DNA of 64,000 nucleotides. Origin: Teredinibacter turnerae. GTDB lineage: Bacteria; Pseudomonadota; Gammaproteobacteria; Pseudomonadales; Cellvibrionaceae. The notes beneath the pieces were generated by a model. The model ran no database searches and was not told the origin of the DNA. It saw only the letters and a list, made by a program, of their open reading frames with translations. How positions within the stretch are numbered: the first letter of the stretch is position 1; the number at the start of each line of letters is the position of its first letter. The position numbers were made by a program, and so were the translations under genes. The stretch is from assembly GCF_037935975.1 (NCBI RefSeq), contig NZ_CP149817.1, positions 3,410,001 to 3,474,000 of the forward strand, written 5' to 3'. This document shows, one piece after another, positions 1-64,000 of the stretch.

Positions 1-940
1 ATATCATCATAATGGTTTTTGTCGTCGCGCCCAGCGTACGCAGTATCGCAATATCGCCCTGCTTATCTACCACAACCATAATAAGTGTCGAGATTATATT
101 GAAAGCCGCGATAGCGACAATCAAACTCATTAAAAGCCCGACAAGATTCTTGGACATCTGGATCGCCTGGTAGAGGTTGCCGTGTGTCCTTGTCCAATTC
201 GTACCGTAAAATCCTGGGCCGAGCTTTACCAGGTTCTCGTACACCGTTTGTGGGGCACTGAATATGTTGTTTAAACGTAACCGAACGCCAGTAACCGTGC
301 TGGGATTACCCGTGAGATGTGCAACCGAAGCTAGTGACGCAAGCGCCAGTGTATTATCGAGTTCGGTGTTCGACTTAATCAGCGCACTCACTTTAAAGTA
401 GGCGATATGCGGCGCACTGGTGGAGCCATGGTTGTCCGGTATTACAACCATCAAACGACTGCCCTGCGCCACACCGAGTTTACCCGCTAAAGATGCGCCT
501 AAAAGCAAGTTCTCTGAGCTTGCATCAAGAGCTGCGAGACTTTGCTCATCCACATACTCCAGTATACGTGACACATTGGTTTCGCTCGCTGGGTCAATGC
601 CATAAAGCAACACGGGAGCAGTGTTGTTGCGATAACTGGCTAACCCATCGACCTGCACAAACGGCGCTACGCCCGCAATGCGGCTGTCCTTCTTCAGGGT
701 TTCCATGACCGCACGCCAGTCCTCAATGCCATCCCGCTCAAACACGGCTGCTTGCGGCACCAGCCCCAAAATGCGATCCCGCATTTCCCTGTCGAAGCCA
801 TTCATTATGGAGAGCACGGCTACCAGCAGGCCGACACCCACCATCAGACCTGCGACGGACATACCCGATAAAAACGACACCAACTGACTGCGTCGTTTTG
901 CGCCGGCGTACCTGAAGCCTACAAAAAAAGAAAATCGCAT
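1..940 (-). CDS. lolE: LolE-type lipoprotein-releasing ABC permease (3' end outside window)
   Basis: Inner-membrane permease subunit of the LolCDE complex, which extracts outer-membrane lipoproteins and hands them to the chaperone LolA. The frame is open from the ATG at 940 to the window edge (about 313 codons, starting MRFSFFVGFRYAGAKRRSQ), so the last part, holding two of the C-terminal membrane helices, is missing. A first membrane helix is followed by MNGFDREMRDRI, a large periplasmic domain, and then the FtsX-type helix with VVVDKQGDIAILRTLGA, the usual coupling motif of this family. It starts 6 bp after the lolD stop, so it is the last gene of a lolC-lolD-lolE operon. LolC and LolE are close paralogs. 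I call this LolE from its position after lolD. Confidence 0.9.
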   Translation of the reverse strand, partial: MRFSFFVGFRYAGAKRRSQLVSFLSGMSVAGLMVGVGLLVAVLSIMNGFDREMRDRILGLVPQAAVFERDGIEDWRAVMETLKKDSRIAGVAPFVQVDGLASYRNNTAPVLLYGIDPASETNVSRILEYVDEQSLAALDASSENLLLGASLAGKLGVAQGSRLMVVIPDNHGSTSAPHIAYFKVSALIKSNTELDNTLALASLASVAHLTGNPSTVTGVRLRLNNIFSAPQTVYENLVKLGPGFYGTNWTRTHGNLYQAIQMSKNLVGLLMSLIVAIAAFNIISTLIMVVVDKQGDIAILRTLGATTKTIMMI

Positions 941-946
941 AGCGCG

Positions 947-1633
947 TTAACCATGAATCCGAACCAATCTTCCCTCACCCAACTCGTACACCTGGTGCAT
1001 TGTTTTCGCAAGCGCCATGTCGTGAGTCACAACAATAAATGCTGTTGACAAGGATTGGCTCAGCTCTGCCATCAGGGCTTGAATAGAGGCGGCATTTCCA
1101 GAATCCAGATTACCCGTTGGCTCATCCATAAGTACGCAGGCGGGGTTATTAACCAAGGCGCGAGCAATGGCGACCCGCTGGCGTTCACCGCCGGATAATT
1201 CCGCCGGCTTGTGAACGGCACGGTCGGTTAAGCCAACCCGATGTAACATTTGTGCCGCAGTTCGTGATGCGTCTGCCATCTTTTGGCCAGCAATAAGCAG
1301 TGGCATTGCAACGTTTTCCAGTGCACTGAACTCAGGCAATAAATGATGAAACTGGTAGACAAAACCCAGAGACTGATTGCGAATTTTGCCGCGCTCATTG
1401 TCGGAACATTGGGAAAAGGCGCGCTGGAGAATTTCCACTACCCCACTGTCGGGCTGATCCAGACCGCCCAGTACGTTTAATAAGGTGCTTTTTCCGCTCC
1501 CAGAAGCACCGACAATGGCGACCTGCTGGCCCTCGTGGATCTCCAGCTCGATTCCATTTAGCACATCGACTTTTTGCGGGCCCTGGCTATAAGTTTTTTT
1601 AACGTCTTCGCAACGCAAAACAATTTTTGTCAT
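947..1633 (-). CDS. lolD: LolD, ATPase of the lipoprotein-releasing complex
   Basis: Cytoplasmic ABC ATPase that powers lipoprotein release from the inner membrane with LolC and LolE. The 228 residues match the family's usual length. Visible motifs are Walker [10 protein letters not shown] (about residues 42-50), the signature [15 protein letters not shown], and Walker [12 protein letters not shown]. The segment [23 protein letters not shown] is the Q-loop region typical of LolD/MacB-type ATPases. It lies between the two permease genes with 5- and 6-bp gaps, which excludes other MacB-like exporters as a better explanation. Confidence 0.96.
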
Positions 1634-1638
1634 AACAT

Positions 1639-2895
1639 TTATAGGTCGTAGCGCAGCGCTTCTGCTGGTTCGATTTGGGAGGCTCTAAATGCTGGGTATA
1701 TAGTCGCCAACACAGCGACGACGACCGCCATCGCACACACCAAAACGGTGTCCTGCCATTGCCATTGCGATGGTAAATAAGCCACAAAGTACACATTGGG
1801 GTCGAAGAGCTGAAAGCCGGTGAGCGACTCTATTAGCTGCATCGCTTCTGGCAGCCACACAGCGGTTACAACCCCAAAAACAGCACCGATTGCAATGCCA
1901 GCCAAGCCCAAAATAACGCCCTGGGCCATAAAAATACGAATAATGTCCCAACGCGACATGCCGAGTGTACGCAACACTGCAATGTCGCCGCGTTTTTCCG
2001 CCACCATCATAATCAGGCTGGTCACAATATTAAACGCAGCTACCGCGATAATAATGCCCAGCATCAGGCCGACCACGGTCTTTTCCATTTTTACCGCTTG
2101 AAACAGGCTGCCCTGTGTTTGACTCCAGTCCTTGGCAACATAGCCCGAACCGAGTCTCCTCGCCAGTGCTTGCACGGCTTCGGGGGCGTGGTATATATCA
2201 TCAAACTTCAAGTGAAGTCCATCGACCGCCCCGCCCGTTCGAAACAAAGTTTTTGCGTCGTCTATATGAATTAGAGTGAGGTACTGATCAACTTGCGCCC
2301 CAGCTTCGAACACCCCCACAAGCGTAAATCGCTTGGCGCGAGGGAAAATTCCAGCAGGCGTAACAGACACCTGCGGCAAGGTGACAGACACCTTGTCTCC
2401 AGTCGTTACCCCCAAAAACCGTGCAATCAGGCTACCCATAACAATGCCGTACTCTCCCGGCTTAAGTTCGGCCATATCTCCCACAAGCATGAATTGGTTG
2501 ACAACCGAAATCGCAGACTCGTACTGCGGATCGATACCTTCAATCTGAATCGGTTTGACATTGCCTGCATAGCTAAGCAAACCCTGCCCTTCAATATAGG
2601 GAGCGAAGGCTTTCAGCTCTGGCGTGTTAGCGATTTTCTCGCCCAGCGCAGGCCAGTCATGCAATGGCGTTGACGTCGATAGAAAACCGTGCGGCACCAC
2701 ACGCAGCAAGCGCTGCTTAAGTTCGTGATCGAAGCCGTTCATTACCGATAAAACGACAATCAGCGCGAACACGCCCAGCGCCATTCCGCCAAGCGCGAAC
2801 AGGCTTACGAACGAGATAAACCCGTTGCGGCGCTTCGCGCGGATGTAGCGTAAACCGATGAATAACGGTAATGATGGGGAAGTCTGTGCGATCAT
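1639..2895 (-). CDS. lolC: LolC-type lipoprotein-releasing ABC permease
   Basis: First gene of the lipoprotein-release operon. The 418-residue protein has an N-terminal membrane helix (about residues 27-50), the conserved [15 protein letters not shown] sequence just after it, a periplasmic domain of about 200 residues, and three C-terminal helices. The first C-terminal helix is followed by [19 protein letters not shown], which contacts the ATPase. Topology and length fit LolC/LolE. The assignment to LolC rests on its position before lolD. The start is the ATG at 2895. The promoter must lie in the 61-bp gap to the divergent PilZ gene. Confidence 0.95.
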
Positions 2896-2956
2896 GGCGC
2901 GATTAAACAGAAGAAAACGCTAACTAACAAGGTCTACTATTCTTAGTGAGACATGT

Positions 2957-3568
2957 ATGGTGGAAAAAGCACAAAAAATGACCGAGCTAACGCAGAAACA
3001 GGCAGACCAAGGATCGCGTGAGAAACGGGATTTTTTCCGCATCAGTCACGACGTAATTTTTGACCACAAAGTCGTCGACGCGTATACAGCGGAGCACGAT
3101 AGTCCGGAAATTCTGTTTGACGATGCCGTGTCTCTTGGCATTATCAACGAGCTGAGACGCTTGGACCGCGACGCCAGCCAAACGTTACGGGCTCTGAGTG
3201 AAAAAAATAGGCTGATTGGCGACTATTTGCAGATTGTGAACAGCAAGATCGACCTTCTGGCCCGCCATGCGCTGTTCCACCAAACAGAAAAAGCGCGTGA
3301 GAAACCCAAAACACGCATTAATTTGAGTGAAGACGGGCTCGCCTTCATCGTGGAACGTGCGCTTTACAAAGGTAACTACCTGGCAATTCGCATGATATTT
3401 TTGCCCAACTATGTTCCCGTGGTAGTCTTCGCCAAAGTCATTCGCTGCGAAGCGAAAGGCGATCAATATCAGGTTGCGGCGCGATTTCACAGAATTAGCG
3501 ACAAAGATCGGCAAGAATTATCGCGTCAAATTCTGCGGGCACAAATCTCGCAAAAACAAGCTCCCTAG
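2957..3568 (+). CDS. PilZ-domain protein with an inserted helical segment
   Basis: Probable cyclic-di-GMP receptor of 203 residues, with no signal peptide or membrane segment. The two c-di-GMP-binding signatures of PilZ domains are both present: RxxxR as RDFFR (residues 24-28) and the N-x-S-x-x-G motif as NLSEDG (residues 122-127). They are about 95 residues apart, where most PilZ domains have 20-30. The intervening sequence is rich in Leu, Arg, Glu and Gln and looks helical. A PilZ-domain gene beside the lol operon is also known in Pseudomonas. The start could be the ATG at 2957 or the in-frame ATG at 2978. Its output partner is unknown. Confidence 0.8.
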   Translation: MVEKAQKMTELTQKQADQGSREKRDFFRISHDVIFDHKVVDAYTAEHDSPEILFDDAVSLGIINELRRLDRDASQTLRALSEKNRLIGDYLQIVNSKIDLLARHALFHQTEKAREKPKTRINLSEDGLAFIVERALYKGNYLAIRMIFLPNYVPVVVFAKVIRCEAKGDQYQVAARFHRISDKDRQELSRQILRAQISQKQAP

Positions 3569-3625
3569 CAATAGAGTGAATGCGGATACATGCCGCATGA
3601 AAATAAGGTCTAACGAGGATATTTC

Positions 3626-3922
3626 ATGACCCCAGTTAAAATCGCCGTCCTGTCGAGCCTGCTTGCTCTGAGTGTTGATGTTGCTGTGGCGGACACACTG
3701 CAAATGCCAGACGCCTCAGCCGCATCAGAAAAGTGGAACCAGCCGGTACCGCAAAAAGGGTTGTCCAAGTCCCAGGTTGAAGCAAAATTTGGCAACCCAG
3801 CCAGCCGGAGCGGCCCGACAGGAACGCCCCCTATCTACTACTGGGAGTACGATGCCTTTACGGTGTATTTCGAAGGCGACTACGTGATTCACTCAGTCCA
3901 CAAATACAAACAGCCGAGCTAA
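3626..3922 (+). CDS. Small secreted protein of unknown function
   Basis: A 98-residue protein with a signal peptide (MTPVKIAVLSSLLALS, cleavage probably after VAVA/DT). The mature part holds GLSKSQVEAKFGNP followed by YYWEYDAFTVYFEGDYVIHSV. The 'glycine, then Q/E-V-x-x-x-F/L-G-x-P' pattern followed by a W-x-Y-x-x-F-T-V-Y-F-E strand resembles the BamE/SmpA-like fold found in small periplasmic proteins, but no lipobox cysteine is present. A GAGGA ribosome-binding site lies just before the ATG. The function is not known; similar short proteins sit in many gammaproteobacterial genomes. Confidence 0.75.
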   Translation: MTPVKIAVLSSLLALSVDVAVADTLQMPDASAASEKWNQPVPQKGLSKSQVEAKFGNPASRSGPTGTPPIYYWEYDAFTVYFEGDYVIHSVHKYKQPS

Positions 3923-3935
3923 ATCCTCACCCTAC

Positions 3936-4976
3936 CTATGGCCTGTGGCTCGCGTAGTAACCGCGTATTATCTCGAGCACCGGCGCGCGATATTCGTCGG
4001 ATTCAAACAGCAATTCGTGCCGTGCGCCGTCTATAACGACAGGCGCTCCGCCATCGCATACCGGCTTACCTTTCGCATTTTCCCGTGCACAAAAGGCGTC
4101 TTGCGGGTCGTTCAACACAACCCTGTCGTCCCCTGCTTGCAGCAACAACAGCGGCCCGCGAATATTCTCCGCATCCATTTGCAATTGTTCACGTACCTCG
4201 CAGGCCTGCGCTACCCAACCGAATGTCGGCGCACCTAAGGCTGAACCAGGAAAGGCACCGTACACCTGATTTTTCCAGCTGAACCGGGTTTGTGAGTGGG
4301 TGAGGCGATTTTTTGCAAAGGGTGTCGGCGTGTGCCCCGTAGCGGCGCATGTACTGCAGACGTAACTGATTGCGCGCGCGAGCTGACAAGTTCCTGCAAT
4401 ACCCGTATTGGGCGCCAGCATGGGCGACCCTAAAACCACCGCAGCGAAGGGGTTGTCGTGCGTTGCCAGGTAACGAATCGCAATTGCGCCGCCCATGGAA
4501 TGGGCGAACAAATACAGTGGCCGTGGCGCATCCGCTACTGCCGCTGAACGCATAAACGTATCTGCATCGGTTACATAATCATCAAACTCACTAACGTGGC
4601 CCTTTCGTCCATCTGCCAACATGCGACTGGACAAACCCTGACCCCGGTGGTCATGTTGGTACACCGCATAACCCGCTAGTGCCATTTCGTACGCAAACTC
4701 CTGGTATTTAACAAAACTTTCCGTACGCCCTGAGAAAATCACCACGCTGCCAATGGCGTTTTCATGGGGAATAACCTTATACGCCAGGCTTACGCCATCT
4801 TTTCCAGCAATAAACTGATGGGCCGGAGCCCGCTGCCAGAAGGCTTCAACAGCCTCGCGATCAAAAGTATCGACTGCACTGGCAGGCCAGGAACTCCACA
4901 AAGCCAGTAACCAACCGAGTCGGTACACAATTGCTAAAGGTGTTCTCAATAATGTGGGTGTATTACAATTCTGCAT
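3936..4976 (-). CDS. Secreted or periplasmic alpha/beta hydrolase, lysophospholipase-like
   Basis: Serine hydrolase of the Hydrolase_4 / PldB (monoacylglycerol lipase-like) group, about 346 residues from the ATG at 4976. An in-frame start at 5036 exists but would run into the divergent mnmA. The chosen start gives a signal-peptide-like N-terminus (hydrophobic [15 protein letters not shown]). The nucleophile elbow is FAHSMGGA, the acid residue is likely in [10 protein letters not shown], and the catalytic His is in [23 protein letters not shown] is the conserved strand-loop of this group. The substrate (lysophospholipid or monoacylglycerol) is inferred from the family only. Confidence 0.82.
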
Positions 4977-4998
4977 TTTTCGCCCCAGTAAACGATTT

Positions 4999-6102
4999 AT
5001 GGCCAACACTAAGCCCGCTTCACAAACCAAAGTCATCGTCGGGATGTCCGGCGGCGTCGATTCGTCTGTTTCCGCACTCCTGCTGCTTCAACAAGGTTAC
5101 CAAGTTGAAGGCCTGTTTATGAAAAACTGGAACGAGGACGATGGCACAGAGTACTGCACGGCCATGACAGACCTGCTGGACGCCGCCAATGTGTGTCAAA
5201 AACTCGGAATTCCGCTGCACACGGCGAACTTCGCCGCACAGTACTGGGACAACGTATTCGAGCATTTTTTAGAAGAATACAAAGCCGGACGCACGCCTAA
5301 CCCGGATATCTTGTGTAACCGGGAGATCAAGTTCAAAGTGTTTCTGGACTATGCCGAGCAGTTGGGCGCAGATTACATTGCGACGGGGCACTATGCCAGA
5401 ACCCGCAATAAAGCGGGACAAACACAGCTTTGTAAAGGCTTGGACGGCAATAAAGACCAGAGCTACTTTCTACATGCCGTGGAAGAGAAGGCATTCGCCA
5501 AAACACTGTTCCCGATTGGCGAACTCGAAAAACCGCGCGTGCGCGAGTTGGCGGAAGCTCACGACCTGGTCACCCACAACAAGAAAGACAGCACCGGTAT
5601 TTGCTTTATTGGCGAGCGCCGCTTTAAGGATTTTCTGCAAACCTACTTGCCCGCTCAGCCGGGTAAAATCGTCACCCCCGAGGGTGAAATCCTGGGCGAC
5701 CATCAAGGCCTTATGTACTACACCATTGGCCAGCGGCAGGGCCTGGGCATTGGCGGCATTGCGGGCGCGCATGAGGACGCCTGGTACGTGGCGCGCAAAA
5801 ACCTGAGCGACAACACTCTTATGGTGGTACAGGGCGGCTCCCATGAACTGCTGCTGGAAACAGCCCTGGTCGCCAACGGCATGCATTGGATCAATCAGCC
5901 GCAAGAAGAAGGCTTTAGGTGCTACGCGAAAACCCGCTACCGCCAGCCGGATCAGCCCTGCACCTTGCAAAAGATGAGTGGAGACACCATAACGGTGGTT
6001 TTCGATGAGCCACAACGCGCCATCACCCCAGGGCAGAGCATCGTACTGTACGACGGCGATGTGTGCCTCGGTGGCGGTGTCATCGATCATCCCATTTCCT
6101 GA
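4999..6102 (+). CDS. mnmA: tRNA-specific 2-thiouridylase MnmA
   Basis: Thiolates U34 of the tRNAs for Lys, Glu and Gln, using sulfur relayed from IscS through the Tus proteins. The 367 residues from the ATG at 4999 match the family length. An upstream in-frame ATG at 4954 would add 15 atypical residues and overlap the divergent hydrolase start, so I reject it. The PP-loop is [12 protein letters not shown]. The catalytic cysteine pair is at about Cys106 (PDILCN) and Cys202 (TGICFIG), and GHYAR and DQSYFLH are family landmarks. It is followed 18 bp later by hflD, the same pair and order as in E. coli (ycfB-hflD-purB). Confidence 0.97.
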
Positions 6103-6120
6103 CCGGCAAGGAGCTCTCTG

Positions 6121-6744
6121 TTGCAAAAATCCTGGCGAAATATCGCAATTGCCCTAGCGGGCATGACCCAATGCGCCCGCCAAGTGGAGGAGTTGGCTAA
6201 AACCGGCTACCTGAAAACAGAAGTATTTGAAACCGCAGTTAAAAGCTTGATCAATACCGACCCGAGCTCCGCCGAAGACGTATTTGGTGGCCTGGAGGCC
6301 GTCCAGCCAGGACTGAGTACACTGAAAGACATTCTGGAAGACCACCGGTCACCCGGTAACGCGGATATCTTGCGCTATGTTTTGGGCGCGGTGGTACTGC
6401 AAAAACGCCTCGCACGCCGCAAAGACGTGCTCTACATTATTGGTAACCGCCTGGAGAAAGTGAGCCAGCAAGTCGAGCATTTTGGCTGTAGCCACGACAA
6501 TGTGGTGTCCAACATCGCCGACATTTATACCGATACCATCAGTAAATTCCCTTATCGTATCCAGGTAACCGGGGAATTTAATTATTTGCAACAGGAACGC
6601 GTCGCCGCTCAAATTCGGTCCTTGCTGTTCGCAGCCATTCGCGCGGCTACCCTGTGGCGTCAGGCCGGTGGCACCCGCTGGCATATGCTGTTCTATCGCA
6701 GCAAAATGCTTGCGGCAACCGAGCAGTTGCTGCAGCGCGCTTAA
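6121..6744 (+). CDS. hflD: HflD, high-frequency-lysogenization protein homolog
   Basis: A 207-residue member of the HflD (YcfC) family, a helical, membrane-associated protein that in E. coli affects lambda CII stability; its housekeeping role is unclear. It starts at a TTG at 6121, supported by a strong AAGGAG at 6108-6113 with 7-nt spacing; no better ATG lies nearby. Family-like segments are ALAGMTQCARQVEELAKTG and RYVLGAVVLQKRLARRKDVL. Its place between mnmA and purB is the classic gammaproteobacterial arrangement and confirms the call. Confidence 0.94.
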   Translation: MQKSWRNIAIALAGMTQCARQVEELAKTGYLKTEVFETAVKSLINTDPSSAEDVFGGLEAVQPGLSTLKDILEDHRSPGNADILRYVLGAVVLQKRLARRKDVLYIIGNRLEKVSQQVEHFGCSHDNVVSNIADIYTDTISKFPYRIQVTGEFNYLQQERVAAQIRSLLFAAIRAATLWRQAGGTRWHMLFYRSKMLAATEQLLQRA

Positions 6745-8154
<1,410 letters not shown>

Positions 8155-8223
8155 GCCCGCGCCTGACTTTTGTTTCTACCATCGCTCGGGGGTAGCTCCT
8201 CCGAGCCGGTTATGGAGCCATTT

Positions 8224-9381
8224 ATGGCTGACCCCTCCTCCCTGTTGCCCCGCTTGCAGCAACTTGGCACTATTAGCATTGAACAGTTCTTAAACGAGTA
8301 CTGGCAGAAGAAGCCGCTGTTAATACGCCAGGCCTTTCCGGACTTCCAGGCCCCTGTCAGCGCAGATGAGCTGGCGGGCCTTGCGCTTGAAGACGATGTT
8401 GTTTCACGCCTGGTGGTTCAACGCGATGAAACCGACTGGCAAGTCGAGCATGGCCCGCTGCCCGAGGAGCGTTTCGCGCAGCTACCGGAATCCCACTGGA
8501 CACTATTGGTACAACACGCAGATGCCCTGGACCCGGCAATCAACGCATTGCTCGATGCGTTTCGGTTTATCCCCAACTGGCGGCTGGACGACATTATGAT
8601 CAGTTACGCCGCCGACAAGGGCGGCGTCGGCCCACATTTCGATTACTACGATGTATTTCTGTTGCAGGCGCAAGGCAAGCGCCGCTGGCGGATTGGCCAA
8701 CGCTGCTCCCACGAAAGCCCCTTGTTGCCAGCGGCGGATATGAAAATTTTGCAAGACTTTGACACTGTTGAAGACTGGATTGTGGAGCCCGGCGACCTGC
8801 TGTATATACCGCCCAACATCGCCCATTGGGGCGAAGCCGACGGCGAGTGCATGACTTACTCGATCGGTTTTAGAGCGCCGAGCCATGCCGAAGTGCTACT
8901 GGATTTTTCAGAGGAAATGGCGTCGTTCACTAACCCGGATATGCGCTACACGGACCCAGGCTTACGCCAGCAGGCGCTTGCCGGTGAAATGTCGCAGCAG
9001 AGCATCGAGCAGGTACAGGCCATCATCCACCAGTACAGCACCGACAAGGGCGCGCTCGCAGGTTGGTTCGGTGAATACATGACGCGGCCTAACCCGGCTG
9101 CAGACGCGCATTTCCAAACCTTTGACGAGGAATTCGACCGCAACTTAATGGAAGCTGGCCAGGCTCGCTTATCGCGCTTCGCTCGCTGCGCATTTTTTGA
9201 AGAACAAGCCGGTTGCTTGGTATTTATCAACGGCACCAAATGGCACTGCAGCCGCAAACTCGCAGTCATGCTTAGCAATTACGAGCCCATCCAATGGGAT
9301 TCTCTCGATACTCTGGACCGAACTGTCGTTGTGCAAATTGCCGACGCCGGATTTTTGATAAGCAGCGAAGATGATGAATAA
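8224..9381 (+). CDS. roxA: RoxA/YcfD-type ribosomal protein L16 arginine hydroxylase
   Basis: JmjC/cupin 2-oxoglutarate- and Fe(II)-dependent oxygenase. In E. coli, YcfD hydroxylates an arginine of ribosomal protein L16. I place the start at the ATG at 8224, which has GGAG at 8214-8217 six nt upstream; an ATG at 8212 and a TTG at 8170 are alternatives. The 385 residues are close to the roughly 373 of E. coli YcfD. The Fe-binding H-x-D is HFD in GVGPHFDYYDVFLLQ, and the second His lies in IAHWGEADGE. The N-terminal FLNEYWQKKPLLIRQAF is diagnostic of the family. The last 11 bp overlap the next gene. Confidence 0.93.
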   Translation: MADPSSLLPRLQQLGTISIEQFLNEYWQKKPLLIRQAFPDFQAPVSADELAGLALEDDVVSRLVVQRDETDWQVEHGPLPEERFAQLPESHWTLLVQHADALDPAINALLDAFRFIPNWRLDDIMISYAADKGGVGPHFDYYDVFLLQAQGKRRWRIGQRCSHESPLLPAADMKILQDFDTVEDWIVEPGDLLYIPPNIAHWGEADGECMTYSIGFRAPSHAEVLLDFSEEMASFTNPDMRYTDPGLRQQALAGEMSQQSIEQVQAIIHQYSTDKGALAGWFGEYMTRPNPAADAHFQTFDEEFDRNLMEAGQARLSRFARCAFFEEQAGCLVFINGTKWHCSRKLAVMLSNYEPIQWDSLDTLDRTVVVQIADAGFLISSEDDE

Positions 9382-10315
9382 ACCAGACTACACTGTGCGC
9401 GAAGCATTCTGGAATACGGACGCGCAACGGTTATCGGCTATTCGCCGGGAAGTTTTTATTGATGAGCAGCAGGTACCAGAAGAACTTGAGCTTGACGAAA
9501 AAGATGGTGACGGCAAAACGCGCCATTTTTTGATCGAAAATGAACACGAAGCCATAGGTTGCGCGCGACTATTACCGGCTGGCCAAATTGGTCGAATGGC
9601 CGTTCGAAAGCCGTACCGCCGAGGCGGTTATGGCTCTCAGCTGTTGCGCTTTATCGTCCGCCAGGCGCTGGAAGAATATGGAATTGCACCTTTTTTACAC
9701 TCCCAGGTGAGCGCCATTTCGTTTTACGCGTCGCTTGGTTTCGAAGCTGAAGGTCCGAAATTCGACGACGCTGGGATTCCGCACCGAACTATGCGTCTCC
9801 CCGATACTGCCGACGCTTTGGCGGCTGTGTATAAGGATGGCGTCCATCGGTTGCGTGACGCCAAGCACTACACGCATCACGTTGCTAACCTTGCTCGCAC
9901 GGCGAGTCGCACCCTGGATATTCTGTGCGCAAATCTCACGCCAGCCGTGTGGGCAAATGAGGAGGTCCTAGAGGGGGTTTCCGCACTCGCGCGGCGCAGC
10001 GCTAACTCACAAATTCGTCTCTTGATTGCAGATAGCAAACCACTGCAGGGCGCAAGCCACCCCTTGGTGCGGCTGGTTCAACGATTGCCGAGCACGTTGC
10101 AGATTAAGGTGATCAATGCCGAAGTTTCAGCGCCTGATCACGCCTACGCCATCGCAGATCGACAGCGTATCGCGTTCCTGAATGATGAGGCGAGCTACAA
10201 CGGCTTCGTGAACTACCGCGCGCCTGCGGAGTGCCGACATCAACTGGACGAATTCGACAGGTTTTGGAACTACAACAGCAGCAGCGACCCCAATTTGATG
10301 ACAATTTTTATCTAG
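9371..10315 (+). CDS. Two-domain GNAT acetyltransferase
   Basis: A 314-residue protein overlapping roxA by 11 bp and so translationally coupled to it. Residues 1-145 are a GNAT domain of the ElaA-like type: IRREVFIDEQQVP, GRMAVRKPYRRGGYGSQLL (acetyl-CoA loop), and AISFYASLGFEAEG. Residues 150-314 form a second domain with HHVANLARTASRTLDIL, which resembles a domain of unknown function often fused to these acetyltransferases in Pseudomonas relatives and vaguely recalls a phospholipase-D-like fold. The substrate is unknown. The ribosome-modifying neighbour is suggestive but not evidence of a shared substrate. Confidence 0.82.
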   Translation: MMNKPDYTVREAFWNTDAQRLSAIRREVFIDEQQVPEELELDEKDGDGKTRHFLIENEHEAIGCARLLPAGQIGRMAVRKPYRRGGYGSQLLRFIVRQALEEYGIAPFLHSQVSAISFYASLGFEAEGPKFDDAGIPHRTMRLPDTADALAAVYKDGVHRLRDAKHYTHHVANLARTASRTLDILCANLTPAVWANEEVLEGVSALARRSANSQIRLLIADSKPLQGASHPLVRLVQRLPSTLQIKVINAEVSAPDHAYAIADRQRIAFLNDEASYNGFVNYRAPAECRHQLDEFDRFWNYNSSSDPNLMTIFI

Positions 10316-10370
10316 ACCGTCGGGGTTCCGCGCTTAGCGCTCTACAAGCGTTCACCTGCGTGAGCAAAAT

Positions 10371-10682
10371 TTACAGCTCAACACCCAACGTATCGCCATC
10401 ATAGGCAAGTGGAAACTGCTTCAAGCAATCCAGCTGATTAGCGAGTGGACCTTGTGCTTTGCCAGAGGGCAAATCGAAAGCGATGCCGTGAGCGCGGCAA
10501 CGCAAACCGCCGGCAGGTAGCTGTTCGGCGGTGGTCAATGGAACGTCCATATGCGGACAGCGGTTCTCAATGAGATACCGCTGCCCATCCATCTGTAAAA
10601 GCAACAAGCTGTGACTCTCCAGCACAAACGCCTTCTGATAACCGTCGTGCAGCTTTGCAAGCTTTTCCAGTGGATAAAACAT
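10371..10682 (-). CDS. Small Rieske [2Fe-2S] protein
   Basis: A 103-residue single-domain Rieske ferredoxin. Both cluster-binding boxes are visible: C-x-H as ENRCPHMDVPL and C-x-x-H as LRCRAHGIAFDL, spaced as in NirD/biphenyl-dioxygenase-type ferredoxins. There is no signal peptide, so it is cytoplasmic. It follows thrH with a 3-bp gap, so the two share a transcript. The redox partner is not identifiable from context. Rieske ferredoxins of this size usually pass electrons to oxygenases or reductases encoded elsewhere. Confidence 0.87.
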   Translation of the reverse strand: MFYPLEKLAKLHDGYQKAFVLESHSLLLLQMDGQRYLIENRCPHMDVPLTTAEQLPAGGLRCRAHGIAFDLPSGKAQGPLANQLDCLKQFPLAYDGDTLGVEL

Positions 10683-10685
10683 GGC

Positions 10686-11303
10686 TTATAACTCCAAATC
10701 CCGAATACTGGCGTTGATAAACGCCTGCTTGAGATCGTCATACGTGTGCACCGCTGGGAATTGAGGGAATTCGTCAATCACGTTTTGCGGCGCACTAAAC
10801 AGAATACCCGCATCGGCTTCTGCCAGCATCGTTGTGTCGTTGTAGGAGTCGCCAGCCGCAATGGTGCGGTAGTAGATACTCTTAAACGCACAAATCGCCT
10901 GGCGCTTGGGGTTGGCCTGTCGCAAGTTATAATCGACGACCTTACCGGTGCTATCGACAGTTAACTTATGGCATAGCAACGTGGGGTAACCCAGTTGCGC
11001 CATGAGCGGACCCGCGAACTCGTAGAAAGTGTCTGACAGAATCACCACCTGAAAGCGTGCGCGCAACCAATCGAGAAATTCTGCGGCACCCGGCAACGGG
11101 TTGAGAGTGGAGATCACGTCCTGAATTTCGTTCAGGCCCAGCCCCGCTTTATCTAACTCCTGTAGCCGCATGGTCATCAGTTCATCGTAGTCAGGGATAT
11201 CGCGGGTGGTCGCTTTAAGAGCGTCGATGCCGGTCTTCTCAGCAAAGGCAATCCAGATTTCAGGGATAAGGACTCCCTCAAGGTCAAGACACGCTAGTTC
11301 CAC
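10686..11303 (-). CDS. thrH: ThrH phosphoserine/homoserine phosphotransferase
   Basis: HAD-superfamily enzyme of 205 residues. In Pseudomonas, ThrH dephosphorylates phosphoserine and can transfer the phosphate to homoserine, linking serine and threonine synthesis. Motif I is ACLDLEGVLIPE, where ThrH has D-x-E rather than D-x-D. Motif II is ILSDTFYEF, and motif IV is AAGDSYNDTTML. The start is a GTG at 11303 with AAGGAG 6-7 nt upstream; no in-frame ATG gives a complete motif I. It is the first gene of a two-gene unit with the Rieske protein. Confidence 0.92.
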   Translation of the reverse strand: MELACLDLEGVLIPEIWIAFAEKTGIDALKATTRDIPDYDELMTMRLQELDKAGLGLNEIQDVISTLNPLPGAAEFLDWLRARFQVVILSDTFYEFAGPLMAQLGYPTLLCHKLTVDSTGKVVDYNLRQANPKRQAICAFKSIYYRTIAAGDSYNDTTMLAEADAGILFSAPQNVIDEFPQFPAVHTYDDLKQAFINASIRDLEL

Positions 11304-11376
11304 ACTTCACTCCTTCTATAAGGCTATTTTCATTATAAAATTAAGGCGGCAAATCTACAGGCTAAACTGCGCAACT

Positions 11377-11402
11377 GTCCAGCAAAACGGTCCAGCAAAA
11401 CG
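11377..11402. repeat. 13-bp perfect tandem duplication
   Basis: The sequence GTCCAGCAAAACG occurs twice head-to-tail in the 300-bp gap between the divergent thrH and cysH genes. It is non-coding as far as I can tell. The rest of this gap (11304-11602) shows no RNA gene. It must contain the cysH promoter, but I see no convincing -35/-10 pair. Confidence 0.7.
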
Positions 11403-11602
11403 AAGGCTTCATGCCAGACAGCCCCTTTGGTAGCACTTGATCCACCCATCACCTCCACACGCATACTATTCGGATTGTTATCAAAGCCTCGAATTCGATA
11501 AGCAGGCGTTATAAGCTTAGCGTCGCTCAGTATTTTTAAACCCCTCAAGGCTCTGGTATTCTTGCGCGCCTTACGCTGACAACACCACATATTGGTTGAT
11601 TT

Positions 11603-12313
11603 ATGAACGACACCATTAATCTCGTAGACTTGGACAGCAACCTGCAAGCCGCATCGCCACAGGAAATCCTGGCGCACGCACTGGCAGAACACGACAATAT
11701 CGCCATTTCGTTTAGCGGTGCAGAAGACGTCGTACTTGTCGACATGGCCAGCCGTATAAAACCGGGCGTACAGGTATTCTGTTTGGATACAGGCCGCTTG
11801 CATGCCGCAACCTATGAGTTTATCGACAAAGTACGTCAGCACTATGAGGTTGATCTACAAATCTTGTTTCCCGACGCCACCGCCGTTCAACAACTCGTGA
11901 ACGAAAAAGGGTTGTTCAGCTTCTATCAGGACACACATAAAGAGTGTTGCGCTATTCGCAAAGTTGGACCACTGCGTAAAAAGCTACTAACCCTGGATGC
12001 CTGGATTACTGGGCAACGCAAGGACCAGAGCCCAGGCACGCGGGCGAACATTCCGGTTGTGCAGCATGATCGCGCTTTCTCCCGCCCTGAAGAAGTGCTT
12101 GTCAAATATAATCCCCTGGTAAACTGGACGTCAGCCCAAGTGTGGGACTACATCCGCAGCAATAACGTGCCCTACAACAAGTTGCACGACCAGGGCTTTA
12201 TTTCCATCGGATGCGAACCGTGCACCCGGCCCACGGGCCCTGGCCAACACGAGCGCGAGGGTCGCTGGTGGTGGGAAGAAGAAACCAAGAAAGAGTGCGG
12301 CCTGCACCGCTAA
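11603..12313 (+). CDS. cysH: Assimilatory adenylyl-sulfate reductase, [4Fe-4S] type CysH
   Basis: Reduces activated sulfate to sulfite in cysteine biosynthesis. The 236-residue protein carries the paired cysteines of iron-sulfur APS reductases, [13 protein letters not shown] and GCEPCTRP, plus the C-terminal ECGLH with the catalytic cysteine. Enterobacterial PAPS reductases lack the CC/CxxC pairs, so the substrate is probably adenylyl sulfate. The ATP-PPase-like [10 protein letters not shown] forms the nucleotide loop. The neighbouring cysB regulator and TSUP exporter form a sulfur-metabolism cluster. Expression probably depends on CysB. Confidence 0.95.
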
Positions 12314-12372
12314 GGTTGCAATCCACCCGGATCGCCCCGATAACGGGCTTAACAATTAAACGGGATACGATT

Positions 12373-12708
12373 ATGAAAATTACTCTGGTAAAAAAAATTC
12401 TCGCTGATGGCTCGCCGTGCAAAAAATGTGGTGATGTGCTGGAAAAGCTTGAATCGTCAGGGCAGATTGCTCAGATCGATACAATCCTCACTGCCGACGA
12501 GCGTGATCCTGAAAGCGACGGTATGGTGTTAGCCAAAAAGCTCGATGTCGACCGCGCCCCCTTTTTTGTGGTGGAGAAAGACGGTGCCGCACCACTGGTC
12601 TATACCGTGTATATGAAGTTCGTGAAAGAAGTGTTAAACCAAAAAACTGAAGAGAAAGACGAACTGAAAGAAATCATGGAAAACAACGACGACCTGGATT
12701 TTCTATAA
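12373..12708 (+). CDS. Small thioredoxin-fold-like protein with a CxxC motif
   Basis: A 111-residue cytoplasmic protein beginning MKITLVKKILADGSPCKKC. The C-x-x-C sits where thioredoxin-fold proteins have their active site. It is followed by a helix (DVLEKLESSG), an I-x-x-I-D-T-I strand and RAPFFVVEKDG, where the Ala-Pro corresponds to the cis-proline position. The C-terminal tail is acidic (EIMENNDDLDFL). It lies 59 bp after cysH and before a terminator, so it is probably in the cysH transcript. A role as reductant for CysH is an inference from position and motif only; I do not recognise a named family. Confidence 0.75.
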   Translation: MKITLVKKILADGSPCKKCGDVLEKLESSGQIAQIDTILTADERDPESDGMVLAKKLDVDRAPFFVVEKDGAAPLVYTVYMKFVKEVLNQKTEEKDELKEIMENNDDLDFL

Positions 12709-12751
12709 ACAAGTTAATCAGTTTATAGAGCTGAGCGACAAACTAGCTTAG

Positions 12752-12785
12752 CAAAAAAAAAGCCGGGAAATCCCCGGCTTTTTTG
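12752..12785. terminator. Bidirectional intrinsic terminator
   Basis: The stem AGCCGGG (12761-12767) pairs with CCCGGCT (12773-12779) across a 5-nt loop. An A-run lies before it and a T-run after it, so it can end transcription from the cysH side and from cysB on the other strand. Confidence 0.9.
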
Positions 12786-12809
12786 TTATTCACTTAATCA
12801 GAGTTGAAG

Positions 12810-13979
<1,170 letters not shown>

Positions 13980-14765
13980 ATGGATTTAATTTTCTACATC
14001 TTCGCCGGCGCTGGTGTGGGTCTGGCTGTTGGCCTAACTGGTGTAGGCGGCGGCTCACTCATGACGCCGATCCTGATTCTCTCAGGCGTTCCTCAGAAGA
14101 TCGCCATTGGGACGGATCTCCTGTACGCCGCTGTTACCAAAACCGGCGCAATGCATGCTCATCACCGTCAGGGCACAGTGCGCTGGAAGCTGGTGTTGAC
14201 ACTCGCATCGGGAAGCATTCCCGCCTCTCTCATAACCACCCTTACCCTGCGCTATCTCATACCGGAATCATTTGACTACGGCCCGTTTCTAACGCACAGC
14301 CTGGGCTTTATGTTGATTATGACGTCAGCAGTGGTGTTCTTTAAAAAGCGTATACAGGGCACTGGCGAAGAACCTCACACATGGTTTCATCGCCAAAGCA
14401 CACTCGTCACCTTTGCCAGTGGTGTTTTATTGGGAATTTTTGTCACGCTGTCTTCTGTTGGGGCGGGCGCGTTTTGCGCTGCATTATTATTGCTGTTGTA
14501 TCCCCGGCTCCCAGCCCTACAGGTGGTTGGTACCGACATCGCTCATGCGGTCCCACTGACCCTGATTGCGGGTCTGGGGCACCTCTGGAATGACAATGTG
14601 GATTTCAACCTGTTGTTTGGGTTGCTGCTGGGCTCGGTGCCAGCGGTGCACCTGGGTGCGAAGTTGGCAGCGAAAATTCCAAATACCGTGTTACAACCAA
14701 TCTTAGCTGTGATTTTGCTGGTTATCGGTATTAAGTTCGCTTTTTTCCCCATTGGTGCTCACTAA
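13980..14765 (+). CDS. TSUP-family (TauE/SafE) anion permease
   Basis: Integral membrane protein of 261 residues with about eight hydrophobic segments. It shows the family's repeated glycine-rich motifs, GLTGVGGGSLMTPILI near the N-terminus and LSSVGAGAFCAALLL in the second half. The family transports sulfite, sulfonates or other sulfur anions. The cysB/cysH neighbourhood supports sulfite or sulfate as cargo. Its 3' end overlaps the convergent 5'-nucleotidase gene by 63 bp. Confidence 0.88.
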   Translation: MDLIFYIFAGAGVGLAVGLTGVGGGSLMTPILILSGVPQKIAIGTDLLYAAVTKTGAMHAHHRQGTVRWKLVLTLASGSIPASLITTLTLRYLIPESFDYGPFLTHSLGFMLIMTSAVVFFKKRIQGTGEEPHTWFHRQSTLVTFASGVLLGIFVTLSSVGAGAFCAALLLLLYPRLPALQVVGTDIAHAVPLTLIAGLGHLWNDNVDFNLLFGLLLGSVPAVHLGAKLAAKIPNTVLQPILAVILLVIGIKFAFFPIGAH

Positions 14766-15665
14766 CGCGGGCCGGTTCGCAATTCCATGCGGGACATGAC
14801 CGGTAGCGACATGGCCGCTGGCGGATTCACAATTGATCTGTTGGTCATCGAAGAAAACATCGGCGCCATACGCTTTCAGGAACGCCCCCTTACTCAGGCC
14901 ACCCAAAAACAGTGACTCATCGATTCGAATATTCCAGGCGCGCAGTGTGCGTATAACCCGCTCATGTGCTGGGGCAGATCTGGCGGTCACTAACGCCGTT
15001 CTGATTGGGCACTCCTGTCCATTAAATTCATCCTGGAGCCCGTGGAGCGCGGCCAGAAACGATTTAAACGGGCCACCACTCAGCGGTGTCTTCGCCGCGT
15101 CGCGCTCACTCTGTGCGAACGCAGCCAAACCCTGCGCTTTGTATACCTGCTCTGCTTCATCCGAAAATATAACCGCATCGCCATCGAAGGCAAACCGCAA
15201 CTGTTCGTTACCAGACACGGGTTTGGAGGTCGTCACCAGGGTCGCTGCGGCAACGCCGTGCTCAAGCGCGTGAGCTACGTCGTCGGCGTCGGTAGAGAGA
15301 AAAAGATGCGCGTTAAATGGCAGGATATAACGGTAAGGGCTGGAGCCGCCTGTGAACGCGGCACGGGTGATGTCTAATCCATAATGGTTAATCGAGTTGA
15401 ACACCCGCAAGCCGGTATCCGCACTGTTGCGTGATAAAAGTATCACTTCCACTCGCTGAGCGTCCAAACGTTCATTAATCCGAAGAAACTTTTGCACCAT
15501 ACCAAAAGCTTCCCCTGGCGCGAGGATGTTGTCTTCGTTCGCTATCTGATATTCGGAGTACGCCTGTAAGCCCTCTGACTCGAAAACCTGATGGCTTTCA
15601 GCAAGATCAAACAACGCGCGGGAAGAGATCGCAATAACAAGTTTTTGAGGGCTGGGCGTCTGCAT
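14703..15665 (-). CDS. Cytosolic 5'-nucleotidase (NT5C1-like family)
   Basis: A 320-residue protein of the bacterial 5'-nucleotidase family related to vertebrate cytosolic NT5C1. Recognisable parts are KLVIAISSRALFDLAES (an atypical N-terminal strand in place of a standard HAD D-x-D), VILLSRNSADTGLRVFNSI, ITRAAFTGGSSPYRYI, and VFFDDQQ near the end. It dephosphorylates nucleoside monophosphates by family assignment. The last 21 codons overlap the convergent TSUP gene and run through a low-complexity tail. An earlier functional end cannot be excluded, but the frame stays open to 14703. Confidence 0.82.
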   Translation of the reverse strand: MQTPSPQKLVIAISSRALFDLAESHQVFESEGLQAYSEYQIANEDNILAPGEAFGMVQKFLRINERLDAQRVEVILLSRNSADTGLRVFNSINHYGLDITRAAFTGGSSPYRYILPFNAHLFLSTDADDVAHALEHGVAAATLVTTSKPVSGNEQLRFAFDGDAVIFSDEAEQVYKAQGLAAFAQSERDAAKTPLSGGPFKSFLAALHGLQDEFNGQECPIRTALVTARSAPAHERVIRTLRAWNIRIDESLFLGGLSKGAFLKAYGADVFFDDQQINCESASGHVATGHVPHGIANRPALVSTNGEKSELNTDNQQNHS

Positions 15666-15885
15666 AAGGAAAATATGTTGCTGCGGCTATGGCAAATGTT
15701 GTGATTTCTAGGGCCTGTTTAAGAACACCTAAATAGCCGACGAGTTCCAATATTTAGAACACACCACCGAAATATGGCGAGTAAACGAGGTTTGCATCCG
15801 CTGAACAGGCTGAGTTCTCGCCGGAACTATCCGCCCGTAGCAGCAGAATGTCAAACAAGCGGCGCAGGATTCACTCCAGGCCCCG

Positions 15886-17217
15886 TTATTTCGAGGGTTT
15901 ACCGTAATATTCGCGCGTGAGCCGCGCCACGAGACCCGACAATAATATCAATGCAATAAGGTTCGGAATTGCCATAAGGCCATTGAGAATATCCGCGAGA
16001 ATCCACACGACCTTTAGACTTAAAAACACCCCGGCCGGAATCGCGAGTACCCAAAGCACGCGAAATGGCGTTATGGCTTTGGAGCCAAACAAAAATTCCA
16101 CGCATCGCTCACCATAGTAGCTCCACCCCAAAATTGTGGTGAACGCAAATACCACGAGGGCGAGCGAGACAATTTTGTCACCATAGGGTAACACGCTGTC
16201 AAACGCCGCCTGACTCATCGCCGCACCGCTCGCTTCTCCAGCCCAGGCACCAGACACGATGATCGCCAGACCGGTTATTGAGCACACAAGGATAGTGTCG
16301 ATGAAAGTGCCAAGCATGGCGACAGTACCCTGCCGTACCGGGTTGTCTGTCGCTGCCGCGGCGTGGGCCATTGGTGCGCTGCCCAAACCCGCTTCGTTAG
16401 AAAACACCCCGCGCGCGATACCCATTTGTATTGCCAGCGCAACGGCCGCACCTGCAAACCCGCCCTGCGCCGCCACTGGGGTGAAGGCACTTTTCAAAAT
16501 CAAGCTCACCGCTTCAGGGACCAGCGCAATATTAACCACCACGACAATTAAACCAGCAGTAACATAACTGATCGCCATCACCGGCACCAAGTGCTTCGCC
16601 ACATCCGCGACGCGCTGCACGCCTCCCAACAGCACCACCCCTACCAGCACCACTAGCGCACCAGCAGTCATCCAACGCGCTAAACCAAACGAATTCTGCA
16701 GGGCGTCAGCAACGGAGTTAGCCTGTACCATATTGCCAATACCAAACCCCGCACAAGCGCCAAAGATCGCAAATAAAATTGCCAGGGGTGCCCACCGTTG
16801 TCCTAAGCCCTTGCGGATATAATACATGGGCCCACCCACGTGATTTCCGGTAATGCTTTTCTCCCTGAAGTGCACCGCGCAAACTGCTTCAGCGTACTTG
16901 GTAGCCATGCCTAACAGTGCGCTACACCACATCCAAAAGAGCGCACCCGGCCCACCCAGTCCGATCGCAGTCGCAACCCCCACAATATTTCCGGTACCAA
17001 TGGTGGCCGATAAAGACAACATCAACGCATTAAATGGTGCAATGGTGCCCTCGCCTACGGCTTGCCTTCCAGACAACAGCTGTTTAAACGCGTAGGGGAT
17101 TTTTCGCAACGATATAAAACGTATCCGTAAAGTGAGCAGAAGCCCGACACCGAGGATCAGCCCCAACATCAGTGGCCCCCAAACCACCGATGAAATCGTA
17201 TTTAACAAATCGGTCAT
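15886..17217 (-). CDS. AGCS-family sodium:amino-acid (alanine/glycine) symporter
   Basis: A 443-residue inner-membrane carrier with about 10-11 hydrophobic helices. Family landmarks are the GEGTIAPFNALMLSLSATIG start of the pore region, GTGNIVGVATAIGLGGPGA, VGGPMYYIRKGLG, and GVFSNEAGLGSAPMAHAAA. Members import alanine or glycine with Na+. Its ATG directly follows the stop of the PLP-enzyme gene, with GGAGG inside that gene's last codons, so the two are translationally coupled. The pairing suggests uptake and deamination of a small D- or L-amino acid. Confidence 0.93.
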   Translation of the reverse strand: MTDLLNTISSVVWGPLMLGLILGVGLLLTLRIRFISLRKIPYAFKQLLSGRQAVGEGTIAPFNALMLSLSATIGTGNIVGVATAIGLGGPGALFWMWCSALLGMATKYAEAVCAVHFREKSITGNHVGGPMYYIRKGLGQRWAPLAILFAIFGACAGFGIGNMVQANSVADALQNSFGLARWMTAGALVVLVGVVLLGGVQRVADVAKHLVPVMAISYVTAGLIVVVVNIALVPEAVSLILKSAFTPVAAQGGFAGAAVALAIQMGIARGVFSNEAGLGSAPMAHAAAATDNPVRQGTVAMLGTFIDTILVCSITGLAIIVSGAWAGEASGAAMSQAAFDSVLPYGDKIVSLALVVFAFTTILGWSYYGERCVEFLFGSKAITPFRVLWVLAIPAGVFLSLKVVWILADILNGLMAIPNLIALILLSGLVARLTREYYGKPSK

Positions 17218-18264
17218 TTATTCCTCCGGCCAAGTGCAAACGCGCGCGCGATTATTAAAATGTACTCTTTGTGGGAAAAGCCCATACACGCCCCCCGTGT
17301 GCACAAAAACAATATTTTTCACGCTCTGGTAATTCCCGCGTTTTATATCTTCGATCATTCCATGAAATGCCTTCCCCGTGTAAACAGGGTCGAGCAATAT
17401 CCCTTCCAATTCCGCCGCAAGCGTCATTGATTCGTAAAGCGCTGGGTAGCCACGGGCATACCCCGGCCCAATGTAATCTTCCGAGGTGTGAACAGATAGT
17501 TTGGAAGCAATATTCCCCGCAACCGAACGACCAAGCAACGGGCTATAGCGTTGTTGCCAGTGAGCAACATCCGTCAGCACTTTCTGCTGGAAATAACTTG
17601 CAGAATCGCAGACAGCATAGGCTTGTACACGAGTGTGCCTATTGAGCAGATGCCAGCCCAAGGTCAGCCCGGCTTGAGTGCCGCCAGATCCTGTTGCACA
17701 AACAATTACCTCAGGCGTAAATCCTTCGGTTTGGGTTTGTTCATACAATTCCTCGCTGGCAGTGATATAGCCCCACAACCCAACACCGTTGCTCGCGCCC
17801 ATAGGGATAAAATATGGAACTTGCCCTTGGCTTTTATAATGCGCGAGCCAGTGATCACGAATTTGATCGAAATGCGGAACAAACTGGCTACCGTCGTACA
17901 CGGTAATTTCCGCCCCAGCCAGGTTATCCAGCAACAAATTACCGTCATTGTCCCTTTCCATTGGCCCGCGCAAGATTAAGTGGCAATCAAGCCCGAGCCT
18001 GGCAGCCGCTAAAGCGGTTGCACGGCAGTGGTTGGACTGCACTCCGCCACAAGTCAACAACGTATCTGCGCCGGATTGCACTGCATCCGCCAGTACATAT
18101 TCCAACTTACGCACCTTATTCCCGGATAATGCCAGCTCCGTCAATTCATCCTGCTTGAGCCATATTCTCGGGCCACCAAGCTGTTCCGATAACCTGTCCA
18201 AAGGCCGAAGTGGTGTGGGTAAGTTAGCAAGTGAAATTTTTTCGGGACGTGGAATAGAAGTCAT
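17218..18264 (-). CDS. D-cysteine desulfhydrase / ACC deaminase-family PLP enzyme
   Basis: Fold-type II PLP enzyme of 348 residues. The start is the ATG at 18264, which has TAAGGG upstream; a longer frame to 18342 has no ribosome-binding site. LSGNKVRKLEYVL contains the PLP lysine, GGVQSNHCRATALAAARLG the substrate/PLP-contact region, and ATGSGGTQAGL the phosphate-binding glycine loop. The family covers D-cysteine desulfhydrase (DcyD) and 1-aminocyclopropane-1-carboxylate deaminase. The sequence looks nearer DcyD, but I cannot settle the substrate by eye. It is co-transcribed with the downstream AGCS symporter. Confidence 0.87.
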   Translation of the reverse strand: MTSIPRPEKISLANLPTPLRPLDRLSEQLGGPRIWLKQDELTELALSGNKVRKLEYVLADAVQSGADTLLTCGGVQSNHCRATALAAARLGLDCHLILRGPMERDNDGNLLLDNLAGAEITVYDGSQFVPHFDQIRDHWLAHYKSQGQVPYFIPMGASNGVGLWGYITASEELYEQTQTEGFTPEVIVCATGSGGTQAGLTLGWHLLNRHTRVQAYAVCDSASYFQQKVLTDVAHWQQRYSPLLGRSVAGNIASKLSVHTSEDYIGPGYARGYPALYESMTLAAELEGILLDPVYTGKAFHGMIEDIKRGNYQSVKNIVFVHTGGVYGLFPQRVHFNNRARVCTWPEE

Positions 18265-18648
18265 AACACCCTTACTGCGCTGTAGGTCAGATGGAGGAAG
18301 AGAGTAATACAGCAACGCGCGCGGGCGCAAACAATGGATCACTCACAACCGGGAAATAACGAGAAAATTTGCACAGGCCAGAGAAAGCGCGCGCTAACTG
18401 CACATCAGAGGTCCGCATGACCAAATTTAGTGCTAGCAATCAGCTAGAAACAGCAAGGAGGCAGAGCTCAGCAACGGATCGACAACCGCAGCAAGCGCAT
18501 GTCCGAAGTGGCTTTTCAGAGTACCGCTGGTAGTAATCAACAGTTGGTATTGAGAAAACAGCGACTGTGGGACAGTCGGTAGCAGGGACCTGTGCAGGAA
18601 AGCTGGGGAAGAGCGGCTCCAGTAGACACCGGAGCCTTGTCTGGGCGA
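18265..18648. other. 384-bp intergenic region, no gene seen
   Basis: No convincing reading frame or RNA gene. A GGCTCC/GGAGCC dyad at about 18615-18637 lies just downstream of yajC on its strand and could help end that transcript, but it lacks a T-run. The promoter of the PLP-enzyme/symporter operon must lie near 18280-18360; I see no clear hexamers. Confidence 0.5.
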
Positions 18649-18984
18649 CTAGATCGACTTAATCGTACCTTTAGGGAGCACCGCATGTACGGCGACTTTC
18701 TGGAACTTAAGGTCAACATTTTGAGCAACATTCAGGGTCACGTAGCCTTCGTCCACTTCGATAATTTTGCCAAGCATGCCGCTCGTCATTACAACTTCGT
18801 CACCTTTGCTCAGCGCATCTACCAGAGATTGATGCTCTTTTTGTCGCTTGCGTTGCGGGCGAATAATGATGAAGTACATGAACAAAAAAAGACCGACCAG
18901 CATCACGATCTGCATAATCCCGCCGTTGGGAGAACCGGCAGCGTCGGTGGACTGAGCCATGGCATCGGCAATGAAAAAACCCAT
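18649..18984 (-). CDS. yajC: YajC-like preprotein translocase accessory subunit
   Basis: A 111-residue single-span membrane protein. An N-terminal hydrophobic helix (IMQIVMLVGLFLFMYFIII) is followed by the hallmark RPQRKRQKEH, then a small cytoplasmic domain with DALSKGDEVVMTSGMLGKI. YajC associates with SecDF and the Sec translocon. In most proteobacteria yajC sits between tgt and secD. Here it stands alone, with an AraC regulator upstream and an unrelated operon downstream, so it may be a displaced or second copy. Confidence 0.92.
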   Translation of the reverse strand: MGFFIADAMAQSTDAAGSPNGGIMQIVMLVGLFLFMYFIIIRPQRKRQKEHQSLVDALSKGDEVVMTSGMLGKIIEVDEGYVTLNVAQNVDLKFQKVAVHAVLPKGTIKSI

Positions 18985-19181
18985 GTGTTTACTAACCTCT
19001 TGTTGAGTAGAATTTCCCGCGTTCGGGAAAAGGTGGAATAGAGATTATCCCGATTAAAGCCGGACAAGATACAAGAGACGACGAAAGAGTCAAGAGCCTA
19101 ACGACGAGAGAGTCGCAAGCAGTGGCGGCGGGAGGATAAATGAAAGAGCAGCGGCACTACCGATCCGCTGCCCCAATTTAC

Positions 19182-20183
19182 TTATACGTAGTCACGGAAC
19201 AACTTGCGAAAGGTACTGGGCGATAACCCGGTCCAACGCTTAAATGCATTTGTAAAACTGGTTCTGTCTGAGAAGTCTAGCGATGCAGATATACTATCAA
19301 TACTCAAATGTTGCTTGATGAGATAATCAATAGAATGATGAAACCGCACCTGATCGCGGAGATCGGCGAAGCTGACGTCCATCTGCTGCAAGCGACGTTG
19401 AAGCGTACGCTTAGATAGATTCAACTCTTCAGCCACGTGACCAATACTTAACGGTGCGTGCCCGATTCGCCTTTGGAGAACCTCAACAACTCTCGCTGGT
19501 ACACCGAAAACCTCAGGCAAACGTGCTTGCTCCAGGTATTCATCCAGGGTTTTAACGGAACCAAGTGCAAACATTGCCTGATCGGTAAGTTTGCGTTGAG
19601 CTTGTGCTAGTTGCTGGTCAGTCATACAGGCCACTCCTTCTTCCAATAGCTCTATGAAAGCTACGTCCTCGGTACTGTAGTCCTGCTCCCGGCTCCGACT
19701 AGAGATAAAACTCATCACCGAATTGCCGGCATTCCTGGAACGTACAACAGTACCCAAGTACGCACCCACTCGAGTATTATTATACGCCATAGACAATGAA
19801 TGCACATCTTTATCCTGCACTTTTCCGTGCGAACAGGTCGCATTTTTTGTTATGACCTCCTCGCATAATGTGCCATTTAGCGATAAGTGTTTGCCGACGA
19901 AGAATTCCTCATCGGCTCCAGCGCTCGCAACTACGTCATAAACTTGGGTTGATAAAGGCCGACTAACAATAGCCAGATCCGCGCCGATTTTTTTCAAACC
20001 AGCAGCCAGTAACATCTTAAGTCCCTGATTTATAGATTCAAAATTCCCAGAATTTGAAACAACTCTATAGAGATAGGTAACCCTCTGCACTGGGTCTTCC
20101 ATCGAGTAATCATCCAAATTCAGCGGTACTTCGGGCACTTCTTGATGAAAACTGTCATTCGCAAAAAGTTTCAATTTTCTCAC
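19182..20183 (-). CDS. AraC-family regulator with an N-terminal GAF-like sensor domain
   Basis: A 333-residue transcription regulator. Residues about 35-195 look like a GAF-type domain (NQGLKMLLAAGLKKIGADLAI, then AYNNTRVGAYLGTVV). The C-terminal 100 residues are the two AraC helix-turn-helix motifs: HVAEELNLSKRTLQRRLQQM and ISASLDFSDRTSFTNAFKRW, ending TGLSPSTFRKLF. It opens at a GTG at 20183. A TTG at 20174 preceded by GGAAGGTGAG has better spacing and is an alternative. The signal and targets are unknown. Confidence 0.85.
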   Translation of the reverse strand: MRKLKLFANDSFHQEVPEVPLNLDDYSMEDPVQRVTYLYRVVSNSGNFESINQGLKMLLAAGLKKIGADLAIVSRPLSTQVYDVVASAGADEEFFVGKHLSLNGTLCEEVITKNATCSHGKVQDKDVHSLSMAYNNTRVGAYLGTVVRSRNAGNSVMSFISSRSREQDYSTEDVAFIELLEEGVACMTDQQLAQAQRKLTDQAMFALGSVKTLDEYLEQARLPEVFGVPARVVEVLQRRIGHAPLSIGHVAEELNLSKRTLQRRLQQMDVSFADLRDQVRFHHSIDYLIKQHLSIDSISASLDFSDRTSFTNAFKRWTGLSPSTFRKLFRDYV

Positions 20184-20646
20184 CTTCCGCCGAAATACTT
20201 CAGCTTTATAATAAATTGTTATTAATGGTACTACTGTGTCTCACGATTTTTATAGGTATAAACTATTGTTTTAAGGCCAGATATGCCAGTCTCAAATGCG
20301 CCACCCTGTAGTTTAAGATGACATTAATTTTAGTAAGCCTATCATTTACATGTTAACTTTCAGGATGAATTAAAAACAACACACCAATCCGACTTTTAAC
20401 GATTCGTTAACAATTTTCTTTCGTTAAAACAAGGAGTTAGTGGCGACAGGTCGCTAGACAGGGGGGCCGAACCGTTAACAAATTCACACTTTGAATGCAG
20501 AAACTAGTTCGTTGTTATAAGGAGGGACAACAACTAAAGTTTTAGATATAGCGCCTATTCATGAGAAAGTACTATTAGAAGGCAAGAGCACCTCGCGATT
20601 GGTCAAACGCGCCCACTCGCCAAGGTGCTGAAGATCGGTTGATAGC
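20184..20646. other. 463-bp A/T-rich intergenic region
   Basis: No supported gene. The half next to the AraC gene is A/T-rich and probably contains that gene's promoter. Around 20587-20629 there is a dyad AGCACCT/AGGTGCT with a 29-nt interior, just downstream of bcp on the minus strand, which may act as a weak terminator. A GGAGGG at about 20520 is not followed by an open frame of useful length. Confidence 0.45.
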
Positions 20647-21123
20647 TTAGCTTAATGTGTCGCGGATAATTTTTATTACATCCTGGTCGTGTGTTTTAGT
20701 TTTCACCTTATCCATAACATGCTTTAACTTTCCGTCTTTGCCAACGATAAATGTGGTTCGCAAGATGCCCATAAATTCTTTTCCCATGAACTTTTTCAGA
20801 CCCCAGACACCGTATTTTTCGGCCACGGCGTGGTCTTCATCGGAGAGCAAAATAAAATTCAGCTGGTGTTTGTCTTCAAACTTTTTCAAACGTTCGAACG
20901 GATCTGGACTAATCGCCAACACCACAGTATCCAAGGTATCAAACTCAGCCTGAGCATCGCGAATACCGCATGCCTGCGTGGTACACCCCGGAGTCATCGC
21001 TTTAGGATAGAAATAAACCACTACATTTTTCTCCCCCGCAAAAGAGGATAACCTGACCGATTTTCCCTCCTGATTTTTAAGGGTAAACGCGGGCGCTTTG
21101 TTTCCAATTTTTGGCGTAGCCAT
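20647..21123 (-). CDS. bcp: Bcp/PrxQ-type thiol peroxidase
   Basis: Thioredoxin-dependent peroxiredoxin of 158 residues that reduces hydroperoxides. The peroxidatic and resolving cysteines are five residues apart in MTPGCTTQACGIRD, the alpha-helical (PrxQ) arrangement. PAFTLKNQEGKSVRLS is the typical start of the fold. An in-frame GTG at 21138 is in fact part of a GAGGA ribosome-binding site for the ATG at 21123, which decides the start. Confidence 0.94.
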   Translation of the reverse strand: MATPKIGNKAPAFTLKNQEGKSVRLSSFAGEKNVVVYFYPKAMTPGCTTQACGIRDAQAEFDTLDTVVLAISPDPFERLKKFEDKHQLNFILLSDEDHAVAEKYGVWGLKKFMGKEFMGILRTTFIVGKDGKLKHVMDKVKTKTHDQDVIKIIRDTLS

Positions 21124-21210
21124 AGGGTCAATCCTCACAAGAAGTAATCAAAACAATCGACATTATTGTCGCGATAGGTCATATATTTGCAAATGCTTTT
21201 CCAGCAGACA

Positions 21211-21238
21211 AAAAAAAGCGCGGTAACACCGCGCTTTT
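21211..21238 (-). terminator. Intrinsic terminator after mdh
   Basis: An 11-bp perfect stem, AAAAGCGCGGT (21214-21224) with ACCGCGCTTTT (21228-21238), has a 3-nt loop. Read on the minus strand it is followed by a run of seven T. It ends the mdh transcript 18 bp past the stop codon. Confidence 0.93.
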
Positions 21239-21256
21239 CCAGAAGACTAAAGGGCC

Positions 21257-22240
21257 TTAGGCTGGCAACAATGCTTTTACTGCGTCACGCTCGCCTTGCA
21301 ACTCGGCTTCGGTTGCTGTCATGCGTGCTTGCGAGAATTCATCAATGCTCAAACCTTGCACAATTTCCCAATCACCGTCTTTACACACACATGGGAAGGA
21401 GTAAATCAGACCTTTTTCGATACCATAGCTGCCATCGCTGTACACGCCCATGCTCACCCAATCTCCCTCAGGCGAACCCAGAGCCCAGTCGCGCATATGG
21501 AAGATCGCAGCATTTGCCGCAGAGGCAGCGCTGGATGCACCACGCGCTTTAATAATCGCTGCGCCGCGCTGCTGTACGGTTGGAATGTACTCTTCGGCGT
21601 ACCAGGTGCTGTCAACCTTATCGATTGCAGTTTCGCCCTTAACCAGCGCATGGTAAAGATCAGGGTACTGGGTAGAGGAGTGGTTGCCCCAGATGGTCAT
21701 TTTGGTGATATCGTTAATCGACACGTCTAACTTGGTCGCCAACTGGCTCATGCCACGGTTGTGATCCAGACGAGTCATCGCAGTAAACTGACGCGGATCG
21801 ATGTCAGGCGCGTTGCGCTGAGCGATCAGTGCATTGGTATTGGCAGGGTTACCCACAACCAAGACTTTAATGCCGCGAGACGCGTGGTCATTGATCGCCT
21901 TGCCTTGTACAGAGAAGATTGCCGCGTTCGCTTCCAACAAATCGTTGCGCTCCATACCAGGGCCGCGAGGACGAGCACCAACCAGCAACGCATAATCTGA
22001 ATCTTTGAAAGCGACATTTGCGTCATCAGTACACACCATGCTGTGCAGCAACGGAAATGCACAGTCGTCCAGTTCCATCGCAACGCCTTTCAGAGCCTCT
22101 AGCGCAGGAGTGATTTCCAGCATTTGTAAAATTACAGGCTGATCCGCGCCAAGCATTTCGCCAGCGGCAATTCGAAACAAGAGCGAATAACTAATTTGAC
22201 CTGCTGCGCCGGTCACAGTAACTCTTACGGGTGCTTTCAC
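21257..22240 (-). CDS. mdh: Malate dehydrogenase
   Basis: NAD-dependent TCA-cycle enzyme interconverting malate and oxaloacetate. It has 327 residues and belongs to the cytosolic-type MDH group, recognised by [19 protein letters not shown] (dinucleotide-binding loop) and the catalytic His in [26 protein letters not shown] holds the substrate-binding Arg loop. It starts at a GTG at 22240 preceded by CGGAG with 8-nt spacing. It is a single transcript ending at the strong terminator just downstream. Confidence 0.96.
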
Positions 22241-22260
22241 AATAAATCTCCGTGCTTATG

Positions 22261-22272
22261 GTTAACGTTAAC
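22261..22272. promoter_or_regulatory. 12-bp perfect palindrome in the mdh leader
   Basis: GTTAACGTTAAC lies 21 bp before the mdh start codon. A perfect 12-bp palindrome between a promoter and a TCA-cycle gene could be an operator. No specific regulator is recognised, and chance cannot be excluded. Confidence 0.3.
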
Positions 22273-22343
22273 TTTCCTGGCGCAGCGGGCTATCCCTTTC
22301 AGGACAAATCGGGCCGCCACCCCATATAGAAATCGACGAGATA

Positions 22344-22982
22344 CTACTCGTTGTGCGAGCAATATCGCTTTTGTAGTTCCTGGTATAGCGCGTCTGCAAA
22401 ATCGCTGCGCGTACTATCCAGGTTCACGAGGGCTTCGACGAGATGTTCGTTGTCTTCACGCCCGGCCCAAACCTTGTTGTAGGTACCTTCTTTGTACCCG
22501 TGATCCTGACGAAAAAGGTTTAATACATTCTTACCTACGTACTTATTGAACAGCTGATCGAAATCAAGTTTTACACCATCGAGCAGCCGACAAAAAAGCG
22601 AAACCGAAAAATCCTTCGTTCTTAGTGTCGCTTCGGTAAAAACCTCCAGGTCGTCGCGAAAAGTATCATCGCTGCGGTTTGGATCGAGCAGGAATTCTTG
22701 CCCGATTCGCTCAGCGAGCCCGCTGAGGCTTTCGTCATCGTTACCACATTTCAGCAGATACAAACTCAGGCCGAAATGCCAGATATCAATTAACTCGAGA
22801 ACAACCTGATCTCGATCAGGCGATTGTTTCTTCCACCACTTCCAACCATAGTGGTCCATCAATTCTGCGCACTCAACCCACACAGCGCGGTACCAGGCGT
22901 AGCCTTGCTCACGCCACGCTGGATTGACTTTTGAATTCATCGCTTCCTGAAGAAGCAACATGGTTTTTATCTCTTGGTACAT
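22344..22982 (-). CDS. Dimeric dUTPase-like protein (all-alpha NTP pyrophosphatase)
   Basis: A 212-residue helical protein of the dimeric dUTPase / MazG-like superfamily, which hydrolyses dUTP or dUDP to dUMP and so keeps uracil out of DNA. The metal-binding acidic motifs are visible as VECAELMDHYGWKWWKK and VVLELIDIWHFGLSLY, with further acidic residues later. I choose the ATG at 22982, which has TGAGG upstream, over 23009 and 22961. It lies 8 bp after tatD, in the same transcript. Confidence 0.83.
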   Translation of the reverse strand: MYQEIKTMLLLQEAMNSKVNPAWREQGYAWYRAVWVECAELMDHYGWKWWKKQSPDRDQVVLELIDIWHFGLSLYLLKCGNDDESLSGLAERIGQEFLLDPNRSDDTFRDDLEVFTEATLRTKDFSVSLFCRLLDGVKLDFDQLFNKYVGKNVLNLFRQDHGYKEGTYNKVWAGREDNEHLVEALVNLDSTRSDFADALYQELQKRYCSHNE

Positions 22983-22990
22983 GTATAACC

Positions 22991-23785
22991 TCAAACAGGT
23001 GCAGCCCAACGCTGTTTAGTCTTAAACAAGCGGGCAAAATTTGCTGTGGTTTGCTCCGCCAGCTCTTCGAAGGCTACACCGCGCAGCTCCGCGATATATT
23101 CCGCCACCTGCCGCACATATTGTGGCTCGTTGGGTTTGCCCCGAAATGGCACAGGCGCAAGGTACGGCGAATCGGTTTCAACCAGTAATCGGTCAGCGGG
23201 TATCTTCAGCACCACATCACGCAGCTCGGCCGCATTGCGAAAAGTGACAATTCCCGAGATGGATATATAAAACCCCATATCCAATGACGCGCGCGCCATC
23301 TCCCAATCTTCAGTGAAACAGTGCATCACACCGGCGGTTTCACGACACCCGTGTGCCGCCATTATATCCAGCGTGTCGGCCTTTGCCGCCCGCGTATGGA
23401 TGATCACCGGAAGTTTCAGCTCCGCTCCCGCCACTAAGTGGTTGGCAAAACTCCGTTTCTGCGCGTCGGCACTATCCTGACTGTAATGGTAGTCGAGCCC
23501 CGTCTCGCCCAGAGCGATTACACGATCCATCGCGGCCCACTCACGCAATGCAGCGACAGACACGACAGAGTCGCCAACATCGGAGGGGTGCACCCCCACC
23601 GAGGCGTATACGCCATCAAACGCTTTAGCTATCGCGACCACCTTGTCGCGGTTTTCTTCGCTAATGCAAACGCACAGCAACTCTGCAACCCCCTGCGCCC
23701 TGGCGGCATTTATGGCGCCAGTGAGTCCATCGGCGTATTTTGTAAGGTCGAGACGATCTAAGTGACAGTGAGAATCAACTAGCAT
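22991..23785 (-). CDS. tatD: TatD-family metal-dependent DNase
   Basis: A 264-residue TIM-barrel hydrolase. It begins MLVDSHCHLDRL (H-x-H metal ligands), and carries IGETGLDYHY (here ALGETGLDYHY), the HTRAAKADTLDI strand, MHCFTEDWEMA and the terminal VETDSPYLAPVPFRGKPNEP signature. The family has 3'-5' exonuclease activity in DNA repair. The start at 23785 removes 18 atypical upstream residues. Its place between the pilZ-holB genes and the dUTPase gene follows the Pseudomonas-type order. Confidence 0.94.
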   Translation of the reverse strand: MLVDSHCHLDRLDLTKYADGLTGAINAARAQGVAELLCVCISEENRDKVVAIAKAFDGVYASVGVHPSDVGDSVVSVAALREWAAMDRVIALGETGLDYHYSQDSADAQKRSFANHLVAGAELKLPVIIHTRAAKADTLDIMAAHGCRETAGVMHCFTEDWEMARASLDMGFYISISGIVTFRNAAELRDVVLKIPADRLLVETDSPYLAPVPFRGKPNEPQYVRQVAEYIAELRGVAFEELAEQTTANFARLFKTKQRWAAPV

Positions 23786-23856
23786 GCTAACTTTCGAAAG
23801 GATTGAAGGGTAATGCAGCGCAAACTCGGCACAAGCCAACCCTGCGCCCTGAATAG

Positions 23857-24199
23857 CTACATCGTATGGGTGGGGCGATCCGACTCCAGCGAGCCAACCA
23901 GGTAGGTTTCGATTTTCTTCGAGGCAACATCGTCCTCCCCGCTAAATTGCACACCTATACCTGCTGCACGGTTGCCCTGAGCGCCCTTAGGGGTAATCCA
24001 AACAACTTTGCCCGCCACGGGGATTTTTTCGGGCTCGTCCATCAGGCTCAATAGCATAAAAACTTCATCGCCGAGACTATAACTTTTGTTTGTCGGGATA
24101 AATAAACCACCATTTTTCACAAATGGCATATAGCACCGCCTTATCGCGGATCGTCAACGAGAGAATACCATTGCGGGCGGCACCGCCTAAACCTTTCAT
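23857..24199 (-). pseudogene. pilZ: pilZ, frameshifted by a short internal deletion
   Basis: Type IV pilus assembly protein PilZ, normally about 118 residues with no c-di-GMP binding. The locus starts at the ATG at 24199 and reads MKGLGGAARNGILSLTIRD, then KAVLY, in one frame. It continues MPFVKNGGLFIPTNKSY through to PTHTM in another frame, starting at 24129. Family members read LYAAYMPF across this point, so the equivalent of 11 nt is missing. The first frame stops about 18 codons later. A 90-residue product could still start at the ATG at 24129 but would lack the first strand. A sequencing error is the alternative. Neighbours tatD and holB are in the usual order. Confidence 0.82.
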
Positions 24200-24288
24200 T
24201 GCGACACTAACTCCTGATCAAACAATATACAGTCACTTCGGTGACATTAAATTCTATTATAACGCAGCTGACCAAAGCACAGCGAAGT

Positions 24289-25308
24289 TTATACTTGTGC
24301 CACTAACTTACCTTGCCTTGCGGCTTGGAGTGCGTACCTTTGCCACTCCAACAGCAAATCCTCGATGACCATGTTCGCGTTCAAGTTGGGGTTGGCGAGT
24401 AATTGAGCTTTGCGTTGGCAGTAGACCTCACGCAGCTTGAACAATTCCACGGTCGACAGGGCCTGAGCCACGCGATCCAGGTGCTCCCAGTGGGCAAGCA
24501 GCGACCGTCGGGTGCCACGGGTTCGCTCCCGGATCAGCTGTTCCAGCCAATTGATCAATAACTCTGCGAGCTCAAGACCCGAGCACTCTCCAGCGAGCGA
24601 GCCTGCAACAGTGGTTACCGGCTTCTGTGCCTGCAAGGCCGCAACCAGCAGCTCGCACGCTTTATCCTGGCTTGCAATAACGTTGTCTCGAGACCACTGA
24701 TGCGCGGTAAGTGGCGCGCCATGAGTCTCATCCAGCAGGAGTGCTGCGTTTTCCACGCCCATAGTTTCCAACCAGGATACAGCCAGGGCACGCTCTGGCA
24801 ACGGAAGTGTATGACAAGCACAGCGGCTTCGAATGGTCGGCAACAGCCGGTTAGCGTGATGACACACCAATATAAAAACCGTGTCGCCCGAAGGCTCTTC
24901 GAGGCATTTCAGGAGGGCGTTTGCGGCGGCGATATTCATCGCTTCTGCGGGTTCAATGATGACCAGTTTGCGACCGCCCTGCTGCGAGGTTTTCGCGACG
25001 AACTCGGTGAGCTGGCGAACCTGATCAACTTTGATAACAACGCTTTTCTCCTCTGGCGAGAGCAGAAACAGATCAGGATGATTGTGGCTCAACAATAAAC
25101 GGCACGCTTTACACTGCCCACACGCAGCCTCTTCAACCGGGGATAGACACATCAGGAACTCGGCCATCGCCCGCGCAAGACTTTCCGTACCAATGCCCCC
25201 TACCCCCTGCAATAAAATCGCATGCGGCAGATGTCCCTGAGCGACCTGCCCGGCAAATTGGTGCCAATAGGTATTTTGCCAGGGGTAAGGCGGTGTTGCT
25301 TTACTCAT
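24289..25308 (-). CDS. holB: DNA polymerase III delta' subunit
   Basis: Clamp-loader subunit of 339 residues. It shows AILLQGVGGIGTESLARAM at the P-loop position with a degenerate Walker A, as in other delta' subunits, and the zinc module CGQCKACRLLLSHNHPDLFLL. Further landmarks are IEPAEAMNIAAANALLKCLEEP and the sensor region TIRSRCACHTLPLP. It works with delta and tau/gamma to load the beta clamp. A tmk-holB-pilZ-tatD cluster is the standard order. Here tmk lies beyond an inserted divergent rluA gene. Confidence 0.95.
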   Translation of the reverse strand: MSKATPPYPWQNTYWHQFAGQVAQGHLPHAILLQGVGGIGTESLARAMAEFLMCLSPVEEAACGQCKACRLLLSHNHPDLFLLSPEEKSVVIKVDQVRQLTEFVAKTSQQGGRKLVIIEPAEAMNIAAANALLKCLEEPSGDTVFILVCHHANRLLPTIRSRCACHTLPLPERALAVSWLETMGVENAALLLDETHGAPLTAHQWSRDNVIASQDKACELLVAALQAQKPVTTVAGSLAGECSGLELAELLINWLEQLIRERTRGTRRSLLAHWEHLDRVAQALSTVELFKLREVYCQRKAQLLANPNLNANMVIEDLLLEWQRYALQAARQGKLVAQV

Positions 25309-25475
25309 GAATTTAGCTCAACTTTGCTTTACTGCTTTTATTAACTCTGCATGCCAAGTGAAACACACTTTTTCCACCGCAGAGCGCGTTTCGATAAAGG
25401 CAACATTAACAGCCATGAAAACAAAACGCTGTCATTGATATTCCGAAATTTATGCCGCTCCCATAAAATGCCGAT

Positions 25476-26102
25476 ATGCAAGATTTAGCAATTATTTATC
25501 AAGACGACCATATCATCGCCATCAACAAACCTGCTGGCCTGCTCACAGTTCCCGGATTGGCAACACCGGATAACGCCTTCGATCAGCTTGTACAACAGCA
25601 CCCCAATTCTCGCGTGGTTCATCGCCTGGATATGGCTACATCCGGCCTGGTTATTTTCCCGCAGTCTCACGAAAGTCTGGTGCGATTCGGTCGCTTGTTC
25701 GAACAGCGCAAAATGTCTAAAACCTATACGGCAATGGTTGCAGGTATTGTTGCCGAGGATCGCGGCGAAATCACCTTACCGCTGATTTGCGACTGGCCAA
25801 ACCGGCCAAAGCAGAAAGTAGACCTGGAACAGGGTAAACACGCCCATACGCAATACCAAGTACTGGAGAGGCGGCTGGATCTGCAAACTACCCGTATTGA
25901 GCTAACGCCTATCACCGGTCGCTCCCACCAGCTGCGGGTTCATATGCAACAACTTGGACATCCCATCCTGGGTGATGCTTTTTACGCTCCCGACGCGATC
26001 CGGCAAGCATCCGATCGCCTGTTGCTTCATGCCACAACGCTGGAGTTTGTACACCCATTTACGCATAGCCCAACCAGCATTCACTGCGAACCCGACTTCT
26101 AA
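25476..26102 (+). CDS. rluA: RluA-type RNA pseudouridine synthase
   Basis: A 208-residue enzyme that isomerises uridine in RNA. The catalytic Asp lies in VVHRLDMATSGLVIF. The N-terminal YQDDHIIAINKPAGLLTVPG and late GRSHQLRVHMQQLGHPILGD are family signatures. There is no S4 domain, which together with the length (E. coli RluA has 219) points to RluA, which modifies 23S rRNA U746 and tRNA U32. It is transcribed against its neighbours and separates holB from tmk, whereas these two are adjacent in Pseudomonas. Confidence 0.88.
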   Translation: MQDLAIIYQDDHIIAINKPAGLLTVPGLATPDNAFDQLVQQHPNSRVVHRLDMATSGLVIFPQSHESLVRFGRLFEQRKMSKTYTAMVAGIVAEDRGEITLPLICDWPNRPKQKVDLEQGKHAHTQYQVLERRLDLQTTRIELTPITGRSHQLRVHMQQLGHPILGDAFYAPDAIRQASDRLLLHATTLEFVHPFTHSPTSIHCEPDF

Positions 26103-26199
26103 TGACTTAGGGCCTGTTGACACTAATTCGAAACCAGCAGCCAGCGCCATCGAAAATACCGACTACGCCGAGAATAAGTCGTTACGGCGATTCTCACGC

Positions 26200-26817
26200 T
26201 TACAAAAACGCTTCTAACGCACGCTGTATATCGGCCTGCACCTGCACTAGGGGCTGCCCTGCGTTGATCCTGCAAAAGCGCGCGGGGTCCGCCTCAGCAC
26301 GCGCACGATAACCCGCTCGCACACGCTCGAAAAAACTTACGTCTTCTTCTTCAAACCGGTCCAGATCTGCGCGCGCCCGAGCACGCTCTAAACCGAGCCG
26401 CACGTCAATATCCAGCCAAACAGTCATATCCGGCTGTAAACTTCCTTGCACCAGAAATTCCAACTTGCCAATTGCTTCGAGTGAAAGCCCTCTTCCCGCA
26501 CCCTGATACGCATAAGTCGCATCAGTGAACCTGTCGCACAACACCCATTGGCCACGTGCCAGCGCGGGAGCCACCAACTGGTTGAGATGCTGCGCTCGTG
26601 CGGCAAAAACCATTAATAGCTCAGCAGACGCATCAACCGGCTCGTCGCGTTTCGCGAGCAGTAATTCACGCAACTCCTCCGCCAACGGTGTCCCTCCAGG
26701 CTCACGGGTGGTGATTACATCAATAGCCTGTGACCGCAGAAACCCTTCGATGAATGCCAAATTCGTCGATTTACCGACACCTTCAGTGCCCTCAACTGTT
26801 ATAAATCGGCCTTTCAT
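26200..26817 (-). CDS. tmk: Thymidylate kinase
   Basis: Phosphorylates dTMP to dTDP. The 205 residues have the P-loop [32 protein letters not shown], and the DR(F/Y) motif [18 protein letters not shown], followed by a LID region rich in Arg ([13 protein letters not shown]). Its ATG overlaps the mltG stop by 4 bp, so translation is coupled in the pabC-mltG-tmk unit. Confidence 0.97.
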
Positions 26818-27890
26818 TGCTCTCCTCCCGCATCAGGTGCCTGATCAGCGGTGGAAGGTAGCGCAGGAGAGGATCGATAATCGCTGCGACGCTGTTTTTG
26901 AAAACGCTGCACAGCCGCCTCGTGTTCCTGCAACGTACTTGAAAAATAGTGTGAGCCGTCCCCCTTGGCAACAAAATAAAGTGCGGTACCCTCAGCCGGG
27001 TGCAGTGCCGCGTGAATGGCTTCGCGCCCGGGGTTGGCAATCGGTGTCGGAGGCAACCCTGAAATGGTGTAGGTGTTGTATTCAGTAGGTGTTTTCAGGT
27101 CAACCCGTCTCAGGTTTCCATCGTAGGCGTCACCAAGGCCATAAATCACGGTAGGATCTGTTTGCAATCGCATTTTTTTCTGCAAGCGCCTTACAAACAC
27201 GCCAGCAATCTCTGCTCGCTCGTAACCCACACCGGTCTCTTTTTCGATAATGGACGCCATTATCAGCGCTTCGTAGGGGGAGTTGTACGGGAGCCCTTCA
27301 GCACGCTGTTCCCACTCGTCATTCAAGACGGATTTCATACGCCGGTATGCGCGTAACAAAATATCTTTATCCGAGTCGCCGCGTATATATTGATAGGTAT
27401 CTGGATAGAAATAACCTTCCGGTTGCATTTCTGGAATATTCAGCGCTTGAGCGAGGGCCGGGTAAGTTTTTTGGCCAAGCGTTTTAACAAGGTTTTCCTG
27501 CTGGTGCAAGACGTCCACAAAATCGCTCAATCTCAACCCTTCAACTAAAGTGACCGGGTGCTGAACATGTTCAGATTTTTGAAACCGCTGTAGCAACTCC
27601 ACCGGCGAAAAAACCATTTCCAACCGGTATTCGCCCGCCTTTATATTTTCCAGGTGAAAAATGCGACCATATGCAATCCATACGTCTGGCCAGCGAATCA
27701 GTTCCTCTTCATGCAAACGTTTCGCGACTGAATGTAGCGTAGCCCCTTTTTCGATAACGAAAACAGGCTCGAAAATTGGCACGACTCTCGGGGTATACAG
27801 CCAATGCCATAAATAAAACCCAATGGATAAGGCCATAACCAGTGACCACACGGCCATCGCTAAGAGTATTTTTAGTGGGCTTACATTCAT
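26814..27890 (-). CDS. mltG: MltG endolytic murein transglycosylase
   Basis: Inner-membrane peptidoglycan lyase (YceG family) thought to terminate nascent glycan strands. The 358 residues comprise a cytoplasmic start, one membrane helix (about residues 8-28), a LysM-like segment ([19 protein letters not shown]) and the catalytic domain with [12 protein letters not shown] holding the active-site Glu. [17 protein letters not shown] and [16 protein letters not shown] are further landmarks. Four-base overlaps on both sides couple it to pabC and tmk. Confidence 0.95.
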
Positions 27891-28759
27891 CGATCGACAT
27901 CCAAATAATTTTTCACCGCAAAAGCGACCCGACCAGCGAGCTCTGTACTGGAATCACCAAACGCAACGCGATCACACCCAGCTACAGGCACAATTCCTCG
28001 CAACGCGTTACATAAAAATACCGCATCGCTTGCCAGCAGCTGCTCAAATGGCAATGAGCAAACCTGGATATCCACACCGTCTATTTTTTTACCAAGACCC
28101 AGAATCAACGCGCGCATTACCCCGGCCACACCGCTTTTATCAAGATGCGGGGTCATTAAACGATGACCACGCAAACAAAAAATATTATGGTGCGGTGTTT
28201 CCACAACACAATCTTCGGGGTCAAGCAACAGCGCTTCGCAATTTAATTCTGCTGAGAAGTTTTTAGTCGCCAGCGCATAGTCCAGGCGATTCAAGTGTTT
28301 TATACCCGCGAGTTGCGGGTTTGGATAGAGCCGGTACGAGACAGTTTTTAGGCGAACCGGCGGAGCAACCCATTGCCCGTCAATGACGACAGAGGAAGGC
28401 GTGAACTGAAATAGCAGTTCAGCGGTTGAGTTCAGCCCGGAATAATTACCCCGTGCTGCCGCTGCGCGGTAGACGGTAAGCTTGGCTACACCAGATTCCC
28501 CACGTTGACGAACAGCTTGCGTAAAAGCACTCAATTGTACTGCAAACACATCGGCGAGGACCAAACCCAGGTGCTCACATCCACGACGCAAGCGCACAAG
28601 ATGGAAATCGAGCAGCGGCAAGCGCCCTGATTCTACTCGTAGCGTTTCGAACACGCCATCAGCGTAGTGGAATCCACGATTGAGCAACAACGAATCAGCA
28701 GACAAATCTGCAATAGAGCATCCGTTAAGCAAAACGAGCGCATCGCCGGAGCCGGCCAT
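27887..28759 (-). CDS. pabC: Aminodeoxychorismate lyase
   Basis: Fold-type IV PLP enzyme making p-aminobenzoate for folate from aminodeoxychorismate. It has 290 residues. The region GIKHLNRLDYALATKN contains the PLP lysine, LLNRGFHYADGVFETLRV is the N-terminal signature, and VVETPHHNIFCLRG is the cofactor-binding loop. A branched-chain aminotransferase is excluded by length and by position: pabC between fabF and mltG is a conserved arrangement. It starts 6 bp after fabF. Confidence 0.93.
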   Translation of the reverse strand: MAGSGDALVLLNGCSIADLSADSLLLNRGFHYADGVFETLRVESGRLPLLDFHLVRLRRGCEHLGLVLADVFAVQLSAFTQAVRQRGESGVAKLTVYRAAAARGNYSGLNSTAELLFQFTPSSVVIDGQWVAPPVRLKTVSYRLYPNPQLAGIKHLNRLDYALATKNFSAELNCEALLLDPEDCVVETPHHNIFCLRGHRLMTPHLDKSGVAGVMRALILGLGKKIDGVDIQVCSLPFEQLLASDAVFLCNALRGIVPVAGCDRVAFGDSSTELAGRVAFAVKNYLDVDR

Positions 28760-28765
28760 AAACGG

Positions 28766-29998
28766 TTAAACTTTGCGGAACAACAGGGTACCGTTAGTAC
28801 CGCCAAATCCGAAAGAGTTACTTAAAACCGTTTCGATTTTCATAGACTGCGCCGTGTGAGGCACAAAATTAAGATCGCAACCTTCATCCGGGTTATCCAG
28901 ATTAATGGTAGGTGGCGCAACCTGATCGCGAAGACTCAATATAGAAAAAATCGCTTCTACCGCACCTGCAGCGCCGAGCAAGTGGCCGATCATGGATTTG
29001 GTTGAGCTCACAGCCAGTTTGTAGGCATGGTCACCAAACACATTTTTAATGGCGACACATTCGGCGTTATCTCCGGCCTGGGTCGACGTCCCGTGTGCGT
29101 TGATATAATCGATTTTATCCGCACTGATATTTGCGTCTTGCAGAGTATTCAGCATTGCTCGCTCGGCACCTTCTCCTGACGGGGACGTAATGTGATAAGC
29201 ATCGCCACTGGTACCAAATCCGGACAACTCCGCATAAATGTTTGCGCCACGCGCTTTCGCGTGTTCGTATTCTTCAAGTACAACGATGCCCGCACCGTCG
29301 CCCAGCACAAATCCATCACGGTCTTTGTCCCAGGGGCGGCTTGCCTGTTCCGGGCTATCATTGCGCTTTGACAGCGCCCTTGCTGCGGCGAACCCACCGA
29401 TGCCCACCGGAGTGGTTGCCATTTCCGCGCCGCCAGCCAACATGACATCGGCATTGCCATACATAATTTCGCGCGCAGCGAGACCAATGCTGTGCGTGGC
29501 AGAGGTGCAGGCTGTCGTCACCGCGAGGTTCATGCCTTTGAGGCCATAGCGAATAGACAGGTTGCCAGCGATCATATTAATGATTGCGCCGGGAACAAAA
29601 AAAGGCGATACCCGGCGAGGACCGCGCTCTTTAATTGTGATTGCCGTGTCTTCAATCGAACCCAGTCCACCAATCCCAGAGCCAATAACGCAGCCATAGC
29701 GACCAGCATTCGCTTCATCAACCTGTAAACCTGAGTCGGTCATTGCCTGCACGCCGGCAGCCATGCCGTATTGGATAAACAAATCCAGTTTACGCGCTTC
29801 TTTAGCGTCCAGATACGGCGTGATATCGAGCTCGCGCACGGAAGCGCTGATCTGCGTTGCGAAGCTCGACACATCGAAAGAGCTAATCGGTGAAACACCG
29901 CTTTTTCCGGCCAAAATAGCCTGCCAGGTATCTTCAACATTGTGTCCTACCGAACTCACCATACCCAACCCGGTAACAACAACTCTCTTTCGACTCAC
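28766..29998 (-). CDS. fabF: Beta-ketoacyl-ACP synthase II
   Basis: Elongating condensing enzyme of type II fatty-acid synthesis, 410 residues. The catalytic triad is in [13 protein letters not shown] (Cys), [11 protein letters not shown] (His) and [18 protein letters not shown] (His). The N-terminus is [15 protein letters not shown]. It begins at a GTG at 29998, with GGAG before it. It follows acpP after 166 bp containing a hairpin, so part of its expression may be uncoupled from acpP. Confidence 0.97.
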
Positions 29999-30101
29999 GA
30001 ACTTTCTCCAAACAGCAAAAATGCTTTGTACAAATCAGACAGATCTTTCAACATCTGCAAATCATAGACGCAACTAGGCAAATCATAGACACAAAAACGA
30101 C

Positions 30102-30135
30102 AAAAGCCGCACTATTCCTCATAGATACGGCTTTT
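30102..30135 (-). terminator. Hairpin between acpP and fabF, possible partial terminator
   Basis: The arms AAAAGCCG and CGGCTTTT pair over eight bases, with a secondary CTAT/ATAG stem inside. On the minus strand the 3' arm ends in TTTTG and then TCGTTTTTG, not a clean T-run. It lies between acpP and fabF, where partial termination would yield much more acpP mRNA than fabF mRNA, in line with the abundance of ACP. Two copies of AAATCATAGAC (30059-30069, 30080-30090) lie just beyond. Confidence 0.6.
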
Positions 30136-30164
30136 GCTAAAGGCTCAGATCAAGAGAAAGAGGC

Positions 30165-30404
30165 TTAGGCCAGATTCTCGTTGATGTAATCGATTGCCAA
30201 TTGAACAGTAGTAATCTTTTCGGCTTCTTCGTCAGGAATTTCAGTCTCGAATTCTTCTTCCAGAGCCATTACCAGTTCAACGGTGTCCAGAGAGTCTGCA
30301 CCCAGATCTTCAACGAAGGACGCTTCGTTTTTTACTTCTTCTTCTTTAACGCCAAGTTGCTCTGCAACAATTTTCTTTACGCGTTCTTCAATGCTGCTGC
30401 TCAT
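30165..30404 (-). CDS. acpP: Acyl carrier protein
   Basis: A 79-residue acidic carrier of fatty-acid intermediates. The phosphopantetheine is attached to Ser38 in [18 protein letters not shown]. The sequence is nearly the gammaproteobacterial consensus ([16 protein letters not shown]). It is preceded by a 200-bp gap with a plausible own promoter and followed by a hairpin, so it is likely expressed both with fabG and separately. Confidence 0.98.
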
Positions 30405-30534
30405 AATCGTAGTTAACTCCTAGTGATAATCTTAGTGAAGCCGTTTTGTTGAACAATTCTTAAGCCGTAACCTAGCGCCACAAATCGGCAGAAATATGAT
30501 GATCCGGCTTACACGTGCGCGCATTTTAACGCGA

Positions 30535-30563
30535 TTTATCCACGATGTAACCTCAGATTGCAA
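30535..30563 (-). promoter_or_regulatory. Putative sigma-70 promoter for acpP
   Basis: On the minus strand TTGCAA (30558-30563) is followed 17 bp later by GATAAA (30535-30540). The -35 matches well and the -10 moderately. It would start transcription about 125 nt before the acpP ATG, inside the fabG-acpP gap, matching the acpP-proximal promoter known in E. coli. Confidence 0.5.
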
Positions 30564-30605
30564 TTTTATTAAAAAAACCGATATTTTTCTTTGTTTTTCA
30601 AAAAC

Positions 30606-31349
30606 TTAGCACATATACATGCCGCCGTTTACATGCAGTGTTTCACCCGTAATATAGGCTGCATCATCGCTACAGAGGAACTTCACCACAGAGGCAATTT
30701 CCTCTGGTTGACCCAGCCGAGCCAGCGGAATCGCAGACAACATCATCGTTTTCTGGTCTTCGCTCAACACCTTTGTCATATCAGTATCGATAAAACCGGG
30801 AGCTACGGAATTAACCGTAATATTGCGCGATCCCACCTCTTTAGCCAGCGAGCGCGCGAACCCCATCACACCGGCTTTGGTGGCCGCGTAGTTGGATTGG
30901 CCAGCATTTCCCATCTGCCCGACAACCGAGCTAATGTTCACAATCCGACCCCAACGCGCTTTCATCATGCCCCGCAAACAGGCTTTACTCAAGCGATAGA
31001 CTGCACTTAGATTGGTATTGATTACATCAAACCACTCTTCGTCGCTCATACGCATCAGTAAATTGTCATTGGTAATTCCAGCATTATTAACCAGTATTTG
31101 CGGCGCACCGTATTTTTCAGAAACCGCTGACAACAAGGCTGCGACAGAATCCGCATCGGTCACATTGAGTGGCTGCCCCATGCCTTGAATGTTCTTGCTA
31201 GCGAAGCGCTCACTAATCGCTGCTGCACCGCTCTCACTGGTTGCAGTTCCGATCACAATCGCACCGGCTTCACCAAGCCCGTCGGCAATTGCCGCTCCAA
31301 TTCCACGGCTGCCACCTGTAACGATCGCAATTTTTCCTTCCAACGACAT
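30606..31349 (-). CDS. fabG: 3-oxoacyl-ACP reductase
   Basis: NADPH-dependent short-chain dehydrogenase of 247 residues that reduces beta-ketoacyl-ACP. The cofactor loop is VTGGSRGIGAAIA. The catalytic Ser is in NISSVVGQMGNAGQ, and the catalytic Tyr and Lys are in NYAATKAGVMG. ITVNSVAPGFIDTDMT is the substrate-loop signature. It starts 5 bp after fabD in the plsX-fabD-fabG unit. Confidence 0.97.
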   Translation of the reverse strand: MSLEGKIAIVTGGSRGIGAAIADGLGEAGAIVIGTATSESGAAAISERFASKNIQGMGQPLNVTDADSVAALLSAVSEKYGAPQILVNNAGITNDNLLMRMSDEEWFDVINTNLSAVYRLSKACLRGMMKARWGRIVNISSVVGQMGNAGQSNYAATKAGVMGFARSLAKEVGSRNITVNSVAPGFIDTDMTKVLSEDQKTMMLSAIPLARLGQPEEIASVVKFLCSDDAAYITGETLHVNGGMYMC

Positions 31350-31354
31350 AGCTA

Positions 31355-32326
31355 TTATTCTCCTGCTTCGGGTAACGCCAACAAGGTTGCGCTAAGCGCG
31401 TCTTCGCTGTCGGTACTTAATGTGTTAAGAGCGCGGTCGATGCGCTTGTTTAAACCTGAAAGAACTTTACCGGGGCCGCATTCTACAGTGGTACCAATGC
31501 CTGCCGCGGTCAACGCGTTAACACAAGCCACCCAGCGTACAGCTGAATATATTTGTGCAACCATAATCGCCTTAATTTCCTCGGCGTCAGACAGCGTTTG
31601 CGCCGTAACATTGTGTACCACGGGAATTGACGGGCTTTGGAACGCCGTACCTTGGATATGCTCAGCGAGCCTGTCTGCGGCGGGCCTCATAAGCGCCGTA
31701 TGGAACGGTGCACTCACAGGCAACAACAAAGCACGCTTGGCACCTGCGTCTTTACAAAGCGCCATCGCGCGCTCAACTGCCGCGGCATGACCTGCAATAA
31801 CCAATTGGCCCGGGGAATTGTAGTTGACGGGAGAAACAATGTCTTGCGCATTCCCGGACTCAACCACCATCGCAGCGGCACATGCCTGCTCAACCAGATT
31901 GTCGTCCAAGCCAATAATCGCAGCCATAGCACCGACACCCGCAGGCACGGCATCTTGCATAAACTGGCCGCGCAGACGCACGAGTTTCACGGCGTCAGTG
32001 AAATCCACAATACCAGCACACACCAACGCGGACCACTCACCGAGACTGTGGCCGGCCATCATCTCTGGCTTGGCTCCGCCCTTTTCCTGCCATACACGCC
32101 AGGTAGCCACGCTCGCGGTAAGCAGCGCAGGCTGCGTCACCTCGGTCATATTGAGCTCTTCCTGAGGCCCCTCCTGCACTAGCTTCCAGAGGTCATAGCC
32201 CAGCGCGTCTGATGCCTGCGCAAAAGTATCCTTTACCACGGTATACGATTCAGCGAGATCACCCAGCATACCCACTTTTTGCGAGCCTTGACCGGGGAAA
32301 ACAAACGCCAGCTTGGAATTACTCAT
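31355..32326 (-). CDS. fabD: Malonyl-CoA:ACP transacylase
   Basis: Loads malonate onto ACP. The 323 residues begin LAFVFPGQGSQKVGMLGDL. The nucleophilic Ser is in MAGHSLGEWSALV, the Arg partner in LVRLRGQFMQDAVP, and the catalytic His in SAPFHTALMRPA. It lies 55 bp after plsX and 5 bp before fabG, as in the conserved fab cluster. Confidence 0.97.
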   Translation of the reverse strand: MSNSKLAFVFPGQGSQKVGMLGDLAESYTVVKDTFAQASDALGYDLWKLVQEGPQEELNMTEVTQPALLTASVATWRVWQEKGGAKPEMMAGHSLGEWSALVCAGIVDFTDAVKLVRLRGQFMQDAVPAGVGAMAAIIGLDDNLVEQACAAAMVVESGNAQDIVSPVNYNSPGQLVIAGHAAAVERAMALCKDAGAKRALLLPVSAPFHTALMRPAADRLAEHIQGTAFQSPSIPVVHNVTAQTLSDAEEIKAIMVAQIYSAVRWVACVNALTAAGIGTTVECGPGKVLSGLNKRIDRALNTLSTDSEDALSATLLALPEAGE

Positions 32327-32381
32327 AACTCTATTTACCTTGCTTTTGTTCTAGTAAAACATGCAGTTGAACAGGCACAGC

Positions 32382-33374
32382 TCAAAGACACTGAGCTATG
32401 CGCTCGGGAATATTAGCCGACACCTGATCCACTGCGGTGACCAGCGCCTGCTCAAAACCGAACTTGTCGGTGCCGCCATGGCTTTTTACCAGTGTACGCT
32501 GGAGGCCCAACATGGCAGCGCCATTGAAGTTCGACGGATTGTATGCTGCCATCCAGCGGCGCAGAAGAGGCTCCACAATTAAGCCGGCGAACTGATTAAA
32601 ACGATTCTCGCGCAATTTCGCTTTCAGGCTGGAGACAATAAATGCGGCGACACCTTCGCTCACCTTTAATGCCACGTTACCGACGAGACCATCACACACA
32701 ACTACGTCCACGTCACCCTGATACAAACCGTGCCCTTCAACAAAACCTGCGAAGTTGATCGCCGGGTGCTCCCGCATCAGCGCTGCGGCGGTCAGAATAG
32801 ACTCACTGCCTTTGCTGAGCTCTGTACCCACATTCAACAGCGCCACCGACGGGTTTTCACGACCATACACCCTCGCCAAAGCCGAACCCATAAGCGCAAA
32901 CTGAACCAGCTGCTGAGCCGAACAGTTGAGGTTAGCACCGAGATCAAGAATAAAACTTGACCCGCGCGCCGTCGGAATCGGCTTACAGATCGCTGGTCGG
33001 CTCACCCCCGGAAACGTCTTGATAAGCTTGCGCCCCATAGCCATTAACGCGCCGGTATTGCCTCCGCTCACACAGGCATCTGCCTGCCCTGTCGCCACCA
33101 GCTCCACAGCCTTCCACATAGAAGAGCCTTGCTTGTGACGCAAAGCGCTACCCGCCCTCTCGTCAGCAGCAACAGTTATTTCGGTTTGAGTGAGGGAAAT
33201 CCGGGAAGCACAAACGCTACCCTTCACCGCAGCCTCCAGGTCAGCAAAATCGCCAAACAAGGTAAGACGTGTGTGAGGGTAGCGCTTGAGAAAGGCAATT
33301 GATGCCTCAACGACAAGGCGGGGACCTTGGTCCCCGCCCATCGCATCAATAGAGAGATGTATCGGTTGTGACAA
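32382..33374 (-). CDS. plsX: Phosphate acyltransferase PlsX
   Basis: Converts acyl-ACP to acyl-phosphate for phospholipid synthesis. The 330 residues start LSIDAMGGDQGPRLVVEA and include ASFGG-like family loops (VSGGNTGALMAMGRK, FILDLGANLNC, VCDGLVGNVALKVSEG). The start is a TTG at 33374, two bases after the rpmF stop. No suitable ATG exists before the conserved DAMGGD, so the TTG is well supported. Confidence 0.96.
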   Translation of the reverse strand: MSQPIHLSIDAMGGDQGPRLVVEASIAFLKRYPHTRLTLFGDFADLEAAVKGSVCASRISLTQTEITVAADERAGSALRHKQGSSMWKAVELVATGQADACVSGGNTGALMAMGRKLIKTFPGVSRPAICKPIPTARGSSFILDLGANLNCSAQQLVQFALMGSALARVYGRENPSVALLNVGTELSKGSESILTAAALMREHPAINFAGFVEGHGLYQGDVDVVVCDGLVGNVALKVSEGVAAFIVSSLKAKLRENRFNQFAGLIVEPLLRRWMAAYNPSNFNGAAMLGLQRTLVKSHGGTDKFGFEQALVTAVDQVSANIPERIAQCL

Positions 33375-33376
33375 AC

Positions 33377-33559
33377 TTACTCGTCGTCGCCAACTTCAAC
33401 AACTTTGCGACCGCGGTAGAAACCATCGGCAGTCACGTGGTGACGACGGTGCTTTTCACCGGTGGTTGGGTCGGTAGAAAGGGTAGAGCTGGTCAAGGCA
33501 TCGTGCGAACGACGCATGCCACGCTTGGAACGAGTTTTTCGGTTCTGTTGAACGGCCAT
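33377..33559 (-). CDS. rpmF: 50S ribosomal protein L32
   Basis: A 60-residue basic ribosomal protein, [20 protein letters not shown], without the four zinc cysteines seen in some L32 paralogs. A strong AGGAG precedes the ATG. Its position between yceD and plsX is one of the most conserved pairings in proteobacteria. Confidence 0.98.
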
Positions 33560-33633
33560 AGTTTACTCCTGCTGACGCTCTCCTCTATTTGCATCCAAAG
33601 TTGAAAGCAACCAGGGAGTGGTCGAACGTTTGG

Positions 33634-34200
33634 TTAATCGTCTTTCTTCATTGTCTGTTTCAATTGAGCCAGCACATCAAAAGGATTGGGCTTCGACTCA
33701 ACTTCTGCAGACGCTTGCGTATCATCACCCGCTTCCATAAGCGCGCTATCGATACACTGGAAATCGTGATAAGCCACCGCCGGCAACGCCAGCAAAAGCT
33801 CCTCTTCCAGAATCGCGTACAAATCCCCTTGCTCTTCCGAGACAATCCAGGGATCGAGGGTCTCCGGTAGCTGGCGGGAATCATCTTCCTTCCAAACAAT
33901 AGCGAGGTTAACCTCTGTTTGAACGTCCAGCTCCAGAGGTTCGAGGCAACGTTGACACTCAACCGTTACCTTTGCCCAAACCTTACCAGTCACGCACTTG
34001 CGATACTGTTCATCCACATGGAATTCCAGCTCGGCAGACGCATGGCAACCGGGCTGCGCGACATCGGCATCCGGATTGCTTTTGGCCAAGCGCGGTAGAC
34101 CTGCCTCAGGTACAATGCCCGCCAAGTGCTTGTTTTGGTGAGCAAATTTCCTGGGATCTACCAGCTTTGGCAACTGTTTTGAAGGGGCACCCTCTGACAT
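33634..34200 (-). CDS. yceD: YceD (DUF177) family protein, 23S rRNA accumulation protein
   Basis: A 188-residue DUF177 protein; E. coli YceD is linked to 23S rRNA accumulation. CHASAELEFHVDEQ, the C-x-R-C pair in VECQRCLEPLELDVQTEV, and LELALPAVAYHDFQC-like acidic regions are typical. It is first in the yceD-rpmF-plsX-fabD-fabG transcript and divergent from maf, the E. coli arrangement. The cysteine pairs may bind metal. Confidence 0.92.
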   Translation of the reverse strand: MSEGAPSKQLPKLVDPRKFAHQNKHLAGIVPEAGLPRLAKSNPDADVAQPGCHASAELEFHVDEQYRKCVTGKVWAKVTVECQRCLEPLELDVQTEVNLAIVWKEDDSRQLPETLDPWIVSEEQGDLYAILEEELLLALPAVAYHDFQCIDSALMEAGDDTQASAEVESKPNPFDVLAQLKQTMKKDD

Positions 34201-34289
34201 AAGCGCGCGATAATAGGGAATTGCCTATACCATGTCAAAGAAAACATTGAAAATTAACCATTTTTCAGGAACTCGACTGCACCTACATT

Positions 34290-34880
34290 ATGCCTCCTAT
34301 ACCGCCCAATATTACTCTGGCTTCCGGCTCGCGCTACCGACAACAGCAACTCGGCCAATTGCAGCTCAAATTCGCCGCGTCTCCCACCCATATAGATGAA
34401 GAAGCATTAGCGGGCGAAACTGCCTGCGCTCTAGCGCAACGACTCGCCAAAACGAAAGCCTGGGCAGCGGCGGCCAACGGCATTGACGGTCTAATCATTG
34501 GCTGCGATCAAACCGCTGACTGTGGCGGACGCGTTCTGGGCAAACCCGGCACCCCCGAAAACGCACAAGAGCAGCTGCGCTTTTGCAGCGGCCGCGAAGT
34601 ATGTTTTCACAGCGCTATTTGCCTGCTGCGCACCGAAGACAGTTTTCAGCAGATCCAGTGCGTAGAAACTCATGTACAATTCCGCCCTCTTAACGATCAA
34701 CAAATAGCGCGCTATATTGCGAGAGACAATCCTCTGGACTGCGCTGGCAGCTTTAAATGCGAGGGGTTGGGCATCGCATTGTTCGAATCCATCACTAGCA
34801 AAGACCCCAGCGCACTTATCGGACTCCCCCTCATTGCGCTTACTACCATGTTCAGCAACGCTGACATTCAACTGCTCTAA
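34290..34880 (+). CDS. yceF: Maf-family nucleotide pyrophosphatase, YceF type
   Basis: A 196-residue house-cleaning pyrophosphatase; E. coli YceF prefers 7-methyl-GTP. The motif ITLASGSRYRQQQLGQLQL carries the S-x-R-x-x-x-L signature, GCDQTADCGGRVLGKPG the Asp/Gly/Lys loop, and GSFKCEGLGIALF the late motif. The opposite-strand partner yceD confirms the YceF rather than the YhdE type. The start is the ATG at 34290; no clear ribosome-binding site is visible. Confidence 0.9.
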   Translation: MPPIPPNITLASGSRYRQQQLGQLQLKFAASPTHIDEEALAGETACALAQRLAKTKAWAAAANGIDGLIIGCDQTADCGGRVLGKPGTPENAQEQLRFCSGREVCFHSAICLLRTEDSFQQIQCVETHVQFRPLNDQQIARYIARDNPLDCAGSFKCEGLGIALFESITSKDPSALIGLPLIALTTMFSNADIQLL

Positions 34881-34889
34881 CCGACCCTT

Positions 34890-36788
34890 ATGATTCAACT
34901 CAACTCCATCAGCCTTCAACGCGGCAACAAAGTATTGCTCGAAGACGCGTCGCTCACGGTTTTCCCCGGCCAAACCTGGGGCATTGTCGGCGCAAACGGA
35001 AGCGGCAAATCGACCCTGTTCAAACTGCTGCTTGGCGAAATCAGCGAAGATGCCGGTTCGCGCAGTATGCCAGCCAATTGGCAAATTGCTCATATGGCGC
35101 AGGAAATATCTACCAGTACACGCTCAGCACTGGACTATGTTATCGACGGCGATGCGCCCTACCGCGACGTCGAAAGCAAAATAAACAGCGGTAAATATGA
35201 AGGTGAGGCGCTGGCCCAGCTTTATCAGGAAATGGAGAATATTGACGGTTACACCGTTATCTCGAGAGCCGAACGGCTGCTGCGCGGCCTGGGCTTCTCA
35301 AGTGATGACAGCACACGCAACACCGGCAGTTTCTCCGGTGGCTGGCGAATTCGACTAAATCTCGCCCAGGCACTGATGTGCCGCTCCGATCTGCTGCTGC
35401 TGGACGAACCCACCAACCACCTGGATCTCGACGCCACCGTATGGCTGGAACAATGGCTCCGCCAGTACAGCGGAACGCTGCTGATTATTTCGCACGACAG
35501 AGAGTTCCTCGACAACCTCGCCGAATCCATCGCGCACATCGAAAACGCGCAATTCAATAGCTATAGCGGAAATTACAGTGCGTTCGAATCTCAGCGCGCC
35601 GAGCGCCTGGCACAACAGGCAGTAGAGTTCCAGAAGCAGCAACAGCGCATTTCAGAGATCGAAGATTTTGTCCGGCGGTTTCGCGCCAAGGCGTCCAAGG
35701 CAAAACAGGCACAAAGTCGGTTAAAAGAATTGGAGCGCATGGAGAAAATCTCGCCTGCGCATGTGGACTCGCCTTTTACTTTTCGCTTTCCCGAGCCGGA
35801 GCGGTTGCCCACGACGCTGCTGTCAATGGCAAAGCTGGATATTGGTTACCCGGGTAAAACCGTTTTACCATCAGTAAATCTCAGCCTCCTCTCATCCCAC
35901 CGTATTGGCCTGCTCGGGCACAACGGCGCAGGCAAAAGCTCGTTAATGAAAACGCTCGCGGGCGAAATCAAACCTCTGTCAGGAGAAGTCGTTGAAGGCA
36001 CACATCTAAAAATTGGCTATTTTGCCCAGCACCAGCTGGAGCACCTGGATCTGGAAGCGTCCTGCGCCCTGCACATACAACGCCTCTCCCCCAGCGCTCG
36101 CGAACAAGACATTCGCAATTTTCTAGGCAGCTTCGGCTTTCAGGGAGATCGCGCATTTGAAACCATCCGTCACTTCTCGGGTGGCGAAAAGGCCCGGCTC
36201 GCACTGGCGTTGCTCGCGTGGCAAAAACCTAACTTACTGCTTCTCGATGAACCGACAAACCACCTGGATCTGGAGGTGCGGCACGCGCTGGAACTGGCGC
36301 TTCAGGCATTTAGCGGCGCGATAGTTATTGTGTCTCACGACAGACACTTATTGCGCAGCACCGTAGATGAGTTCCTGCTTGTAGGCGATGGCAGAATCGA
36401 GCCTTTTGAGGGCACCCTCGAGGATTATCACAAGTGGCTTCTCGATAAGGATAAGACACCGGCACCCACCTCCGCTGCCGCCAACGAGGCCCCTAGGGGC
36501 GATAAAAAAGAGTTACGCCAACAGGAAGCCGCGATCCGTACCCAGCTTGCGCCGCATAACAAACGGATCAAACAATTGGAGCAGAAGCTAAGCAAAACCA
36601 CAGAAAAGCTCGAAAAAGTCGAATCTCGTCTCGCCGACCCGGACATTTACAACGGGGACGGAGCCGAACTCAGCGAACTACTGAAAACCCAGGCAACGCT
36701 AAAACAAGAGGTGGATGATATAGAGCTGGCGTGGATGGAGGAATCTGAGGCGAAAGAAGCGCTGGAAGCCAGCATACGCGCAGAATAG
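34890..36788 (+). CDS. yheS: ABC-F ATPase, YheS type
   Basis: A 632-residue soluble protein with two ABC domains and no membrane segments, so an ABC-F translation factor acting on the ribosome. Walker A motifs are GANGSGKST and GHNGAGKSS; signatures are FSGGWRIRLNLAQAL and FSGGEKARLALALL; Walker B motifs are LLLLDEPTNHLDLD. The interdomain linker (AVEFQKQQQRISEIEDFVRRFRAK...) is charged, and the C-terminus is a coiled coil (about residues 545-630). Size and architecture match YheS. It starts 10 bp after maf and is likely co-transcribed. Confidence 0.93.
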   Translation: MIQLNSISLQRGNKVLLEDASLTVFPGQTWGIVGANGSGKSTLFKLLLGEISEDAGSRSMPANWQIAHMAQEISTSTRSALDYVIDGDAPYRDVESKINSGKYEGEALAQLYQEMENIDGYTVISRAERLLRGLGFSSDDSTRNTGSFSGGWRIRLNLAQALMCRSDLLLLDEPTNHLDLDATVWLEQWLRQYSGTLLIISHDREFLDNLAESIAHIENAQFNSYSGNYSAFESQRAERLAQQAVEFQKQQQRISEIEDFVRRFRAKASKAKQAQSRLKELERMEKISPAHVDSPFTFRFPEPERLPTTLLSMAKLDIGYPGKTVLPSVNLSLLSSHRIGLLGHNGAGKSSLMKTLAGEIKPLSGEVVEGTHLKIGYFAQHQLEHLDLEASCALHIQRLSPSAREQDIRNFLGSFGFQGDRAFETIRHFSGGEKARLALALLAWQKPNLLLLDEPTNHLDLEVRHALELALQAFSGAIVIVSHDRHLLRSTVDEFLLVGDGRIEPFEGTLEDYHKWLLDKDKTPAPTSAAANEAPRGDKKELRQQEAAIRTQLAPHNKRIKQLEQKLSKTTEKLEKVESRLADPDIYNGDGAELSELLKTQATLKQEVDDIELAWMEESEAKEALEASIRAE

Positions 36789-36811
36789 AAATGATGACAT
36801 GACCTATGTCG

Positions 36812-36841
36812 GCGCCAACAACGACATTGCGTTATTGGCGC
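36812..36841. terminator. Hairpin after yheS, weak terminator candidate
   Basis: GCGCCAA pairs with TTGGCGC, and an inner AACG/CGTT extends the helix past one mismatch. No T-run follows, so intrinsic termination is uncertain. It is followed by a three-fold 8-bp ACAAACCA-type tandem repeat at 36891-36914 that runs into the stop codon of the convergent GNAT gene. Confidence 0.4.
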
Positions 36842-36911
36842 TTAATCCGGACTAGAGCCTATGAGCTCCGGGCCAGGCATATATAAACTAACAAACCAAC
36901 AAACCAACAAA

Positions 36912-37409
36912 CTAAGTCAGATACATCTGCCAAAACTCAGCGGCGCCCGCACCGGGACTAAGTTCGTAAGGCGCAAAACCGAATCTGGAGTAGAGCTTTT
37001 TAGCCGGAATATTGTTGTTCAGCACCTCCAGGGTAAGTTTCGTACAACCGCGCACTCCCGCCTCACGAGCCACTTCGTCCAACAAACGGTTAGCCAACCC
37101 CGTCCCTCGGCAATGGCCGGCGACAAAAAAGTCATGAATGTTAATTAACGGCTTAAGTGAAAACGTCGAAAATGAAACCAGACAATTTACCAGCCCCACC
37201 GGCTCTCGGGTTTCACCTTCAGCGGTAAACGCCAACACCGTAAACGCGTTGCCAAAATCAGCCAGCGCCTGCGCTGCGCGCAAACAATGAGCCTCCGGCA
37301 GGGCCTCACCGCCACCCATGGGGTCGGCGGAATAGGCCGCTAACAATGTTGCTAACGCCTCTGCGTGAGCAGGATTGCGATAGTCAGCAACCAGAATCTC
37401 GTATGCCAT
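36912..37409 (-). CDS. GNAT-family acetyltransferase
   Basis: A 165-residue single-domain acetyltransferase. HDFFVAGHCRGTGLANRLLDEV is the acetyl-CoA loop (Q/R-x-x-G-x-G/A) and LEVLNNNIPAKKLYSRFGFAPYE the C-terminal GNAT motif. The ATG overlaps the gph stop as TGATG, so translation is coupled. A longer frame to 37454 lies inside gph and is rejected. The substrate is unknown. Confidence 0.85.
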   Translation of the reverse strand: MAYEILVADYRNPAHAEALATLLAAYSADPMGGGEALPEAHCLRAAQALADFGNAFTVLAFTAEGETREPVGLVNCLVSFSTFSLKPLINIHDFFVAGHCRGTGLANRLLDEVAREAGVRGCTKLTLEVLNNNIPAKKLYSRFGFAPYELSPGAGAAEFWQMYLT

Positions 37410-38047
37410 CAGGACTTTCTCCACCGCAAAATATCGCCGAAGTGGTCCACGCACAGCTCAGGGTTGTAAGGGCGCAGCCGATCAATATGATGGGCACCAA
37501 AGCTCACCGCAATGCGCGGCATATCAATCGCTTGCGCCATCGCCATGTCGTATTCTGTATCGCCAATCATCACCGCGTCGGCTGCACCCACATCAAATTC
37601 TGCCAGCAGCTCCAGCAACATTTTAGGGTCTGGTTTGGATGCGGTTTCATCCGCGCAGCGGCTGCCGTGGAAAAAATCCGTCAATTCCAGCTTGCCAAGT
37701 ACCCGATCCAGCCCTCGGCGACTCTTACCTGTCGCTACCGTCAAAATGTGCCCCTGTGCGGCCAATGTCTGCAACGTATCCATCACCCCATCAAAAAAGG
37801 GCGAGGGCTTAACATCGGCGTCAATGAAGAACGCCGAATACCCGTCGCGGACAGTCTGCAATTGTTCATCACTTATTCCCGGCAGCAATCGAGCGACCGC
37901 TTCCGGCAACCCTAAACCGATGATATTCTTTATCGCCTCATCCTCAACGGCGGGCAAGCCGGCCTGGACGATAGCAGCGTTCATACAACTTACGATTTTG
38001 GCGGCAGAATTACTTATGGTGCCGTCCCAGTCAAAAATATAAAGCAC
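37409..38047 (-). CDS. HAD-family phosphatase (phosphoglycolate-phosphatase-like)
   Basis: A 212-residue haloacid-dehalogenase phosphatase. Motif I is YIFDWDGTISNS, motif II VATGKSRRGLDRVL, motif III KPDPKMLLELL, and motif IV MIGDTEYDMAMAQAI. It follows rluC by one base and starts at a GTG (38047). The rluC-phosphatase pair next to rne is also found in Pseudomonas. Substrate specificity cannot be read from the sequence; phosphoglycolate is the nearest named activity. Confidence 0.9.
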   Translation of the reverse strand: MLYIFDWDGTISNSAAKIVSCMNAAIVQAGLPAVEDEAIKNIIGLGLPEAVARLLPGISDEQLQTVRDGYSAFFIDADVKPSPFFDGVMDTLQTLAAQGHILTVATGKSRRGLDRVLGKLELTDFFHGSRCADETASKPDPKMLLELLAEFDVGAADAVMIGDTEYDMAMAQAIDMPRIAVSFGAHHIDRLRPYNPELCVDHFGDILRWRKS

Positions 38048-38048
38048 G

Positions 38049-38993
38049 TTACCTCTCGCTTGCTTTTAGCTGTTTGAGTGTCGCTTGTAAATCGTCCGGC
38101 AACGGCGCACGAAATTCCAGATATTCCCCGTCCGGCATCGGCACGCCCAGGTAGCCAGCATGGAGAAACAGGCGCCGGGACCCGAACTGACTCATAACCT
38201 TATTAAATTCATCGTCACCGTATTTATCGTCACCCACCAGGGGATGCCCCTTGTACTGGGCGTGGACGCGTATTTGGTGGGTTCGCCCGGTGATGGGCCT
38301 GGCCTCGATCAAAGTCGTTCCCTCAAACCGTTCGAGCACGTCAAATTCCGTGCGCGAGGGCTTGCCCTCGGGGCTTGCCCGAACGATACGTTCACCATTC
38401 CCCACTTCGCCTTTCAACAGGGGCACATTTACTGAGTGTGCACGATTCGGCCAACGCCCTTTTACCAGCGCCTGATAGCGTTTATCGACCTGTTTTTCGC
38501 CCCGAAAAAGATCCTGCAGGTAGCGCAGCATGGAACGTTTGCGCGCGATCAGAATGCAACCAGATGTTTCCCGGTCGAGACGATGTACCAGTTCCAACGC
38601 GGTATCTTTCACTTTGAGCTGGCGCATTGCCTCAATAAGGCCGAGGTTTACGCCGGAGCCGCCGTGAACAGCGAGCCCAGATGGCTTGTTCACAACCATA
38701 AGCTGGTCGGTTTCGTACAATATTGCATCTTCCAGCGCCAGCAAGAGTGACTTGCCTGCCGGAGCAGGCGCGTCAGGTTCCGCTAACCTGATTGGCGGCA
38801 CACGCACCAGGTCGCCAACGGCTAACTTGCGCTCTGGCTTCACCCGACCTTTATTTACACGTACCTCACCACGACGAATTATCCGATAAATCAATGATTT
38901 AGGCGCACCTTTCAAGCGCGCAACCAAAAAGTTATCGATGCGTTGACCCGCGTTATCGTCGGTTATGGTGAAGAATTGAACCTGCTGAGACAT
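38049..38993 (-). CDS. rluC: 23S rRNA pseudouridine synthase RluC
   Basis: Makes pseudouridine at positions 955, 2504 and 2580 of 23S rRNA in E. coli. The 314 residues from the ATG at 38993 comprise an N-terminal S4 domain (GQRIDNFLVARLKGAPKSLI, then RRGEVRVNKGRVKPERKL) and the catalytic domain with ELVHRLDRETSGCILIA. GRTHQIRVHAQYKGHPLVGD is a family signature. A longer frame to 39101 adds atypical residues. Divergent rne next door is the standard gammaproteobacterial arrangement. Confidence 0.95.
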   Translation of the reverse strand: MSQQVQFFTITDDNAGQRIDNFLVARLKGAPKSLIYRIIRRGEVRVNKGRVKPERKLAVGDLVRVPPIRLAEPDAPAPAGKSLLLALEDAILYETDQLMVVNKPSGLAVHGGSGVNLGLIEAMRQLKVKDTALELVHRLDRETSGCILIARKRSMLRYLQDLFRGEKQVDKRYQALVKGRWPNRAHSVNVPLLKGEVGNGERIVRASPEGKPSRTEFDVLERFEGTTLIEARPITGRTHQIRVHAQYKGHPLVGDDKYGDDEFNKVMSQFGSRRLFLHAGYLGVPMPDGEYLEFRAPLPDDLQATLKQLKASER

Positions 38994-39109
38994 GTATGAC
39001 TGCTGCGAATTGGAATAACGACGCGCATAATAACAGGGATTAAAAGGTGCGCGCACAGGTTCGCCAGAGCTAGGTGTAGTTAGTATATACAAACCACCCA
39101 CACCGGAAA

Positions 39110-39138
39110 TTGCAAGGCGTGACCAACGGTGCTATAGT
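39110..39138 (+). promoter_or_regulatory. Putative sigma-70 promoter of rne
   Basis: TTGCAA (39110-39115) and TATAGT (39133-39138) are separated by exactly 17 bp, in the rluC-rne gap. Transcription would start near 39145, giving a leader of about 750 nt. This is the best promoter match I see in the window. Confidence 0.65.
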
Positions 39139-39144
39139 CCGTCA

Positions 39145-39894
39145 AGTTGGGTGTAATTTGTTGGTTTTGCAACAAAAGTTTCTTATTTCGAATAGGACTT
39201 AAACAACCATCCCCAACGCTGGTCGCAGCAGAATTCCATAGAATCGCTGGACTTGGTAATGAATAAGATTTGGTCCCCGAGCTCCGGAAAATATTAGCTC
39301 GGGCTTAAATTGCAACAATATTGTGCTCCAACAGAGTACGTTGCTTAGAGAAACTTAGGTCGACAGCCTGTCGATTGAAAAGAATCTTTCGTTGTACGCA
39401 CTCCTTTATACGACTTGAACGTCAGCGAAAAAAGCATTCGGCGTTTCGTCCACTTGAAAGGAACGACCTCCCCAGGTACGCAGATGAATACCTGGTGAGC
39501 AGCCGGGTGAATTTCCAACCCCACGACGGTTATGGTGATTACTTTTCAAACAGCCGCTGTCAAGAGCAGACGATTGAATAGTCCGTGAATATCTACGGAC
39601 TATAGATGACAAAGGCGACAGTGGAATTCATTCCTGGTTTTAATACTAACCACACAAAACCAAATAGGATTGAGGTCTTTCCAGTCGCCACTATTGGTAG
39701 ACATAGTAGGTAGTTACCCGCGCCCCACGCGGGCTCTGGGATAGATGACGCCGATTTACGTGTGCGGGCCGCCCGCTAACACGGTAAATCTCGCCAACTG
39801 TTACCCGCACAATAGTTACTCATCTGGTTTTCTCGCTCAACCTTGGTATTTGGGCTGACGTGCTCTGTGGCTTGCACACCACAGAGAATCATAA
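39145..39894 (+). ncRNA. Long structured 5' leader of rne
   Basis: About 750 nt of non-coding sequence before rne with several perfect or near-perfect hairpins. CCCGAGCT/AGCTCGGG is at 39276-39303, CCAGGTA/TACCTGG at 39472-39495, and TAGTCCGT/ACGGACTA at 39579-39602. CCCGCG/CGCGGG is at 39717-39733. A long one at 39753-39790 (GATTTAC-GTGT-GCGGG against CCCGC-ACAC-GTAAATC) is followed by CTCTGTGG/CCACAGAG at 39863-39886, just 8 nt before the start codon. In E. coli a 361-nt rne leader lets RNase E cleave its own mRNA. This leader probably does the same and is about twice as long. The start point is inferred. Confidence 0.55.
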
Positions 39895-42800
39895 ATGAAG
39901 AGAATGCTCATTAACGCTACCCAGCCTGAAGAGCTGCGTGTAGCCCTTGTCGACGGTCAGTGGCTTTATGACCTGGACATTGAAAACCGATTAAAAGAAC
40001 AGCGTAAAGCCAACATTTATAAGGGTAAAATTACCCGTATCGAACCTTCTCTCGAAGCGGCATTTGTTGAATACGACAAAGGCCGTAACGGCTTCCTCCC
40101 CCTCAAAGAAATTTCTCGCGAATACTTCCTCAAACAACCCAATGAAATCGATGGCCGCATCCGTATTAAAGATGTCGTCAAAGAAGGCATGGAAGTTATC
40201 GTGCAAGTGGACAAAGAGGAACGCGGCAACAAAGGCGCCGCGCTCACCACGTTTATCAGCCTCGCTGGTCGTTACCTGGTACTTATGCCAAACAACCCGC
40301 GCGCGGGTGGTATTTCACGGCGTATCGATGGCGATGATCGCTCCGAGCTAAAAGACGCGCTGAGCCAGATCGAAATTCCTAACGGCATGGGTATTATCGT
40401 CCGCACCGCAGGCGTCGGTCGCTCCGCAGAAGAACTCCAGTGGGATATGAACTATCTCACCACCCTTTGGAACAATATCCAGGAAGCGGCTAATCAAAGC
40501 ACCGCACCGGCATTTCTTTTCCAGGAAAGCAATGTAATTATTCGCGCCATTCGCGACTATCTGCGCCCCGATATTGGTGAAGTCATTGTTGACGATGTTG
40601 CCGCCTACAATCAGGCAGCAGACTTTGTCCAAATGGTCATGCCGAATTATCGCAGCAAGGTAAAACTGTACGAAAAGTCGGTCCCCTTATTTAATCATTA
40701 TCAAATCGAAGGTCAGATCGAAACCGCCTTCGAGCGGGAAGTGAAACTGCCCTCTGGCGGCTCCATTGTTATCGATGTTACCGAGGCGTTGGTCAGTATC
40801 GACATCAACTCCTCGCGCGCAACCAAAGGCGGCGATATCGAAGAAACTGCGCTACAAACGAATCTGGAAGCGGCAGATGAAATCGCCCGCCAGTTGCGTT
40901 TACGCGACATGGGTGGCTTGGTCGTCATCGATTTTATCGATATGCAGCCCGTTCGCAATCAGCGCGCCGTTGAGAACCGTGTGCGCGACGCACTCAAAAT
41001 GGATCGTGCTCGTGTCCAGGTAGGTCGAATCTCCCGCTTTGGCCTCCTCGAAATGTCCCGCCAGCGCCTGCGCCCTTCACTTGGCGAAACCACCTCCAAA
41101 GTGTGCCCACGCTGCAGTGGCCAGGGCACTATTCGTGGCACAAAGTCCATCGCACTCTCCATTCTGCGCCTGGTTGAAGAAGAAGCGCAGAAAGAGCGCA
41201 GTGCAGAAATTCGCGCGGTGGTTCCCGTGCCGGTTGCGACCTATCTGCTGAATGAAAAACGCAAATCGATCTCGGATATTGAAAACCGTCATCAAACACG
41301 CGTAACAGTGCTACCTAACACCGAAATGGTGACCCCGCACTATGAAGTTACGCGCCTGCGCGATGATGACGACACATCAGAAATAAGCTACACCATTGAG
41401 TTGAGTAACGAGGAAGACCTAGACGACAGCTCGGCACCGGCAGCGCCAGTGGCCATGCCGAAGCCTGTAGTACAGCAACTTGCGCCCTCGCAACCTGCAC
41501 CGGAGCCCGTTAAACAGGCGCCTGCAAAAGCAGCGGAAGGTCCCAGTCTCATCGCTCGCATCATCGATGCACTTAAATCGCTGTTTGCGCCGGAAGAAGA
41601 AGAAAAACCAGCGAAAAAGAGTAACCAGCGTAGCCACCAGAAAAGACGCAACGCCAACACCGGAAATCGCAACAATCGCAATCGCAAACCGCGAGATCGT
41701 GATAGAGACAACGACGATACAAGCGACAACCGCAAACAGCAGCGTGACGCACGTAACGACGGCGGCAAACGCGATAATAACAGTCGCGATAGCAATAACC
41801 GTGACAGCAACATTCGTGATAACAATGGTCGCGACAACAACCGCAATGATCGCAATGATCGCCGCCGCTCACGGCGCCGTAAGGACGAGAGCGGACGAAG
41901 CAACGACGCTGAGAACAAGGTACAAGCACCAGCTGACAATACGTCCGCCAGCGAAGACAAACCAGCGCGCCGCCCGGCCAATCGTCGCGGACGACCGCAA
42001 GAACGTCAGCGCGGCCCTTTACCGGAGGTAGAAGCCGGCTTGCAGCAAGCAGACGATGGTCTGGACACCAGCGATGAATTGCTCGATAACGTGGAAAACC
42101 CAACGGCCGATACAGGCCAGTCTGACGCGCCAGCAAAAGAAGGTGGCAATAGTCGTCGACGTCGTCGCAGTCGCGGACGTCGTGGCGAGCGCAACACAGA
42201 CACCACTTCCGAAAATACGCCGGAGGCAAAGGAAACACAGACTGAAGAGGCTAACGATGCTCCCAAGAATGTCGAAAAATCTGTGGCTGAGTCAGCGAAC
42301 ACCATTGACCAACTCGAAACCGAACTGGATAACGCAGATGCAGCACTTAGCGATGCGTTAAGCGAACTGGAAGGTGCGCTGCACGAAGCAAGACAGGAAC
42401 ACGAAGCCAGCGCCGAGCGCGATGCTGCCGCGACGAAAGCTGCAGTCTCCACGCCACCAGCTGAAAATGTTATCGCTAATGCAGAACCCAGCCCGGAAAC
42501 AAACGCAGCGACCGAAGCCGACGTGGCTCCAGAAACAAGTAACGACAAGCAGCAGCCTCAAGCTCAAAATTCGCCCGACTTGGAAGCGAGTGCAGGGGCT
42601 AGCAGCTCAGAGTCCGCAACTGAAAGCAGCGACAGCGACAATAAAATAGCTGAATCCGCTGAAGTGCACGTTGAGGCTGCGGCTGATAACGACGAACCTG
42701 CGGATACAGATCCAACACCTGTTACCGCTGACACCCCGAGTGAGCCGACCGCTGAGAAAGCTGTCGAAATCGCAGAAGCGGTGGCAGCAAACGAAGCGAA

Positions 42801-43119
42801 ATCCGTAGAAGACGCAGCCGCTGTCGCCCAGGAAGATGCAGTGGAACCCGCATCAGTCACCAAGGCAACGGCAGTAACTGAAGCGCCATCGGAACCAGCT
42901 AAACATGAACGCGCGTCTAACGACCCACGTTACATGCCGAAACCCGTGGTCAATATCCAGGTGATCAGCGTCAACCACGAGATCCGCATGGGTCGCCCGC
43001 TGGATACCTCTGAGCCAGCGAATATCGTGCGCAACCCTCGCGATTTACAGCGCGCGCCAAACGACCCACGACGCACTCGCAAACCTGCGCCAACAGAGCC
43101 TTCTGCGGCGGAAAATTAA
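39895..43119 (+). CDS. rne: Ribonuclease E
   Basis: Essential endonuclease and degradosome scaffold, 1074 residues. The N-terminal half aligns with E. coli numbering without gaps at key sites. The S1 domain covers about residues 37-120, catalytic Asp303 is in [13 protein letters not shown], Asp346 in [14 protein letters not shown], and the zinc-link Cys404/Cys407 in VCPRCSGQG. The C-terminal half is disordered: an Arg/Asp/Asn-rich RNA-binding stretch (about residues 575-665, with short R-D-x-N repeats), a second Arg-rich block near 760, then a long Ala/Glu/Pro-rich region. The last 60 residues contain [20 protein letters not shown], which may be a partner-binding motif. A terminator follows. 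Confidence 0.97.
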
Positions 43120-43137
43120 CAGTCCGACCTTTCGATG

Positions 43138-43161
43138 AGCCCGCTTAACGCGGGCTTTTTT
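43138..43161 (+). terminator. Intrinsic terminator of rne
   Basis: AGCCCGC (43138-43144) pairs with GCGGGCT (43150-43156) over a 5-nt loop and is followed by a T-run, 19 bp past the rne stop codon. Confidence 0.93.
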
Positions 43162-43267
43162 ATGTCCAAATTTGACGCCCTCAGAATTCGATATTCCGGA
43201 TCGAGCAGGCGCGTCCAGGCAAGCTCTTCGTTTAAGCAGGTCAGATTGATAGGTAGATACCAAGAAA

Positions 43268-44208
43268 GGCCCACCCGATGGGTGAGCCTCTGAGCATTCT
43301 TGCCTTCGATCTGGTTTATCCCATACCCAGCCAGGGATTGATTCGGCTTCGCCTCACCCCTTGCGGGGCGACCTGCGATCGTCCAAATTGGCTAGCGCCA
43401 ATTAGTCGAACGGGGGTTCTCATCAGATCATGGACCCAACACTTACAAAAAAGGCCCACCCGATGGGTGAGCCTCCGTGGATTCTTGCCTTCGATCTGGT
43501 TTATCCCATGCCCAACCAGGGATTGATTCGGCTGCGCCTCACCCCTGCGGGGCGACCTGCGGTCGTCCAAATTGGCTAGCGCCAATTAGTCGAACGGGGG
43601 TTCTCATCAAATCATGGACCCAACACTTACAAAAAAGGCCCACCCGATGGGTGAGCCTCTAGGATTCTTGCCTTCGATCTGGTTTATCGCATACCCAACC
43701 AGGGATTGATTCGGCTGCGCCTCACCCCTGCGGGGCGACCTGCGGTCGTCCAAATTGGCTAACGCCAATTAGTCGAACGGGGGTTCTCATCAGATCATGG
43801 ACCCAACACTTACAAAAAAGGCCCACCCGATGGGTGAGCCTCCGTGGATTCTTGCCTTCGATCTGGTTTATCCCATGCCCAACCAGGGATTGATTCGGCT
43901 GCGCCTCACCCCTGCGGGGCGACCTGCGGTCGTCCAAATTGGCTAGCGCCAATTAGTCGAACGGGGGTTCTCATCAAATCATGGACCCAACACTTACAAA
44001 AAAGGCTCACCCGATGGGTGAGCCTCTAGGGTTCTTGCCTTCGATCTGGTTTATCCCATGCCCAACCAGGGATTGATTCGGCTGCGCCTCACCCCTGCGG
44101 GGCGACCTGCGGTCGTCCAAATTGGCTAGCGCCAATTAGTCGAACGGGGGTTCTCATCAGATCATGGACCCAACACTTACAAAAAAGGCCCACCCGATGG
44201 GTGAGCCT
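43268..44208. repeat. Five tandem ~184-bp structured repeats downstream of tRNA-Ser
   Basis: A hairpin-forming block (GGCCCACCCGATGGGTGAGCC) recurs at 43268, 43453, 43637, 43820, 44004 and 44187, giving five full units of 183-185 bp plus a final hairpin. Each unit also holds GGTTTATCCCAT..CCCAACC, CCCC-TGC-GGGG, CGACC-TGC-GGTCG and AATTGGC-TAGC-GCCAATT stems. Read on the minus strand, each unit ends in a hairpin followed by TTTTTT, so the tRNA-Ser transcript faces six terminators in a row. Each unit contains CCAGGGATT, also present in the 3' part of the tRNA gene (same strand). Short open frames across the units are repeats of one another and show no coding signs. Confidence 0.92.
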
Positions 44209-44217
44209 TTTTGTAAG
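44176..44217 (-). terminator. Terminator hairpin immediately after tRNA-Ser
   Basis: On the minus strand, the sequence directly after the encoded CCA folds as CTTACAAAAAGGCTCACCC / GGGTGGGCCTTTTTTGTAAG, a stem of about 19 bp around a 3-nt loop. It is the first and longest member of the terminator series in the repeat array. It also carries T-runs on the plus strand, so it may serve both directions. Confidence 0.88.
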
Positions 44218-44305
44218 TGGCGGTGGGCCAGGGATTCGAACCCCGGGAGCTGTTACACTCAACGGTTTTCAAGACCGCCGCTTTCGACCACTCAGCCAGC
44301 CCACC
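44218..44305 (-). tRNA. tRNA-Ser(UGA)
   Basis: On the minus strand the gene starts GGTGGGCTGGCTGAGTGGTC at 44305 and ends GCCCACCG-CCA at 44218; the 3' CCA is encoded. The acceptor arms GGTGGGC and GCCCACC pair fully. The anticodon loop CTTGAAA gives UGA. A long variable arm (about TTGAGTGTAACAG) and the T-arm CCGGGGTTCGAATCCCTGG mark it as a class II serine tRNA. Confidence 0.97.
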
Positions 44306-44395
44306 GGAAGGGTCGCAATTATACATGGGATTCTTGCTGCCGCAAGCCCAATCTACTGATTTTTAAGATTTTTATCGGATGTCTCCACGTCGGGT

Positions 44396-45067
44396 TCACA
44401 GCAGCGGCTGTAGAATCGGCCACAGATTATCCAGGATTATAGGTTGTGCCTCGGCGGTTGGATGAATTCTGTCCGCTTGCATCAGCTCCGGCTTGGTAGC
44501 TACGCCTTCGAGTAAGAACGGCACCAGCGCTAATTGATACTTTTCTGCCAAAGCCGCGTACTGGTTAAAGAAAGGTTCGGTGTATCGCTGACCAAGATTA
44601 GGGGGAATTCGAATCCCCGTGAGTACCACTTTGGCAGCGTGTTGCTGGCTCAGCTTGATCAATGTCTCAAGATTGCGCGTGATATAAGGGACAGGTTTAC
44701 CTTGCAAGCCATCATTGCCGCCTATTTCCAGCACAACGACGGTGGGCAAATACTGTTCCAGGAGTGAGGGCAAGCGCTGTAGTGCCGCCGAGGTTGTGGC
44801 GCCACCCACCGAGGCGTTAACCACCTGGTATTGGTGGAGAGCTTTGTGTTGCGGCGATGCCAGGCGCTCCTGCAAGAGCGCGACCCAGCCTTGCTCTGCA
44901 GCCAAATTGTGGGCCGCACTTAAACTGTCGCCCACCACAAGAATGACGGGCGCTTGCGACTTCGCAACCGCTCCCATGCTGACACACCAGGCCAACATGC
45001 AACAGATCGCAAACTGGAATGGCTTTGGAATATAAAATCGAGATACTTTTTTAAGGTTGTAACGCAT
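44396..45067 (-). CDS. tesA: TesA-type SGNH esterase (acyl-CoA thioesterase I / lysophospholipase)
   Basis: Periplasmic multifunctional esterase of 223 residues. The N-terminus (basic start, hydrophobic FQFAICCMLAWCVSMGAVA, cleavage near AKS) is a signal peptide. SGNH blocks are GDSLSAAHN (Ser), VGGATTSAAL (Gly), EIGGNDGLQG (Asn) and DRIHPTAEAQ (Asp, His). It diverges from ybbA-ybbP exactly as in E. coli. The two start codons share the bases CATG at 45065-45068. Confidence 0.94.
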   Translation of the reverse strand: MRYNLKKVSRFYIPKPFQFAICCMLAWCVSMGAVAKSQAPVILVVGDSLSAAHNLAAEQGWVALLQERLASPQHKALHQYQVVNASVGGATTSAALQRLPSLLEQYLPTVVVLEIGGNDGLQGKPVPYITRNLETLIKLSQQHAAKVVLTGIRIPPNLGQRYTEPFFNQYAALAEKYQLALVPFLLEGVATKPELMQADRIHPTAEAQPIILDNLWPILQPLL

Positions 45068-45749
45068 GATAAAAACAGAAGACCTCCGTCAACAGGTACC
45101 GGTTTTTGATGGGGTGCTGGATATTCTTAAAGGCATCAACCTGCATATTCAGCATGGCGAAAGCGTCGCCATTGTTGGCTCATCCGGGTCTGGCAAGTCC
45201 ACCCTCCTGGGCATGCTGGCTGGCCTGGATATACCCTCCAGCGGCACAATTTTGCTGGATGGTGAGGATATTACGCAATTAGACGAGGAAGCCAGGGCAA
45301 AAGTTCGCGCGCGCTTAGTATCCTTCGTATTTCAAAACTTTCAATTGCTGGGCAGCCTCACTGCGCTGGAAAATGTCATGCTGCCGCTCGAAGTTAACGG
45401 CTTTGCCGATGCGGCAGAGAGAGCGCGTAATTATTTAAACAAGGTTGGCCTCTCAGCGCGGGAACATCACTACCCCCGCCAACTCTCTGGCGGTGAACAA
45501 CAGCGTGTCGCACTGGCACGAGCATTCTCCTCCGAAGCCCCTATCCTCTTCGCCGATGAACCCACCGGCAATCTGGACGCAGAAACCGGCCATGCTATCG
45601 CCGACTTGCTGTTCTCCCTCAACGAGCAATCACAGACCACACTGGTATTGGTTACCCACGACACCGGGCTCGCTCGTCGCTGTCAACGCCAGCTCAAAAT
45701 GACTGCGGGCCAGCTGGAAGAAGTACGGTTGAATGGTGACCAACAGTGA
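45066..45749 (+). CDS. ybbA: ABC exporter ATPase, YbbA type
   Basis: A 227-residue ATPase of the MacB/LolD group. Walker A is [13 protein letters not shown], the signature LSGGEQQRVALARAF, and Walker [17 protein letters not shown]. It is paired with the large FtsX-type permease that follows, with a GTGA overlap. The transported substrate is not known. The E. coli ybbA-ybbP pair next to tesA is also uncharacterised in detail, with lipid-related export suspected from context. Confidence 0.92.
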   Translation: MIKTEDLRQQVPVFDGVLDILKGINLHIQHGESVAIVGSSGSGKSTLLGMLAGLDIPSSGTILLDGEDITQLDEEARAKVRARLVSFVFQNFQLLGSLTALENVMLPLEVNGFADAAERARNYLNKVGLSAREHHYPRQLSGGEQQRVALARAFSSEAPILFADEPTGNLDAETGHAIADLLFSLNEQSQTTLVLVTHDTGLARRCQRQLKMTAGQLEEVRLNGDQQ

Positions 45750-48229
45750 AATCGATCTTTACTTTATTGTGGCGGGATTTCCGCGGTGGCGAGCTCACTA
45801 TTTTGATTCTGTCGTTAATGCTCGCCACAGCCACGGTCACCAGCATCACGCTGTTTACAGACCGTATTCAAAATTCCATCCTCGACGAAGCCACCGAATT
45901 TCTCGCCGCTGATGCGCAGATACGCAGCAGCATGCCCATAGCGCAAAGCACCCTGGACGCTGCAGCCACCCATGGTTTGGAAACCGCGCAAATACAGTCG
46001 TTTCGCGCCATGGCATTTTCAGAAAAAGGTATGCAGCTGGTGGCGGCCAAAGGGGTCTCCGCGGGCTATCCGCTCAAAGGCGCAGTTACGGTTGCCGACA
46101 CACCATTCGGCATTGGCAGTGACCTTGCCCACGGGCCTGAACCCGGCGATCTATGGTTGGCGTCGCGCTTGTTTGGCGCACTGGATATTGCGATTGGCGA
46201 TACCGTTTCGGTGGGCGACGCTCAATTCACAGTCACGAAAGCACTAATTAAAGAGCCGGATGCACCCGAAAGCTTTTTTGGGGTCGCGCCACGCGCCATG
46301 ATGAATCTCGCGGATATCCCCCGCACCGGAGCCATTCAACCGGGCAGCCGGGTGAATTTCAGTGTGCTCTTGATGGGAGACGCAGCGTCGCTCGATACTT
46401 TTCACCAGGCCGTGCTTGCAGCGGACTCCCCCCACACCCGCTGGGTCGGTGTCGAACAAAGCAACCGGAATATCGGCGATGCACTGGCCAGAGCGCAGCA
46501 GTTTTTACTGCTCGCAGGTAGCCTCAGCGTGCTTTTATGTGGCGTTGCCATTGCAATGGCGGCACGACGCTATGCAGGACGGCAGGCGGGAACCGTTGCC
46601 CTGCTAAAAACATTCGGCCAAACCCCGGACCGCATACTCCTGCGCTACGCAATTGTTTTACTGTGCCTGGGTGTGGTCAGCACAGCGCTCGGCGCATTCT
46701 CCGGCTGGGGCCTACACTTGGTGATTCTTATTGCCTTGGCCAATCTGCTCCCAGAAGGCTTGTCCGCCGCTAACCCTGGTGCTTATCTCAGTGGCTCACT
46801 CGCGGGCTTAATTGCACTGCTTGCCTTCGCCGCGCCACCCCTGCTCGCCCTCAGGCAAGTACCTCCGGCGAGAGTGCTTAGAGAGGCTGGCGCCGATGGC
46901 TTTTTAAATCCCAAAATAGCCGCGGGTATCGGCCTGCTGGCAATTGTTGCGCTGATCTATTTTTATAGCCGGGATCTCGCCATGACCCTGATATTGGCCC
47001 TGGGATGCATGGTGATTATTGGCGGCGGGAGTCTACTTGCGTGGGCATTAATGCGCGCAGGCAAGTCTACCGTCTCAGGTTTGGGCTCCGCCTGGCGTAT
47101 AGGGTTCGCGAATCTGCAACGCCACCAAGGGTTGAACGCCATTCAAATCACTATTTTCGCCGCGCTAATCATGTTGATGTTGATATTGGTGGCGCTGCGC
47201 ACCGAGCTAATTCAGCAATGGCAACGTCAACTGCCGGACGATGCCCCCAATCATTTTTTGTTTAATGTATTTAACGACGAAAAACCGCAGATACAGGCCT
47301 TAATGGACGAGCAAGACATCCCTCATCGGCCGTTCTACCCTATGCTCAGAGGGCGCTTAACCGAGGTCAACGGCGAGTCGGTAAAACCACGTGTCGAAGC
47401 GGCCGAGTCGTCGATGGATTACCAGCGCGAGCTGAACCTGACCTGGTCAACAACCCTCGGCGAAGATAACACCGTCACCACAGGTACCTGGCACGGGGCA
47501 GCCAGTGACGAGAGCGCAGAAATTGAAGTATCAGCGGAAGAGGAATACGCCAAAGGCCTGCACTTAAAATTAGGAGACAGCCTTACGTTCAGCATTGCCG
47601 GCCAGCAGGTCTACGCAAAGCTCACCAGTATCAGGGACGTGCAATGGGACAGTATGAACCCCAATTTTTTTATGATCTTCAGCCAACCACTGCTGGATAA
47701 CACCGCAACCAACTGGCTGACCAGTTTTTATCTGGCAGAGGATCAAAAAATCTGGCTCAACACCTTGGGCCGACAATTTCCCACGGTTTCCGTAGTGGAA
47801 TTGGACCAAATGATTGGCCAGATCCAGAACATTATTGGCCAGGTATCACTTGCAGTTGAGTTTGTTCTGGTACTCGTACTCGCCGCGGGCCTGGTGGTGC
47901 TGGTAACCAGTATTCAGGCAAGCCTTGATATCCGCTTTCAGGAAAGCGCTATTTTGCGCACTATGGGCGCGCCACGGGAATTGGTGAACCGGATATTACT
48001 GATCGAATTTGCCGGGCTTGGGTTTATGGCCGGTCTGCTCGCGGCGATCGGTGCACAAGCCGCGCTTTTTTACCTGCAGACTAAAGTGTTTGATTTACGC
48101 TTCGAGCCCAGTATTATTCTGAGCCTCTGCGGGCCGCTGCTCGGCGCCCTCCTGATCGGCTTTACGGGTTGGGCATCCACTCGCCGTGTCACGCAACACC
48201 CGCCTTTGACGATATTGCGCAACCTCTAA
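45746..48229 (+). CDS. ybbP: YbbP-type FtsX-family ABC permease
   Basis: An 827-residue inner-membrane protein with the arrangement of large FtsX permeases. It has an N-terminal helix (LTILILSLMLATATVTSITLF), a periplasmic domain, a central group of helices (about residues 250-480), a second periplasmic domain, and a final FtsX block with FQESAILRTMGAPRELVNRILL. It starts at a GTG at 45746 that overlaps the ybbA stop by four bases. The tesA/ybbA/ybbP neighbourhood suggests handling of lysophospholipids or other envelope lipids, which remains an inference. Confidence 0.92.
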   Translation: MKSIFTLLWRDFRGGELTILILSLMLATATVTSITLFTDRIQNSILDEATEFLAADAQIRSSMPIAQSTLDAAATHGLETAQIQSFRAMAFSEKGMQLVAAKGVSAGYPLKGAVTVADTPFGIGSDLAHGPEPGDLWLASRLFGALDIAIGDTVSVGDAQFTVTKALIKEPDAPESFFGVAPRAMMNLADIPRTGAIQPGSRVNFSVLLMGDAASLDTFHQAVLAADSPHTRWVGVEQSNRNIGDALARAQQFLLLAGSLSVLLCGVAIAMAARRYAGRQAGTVALLKTFGQTPDRILLRYAIVLLCLGVVSTALGAFSGWGLHLVILIALANLLPEGLSAANPGAYLSGSLAGLIALLAFAAPPLLALRQVPPARVLREAGADGFLNPKIAAGIGLLAIVALIYFYSRDLAMTLILALGCMVIIGGGSLLAWALMRAGKSTVSGLGSAWRIGFANLQRHQGLNAIQITIFAALIMLMLILVALRTELIQQWQRQLPDDAPNHFLFNVFNDEKPQIQALMDEQDIPHRPFYPMLRGRLTEVNGESVKPRVEAAESSMDYQRELNLTWSTTLGEDNTVTTGTWHGAASDESAEIEVSAEEEYAKGLHLKLGDSLTFSIAGQQVYAKLTSIRDVQWDSMNPNFFMIFSQPLLDNTATNWLTSFYLAEDQKIWLNTLGRQFPTVSVVELDQMIGQIQNIIGQVSLAVEFVLVLVLAAGLVVLVTSIQASLDIRFQESAILRTMGAPRELVNRILLIEFAGLGFMAGLLAAIGAQAALFYLQTKVFDLRFEPSIILSLCGPLLGALLIGFTGWASTRRVTQHPPLTILRNL

Positions 48230-48250
48230 ACTTTGACCATTCTCCAAACT

Positions 48251-48565
48251 ATGACGATTCGCTCTGATAAAGAAAACACCGTATCTCTGACGGACAAACT
48301 CAACCTGGAAACCGCTCGGATACACTGGCGAGAAATCGAGCGATTTTTTGCAGCAGGCAAAGCGATATTTGTTGCACCGTCGTTGGATTTGATTGCAGTC
48401 GCTACGGTGTTGCACGAAGACAATGCGGCTCAGTTGCGCACTTGGATGGAGACATCGCAGGTCAATGCGGTAACTGACGATCAAGCCAGAGAGTTTGCCG
48501 AGAAGGACGCGGAACTGTGGGCACTGGTACTTGCACCCTGGGTGCTGGTACAACCCGCGGCGTGA
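48251..48565 (+). CDS. DUF2288 family protein
   Basis: A 104-residue small acidic cytoplasmic protein. The pattern LNLETARIHWREIERFFAAGK, then LDLIAVATVLHEDNAAQLRTW and the end ELWALVLAPWVLVQP, is the recognisable DUF2288 consensus. Its function is unknown. I take the ATG at 48251; a TTG at 48233 would extend it by six residues. It follows ybbP by about 20 bp and is probably on the same transcript. Confidence 0.85.
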   Translation: MTIRSDKENTVSLTDKLNLETARIHWREIERFFAAGKAIFVAPSLDLIAVATVLHEDNAAQLRTWMETSQVNAVTDDQAREFAEKDAELWALVLAPWVLVQPAA

Positions 48566-49294
48566 GCTCCAGTTGATCGCCACCCCTCTAGCTGATGGCA
48601 TTGGATAGCCAAGGTGTGCTCGCTCATTCTTTCCCCCATGCTTCCCTCGCCCGCTGTTACACGTATCGCGTCGTTGAAACATAGAATTGCGCACAGGTTA
48701 CGCGCCTTTATCAGCGGGGAATAGCGCGTTTGGGCTCGGACGACAGACGCTACTTTATGCTCATACTGTTTCAACAACGGGTGTGCAGACTCTTCCTGAT
48801 CCTGCGATCCCTACCCCTCGCAACCGCTTAACCACAAGGCCAGTAAGGGTAGTTCTCAATCCCTACCCTGCCAATCCAGATGGGTCGAATCCTCCCGTGA
48901 CTTATGTCAACCAGCGCGACAATTAAAAACAAAGCCAATTTGGCGCACGGTACAATGTTCGCGGAAATAACGAATAAGCATAAACTTTTCCTTTCGGGCA
49001 ACATGTGCCTAAAGCGGTAGCTGTAAATTGCCACCCCTGACAGAAGGTAAAAAGTGATATCTGGTTCGGTAGCGACAGACGGTAGGGCGCGTACCAAAAC
49101 GCGGTATCACACGTTCTCCATACTGTAAGACAGTAAAACAAGGCCGCAACCAAACTCACTTATCACCCAAACGGCATCAGTAATGATCGCCGAAAAAACG
49201 CACGTATACAGTCGCGTTTTGCCATGCTTATTCGCTCCCCTGCCCCGTGTGGATGGCAGGTCACCTCCAGCAGAATAGTAACTAAGGAGACAAT
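48566..49294. other. 729-bp intergenic region without a supported gene
   Basis: Open frames here are short, lack ribosome-binding sites and have no recognisable protein features. An AGGGTAG/CTACCCT dyad lies at about 48846-48868. The final 100 bp must hold the promoter of the DASS symporter, whose AAGGAG ribosome-binding site is at about 49283-49288. I see nothing else of note. Confidence 0.5.
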
Positions 49295-50680
49295 ATGGTA
49301 AAGGCCAATTTGCGCAGTTTGGCAGCAACGATACTCTTGTTTGTCGCTATCATCTTCATAGAAGTGTTCGGTATTCCCGGCACAGACCTGACGCACCCGC
49401 AACAAATAACCGCCGCCATATTAGTTGTCGCTGCCGTGCTCTGGGTTAGCGAGTGGGTCTCGCTGTTTGTGGTCAGTTTCTTGATTCTCGCATTAGAAAT
49501 TGTCTGGCTCTTGCCAGCGCTCAACGGCGTTGGCGTGGATATAAAAAGTAACGTATTTTTCGGACCGTTCTTTTCCAATATTATTCTGCTTTTTCTGGGT
49601 GGATTCGTACTGTCCAGCTTGATGCAAAAATACGAATTGGATATCCGCTTTGCCCAGGCGATCCTCAAGCGCACTAAAGGAATGCCGTCACTGACTCTAC
49701 TCGGTATCATTCTCGCGTGTTCATTCCTCTCCATGTGGATAAGCAACACAGCGACTACTGCGATGATGCTGACCATGGTTTTCCCGCTCATCAAAAAAAT
49801 TCCAGACGAAAATCCCTTTCGTAAAGCGTTGGTGCTCTGCATACCATTCGCGTGCAACCTCGGTGGGATTGGCACGCCTATCGGAACGCCGCCCAACGCC
49901 ATCGCACTAACCTATCTCACCAAAGCCGGATTCGAAATCAGCTTTGCCAAGTGGATGATATTAACCCTGCCGTTCCTGATTATTTTCCTGCTTTTCCTCT
50001 GGCAGCTGCTGCTGCGTCTGTTCCCCGCCGGAAACCTGCGGCTGGACGTACCAGAGCGACACACAGCGGATTTTGGCCCCAAACACTGGGCCGCATTGAG
50101 CGTATTTGTGGTAACTGCACTGGGATGGTTTTTTGCGAGTAAACTCGGCCTTGCAACCGGTACCGTCGGTTTATTTCCAGTGATTGTTTGCTTTTGGTTC
50201 GGCCTGCTGTCGACTAAAGACTTCCGCGATCTTCCATGGGATGTACTCTACATGGTTGCCGGTGGACTCGCCTTGGGAGTCGCACTAAATGTCACCGGTC
50301 TTGGTGAGGTACTCATTAACTCGCTACCCATTTCCGGGTCACCCTGGGTACTGCTGATCATCACCGCAGCGGTTGCCGGTGGTATGTCCACGGTGATGAG
50401 CAATACCGCCACTGCCGGCCTGGTCATTCCACTGGTGATGAACCTGCCGTTCGACAATAACTACATATTATCGTTGGTCGTCGCGCTCGCCTTAATGTGC
50501 TCTATGGCTATGGCGCTACCTGTCAGCACACCGCCAAATGCCATCGCTTTCAGCTCGCGAGCGATTAGCAGTCGCGATATGATGATCACCGGTGGTTTAA
50601 TAACTGTTCTAGGTTATCTGTGCATTGCCTTCCTTGGCCCCATGTACTGGCGATTTGTACTTTCATTCATGGGTGTATAA
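49295..50680 (+). CDS. DASS-family (SLC13) sodium:anion symporter
   Basis: A 461-residue inner-membrane carrier with about 11-12 hydrophobic segments. The two inverted-repeat Ser-Asn-Thr motifs of the family are present, SNTATTAMM (about residues 150-158) and SNTATAGLV (about 369-377), followed by GTPIGTPPNAIAL and PVSTPPNAIAFSS. The family imports dicarboxylates, citrate or sulfate with Na+. The paired SNT motifs favour di- or tricarboxylates, but the substrate is not determined. A strong AAGGAG precedes the ATG. Confidence 0.92.
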   Translation: MVKANLRSLAATILLFVAIIFIEVFGIPGTDLTHPQQITAAILVVAAVLWVSEWVSLFVVSFLILALEIVWLLPALNGVGVDIKSNVFFGPFFSNIILLFLGGFVLSSLMQKYELDIRFAQAILKRTKGMPSLTLLGIILACSFLSMWISNTATTAMMLTMVFPLIKKIPDENPFRKALVLCIPFACNLGGIGTPIGTPPNAIALTYLTKAGFEISFAKWMILTLPFLIIFLLFLWQLLLRLFPAGNLRLDVPERHTADFGPKHWAALSVFVVTALGWFFASKLGLATGTVGLFPVIVCFWFGLLSTKDFRDLPWDVLYMVAGGLALGVALNVTGLGEVLINSLPISGSPWVLLIITAAVAGGMSTVMSNTATAGLVIPLVMNLPFDNNYILSLVVALALMCSMAMALPVSTPPNAIAFSSRAISSRDMMITGGLITVLGYLCIAFLGPMYWRFVLSFMGV

Positions 50681-50704
50681 CAATAGGCAAAAACCGGAGG
50701 CACA

Positions 50705-51025
50705 ATGGAAATCAAAGTTCAAAAATGTCAAAGCTGCAGTTCTCGCAGTCTGCGTAATATACTGGTACGCGATCACGGGCAAAAAGTATTCGTTCAATGT
50801 CGTGACTGCGGCAACCTGGTTGCGCGCTATGAGTTATCTAAAGGTGGCTACTTTCACGTCGGCAAGGGCTTCGAAAGTTTTCTTCGCTCGGTAGAACGGG
50901 ACGGAGAGTTCGAAAGCGCGCGCGACTTGAACGCTAAATACGAAGCGACAGATTCGGCAGTCAGCAATGAATTCGCGGCGCTGTCGAAAAAGCTCACTGA
51001 AATATTTGGTGAAACTCTGCCATAA
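50705..51025 (+). CDS. Zinc-ribbon protein of unknown function
   Basis: A 106-residue cytoplasmic protein with four cysteines in two C-x-x-C pairs, KCQSCSSRSLR and QCRDCGNLVARYE, spaced like a zinc ribbon. The C-terminal half is charged and probably helical (NEFAALSKKLTEIFGE). GGAGG lies just upstream of its ATG, 24 bp after the DASS gene, so the two are probably co-transcribed. I do not recognise the family. The ribbon could serve nucleic-acid or protein binding. Confidence 0.78.
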   Translation: MEIKVQKCQSCSSRSLRNILVRDHGQKVFVQCRDCGNLVARYELSKGGYFHVGKGFESFLRSVERDGEFESARDLNAKYEATDSAVSNEFAALSKKLTEIFGETLP

Positions 51026-51034
51026 ACTGATCGC

Positions 51035-51245
51035 AAAAAGGAGCGCGTCTTAACGATTAACCCGGCGATTAAATAGATGAGCCTATCTATTTAATCGCGT
51101 GCCCTTGAAGTACTGGCGTAAATGTGTGAATTTTCTAATACTTCAAGGGCTTACATTGCCCTTCGGGCAATGGCGGTGCATCCCTGCACCGCCTATTAAC
51201 TTCGCAATTTTCTTTGCCAAGTTAATAGAAGCCGCGCTCCTTTTT
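51035..51245. repeat. Closed multi-hairpin element (six-helix junction)
   Basis: A 13-bp outer helix, AAAAAGGAGCGCG (51035-51047) with CGCGCTCCTTTTT (51233-51245), encloses five consecutive hairpins. These are a 14-bp stem at 51065-51078/51085-51098, 12 bp at 51101-51112/51139-51150, and 8 bp at 51154-51161/51165-51172. Then come 9 bp at 51172-51180/51185-51193 (sharing base 51172) and 9+4 bp at 51194-51207/51214-51227. All arms pair perfectly except one C-C mismatch in the last. There is no open frame. Two further dyads, TTGGC-atac-GCCAA (51261-51274) and the palindrome TTAGCCGGCTAA (51282-51293), follow. It could be a structured RNA, an unusual terminator or a miniature mobile element. It begins 9 bp after the zinc-ribbon stop codon. 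Confidence 0.85.
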
Positions 51246-51379
51246 AATACTTTCGTCGGCTTGGCATACGCCAATGCGGAATTAGCCGGCTAAATCCTCC
51301 AAACCTGTTTCAACACAGATTGTCTTTCAACCGCCTGCTAAGCTAATATCTAGCTATATTGCGTGCAGAGTGGCCGACC

Positions 51380-52903
51380 ATGATCTCAGAATTCTCCGGC
51401 AACATCGCCAATGCTTACGACCTCACCGTTATCGGTGGTGGCATCAATGGTGTCGCTGTGGCATCAGAGGCAGCCAGCCGCGGGCTGTCCACCCTGTTGG
51501 TACATAGTCGCGATCTGGCCTCTGGCGCCTCGGCTCCACCCGTCAGCCTGGCAGCGCACAATCTGCAAGCACTCTCTGCTCTCGACCTGTTTCAGCTCAC
51601 CAACCAGTTGGACGAAATTAAACACCTCCAATACGTTGCACCGCACCTGATTGACCTGCTGCCGGTACAGCAACTCAATGGCGAAATGGCTAACCACGAG
51701 CGCACCCGGCTGGTACAACGTGTTTTTAAACACTTGCGCAATCGAAGTTTATCTCCGAGCGACAGCTCGTCCAGTGCGGGCTACAACATCGTTGCTCGAA
51801 TTAAACCCGCTCGCATGGTCGTCAGCCTCGCGCTGGAAGCCCAACAACTTGGAGCGAACATAGTCACCTACCATCGTGTTCAGAGCGCAGAACGGTACGA
51901 AAAACATTGGGGGCTGACTTTAGAGAGCTGCCAAAGCCCCTTGCGTACTTATCATGTAAACAGCCGCTGGATCGTCAATTGCAGTGGGTGGTTGGCCAAC
52001 GATGTATTAGAACAAGTCCTGAAGGTACAAACCCGAGCGAAAGCAACCGCCGAATTTCGCACACAATTCTTTTTTCGCAACCCATTAAAACACGACCCCA
52101 CGACTCGAAAAATTTTTAAAATTCGTGGCAACAGACTTGATTTTCATGTGTACCACGCCACCGACGATATTCTTGCTTTTGGCCCGCTGAAGTGCGACCA
52201 GGAGGGCTACGCGGAGTGTATCGATATACAACAGGAATTTCTCGAAACCTGGAATAACACCCCAGAGTTAACGCAGTACGCGCGCAAACTCACGGGGGAA
52301 GATATCCTCTACAAACGCCGGGGCAATATCGCGCTTATTCATGACCCCTGTGGCAATGACGACACGCCGCTTACCGTTCCACTGCTGGATATCGACAACC
52401 CCGGCGGTAAAGCTGTTTTGATGAATATTTTTGGTGCCGAGCCCATTCTCGCGCAAAAAACCGCGCGTCAGGCATTGAACGCACTCCAGGTATTCACCGG
52501 AAAAAAAGCCCACAGCGAGCGCAGAAAGCACCCCTTGCCAGGTGGCGATATTCCAACATCAAGCATGGCGGATTATTTACTACAACTTACTACAACGCAC
52601 CCCCTGCTCCCCGCAAAATTGGTACACCGTCTCGGGCGTAACTACGGGCAACTCGCGAACCACATTCTGCAAGGCGTCACCTCCGAGCAAGATCTGGGAG
52701 TCCATTTCGGCAATATGCTCTATGAGCGGGAGGTGGAGTATCTGGTAGACAATGAATGGGCGCGCTGCGCCGAAGACATACTGGCCCGGCGCACTTTTAT
52801 TTATTTGAGTTCGGATAAAAAAATACTGCAGCGGCTCTCTGACTGGTTTGCCGAGCGCAAGAATAAAAAACAACGTTCAGCGACGATTAGCGCGGAAGAG
52901 TAA
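51380..52903 (+). CDS. GlpD-like FAD-dependent oxidoreductase, divergent paralog
   Basis: A 507-residue flavoprotein whose overall plan is that of glycerol-3-phosphate dehydrogenase GlpD. The N-terminal FAD-binding loop is LTVIGGGINGVAVASEAASRG. The C-terminal cap domain shows LVHRLGRNYGQLANHIL and EVEYLVDNEWARCAEDILARRTF. The segment after the FAD loop reads DLASGASAPPVSLAAHNLQAL, where GlpD has the conserved S-S-R/S-T-K-L-x-H-G-G-x-R-Y-L, so substrate-contact residues appear to be lost. Function may therefore differ. The start is the ATG at 51380; no strong ribosome-binding site is seen. Confidence 0.8.
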   Translation: MISEFSGNIANAYDLTVIGGGINGVAVASEAASRGLSTLLVHSRDLASGASAPPVSLAAHNLQALSALDLFQLTNQLDEIKHLQYVAPHLIDLLPVQQLNGEMANHERTRLVQRVFKHLRNRSLSPSDSSSSAGYNIVARIKPARMVVSLALEAQQLGANIVTYHRVQSAERYEKHWGLTLESCQSPLRTYHVNSRWIVNCSGWLANDVLEQVLKVQTRAKATAEFRTQFFFRNPLKHDPTTRKIFKIRGNRLDFHVYHATDDILAFGPLKCDQEGYAECIDIQQEFLETWNNTPELTQYARKLTGEDILYKRRGNIALIHDPCGNDDTPLTVPLLDIDNPGGKAVLMNIFGAEPILAQKTARQALNALQVFTGKKAHSERRKHPLPGGDIPTSSMADYLLQLTTTHPLLPAKLVHRLGRNYGQLANHILQGVTSEQDLGVHFGNMLYEREVEYLVDNEWARCAEDILARRTFIYLSSDKKILQRLSDWFAERKNKKQRSATISAEE

Positions 52904-52998
52904 ATCAGTTTAACCGATGCAGTAACGCCGCCGGATGCTGAATTTAAACCAGCTCAATATCCAGCGTTAGCTGCAGGCTGTAGCCTCATACGTGGCTT

Positions 52999-53019
52999 AC
53001 GCGCCTGGCGGCGTTTTTT
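52999..53019 (+). terminator. Probable terminator between the convergent flavoprotein and TpsB genes
   Basis: A G/C-rich arm GGCGGCGT (53007-53014) is followed by TTTTTT. It can pair locally with ACGCGCC, or with the perfect 9-bp partner AACGCCGCC at 52924-52932, just after the flavoprotein stop. Either pairing would give a plus-strand terminator. Confidence 0.45.
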
Positions 53020-53027
53020 AGTGATTG

Positions 53028-54938
53028 CTAAAAACTGTACTGCATATCGAAATAAAACTTCGAGCCTTTTTCTGTATCTTCCTCGTTTACATCAAAAGAC
53101 GCGTCGTACTTGGCAACAATCCCCGTCGCGAAACTCATATTAAACCGCATTTTTTGAATATTGAGTTTCAAACCAAAACCGGCGTCGGCATAACTACCGC
53201 GCACACCTTCATCAGAATCCGCTTGCAGGGGATATTTATAAGAGTAGGCCATATCAGTAAACAAGTAGGGCTGGAGCACGTCACTCAACTTTCGTCCGAA
53301 CACACTCAATTTGTCGCCCCCAAATCCGTCAAACTGCCAGTCAGCACCAAGATACACGCCATAATCCCCGAAAAAACGGTTAACTGCGTAGGCGCGCGAT
53401 TTTGTTGGCCCACCAATCCCGAACTGAACCGACGAAGCCAGCGATTTTTCTGAGTATTGTCCCGAGGAGCGCACCAGAACACGACTTTCTTTTTCGGTAA
53501 ATGGCAGCGGCAGAAATGTGAGTAACGAATAGTCATAAGCAAAGATGTAAGCCGCTTCATCGCCACCTTCTTGTTGCGCAAACGAGCCATCTATCGCCTT
53601 CATTTCTTTCAGTGTAAAAGACGCTTGGTGTAGCCGACGCGCACGCTCATTAATGGTGTCGAAAGAATAAGTTAACGCTGTTATTTTTAACGTGTCTTCG
53701 AGATAACTTTGCTGTTCTGCAAGCCCGTACTCGGACCTGACCCGGGACCCGTTAAGATCGATGGCGTGGTTAGAAACCCGGCTGCGTTTTATTTTGTATG
53801 TAATCCCAAAGTCGGTTACCAGGCTCTCCCCCGCGTAAGACGTGGTTGTTTGTGACTGCTGATTGGAATTGCCGGTATTAACGGTTTGATCAAGGGTGAA
53901 TTCATTGGTAGATGCGCCCGCATACAGTTTGATTCGCGGGTGCAAAATATTCGTTTGATATCGAATCTGGCCGAAATTGGAGTTATCCGGCTCGAAGGAT
54001 GCCAGTAAACCCAGTTGCAATTGGTCCGCCAGGCCGAACGGGCTGTGTAGAAAAAAGTCCGAATAAAGGCGGTATTTACCGCTACCTTCCGCACCGTGAT
54101 TATCCAAGCGCACGTTACTGTCGAACCACTTCTCGTTGACGACGTTCACATTGAGCTTGGTATCGCCAACCTGAGAACCGGGCTCGAAATACCCCCTCGA
54201 GCTGATACCCGGGTAATCGTTGACAAGATATAGTCGCTCTTCAATACCTTTTGCGGTAACCGGCTTACCCAAGGCACTCTTGAACACCCGCCCGATAATC
54301 CAATCCGAGTGGCGCTTGTTTTCGTTGACGGAAACTTCGCCCAATTCACCGAGCAATAGCGTTAAGGTCACAACACCATCGCGCACATGTTGCTCGGGAA
54401 TATAAGCTTTGGCCAGAATAAAACCCGCCTCCCGGTAGTAACGGGTAATCACATCGGCAACAGATTCGATCATTCCCAGCGTTACACCGCGATTACGCCG
54501 CTGTTCCCGAATCAAAAACACCAACCGCTGAACTTCTACCGCTGTAACATGCTCGCCCTTGGTATCCTCTTCGATCTCCGCCAGCAAGTCGGAAACTTCG
54601 CTGACTTCATCCACGGTGTAACCGGACTCAAGCAGCTCTCCCTCTTGCATGAGATCGAAGCGAATTTGTTCCACCCGTTTAATCAGCGCTTCTCGCGTCA
54701 GGCCAAGTTCCGGGTATTCAACGATACCCTGCACACGAAATTCTTTGACATTGAGGCGAGGGCCACCCATTGGATCAGGATCGCGTTCACGCACATTGGG
54801 GATGTCGAGATCCAAACGCATGGTTTTTTCTTCGTATTCCGGTACCTCTTGCGTATCCGGTAGTTCCAAAAACCCTGCATTCGCGAAAGTAGTAACACAA
54901 AGCGTAGCGACCAAGCCAAAACGACCGAAGCCGACCAT
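53028..54938 (-). CDS. Two-partner secretion outer-membrane transporter (TpsB/FhaC family)
   Basis: Exports the giant partner protein encoded just upstream. About 636 residues from the ATG at 54938, which has TAGGGA upstream; the ATG at 54953 is an alternative. A signal peptide (GFGRFGLVATLCVTTFANA) is followed by an acidic linker and a long helical insert (about residues 80-145). POTRA domains come next (FILAKAYIPEQHVRDGVVTL, then GELGEVSV), and then a beta-barrel ending in FYFDMQYSF with a terminal Phe, the outer-membrane insertion signal. The barrel-loop motif usually VRGY reads SRAY here, keeping the Arg. It is longer than typical TpsB proteins (about 550-590). Confidence 0.9.
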   Translation of the reverse strand: MVGFGRFGLVATLCVTTFANAGFLELPDTQEVPEYEEKTMRLDLDIPNVRERDPDPMGGPRLNVKEFRVQGIVEYPELGLTREALIKRVEQIRFDLMQEGELLESGYTVDEVSEVSDLLAEIEEDTKGEHVTAVEVQRLVFLIREQRRNRGVTLGMIESVADVITRYYREAGFILAKAYIPEQHVRDGVVTLTLLLGELGEVSVNENKRHSDWIIGRVFKSALGKPVTAKGIEERLYLVNDYPGISSRGYFEPGSQVGDTKLNVNVVNEKWFDSNVRLDNHGAEGSGKYRLYSDFFLHSPFGLADQLQLGLLASFEPDNSNFGQIRYQTNILHPRIKLYAGASTNEFTLDQTVNTGNSNQQSQTTTSYAGESLVTDFGITYKIKRSRVSNHAIDLNGSRVRSEYGLAEQQSYLEDTLKITALTYSFDTINERARRLHQASFTLKEMKAIDGSFAQQEGGDEAAYIFAYDYSLLTFLPLPFTEKESRVLVRSSGQYSEKSLASSVQFGIGGPTKSRAYAVNRFFGDYGVYLGADWQFDGFGGDKLSVFGRKLSDVLQPYLFTDMAYSYKYPLQADSDEGVRGSYADAGFGLKLNIQKMRFNMSFATGIVAKYDASFDVNEEDTEKGSKFYFDMQYSF

Positions 54939-54975
54939 TAATTCCCTAACCATATTTTACTTATTCACTCCATTT

Positions 54976-55006
54976 AGTCCCGCGCGGCTCCGCCGCAGAC
55001 GGGACT
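54976..55006 (-). promoter_or_regulatory. Strong hairpin in the tpsA-tpsB gap
   Basis: AGTCCCG and CGGGACT (7 bp, perfect) enclose GCGGC-TCC-GCCGC. It lies in the 122-bp gap between the exoprotein stop and the transporter start and has no T-run on the minus strand. It could stabilise or process the mRNA, or reduce read-through so that less transporter than exoprotein is made. Confidence 0.55.
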
Positions 55007-55060
55007 CCCCCCAAACACGACAAATGACATCAGATTTTTTAACGTTTATTTAGTATTCGC

Positions 55061-58000
55061 TTAGTTGGCTTGCGCCAGTTCTTCGAGCTCGTCCTCATAC
55101 AATTGATCGTTCGGTAAGCGGATGGATACATCATCGAAGAAATAGTTACTTACCGAAGTAAAGATTGCGGGATCGACTTCAACCAGTTCTTCAACTTCTA
55201 CAAGCTGCTCACCACCGTTGTTATTTAAATCAAAAATACTGGGGCGCCGGTTGGAGAAATCATCCACAAGCTCAGGCGCTGCGCCATTATAGTAACTGCG
55301 TCCGTAGCTGATTCCCGCATTTAGTTCGCTATCAATGGTTAAGCGATTTTTCACGTAATAGACTAGTTTTCTGAACTGATCGCCATATTGCATAGCAAGA
55401 AGGGTCGCATTCTCTGCAACAATATCGGGTTCGCTGGTTTTGAAATCGCCCAGCGCCAGAATACTGCCATTGACTGCAAACAGATTAAGATCGCCAATAT
55501 CATAGTTCGCATTGCTCACACCGCCCGCATCGTTGGCGTCGTCGGCGTCAACATAGGGCAACGCAGGCGTGTTATCCAAAACTATGTCTCCCGCCAGTAC
55601 CTCGAGCGTAATATCACCGTTATTACCCAGATGTTCGACAACCAGAGAGCCTTCGTTCACCACGCTTACATTTGTATCACGCGTTGTATTGCTTAAGTGC
55701 AAAGTTTCCACATTGGTCTGGAAATCCCCTCCTATCAGGCCATTTTCACGCTGTTCGCCAACGCCATTGGTCGAGGCGATCACCAGGCGTTTACCGGATA
55801 CAGTTGCCTGCGCAGTCGAATCCATCACCCCACCACCAGCGGTGAGAGTAATATCGCCTTCGCTCGCCGTAATGGTCGACGTTAAAATATCGCCACCGGC
55901 GGTGAGAGCAATAGCCTGCGTGCCGCCAGCCACAAGCTCGCCAGTTTGCGCCATAACAATATTGCCCGCTGCATTGGCCATAACTTCCCCGGTGGGAGCA
56001 ACGCGCGCGCGGATGTCGATACTCCCTTCGGAGGAATTCAGCTCAAGGTTTCCATTAATATTTGCCAGGTCGCCCTGCACCACAACGGCAGCGTCACCGC
56101 TCAATGTTGCACCACCGCTACCGGACTGAATACCGCTACCTGTCGTTAATGTACCACCTGAATTAACCACCAACTGATTACCGGCTTTCAGCGACTGCAC
56201 ATCGGCATCGCCACTACTGGTTATTTGCACGTCGCCACTGGCGGAGCTCATACTGCCGTTGGTGTTAACGACTAATCCGCCGGATTCAACAGTAACACCT
56301 TGCGCACCTGCCAGTTCTCCAGCCTGCGTGTAATCACCGCCCGCAGTAACCGTTACCCGGTTCGCCGCAACGCCCAGTAGCGCCAGATCGCCAGCAACAT
56401 CAAACTCCAGGGTTCCTGCAACACTGGTGGTTGCCGTGCCACTCATCCGCAGCCCGCCATTAGTGTTGAAGCGAGCATCGCCAGACACAGCAATCGCCCC
56501 ACTTTGATTGAATTCCGTTTCCGCTGCGACCTCCAAGTTACCGCTGCTGTTTATTGCGGCGTCCTGTAAGATGGTGCTACCGCTCAAACGCACATCACCG
56601 CCTGAATGCGTTTGAATAATCGCCTGCTGCAGTAAGGTACCCGCGCCAGAGTCTATGTCGATACTTTGCGCGGTTAATTGCGAGCTCACCGTTACGCCGT
56701 TTGCGCTAAGCAATAAGGTATTTTGAGCATCCAGCTGGCCGTTAATTGTCGCCGCATTGGTCCCGGCATCCATTGTGAGATTTGCGCCTTCCACATTGCC
56801 TAAAACCTGCAACCCGTTCGAGGTAGTCGCGACATTGCCACTCGCATTCAGCGACGCAAGTGTTAACACACCTTTATCTAAAAGCGTTACGTCACCCGCT
56901 TGTAATACACTGACATTACCAAGGCTATTGTCAGCATGGGTGAAGGCGAGATTTCCACTCGCACTGAGTTCGAGTGTATCGTCAACCACAACCGGGCCAG
57001 AGGCCGTAACATTACCTTGCGCGGTAACCACGGCGTGCTGCGCGGTCAGGCCTGCAATATTCAAGCGACTTACACTGTTAACAGTGACATCATCGGCAGC
57101 AGCAAGTGTGATCTCGCCAGCAAAGCTATTGTTGTTATCCAGGCTAATACTGCCACCGGTAGAGACAAGTCGCAGCTCGCTGCTTTCACCTTGTGTGGTC
57201 AGGCTGGCGTTATCGAAAATATTTCCAGCGGCAATAATATCGACCAAACCTGAGGTTGATAATTCGTTAATACCCAGTTGATTGGCTTCCGCAAGGAAAA
57301 CAGGATTCGTACCAGCCGATACCAGCAACTGATTAATGTCGGTATTCACGCGATTGCTCGCATCACCCACGGCGCCAGTGCCGTCCAGCAGCAGACTGTC
57401 AGCGCGCAGTACAGAGCCCTCTTCAGCAAAAACAGCCGCGTTTTCGATGGTTAAGCGGCCCGGCAGAACCACAGCTCCACTTAAAGTGACTGTGTCGTTA
57501 GAATCTGCGGCGACGAGCAGCGATTGCTTGCCGCTATAATTCAACGTTGGGCTGCCCGCCATTTCCACGGCGGAGTTACGCAGTACCAGGTCGTCCGCGT
57601 TCGCCGTGTCGTTTACCGTTAAACTCGCCGCAACCACAGTGTCGTTGAGTGTTTCGGTTTCGCTAAACAGCGCGCTGTATTGGGTACCGTCTTTCGAATT
57701 GGCGTACACCAGCTGGCTCACGCCGGGTTCCAATGTTTCCGGCGTGAAACTGACTCGCGTACCTTCGTTACCGCCGCTGACTAGCAGACTATCGGTGCCT
57801 GCACCTCCTAAGAAACGCACACTGCCGTTGGTAACGTCGCCCAGTGCGAGTTCGAGCCTGTCATCGCCCTGCCCCGCCTGAATACTGCCGGTTACTGCTC
57901 CGCCAGTGGCGACCTGATAGGTATCCGCAAGTGCGCCGCCGACCAATTGACTAAAGCCTGCGAACGCAACGAGCGTATTCAACGTGCCAGTGTTTTCACC

Positions 58001-61000
58001 ACTAATCAACCAGTTATTTATACGCGTTTCTGCACGCAGGGTGCTGTTGCTGTTATTGCCGCGGAAAAATTCAATATTGCGCATGCCCGTATCGCCACCG
58101 AGCTGCACATCTACCACTGCCAGCGCGCTCAAATCTGCACTGTCGCGACCACTCGCCGTGTGCGCACCACCGTCGATGTAGCCGGTTAATTCGCCACTGC
58201 CGCCGGCCGATGAGGTAAACACAAAACTATCGTCGGCGCCACCGCCGATCAAATTGGCGAAGTCGGTAAACTGGGTTGAGGAATTGATGCGGCCCTGGTT
58301 AGTGCCTGTAACTTGCCAGTCATTGGTTTCGTCACCGGCGCGCAAACTGGATACCTGGCCGCTGACCTGGCTACCCAAAAGGGTTTCCACAGCCAACGCA
58401 GACACATCCGCACTGGTGTCTACACTCTGCGCCCGATTATTTAACAAGGTAACAAACAATTCGCTACCCGCCGTACTGGCAGCGGTTAGATCCAGCGTAT
58501 CGATTCCTTCGCCACCGACAACAATACCGCTAATGCGGCCGTCTCCGACAAAAGTAAAAGTGTCTGCCCCGGTATTGCCTACAAGGTTGGAAAATCCATT
58601 AAACACAACCGTTTTAGCGCTGCCGTCCGCCTGGGACTGATTCATCTCACCCGCATTGTTCGATGTAACCCGCCAAACATTGGCACGCGTGTCGCCAACC
58701 AGAGTGTTGTTAAACGACCTGTTCGCCTGTAACTCTTCAATATTCGTTACCCGGAACTCAACATTTTCACCGGCAGGAACCTGATTACCAATGCCGACTG
58801 CCAAATCCCGGTCGAGCGATTGCAGGTCTACACTGTCTTGCGCCTGCCCGGTATTGGATCCGCCATCAATCATTCCACTCAGCTTACCTGCGCCACTAAA
58901 GACGAACCCATCAGCCAGACCACCACCAACAAGGTTATCAATACCGCTAAAATTAAATGTACCGTTCACACTACCAGCCGCATCACCGGTAATGCTCCAG
59001 TTATTATTTTGCGCTTGGAGACCGATCAGCGTATCGCTGCCGCCATCGGCTGCAGTAACCCGGTTGAATCCGAGCAGGTGAGTCGAAGTATTATTCGAGA
59101 AATCCGATTCACTCGTGGCCAAAGTAAAGGACTGGCTGTTGGCTGCCGCTGCGGAGGACAAGCTATTCACACCGGCTCCGCCGTTAATACCGCCAGTAAT
59201 CGCACCTGCGCCGGTAATTACAAAATGATCGGCATTGGCGAGGCCAATAAGCGTATCGAAATTTTCAAACTGATAGTTTTGGGCGCCGCGCTCAAAGCTT
59301 CCATCGTTGACACCGGTGATGGTCCAGGTACTGTCTTCGCCGTCGTTCGTTCCGCTGGCGCCGATCAGGATACGGCGGTAGCGAGCTTCCACATCATCCC
59401 GATAACCTGTCACGCCTTCAATGTCGGTAATACCACCATCACTGTTGCCTAAGGTGATCGTTTTATCGGCATTCACCAGGGAATAATCGATAGAGTCGAA
59501 CGCCGCCCCACTACCACCATCAATGCGACCGTCGATCAAACTGTTGTTTTCGCCAGCAACAGTAAACGCATCCTTTCCTTCGCCACCTTGAATATTCTGA
59601 AAGCCAACAAAGCGCGTGGACGTGGTCGCGTTAGTCAGAAGCCCACTATTTTTTGCATCTATCAACCAGGCATTATCCTGGTTTCCACTTTTAATCGTAT
59701 CGCGCTCGGCTTCGGTCACGCTGGCCGTTACGCGGATAAGTTCGACATCGGTAAAACTCAAGGTTGTGCCAATTGAACGCGCAGTTTCCTCTGTAAAGGT
59801 TTGCGCCCCTGCCAAGGCGCGCGCATCGATTGAATCGCCAAACACATCGGCGCTGCTGTTGCTGTAATCAGGATCTTCCGGATCAGCGAACACCGCGCGT
59901 TCACCACCGCCATTGATAACACCGGCAAGGCTGCCCAATTGCGAGAACACAAAGCGGTCGTTACCGAAACCGCCAGTAAGACTCTCGACACCGACAAAAT
60001 CAATGAAGTTCACACCAGAGTCCGTGGAGTAGTCTCCGCTATTCGTATCGGTAATTTGCCACACACTAAAGGGTTGGCCGGTGGCGTCGGCAGCAATATC
60101 CGCTCCGATAAATTTATCGCCAAGCGCACCCTCTGCGCCGCCGTCGACACTAAAGCTCAGGCCGCCGGTCGTGACCCGAATAACGTCATCACCGTCCCCG
60201 GTTGCGATACCGTCCTGAATCGCAACGCTGGTGGTAACCCGGTCATTGCCGCCATTAGTCACAATGCGGCGCATTGCCCGATCGACAACAACAGTGTCGG
60301 CACCGTCGCCAGTCACAAAACTTTCGATACTGCTGAATGTCACTGTGCCGCTACCGTCAACCACCGTTTGTACCGCATCGGTATTCGTCCAAACGCCACC
60401 CGCGTTGTGAGTGGCTGTAAGCGTATCGCTGTTCAAACCGCCAGTGATTGCGAAAGACAAGCCGCTGCGCGCAAGGGTGAAGTTATTGGCTCCATCGCCA
60501 CCGTCCACGCCACCAGAAATGGCCGCATTAAACAGGAAGCTATCAGCAAGACCGCCGGATGTGATGGATTCGATTCCATTAAAACCCACAGCACCGCTAC
60601 CCGCCGAGGCGTCGTTATTGGTAACGGTTCCCGTACCGGTGGAGGTAATAACCCAGGCATTCGAATCGCCGGTTGCCATGGCAAAGGTAAACGCATCGAC
60701 GTCGTCACCACCGTCGATATTAAATCCGGTAGTAGTAACGCTAAAGCTATCGTTGCCGCTACCGCCGAATACACCGCCCGCCACACTGCTGACGAGAGTG
60801 AACAGATCGTTGCCACCGAGACCACTCACACTGCCAGCGAGGCTCCCGTGAATATCGAAGGTGTCGGCTTGCGCACCACCAGTTAAAGATTCAAATCCGC
60901 TGAAGGTAATTGAACCGCTCGTGCCATTGATCAAGCGATTATTACCCGACGCAGCCACACTCCAATTATTTAACGTGTTGTAGCCCACCAGTCGGTCTAA

Positions 61001-64000
61001 TTCTGTATCAGTATCACCACCGTCAATTGACATGGTGAGATTGTCTGCAGTTAACGTTATTGTGTCTGCACCAGCGCCGGTTTTAATACCTCCTTCGATG
61101 TTGGCCGCGACCTGAATAACATCGTTGCCCGCACCCGTATTAATCGAGAAGATCGGCGTAGTAATAGTGACGTTGTCCTGACCGGCACCACCGGTCAGAG
61201 ATTCAATGCCACTGAGCGCTACTTGCGAACCGCCGGCTGTAACCGATGCACCACCAGCAGCGAAACTCCATACGGCATCGTCACTGTGGGAGCTGATGAC
61301 TTTATCCGTCTCAGTATCAACATCAGAGTTATTAGTTGAGTCGTAGCCGCCATTTAGAGTGAACGCGAGTCCGCTGCGACCTAAGGTAAACTCATCGGCA
61401 CCACCGCGACCGTAAAACTGCCCGTTAAAGGTTGTATCATTAAAGAACACATGATCAGCGCGGTTGCTGCCGTAGAAGGTTTCGAAACCAGAAAGTTGAA
61501 TGCGGTTTACTTGGCCGTCGGTTCCATCATCACGGACCACCCAACCGGTATCGCTAATTTCCCAGTCCGCAGCGCTAAGGTAATCGATAGATAAAACATC
61601 GTCGGCACCGCTACCCCCAATCAGCGACATGTCTGACAACGACGAGCCGACTGAGAATGTGTCGCTTCCCGCACCACCATTTACTTCGCCTGTAACATAG
61701 GCATTTAACACAAAAGCATCTGCCCCGCTGCCTGCGGTCAAAGTTCCATCCAAAGGCGAGTCTATGACAAAGCGATTAGCACCGTCGCCACCATCAAGAT
61801 GCATGGCAATCGTGGCATTTGCTTGCGAGAAAACAGAAAATTCATCTACTCCGTTGCCACCTTTTATTTCTTCGATGCCGTCGAAACTGAATTCTTTTCC
61901 ATTAATGTTCGACGCGCCTTTACCGGTTGCAGAAATATTCCAATTTGTCGCTGAGGAATGACCATAGCCCACGATGGTATCGTAGCCGCTATCTCCTAAA
62001 CTTCCTGATGCGCCATTCCCTTTAATACCTCCAGTCAGAGCGCCGTTCTCAAAAAAGGTAAAAGTATCTGAGACCTCAGAACGACCAACCAGATATTTGT
62101 ACCCACTGTAGGTCAATCCCAGTTCGGGAATAAATATTGTATTTTCCCCAGTTATCTGCCACTGACTTATATTTCCAGTACCATGCAGCTCAGTTCTCTG
62201 ATTCTCGTTGCTACTGTCGAACAGCGTCACTTCGACACTCTCAATAGCGAAAGATCCAGCTATATCACCGCTGGCGCCACCGGAATCTCCACCTTGCCCG
62301 ATGATGACCACGACAGTTTTTGTATACTGGGTTAGATCAAGCGTGTCGGTAAGATTATTGGTTTCTGGGGCGTAGCCACCAGATGGATTTTCACCATAGA
62401 TCTTACCGCTTATAGAACCGGCATCAATAAAGCGAAATACATCTTTACCCCCGGCACCTATAAGCTCTTCAACACTATCGAAATTTGCGACCATCACCTC
62501 GCGAGCATCGCCTTCACCTACATACAAAGCACCGCCATTTTCCCGATCAAGTTCCCATGTGTTCAGGTTCGCAGAATTTTCCGCATTGAGAATATCGTGG
62601 TTGTTATTGGGAGTACTATCTCCACCGAAAATACTCTGAATTTTTCCCTGATCGTAGATGTTAAAAGTATCAGCGTACTCCTGAGCACCATTGAGTTGCT
62701 CGATACCTGAAAAGTCAGCGAGCCATCCATCGACGGAACCAGCGCCGTTGCCGCGAATTCGCCATACGCTGCCCTGCTCTTTTTTCGAGGTAATAGCGTC
62801 AGTACCGTTACCAGCTCCCCCCTCGATTTCACCGAGCCAAACCCCGTTTCGGTTTGGCCCACCAGTTCGGGTATCGATAAACTCAAAACTGTCATTCAGG
62901 CTATTGCCTACTAATTTGTAAATGTTGCTGAAGCTACCCGATAAGCCTGTTAACGAGCCTGCGTTTTCATCGGTAATGGACCAGGTTGCCGCGCCCGCAA
63001 GGTCGGTACGACTGACAGTATTTGTACCGCCCGCCCCATCAATATCGCCAGTCAGCGTGGCGCCATTGAAGGTAAATATATCGTTGCCAGCACTACCCAC
63101 TAGGCTATTGAAACCGACAAATTCAAAACCGTTAACCGTACCCTCGTTCTCCGCAATTCCGCCATCGACATCTGCAAGTATCCAATTAACGGTTTCACCA
63201 GCAACGGACGTTGCGGTGAGCTCTTGTGTGCCAGAGCCCACAACCCGCTCCACATTATTCACCAGATCTTGAACAATACTGGAGTTAATATCCAACTGAT
63301 TATTGGTAAGTTCGTAGGCGGAAACATCGAGGCTGTCGACTACGCTTTCGGCGTCGCCGGCATTAATGGAGAAAAAGTCTAGAGGAACACCATTCGACAA
63401 ATGGAAGGTATCTGCTGCCGAATTTCGACCTTCTAGATTTTCAATTCCACTAAAAGTTGTAGATGCCGCACCGCTGGCAACGGTCGACAAAGAAGTTCCG
63501 AGATCCCATTGGGAATCAGTGGTATAACCGAAAATTGTATCGCCCGTAGAGTTAGACAGCCCACCGGATATCCGCGTACTCACCACATTATTGTTTAAGT
63601 AGAATGTATCGGCGCCGTTTTCACCTAAAATATCCGAGCTGTCGGCTAAGCCGTTATTTACCGTCGCACTAATATAAAAGGTATCGGCACCGGTGCCACC
63701 GTTGAGGGTGCCATTTATAGCCGCATTGATATTAAATATATCCGCGCCGCCTCGCGATGCGATATCGCCAGTAAATGCGGAGTTAATCGTGAAGGTATCG
63801 ACCCCGCCGCCATCATCGTACTCAGAGCCGCTTAATTGGTTAACGCCGGTGAAAGTAATATCGATAACACCGGTGGTATTTATTGAGCCGCCGCTGACAT
63901 CTAACACCCAGTTGGCACCACCGTTATGGGCAAGTTCCAACGTATTTGTTACGCCACTGCCACCATCCAGCGACACGCCCGAAACTGACGCATCAACAAT
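55061..64000 (-). CDS. Giant two-partner-secretion exoprotein (TpsA-like), N-terminus outside window
   Basis: The frame is open from the stop at 55061 to the right edge (at least 2,979 codons). The N-terminal TPS secretion domain is therefore not visible, and the call rests on the adjacent transporter and the sequence style. Residues about 20-2,020 of the visible part are some 20 diverged modules of about 100 residues. Each begins with a Trp-anchored strand (such as NWSITGDAAGSVNG), then F-x-G-[IF]-[ED]-x-L-x-G, then D-[TS]-F-x-F and a G-x-I-x-G-G-x-G loop. Residues about 2,020-2,850 are Asn/Gly/Val/Thr-rich strands typical of a filamentous-hemagglutinin beta-helix. The last 120 residues are acidic (ending LYEDELEELAQAN). 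It is probably a surface adhesin or filament; substrate and target are unknown. Confidence 0.87.
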   Translation of the reverse strand: MVDASVSGVSLDGGSGVTNTLELAHNGGANWVLDVSGGSINTTGVIDITFTGVNQLSGSEYDDGGGVDTFTINSAFTGDIASRGGADIFNINAAINGTLNGGTGADTFYISATVNNGLADSSDILGENGADTFYLNNNVVSTRISGGLSNSTGDTIFGYTTDSQWDLGTSLSTVASGAASTTFSGIENLEGRNSAADTFHLSNGVPLDFFSINAGDAESVVDSLDVSAYELTNNQLDINSSIVQDLVNNVERVVGSGTQELTATSVAGETVNWILADVDGGIAENEGTVNGFEFVGFNSLVGSAGNDIFTFNGATLTGDIDGAGGTNTVSRTDLAGAATWSITDENAGSLTGLSGSFSNIYKLVGNSLNDSFEFIDTRTGGPNRNGVWLGEIEGGAGNGTDAITSKKEQGSVWRIRGNGAGSVDGWLADFSGIEQLNGAQEYADTFNIYDQGKIQSIFGGDSTPNNNHDILNAENSANLNTWELDRENGGALYVGEGDAREVMVANFDSVEELIGAGGKDVFRFIDAGSISGKIYGENPSGGYAPETNNLTDTLDLTQYTKTVVVIIGQGGDSGGASGDIAGSFAIESVEVTLFDSSNENQRTELHGTGNISQWQITGENTIFIPELGLTYSGYKYLVGRSEVSDTFTFFENGALTGGIKGNGASGSLGDSGYDTIVGYGHSSATNWNISATGKGASNINGKEFSFDGIEEIKGGNGVDEFSVFSQANATIAMHLDGGDGANRFVIDSPLDGTLTAGSGADAFVLNAYVTGEVNGGAGSDTFSVGSSLSDMSLIGGSGADDVLSIDYLSAADWEISDTGWVVRDDGTDGQVNRIQLSGFETFYGSNRADHVFFNDTTFNGQFYGRGGADEFTLGRSGLAFTLNGGYDSTNNSDVDTETDKVISSHSDDAVWSFAAGGASVTAGGSQVALSGIESLTGGAGQDNVTITTPIFSINTGAGNDVIQVAANIEGGIKTGAGADTITLTADNLTMSIDGGDTDTELDRLVGYNTLNNWSVAASGNNRLINGTSGSITFSGFESLTGGAQADTFDIHGSLAGSVSGLGGNDLFTLVSSVAGGVFGGSGNDSFSVTTTGFNIDGGDDVDAFTFAMATGDSNAWVITSTGTGTVTNNDASAGSGAVGFNGIESITSGGLADSFLFNAAISGGVDGGDGANNFTLARSGLSFAITGGLNSDTLTATHNAGGVWTNTDAVQTVVDGSGTVTFSSIESFVTGDGADTVVVDRAMRRIVTNGGNDRVTTSVAIQDGIATGDGDDVIRVTTGGLSFSVDGGAEGALGDKFIGADIAADATGQPFSVWQITDTNSGDYSTDSGVNFIDFVGVESLTGGFGNDRFVFSQLGSLAGVINGGGERAVFADPEDPDYSNSSADVFGDSIDARALAGAQTFTEETARSIGTTLSFTDVELIRVTASVTEAERDTIKSGNQDNAWLIDAKNSGLLTNATTSTRFVGFQNIQGGEGKDAFTVAGENNSLIDGRIDGGSGAAFDSIDYSLVNADKTITLGNSDGGITDIEGVTGYRDDVEARYRRILIGASGTNDGEDSTWTITGVNDGSFERGAQNYQFENFDTLIGLANADHFVITGAGAITGGINGGAGVNSLSSAAAANSQSFTLATSESDFSNNTSTHLLGFNRVTAADGGSDTLIGLQAQNNNWSITGDAAGSVNGTFNFSGIDNLVGGGLADGFVFSGAGKLSGMIDGGSNTGQAQDSVDLQSLDRDLAVGIGNQVPAGENVEFRVTNIEELQANRSFNNTLVGDTRANVWRVTSNNAGEMNQSQADGSAKTVVFNGFSNLVGNTGADTFTFVGDGRISGIVVGGEGIDTLDLTAASTAGSELFVTLLNNRAQSVDTSADVSALAVETLLGSQVSGQVSSLRAGDETNDWQVTGTNQGRINSSTQFTDFANLIGGGADDSFVFTSSAGGSGELTGYIDGGAHTASGRDSADLSALAVVDVQLGGDTGMRNIEFFRGNNSNSTLRAETRINNWLISGENTGTLNTLVAFAGFSQLVGGALADTYQVATGGAVTGSIQAGQGDDRLELALGDVTNGSVRFLGGAGTDSLLVSGGNEGTRVSFTPETLEPGVSQLVYANSKDGTQYSALFSETETLNDTVVAASLTVNDTANADDLVLRNSAVEMAGSPTLNYSGKQSLLVAADSNDTVTLSGAVVLPGRLTIENAAVFAEEGSVLRADSLLLDGTGAVGDASNRVNTDINQLLVSAGTNPVFLAEANQLGINELSTSGLVDIIAAGNIFDNASLTTQGESSELRLVSTGGSISLDNNNSFAGEITLAAADDVTVNSVSRLNIAGLTAQHAVVTAQGNVTASGPVVVDDTLELSASGNLAFTHADNSLGNVSVLQAGDVTLLDKGVLTLASLNASGNVATTSNGLQVLGNVEGANLTMDAGTNAATINGQLDAQNTLLLSANGVTVSSQLTAQSIDIDSGAGTLLQQAIIQTHSGGDVRLSGSTILQDAAINSSGNLEVAAETEFNQSGAIAVSGDARFNTNGGLRMSGTATTSVAGTLEFDVAGDLALLGVAANRVTVTAGGDYTQAGELAGAQGVTVESGGLVVNTNGSMSSASGDVQITSSGDADVQSLKAGNQLVVNSGGTLTTGSGIQSGSGGATLSGDAAVVVQGDLANINGNLELNSSEGSIDIRARVAPTGEVMANAAGNIVMAQTGELVAGGTQAIALTAGGDILTSTITASEGDITLTAGGGVMDSTAQATVSGKRLVIASTNGVGEQRENGLIGGDFQTNVETLHLSNTTRDTNVSVVNEGSLVVEHLGNNGDITLEVLAGDIVLDNTPALPYVDADDANDAGGVSNANYDIGDLNLFAVNGSILALGDFKTSEPDIVAENATLLAMQYGDQFRKLVYYVKNRLTIDSELNAGISYGRSYYNGAAPELVDDFSNRRPSIFDLNNNGGEQLVEVEELVEVDPAIFTSVSNYFFDDVSIRLPNDQLYEDELEELAQAN
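57990..63935 (-). repeat. About 20 Trp-anchored ~100-residue protein modules
   Basis: Within the exoprotein I count about 20 modules with the same order of elements: W-x-[IVL], a variable turn of 10-20 residues, F-x-[GN]-[FIV]-x-x-L-x-G, about 4 residues, D-x-F-x-[FIV], then G-x-[IL]-x-G-G-x-G. Examples of the Trp strand are TWSITDENAGSLTG, QWQITGENT, VWQITDTNSG and TWTITGVNDGS. At DNA level the modules have diverged, so this is old duplication, not recent expansion. The GG-x-G-x-D pieces recall calcium-binding RTX turns but occur singly. Confidence 0.8.

Follow-up and report, generated by a model that had tools for sequence, protein, structure and literature searches.

The folded structure at positions 51035-51245 of the window (the whole 64,000-nucleotide stretch of the Teredinibacter turnerae genome analysed here) is far above chance, but it is composed of two things: a palindrome of the host and, inside it, a repeat. 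We hold with high confidence that this inner 175-bp element (51054-51228) is a non-autonomous MITE, the ends of which come from an insertion sequence of the IS630 family (Tc1/mariner-like). It is filed as an IS630-derived MITE because the transposase, the TA duplication and the ends agree. The hairpins of the element are conserved by double-sided changes across genera, while their sequence turns over.

A host palindrome and an inner repeat make up the folded structure

The RNA fold of 51035-51245 has an energy of −107.7 kcal/mol, versus a mean of −50.8 (standard deviation 4.6) for shuffled sequences (z −12.3; none of the 200 shuffles was as good). Refolding as DNA gave a z of −11.3, and the minus strand of the inner part a z of −11.2. 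The 13-bp outer helix and the five hairpins described in the initial annotation were confirmed, both in their coordinates and in their pairing (Table 1). As H5 is itself a palindrome, its left arm repeats the 5' terminal half-site in direct orientation. The upstream zinc-ribbon-like gene has no match in Pfam or NCBIfam and is present in all eight genomes of the genus that were searched; the top NCBIfam matches of the downstream GlpD-like gene fall below their cut-offs.

Table 1. Features of the 51035-51245 region and of its neighbourhood (positions in the window)
Feature	Positions	Strand	Remarks
DASS-family anion symporter gene	49295..50680	+	TIGR00785 above cut-off
Zinc-ribbon-like gene	50705..51025	+	upstream; 106 aa; named from the initial annotation and CxxC pairs
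Left arm of the flanking terminator-like palindrome	51035..51047	+	AAAAAGGAGCGCG; outside the repeat; similar arm at the G003 ortholog
MITE copy	51054..51228	+	about 175 bp, counted with the TA-side bases at either end and the flanking C/G; the transposon itself spans about 51057-51225; among the 33 copies aligned
5' terminal half-site	51054..51066	+	CGATTAACCCGGC; family form CTATTAACCYGGC
5' copy of the TA target duplication, presumably degenerated to GA	51055..51056		CGATTAACC here versus CTATTAACC in the family; G003 ortholog CTATTAACC
Hairpin H1	51065..51098	+	minus-strand loop often CsrB-like CAGGA(C/U/A)G in the wider family; GGA lost in the window copy
Hairpin H2	51101..51150	+	longest hairpin; conserved inner motif
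Hairpin H3	51154..51172	+	short loop
Hairpin H4	51173..51192	+	minus-strand loop CAGGGAUG, containing the ANGGAN pattern
Hairpin H5	51193..51228	+	terminal palindrome CTATTAACTTCGCAA...TTGCCAAGTTAATAG
3' copy of the TA target duplication, putative, from other copies	51226..51227		L002 and L003 empty sites show a TA duplication
Right arm of the flanking palindrome	51233..51245	+	CGCGCTCCTTTTT; ends in five T
GlpD-like FAD oxidoreductase gene	51380..52903	+	downstream; PF01266 7.2e-19, PF16901 7.9e-12; start set at ATG, the listed frame opening with TTG at 51359

We read the 13-bp outer palindrome (51035-51047/51233-51245) as terminator-like and host-derived. A terminator pattern scan lists none at this place, because the loop now comprises about 185 bases. 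Among 34 copies tested with offsets of up to 10 bases, a flanking stem of at least 6 bp occurs in one, the window copy with its 13 bp (null about 1), and a stem of at least 8 bp was observed once versus 0.06 expected. Apart from the match to itself, no match in the own genome spans the arms of the outer helix; three matches reach 1, 2 and 7 bases into one arm. As the window copy is alone in having such a stem, the outer helix is not part of the repeat, and the six-helix junction is a feature of this insertion site. The closed six-helix unit of the initial annotation thus dissolves into a host palindrome and a repeat, and the idea that every copy sits in a terminator stem was rejected on the same count.

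At the orthologous place, the congener G003 carries AAAACGGGCGCGTCTTAAC TATTAACCCGGCATAAACTGCCGCCGGGTTAATA GTTAAGACGCGCTCCTTTT, a short palindrome, similar to the H5 of a second subfamily (see below), that occupies the centre of the same palindrome. The ancestral site was thus most likely a palindromic terminator tipped with CTAG, and the window locus has no true empty site, since the element that G003 holds there is another, short one. In six other congeners, the intergenic sequences of which differ, visual inspection showed no insert at this locus. We propose that a palindromic terminator-like hairpin, located between the zinc-ribbon gene and the GlpD-like gene, received the window copy at its centre, which would have generated the apparent six-helix junction.

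The repeat is dispersed in the own genome and occurs in other bacteria

A search of the own genome (G000, a single 5.35-Mb contig) with 51020-51260 returned at least 48 matches (E ≤ 0.001), most of which begin near 51050-51056 and finish near 51225-51228. They correspond to complete or partial copies at at least 41 places, including that of the window (pieces of one copy were merged, short arm-to-arm matches were omitted, and the best 40 of 91 candidates were scored). The other copies are 74 to 96% identical to the window copy, and the 34 copies measured are 168-181 bp long, with no coding capacity for a transposase. According to simple ORF calls on 30 copies, 12 lie between convergent genes, 15 between co-directional genes and two between divergent genes, the last one being undetermined. 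An enrichment at 3' ends, between convergent genes, is described for the pneumococcal SPRITE repeat in the accessible part of PMC3049150.

Using BLAST, the repeat was matched in eight of 58 genomes, the own genome included, two of which (G013 and G018) have only a short piece; the matches fall in congeners as well as in other genera. R1, a covariance model of 33 near copies, matched in 38 of 120 family genomes (E ≤ 0.001, the weakest at 6.8e-5); the window copy, which itself contributed to the model, scores 213.6 bits. Named records with a full-length match are, among others, a Cellvibrionales MAG (1.1e-45), Tenderia (9.7e-35) and Gilvimarinus (4.7e-24), and the weak matches in the same table correspond to the palindrome only, because H5 alone scores up to about 28 bits. 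Solo H5-like palindromes occur in the own genome (L068 and L072) and in other genomes, and L085, also in the own genome, resembles an internally deleted copy. A scan of named genomes yielded at least 119 stretches with TATTAACYYSGC-N4-16-GCCRRGTTAATA, the matches listed being from Thiodiazotropha, Sedimenticola, Lysobacterales, Methylococcaceae, Microbulbifer, Gilvimarinus, Tenderia, Olavius symbionts and others, with one Rhodobacteraceae MAG among them. A second half-site (≤ 2 mismatches) stands 55-300 bases upstream in 18 of the 119 listed palindromes versus three for the reversed motif; two of these 18 are neighbouring solo palindromes (L101), and some resemble chance. A phage- or plasmid-borne origin was rejected, neither the phage nor the plasmid collection having a match to the repeat.

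The consulted part of the T. turnerae genome paper (PMC2699552) mentions transposable elements and CRISPRs, and no such repeat. In the open-licence literature (subscription papers being outside this scope), no title or abstract opening among the matches listed dealt with this repeat family or with a CsrA-binding MITE.

Several other arrangements were observed. A second subfamily, present in the own genome at L059, L080 and L206 (truncated in the last case), has the same hairpin layout with different stem sequences. At L032 and L040 (G005 C1 1131919-1132267), two copies of the element are joined end to end in a head-to-tail orientation. Another MITE-like repeat, with the ends GGGCCTGTTAACACT/AGTGTTAACAGGCCC, is inserted in a copy of the element (L208 about 300-541; own genome about 3142199-3142440); it also occurs in the flanks of L019 and L030 and at L104, and the same end is found in a Thiodiazotropha contig. 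A small repeat-like stretch with ends like GAAGCTCTGATTAACC lies within an element copy at L210 about 375-505 (own genome). Finally, about 88 bases of L006 (about 1865-1953, own genome) match several places of G003, and perhaps represent another dispersed repeat family.

The TA duplications and the ends point to an IS630-type transposition

First, empty sites could be read in G003 for two of the three copies queried, both with TA; the third (L006) gave one flank only. For L003, G003 has TTTCTAGTTTGG where the own genome has TTTCTA[TTAAC...GTTAA]TAGTTTGG, i.e., an exact TA duplication at CTAG. For L002, G003 has TATATTAGAGAAAG where the own genome has TATACTA[TTAAC..GTTAA]TAGTGAAAG, again with a TA duplication; in a longer reading (TCTATATTAGAGAAAG versus TTTATACTA[TTAAC...GTTAA]TAGTGAAAG), three substitutions surround the site, so that G003 reads TTAG. 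Of 34 copies, 28 have TA at their 5' end and 31 at their 3' end. IS630 prefers CTAG targets; the exact end of the element and any CTAG preference are uncertain here, because a C precedes the 5' end in 28 of 34 copies while the matching G is found in only 14. The search for target-site duplications, which the initial annotation had suggested, was positive at the L002 and L003 empty sites, but the 5' copy of the window element reads GA, which counts against the IS630 reading.

Second, the ends of the element are those of an intact insertion sequence. The family genome G010 contains a DDE_3 locus (L251) with a decayed frame between TATTAACCCGGTG and CACCGGGTTAATA, which are 1,017 bp apart. The part of this transposase before the first stop matched in eight of the 38 genomes searched, the source included, and its best foreign match is an intact 347-aa frame of the Olavius algarvensis Gamma 3 endosymbiont (G067, L255 1450-2554) bounded by TATTAACCCGGCAATAAAATAGTTGT and ACAACTAAATGATTGCCGGGTTAATA. 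This frame is an IS630-family transposase (NF033545, 3.5e-67, 227 bits versus a cut-off of 100; PF13358, 1.7e-38). Compared with the ends of the Olavius symbiont element, the 5' consensus of the repeat family agrees with the left one at 22 of 25 bases, and the window copy's 3' end with the right one at 12 of 15. By eye, L256 and L259 each carry a single end of this kind, roughly where it would be expected relative to the transposase match; no paired ends were seen around the more distant homologues of the G010 transposase, and in L257 a solo-type palindrome lies close to the C-terminal side.

A DDE_3 transposase was found in eight of the 38 genomes searched and not in the own genome, and G000, G003, G005 and G007 have no relative of the G010 transposase. 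This counts against the IS630 reading, although a relic MITE need not retain a transposase source in its genome, and mobilisation in trans is therefore a proposal here. An IS630 transposase would have bound the TTAACCYGG ends, excised the element and joined it to TA, and the source of this transposase would since have gone from the detectable content of the own genome. The search for parents in the own genome, from inverted end pairs around open frames (L206, L207 and L208), left no candidate: L208 has a 310-aa gene between degraded copies, and L206 a truncated copy of the second subfamily.

These data also bear on a REP/BIME origin, in which the repeat would be a palindrome of that type, mobilised through its single-stranded hairpins by a RAYT transposase (Y1, HUH). 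A small, mostly intergenic, palindromic, dispersed repeat that is biased to gene ends and has solo palindromes would fit such a system, but the TA duplications and the inverted ends in common with the IS630 element largely refute it, as these are not RAYT features; moreover, Y1_Tnp had no match in the own genome, whereas five of 14 control genomes matched. We regard a RAYT origin as highly improbable. An integron attC site was rejected by eye: its R''/R' core sites are GTTRRRY/RYYYAAC, which TATTAAC/GTTAATA do not resemble. A dispersed non-autonomous mobile element, one of the possibilities raised in the initial annotation, is the one that agrees with the about 40 copies, the TA duplication at two empty sites and the ends shared with an intact IS630-family element.

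The hairpins are maintained by compensatory changes across genera

In a plain MAFFT alignment of the 33 near copies, double-sided changes occur in 25 of the 64 pairs (66 cells versus 19.9 in shuffled alignments), the slid controls giving 4-15 pairs. Fitting 32 copies, each from a different locus, to the model (A2) gave such changes in 57 of 64 pairs (374 cells versus 96.6 shuffled; slid controls, 23-36 pairs and 43-74 cells), and 90.4% of the cells are paired although the stem columns average only 50-66% identity. Because a fitted alignment leans to its structure, the analysis was repeated with plain MAFFT on 21 diverse copies (A4), after omission of 11 of the 32 A2 sequences that had no clear 3' end or were much shorter. 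Double-sided changes were again found, in 43 of 64 pairs (159 cells versus 57.8 shuffled; slid controls, 14-32 pairs and 25-84 cells). None of 500 shuffles was as high on four measures, and six of 500 were on the fifth; H1 is partly misaligned in this alignment (56.5% paired). RNAalifold recovered H2, H3 and H5 unaided from A4, and not H1 and H4; it gave 14 pairs on alignment A1, which is uniform and gapped in H1.

According to the initial annotation, a lack of both copies and compensatory changes would have reduced the structure to an accidental cluster of dyads; the opposite was observed, i.e., many copies and strong compensatory changes. That five dyads without a common history came together by accident is already refuted by the fold z of −12, the spread of the model matches over the family genomes and the covariation.

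The H1-H4 body also occurs with degenerate or no transposon ends. All of the 19 copies from the genus Microbulbifer keep this body, and when TATTAACCC and GGTTAATA were looked for (≤ 2 mismatches) both were present in two copies, one in eight and neither in nine. In G161, the body directly follows tRNA genes (L303 and L305). Three Microbulbifer-group genomes carry it within one common flanking sequence that has tandem repeats (L310, with two model matches; L311 and L313 by eye). In G141, this flank is the gap between a trpF-like and a trpB-like gene (L317 3109-3430; gene names by eye), where tandem H1-H4 bodies lie with their minus strand co-directional with the genes. The persistence of the body in Microbulbifer points to a module able to outlive transposon ends. 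As the H1-H4 body covaries across genera and has degenerate or no ends in Microbulbifer, we propose that its fold is conserved for its own sake, as a structured nucleic acid.

The hairpin loops resemble CsrA-binding motifs on the minus strand

Loop bases were counted in 39 cluster representatives (75% identity), after removal of two rows of alignment A3 (one cut match and one on the wrong strand). On the plus strand, the H4 loop reads A (29/38), T (37/37), C (35/38), C (33/38), N (13 C, 9 T, 7 A and 5 G), T (31/38) and G (34/38), which corresponds to C-A-N-GGA-U on the minus strand. The minus-strand H1 loop reads C (20/38), A (22/23, with 16 rows gapped), G (35/36), G (35/37) and A (28/37), followed by a variable position (14 C, 12 U, 8 A and 2 G) and by G (26/37). 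As for whole motifs on the minus strand of the cluster representatives, ANGGAN is present in H4 in 24 of 39, an H1 motif in 25 of 39 (CAGGA in 18 and CANGGA in seven), and both in 15 of 39. An automatic loop finder detected TCC in 61 of 81 H4 loops and in 68 of 98 H1 loops (23 and 6 rows, respectively, being undefined). The consulted part of PMC7652899 lists the SELEX consensus of CsrA as RUACARGGAUGU, the hairpin loop of RsmE as ANGGAN and the CsrB repeat as CAGGA(U/A/C)G. The apparent agreement of the loops with these motifs, the variable positions included, is the most striking single fact of the analysis, though one noticed post hoc and without a proper null.

The own genome has two CsrA genes (2482357-2482512 and 2112716-2112871). 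The following lines of evidence count against a CsrA reading: the window copy itself has no GGA in H1, the Teredinibacter-type H1 consensus is UAGGAUC, not CAGGA, the neighbouring genes favour neither strand of the copies (see below), and no promoter was found next to the window copy. On the minus strand, the Rfam model of RsmW scored 34.5, 25.0 and 24.1 bits (three of 20 loci), all below its gathering threshold of 52, and that of RsmV scored 13.4 bits at one locus versus a threshold of 100. A known Rfam RNA was rejected, since the 64-kb window has only a tRNA (44221-44305), and none of 11 relative loci exceeds a gathering threshold; the low-threshold non-Rsm matches (ncr1175, Polynucleobacter-1, HPnc0260, tRNA-like, miRNA, viral and others) were judged to be chance or tRNA overlap.

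The strand from which the body might act was approached through wobble pairs and neighbouring genes. Over 103 distinct but non-independent rows, there are 255 AC and 176 GT (36 versus 18 columns, sign p 0.02), a weak skew towards the minus strand that vanishes in the A3 cluster representatives (AC 70, GT 63); alignment A1 gives AC 88 and GT 45 with a loose rule, and AC 62 and GT 44 (p 0.098) with a stricter one. On simple ORF calls, the copies with co-directional neighbours show no orientation bias, the neighbours reading the plus strand in nine copies and the minus strand in six in the own genome, and the plus strand in six and the minus strand in seven of 13 Microbulbifer/Gilvimarinus-type copies. 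A role of the body as a folded RNA is possible, likelier from the opposite (minus) strand.

The initial annotation had considered a structured small RNA processed from the 3' end of the symporter/zinc-ribbon transcript, which would be a plus-strand RNA unrelated to transposition. The element does start 28 bp past a co-directional stop codon, and the H1-H4 body does persist elsewhere with degenerate or no transposon ends. Against this origin, the copies are dispersed in both orientations, the six other congeners show by eye no insert at the locus, and there is no plus-strand wobble excess. As stated, the proposal lacks support, with no orientation bias and no sigma-70-like promoter found at 50950-51400, and we consider it very unlikely.

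The main alternative to a CsrA role is that the hairpins act at the DNA level only, as lagging-strand hairpins or cruciforms for transposition, replication or protein binding, the loops being landing points for DNA-binding proteins. To this alternative, with which the similar wobble counts of both strands in the cluster representatives and the lack of orientation bias to the neighbours are consistent, we give somewhat less than an even chance; the minus-strand skew over the 103 non-independent rows and the fit of the loop degeneracy to a known RNA-protein motif argue against it. The CsrA reading, the most specific role that we propose for the body but a tentative and rather unlikely one, is that the H1-H4 body may be a mobile CsrA/RsmA-binding RNA module: an IS630-type MITE would have captured, or become, a Csr-type sponge and spread through gammaproteobacterial genomes. 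If so, the number of dispersed minus-strand CsrA decoys per genome would range between one and dozens, and some would since have been domesticated without ends, as in the trpF-trpB gap of Microbulbifer.

Relation to known repeats and significance

The element has several relatives by description. Like the RUP of Streptococcus pneumoniae (107 bp, proposed to be an IS630-Spn1-derived MITE), it is non-autonomous, shorter than 200 bp and TA-targeted, with IS630-like ends and transcripts predicted to fold (as far as the accessible parts of PMC2229807 and PMC3049150 describe RUP). Unlike RUP, its body is a chain of separate hairpins that covary across genera and are also found without ends. The Correia/NEMIS elements of Neisseria are likewise TA-flanked MITEs with terminal repeats and folded transcripts, but they have different ends; according to the review consulted, most such repeats fold by pairing of their 5' and 3' ends, with no multi-hairpin core described in the source sections consulted. 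The CIR repeats of Caulobacter/Brucella share with the element hairpin arms (two, with a linker), a conservation across genera and a loop-exposed motif (GANTC), according to the accessible part of PMC2229807. The same text, the comparison being one of descriptions, presents CIR as devoid of terminal repeats and of unclear mobility, whereas the element has four to five hairpins and IS630 ends. With the IS630-family insertion sequences (NF033545, DDE_3), the element has in common the ends TATTAACCCGGCAAT and the TA duplication; unlike them, it has no transposase, and only the tips match. Finally, the minus-strand H4 loop CANGGAUG and the H1 loop CAGGA(C/U/A)G would fit the published CsrA motifs, as do CsrB/RsmW-type RNAs (Rfam clan CL00106). 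Unlike these RNAs, the element has at most two such loops, all its Rsm scores are below gathering, and it is dispersed and mobile.

Bacterial MITEs are usually described as hairpins of their inverted ends; here, a multi-hairpin body is kept by compensatory change across genera. As this body is conserved across genera, also without ends, it provides a natural case for testing whether functional RNA modules are spread by mobile elements. Should its loops bind CsrA, the copy number of the element would matter for the level of a global regulator, and this transposon family would be a direct route for the recruitment of new members to a post-transcriptional regulon.
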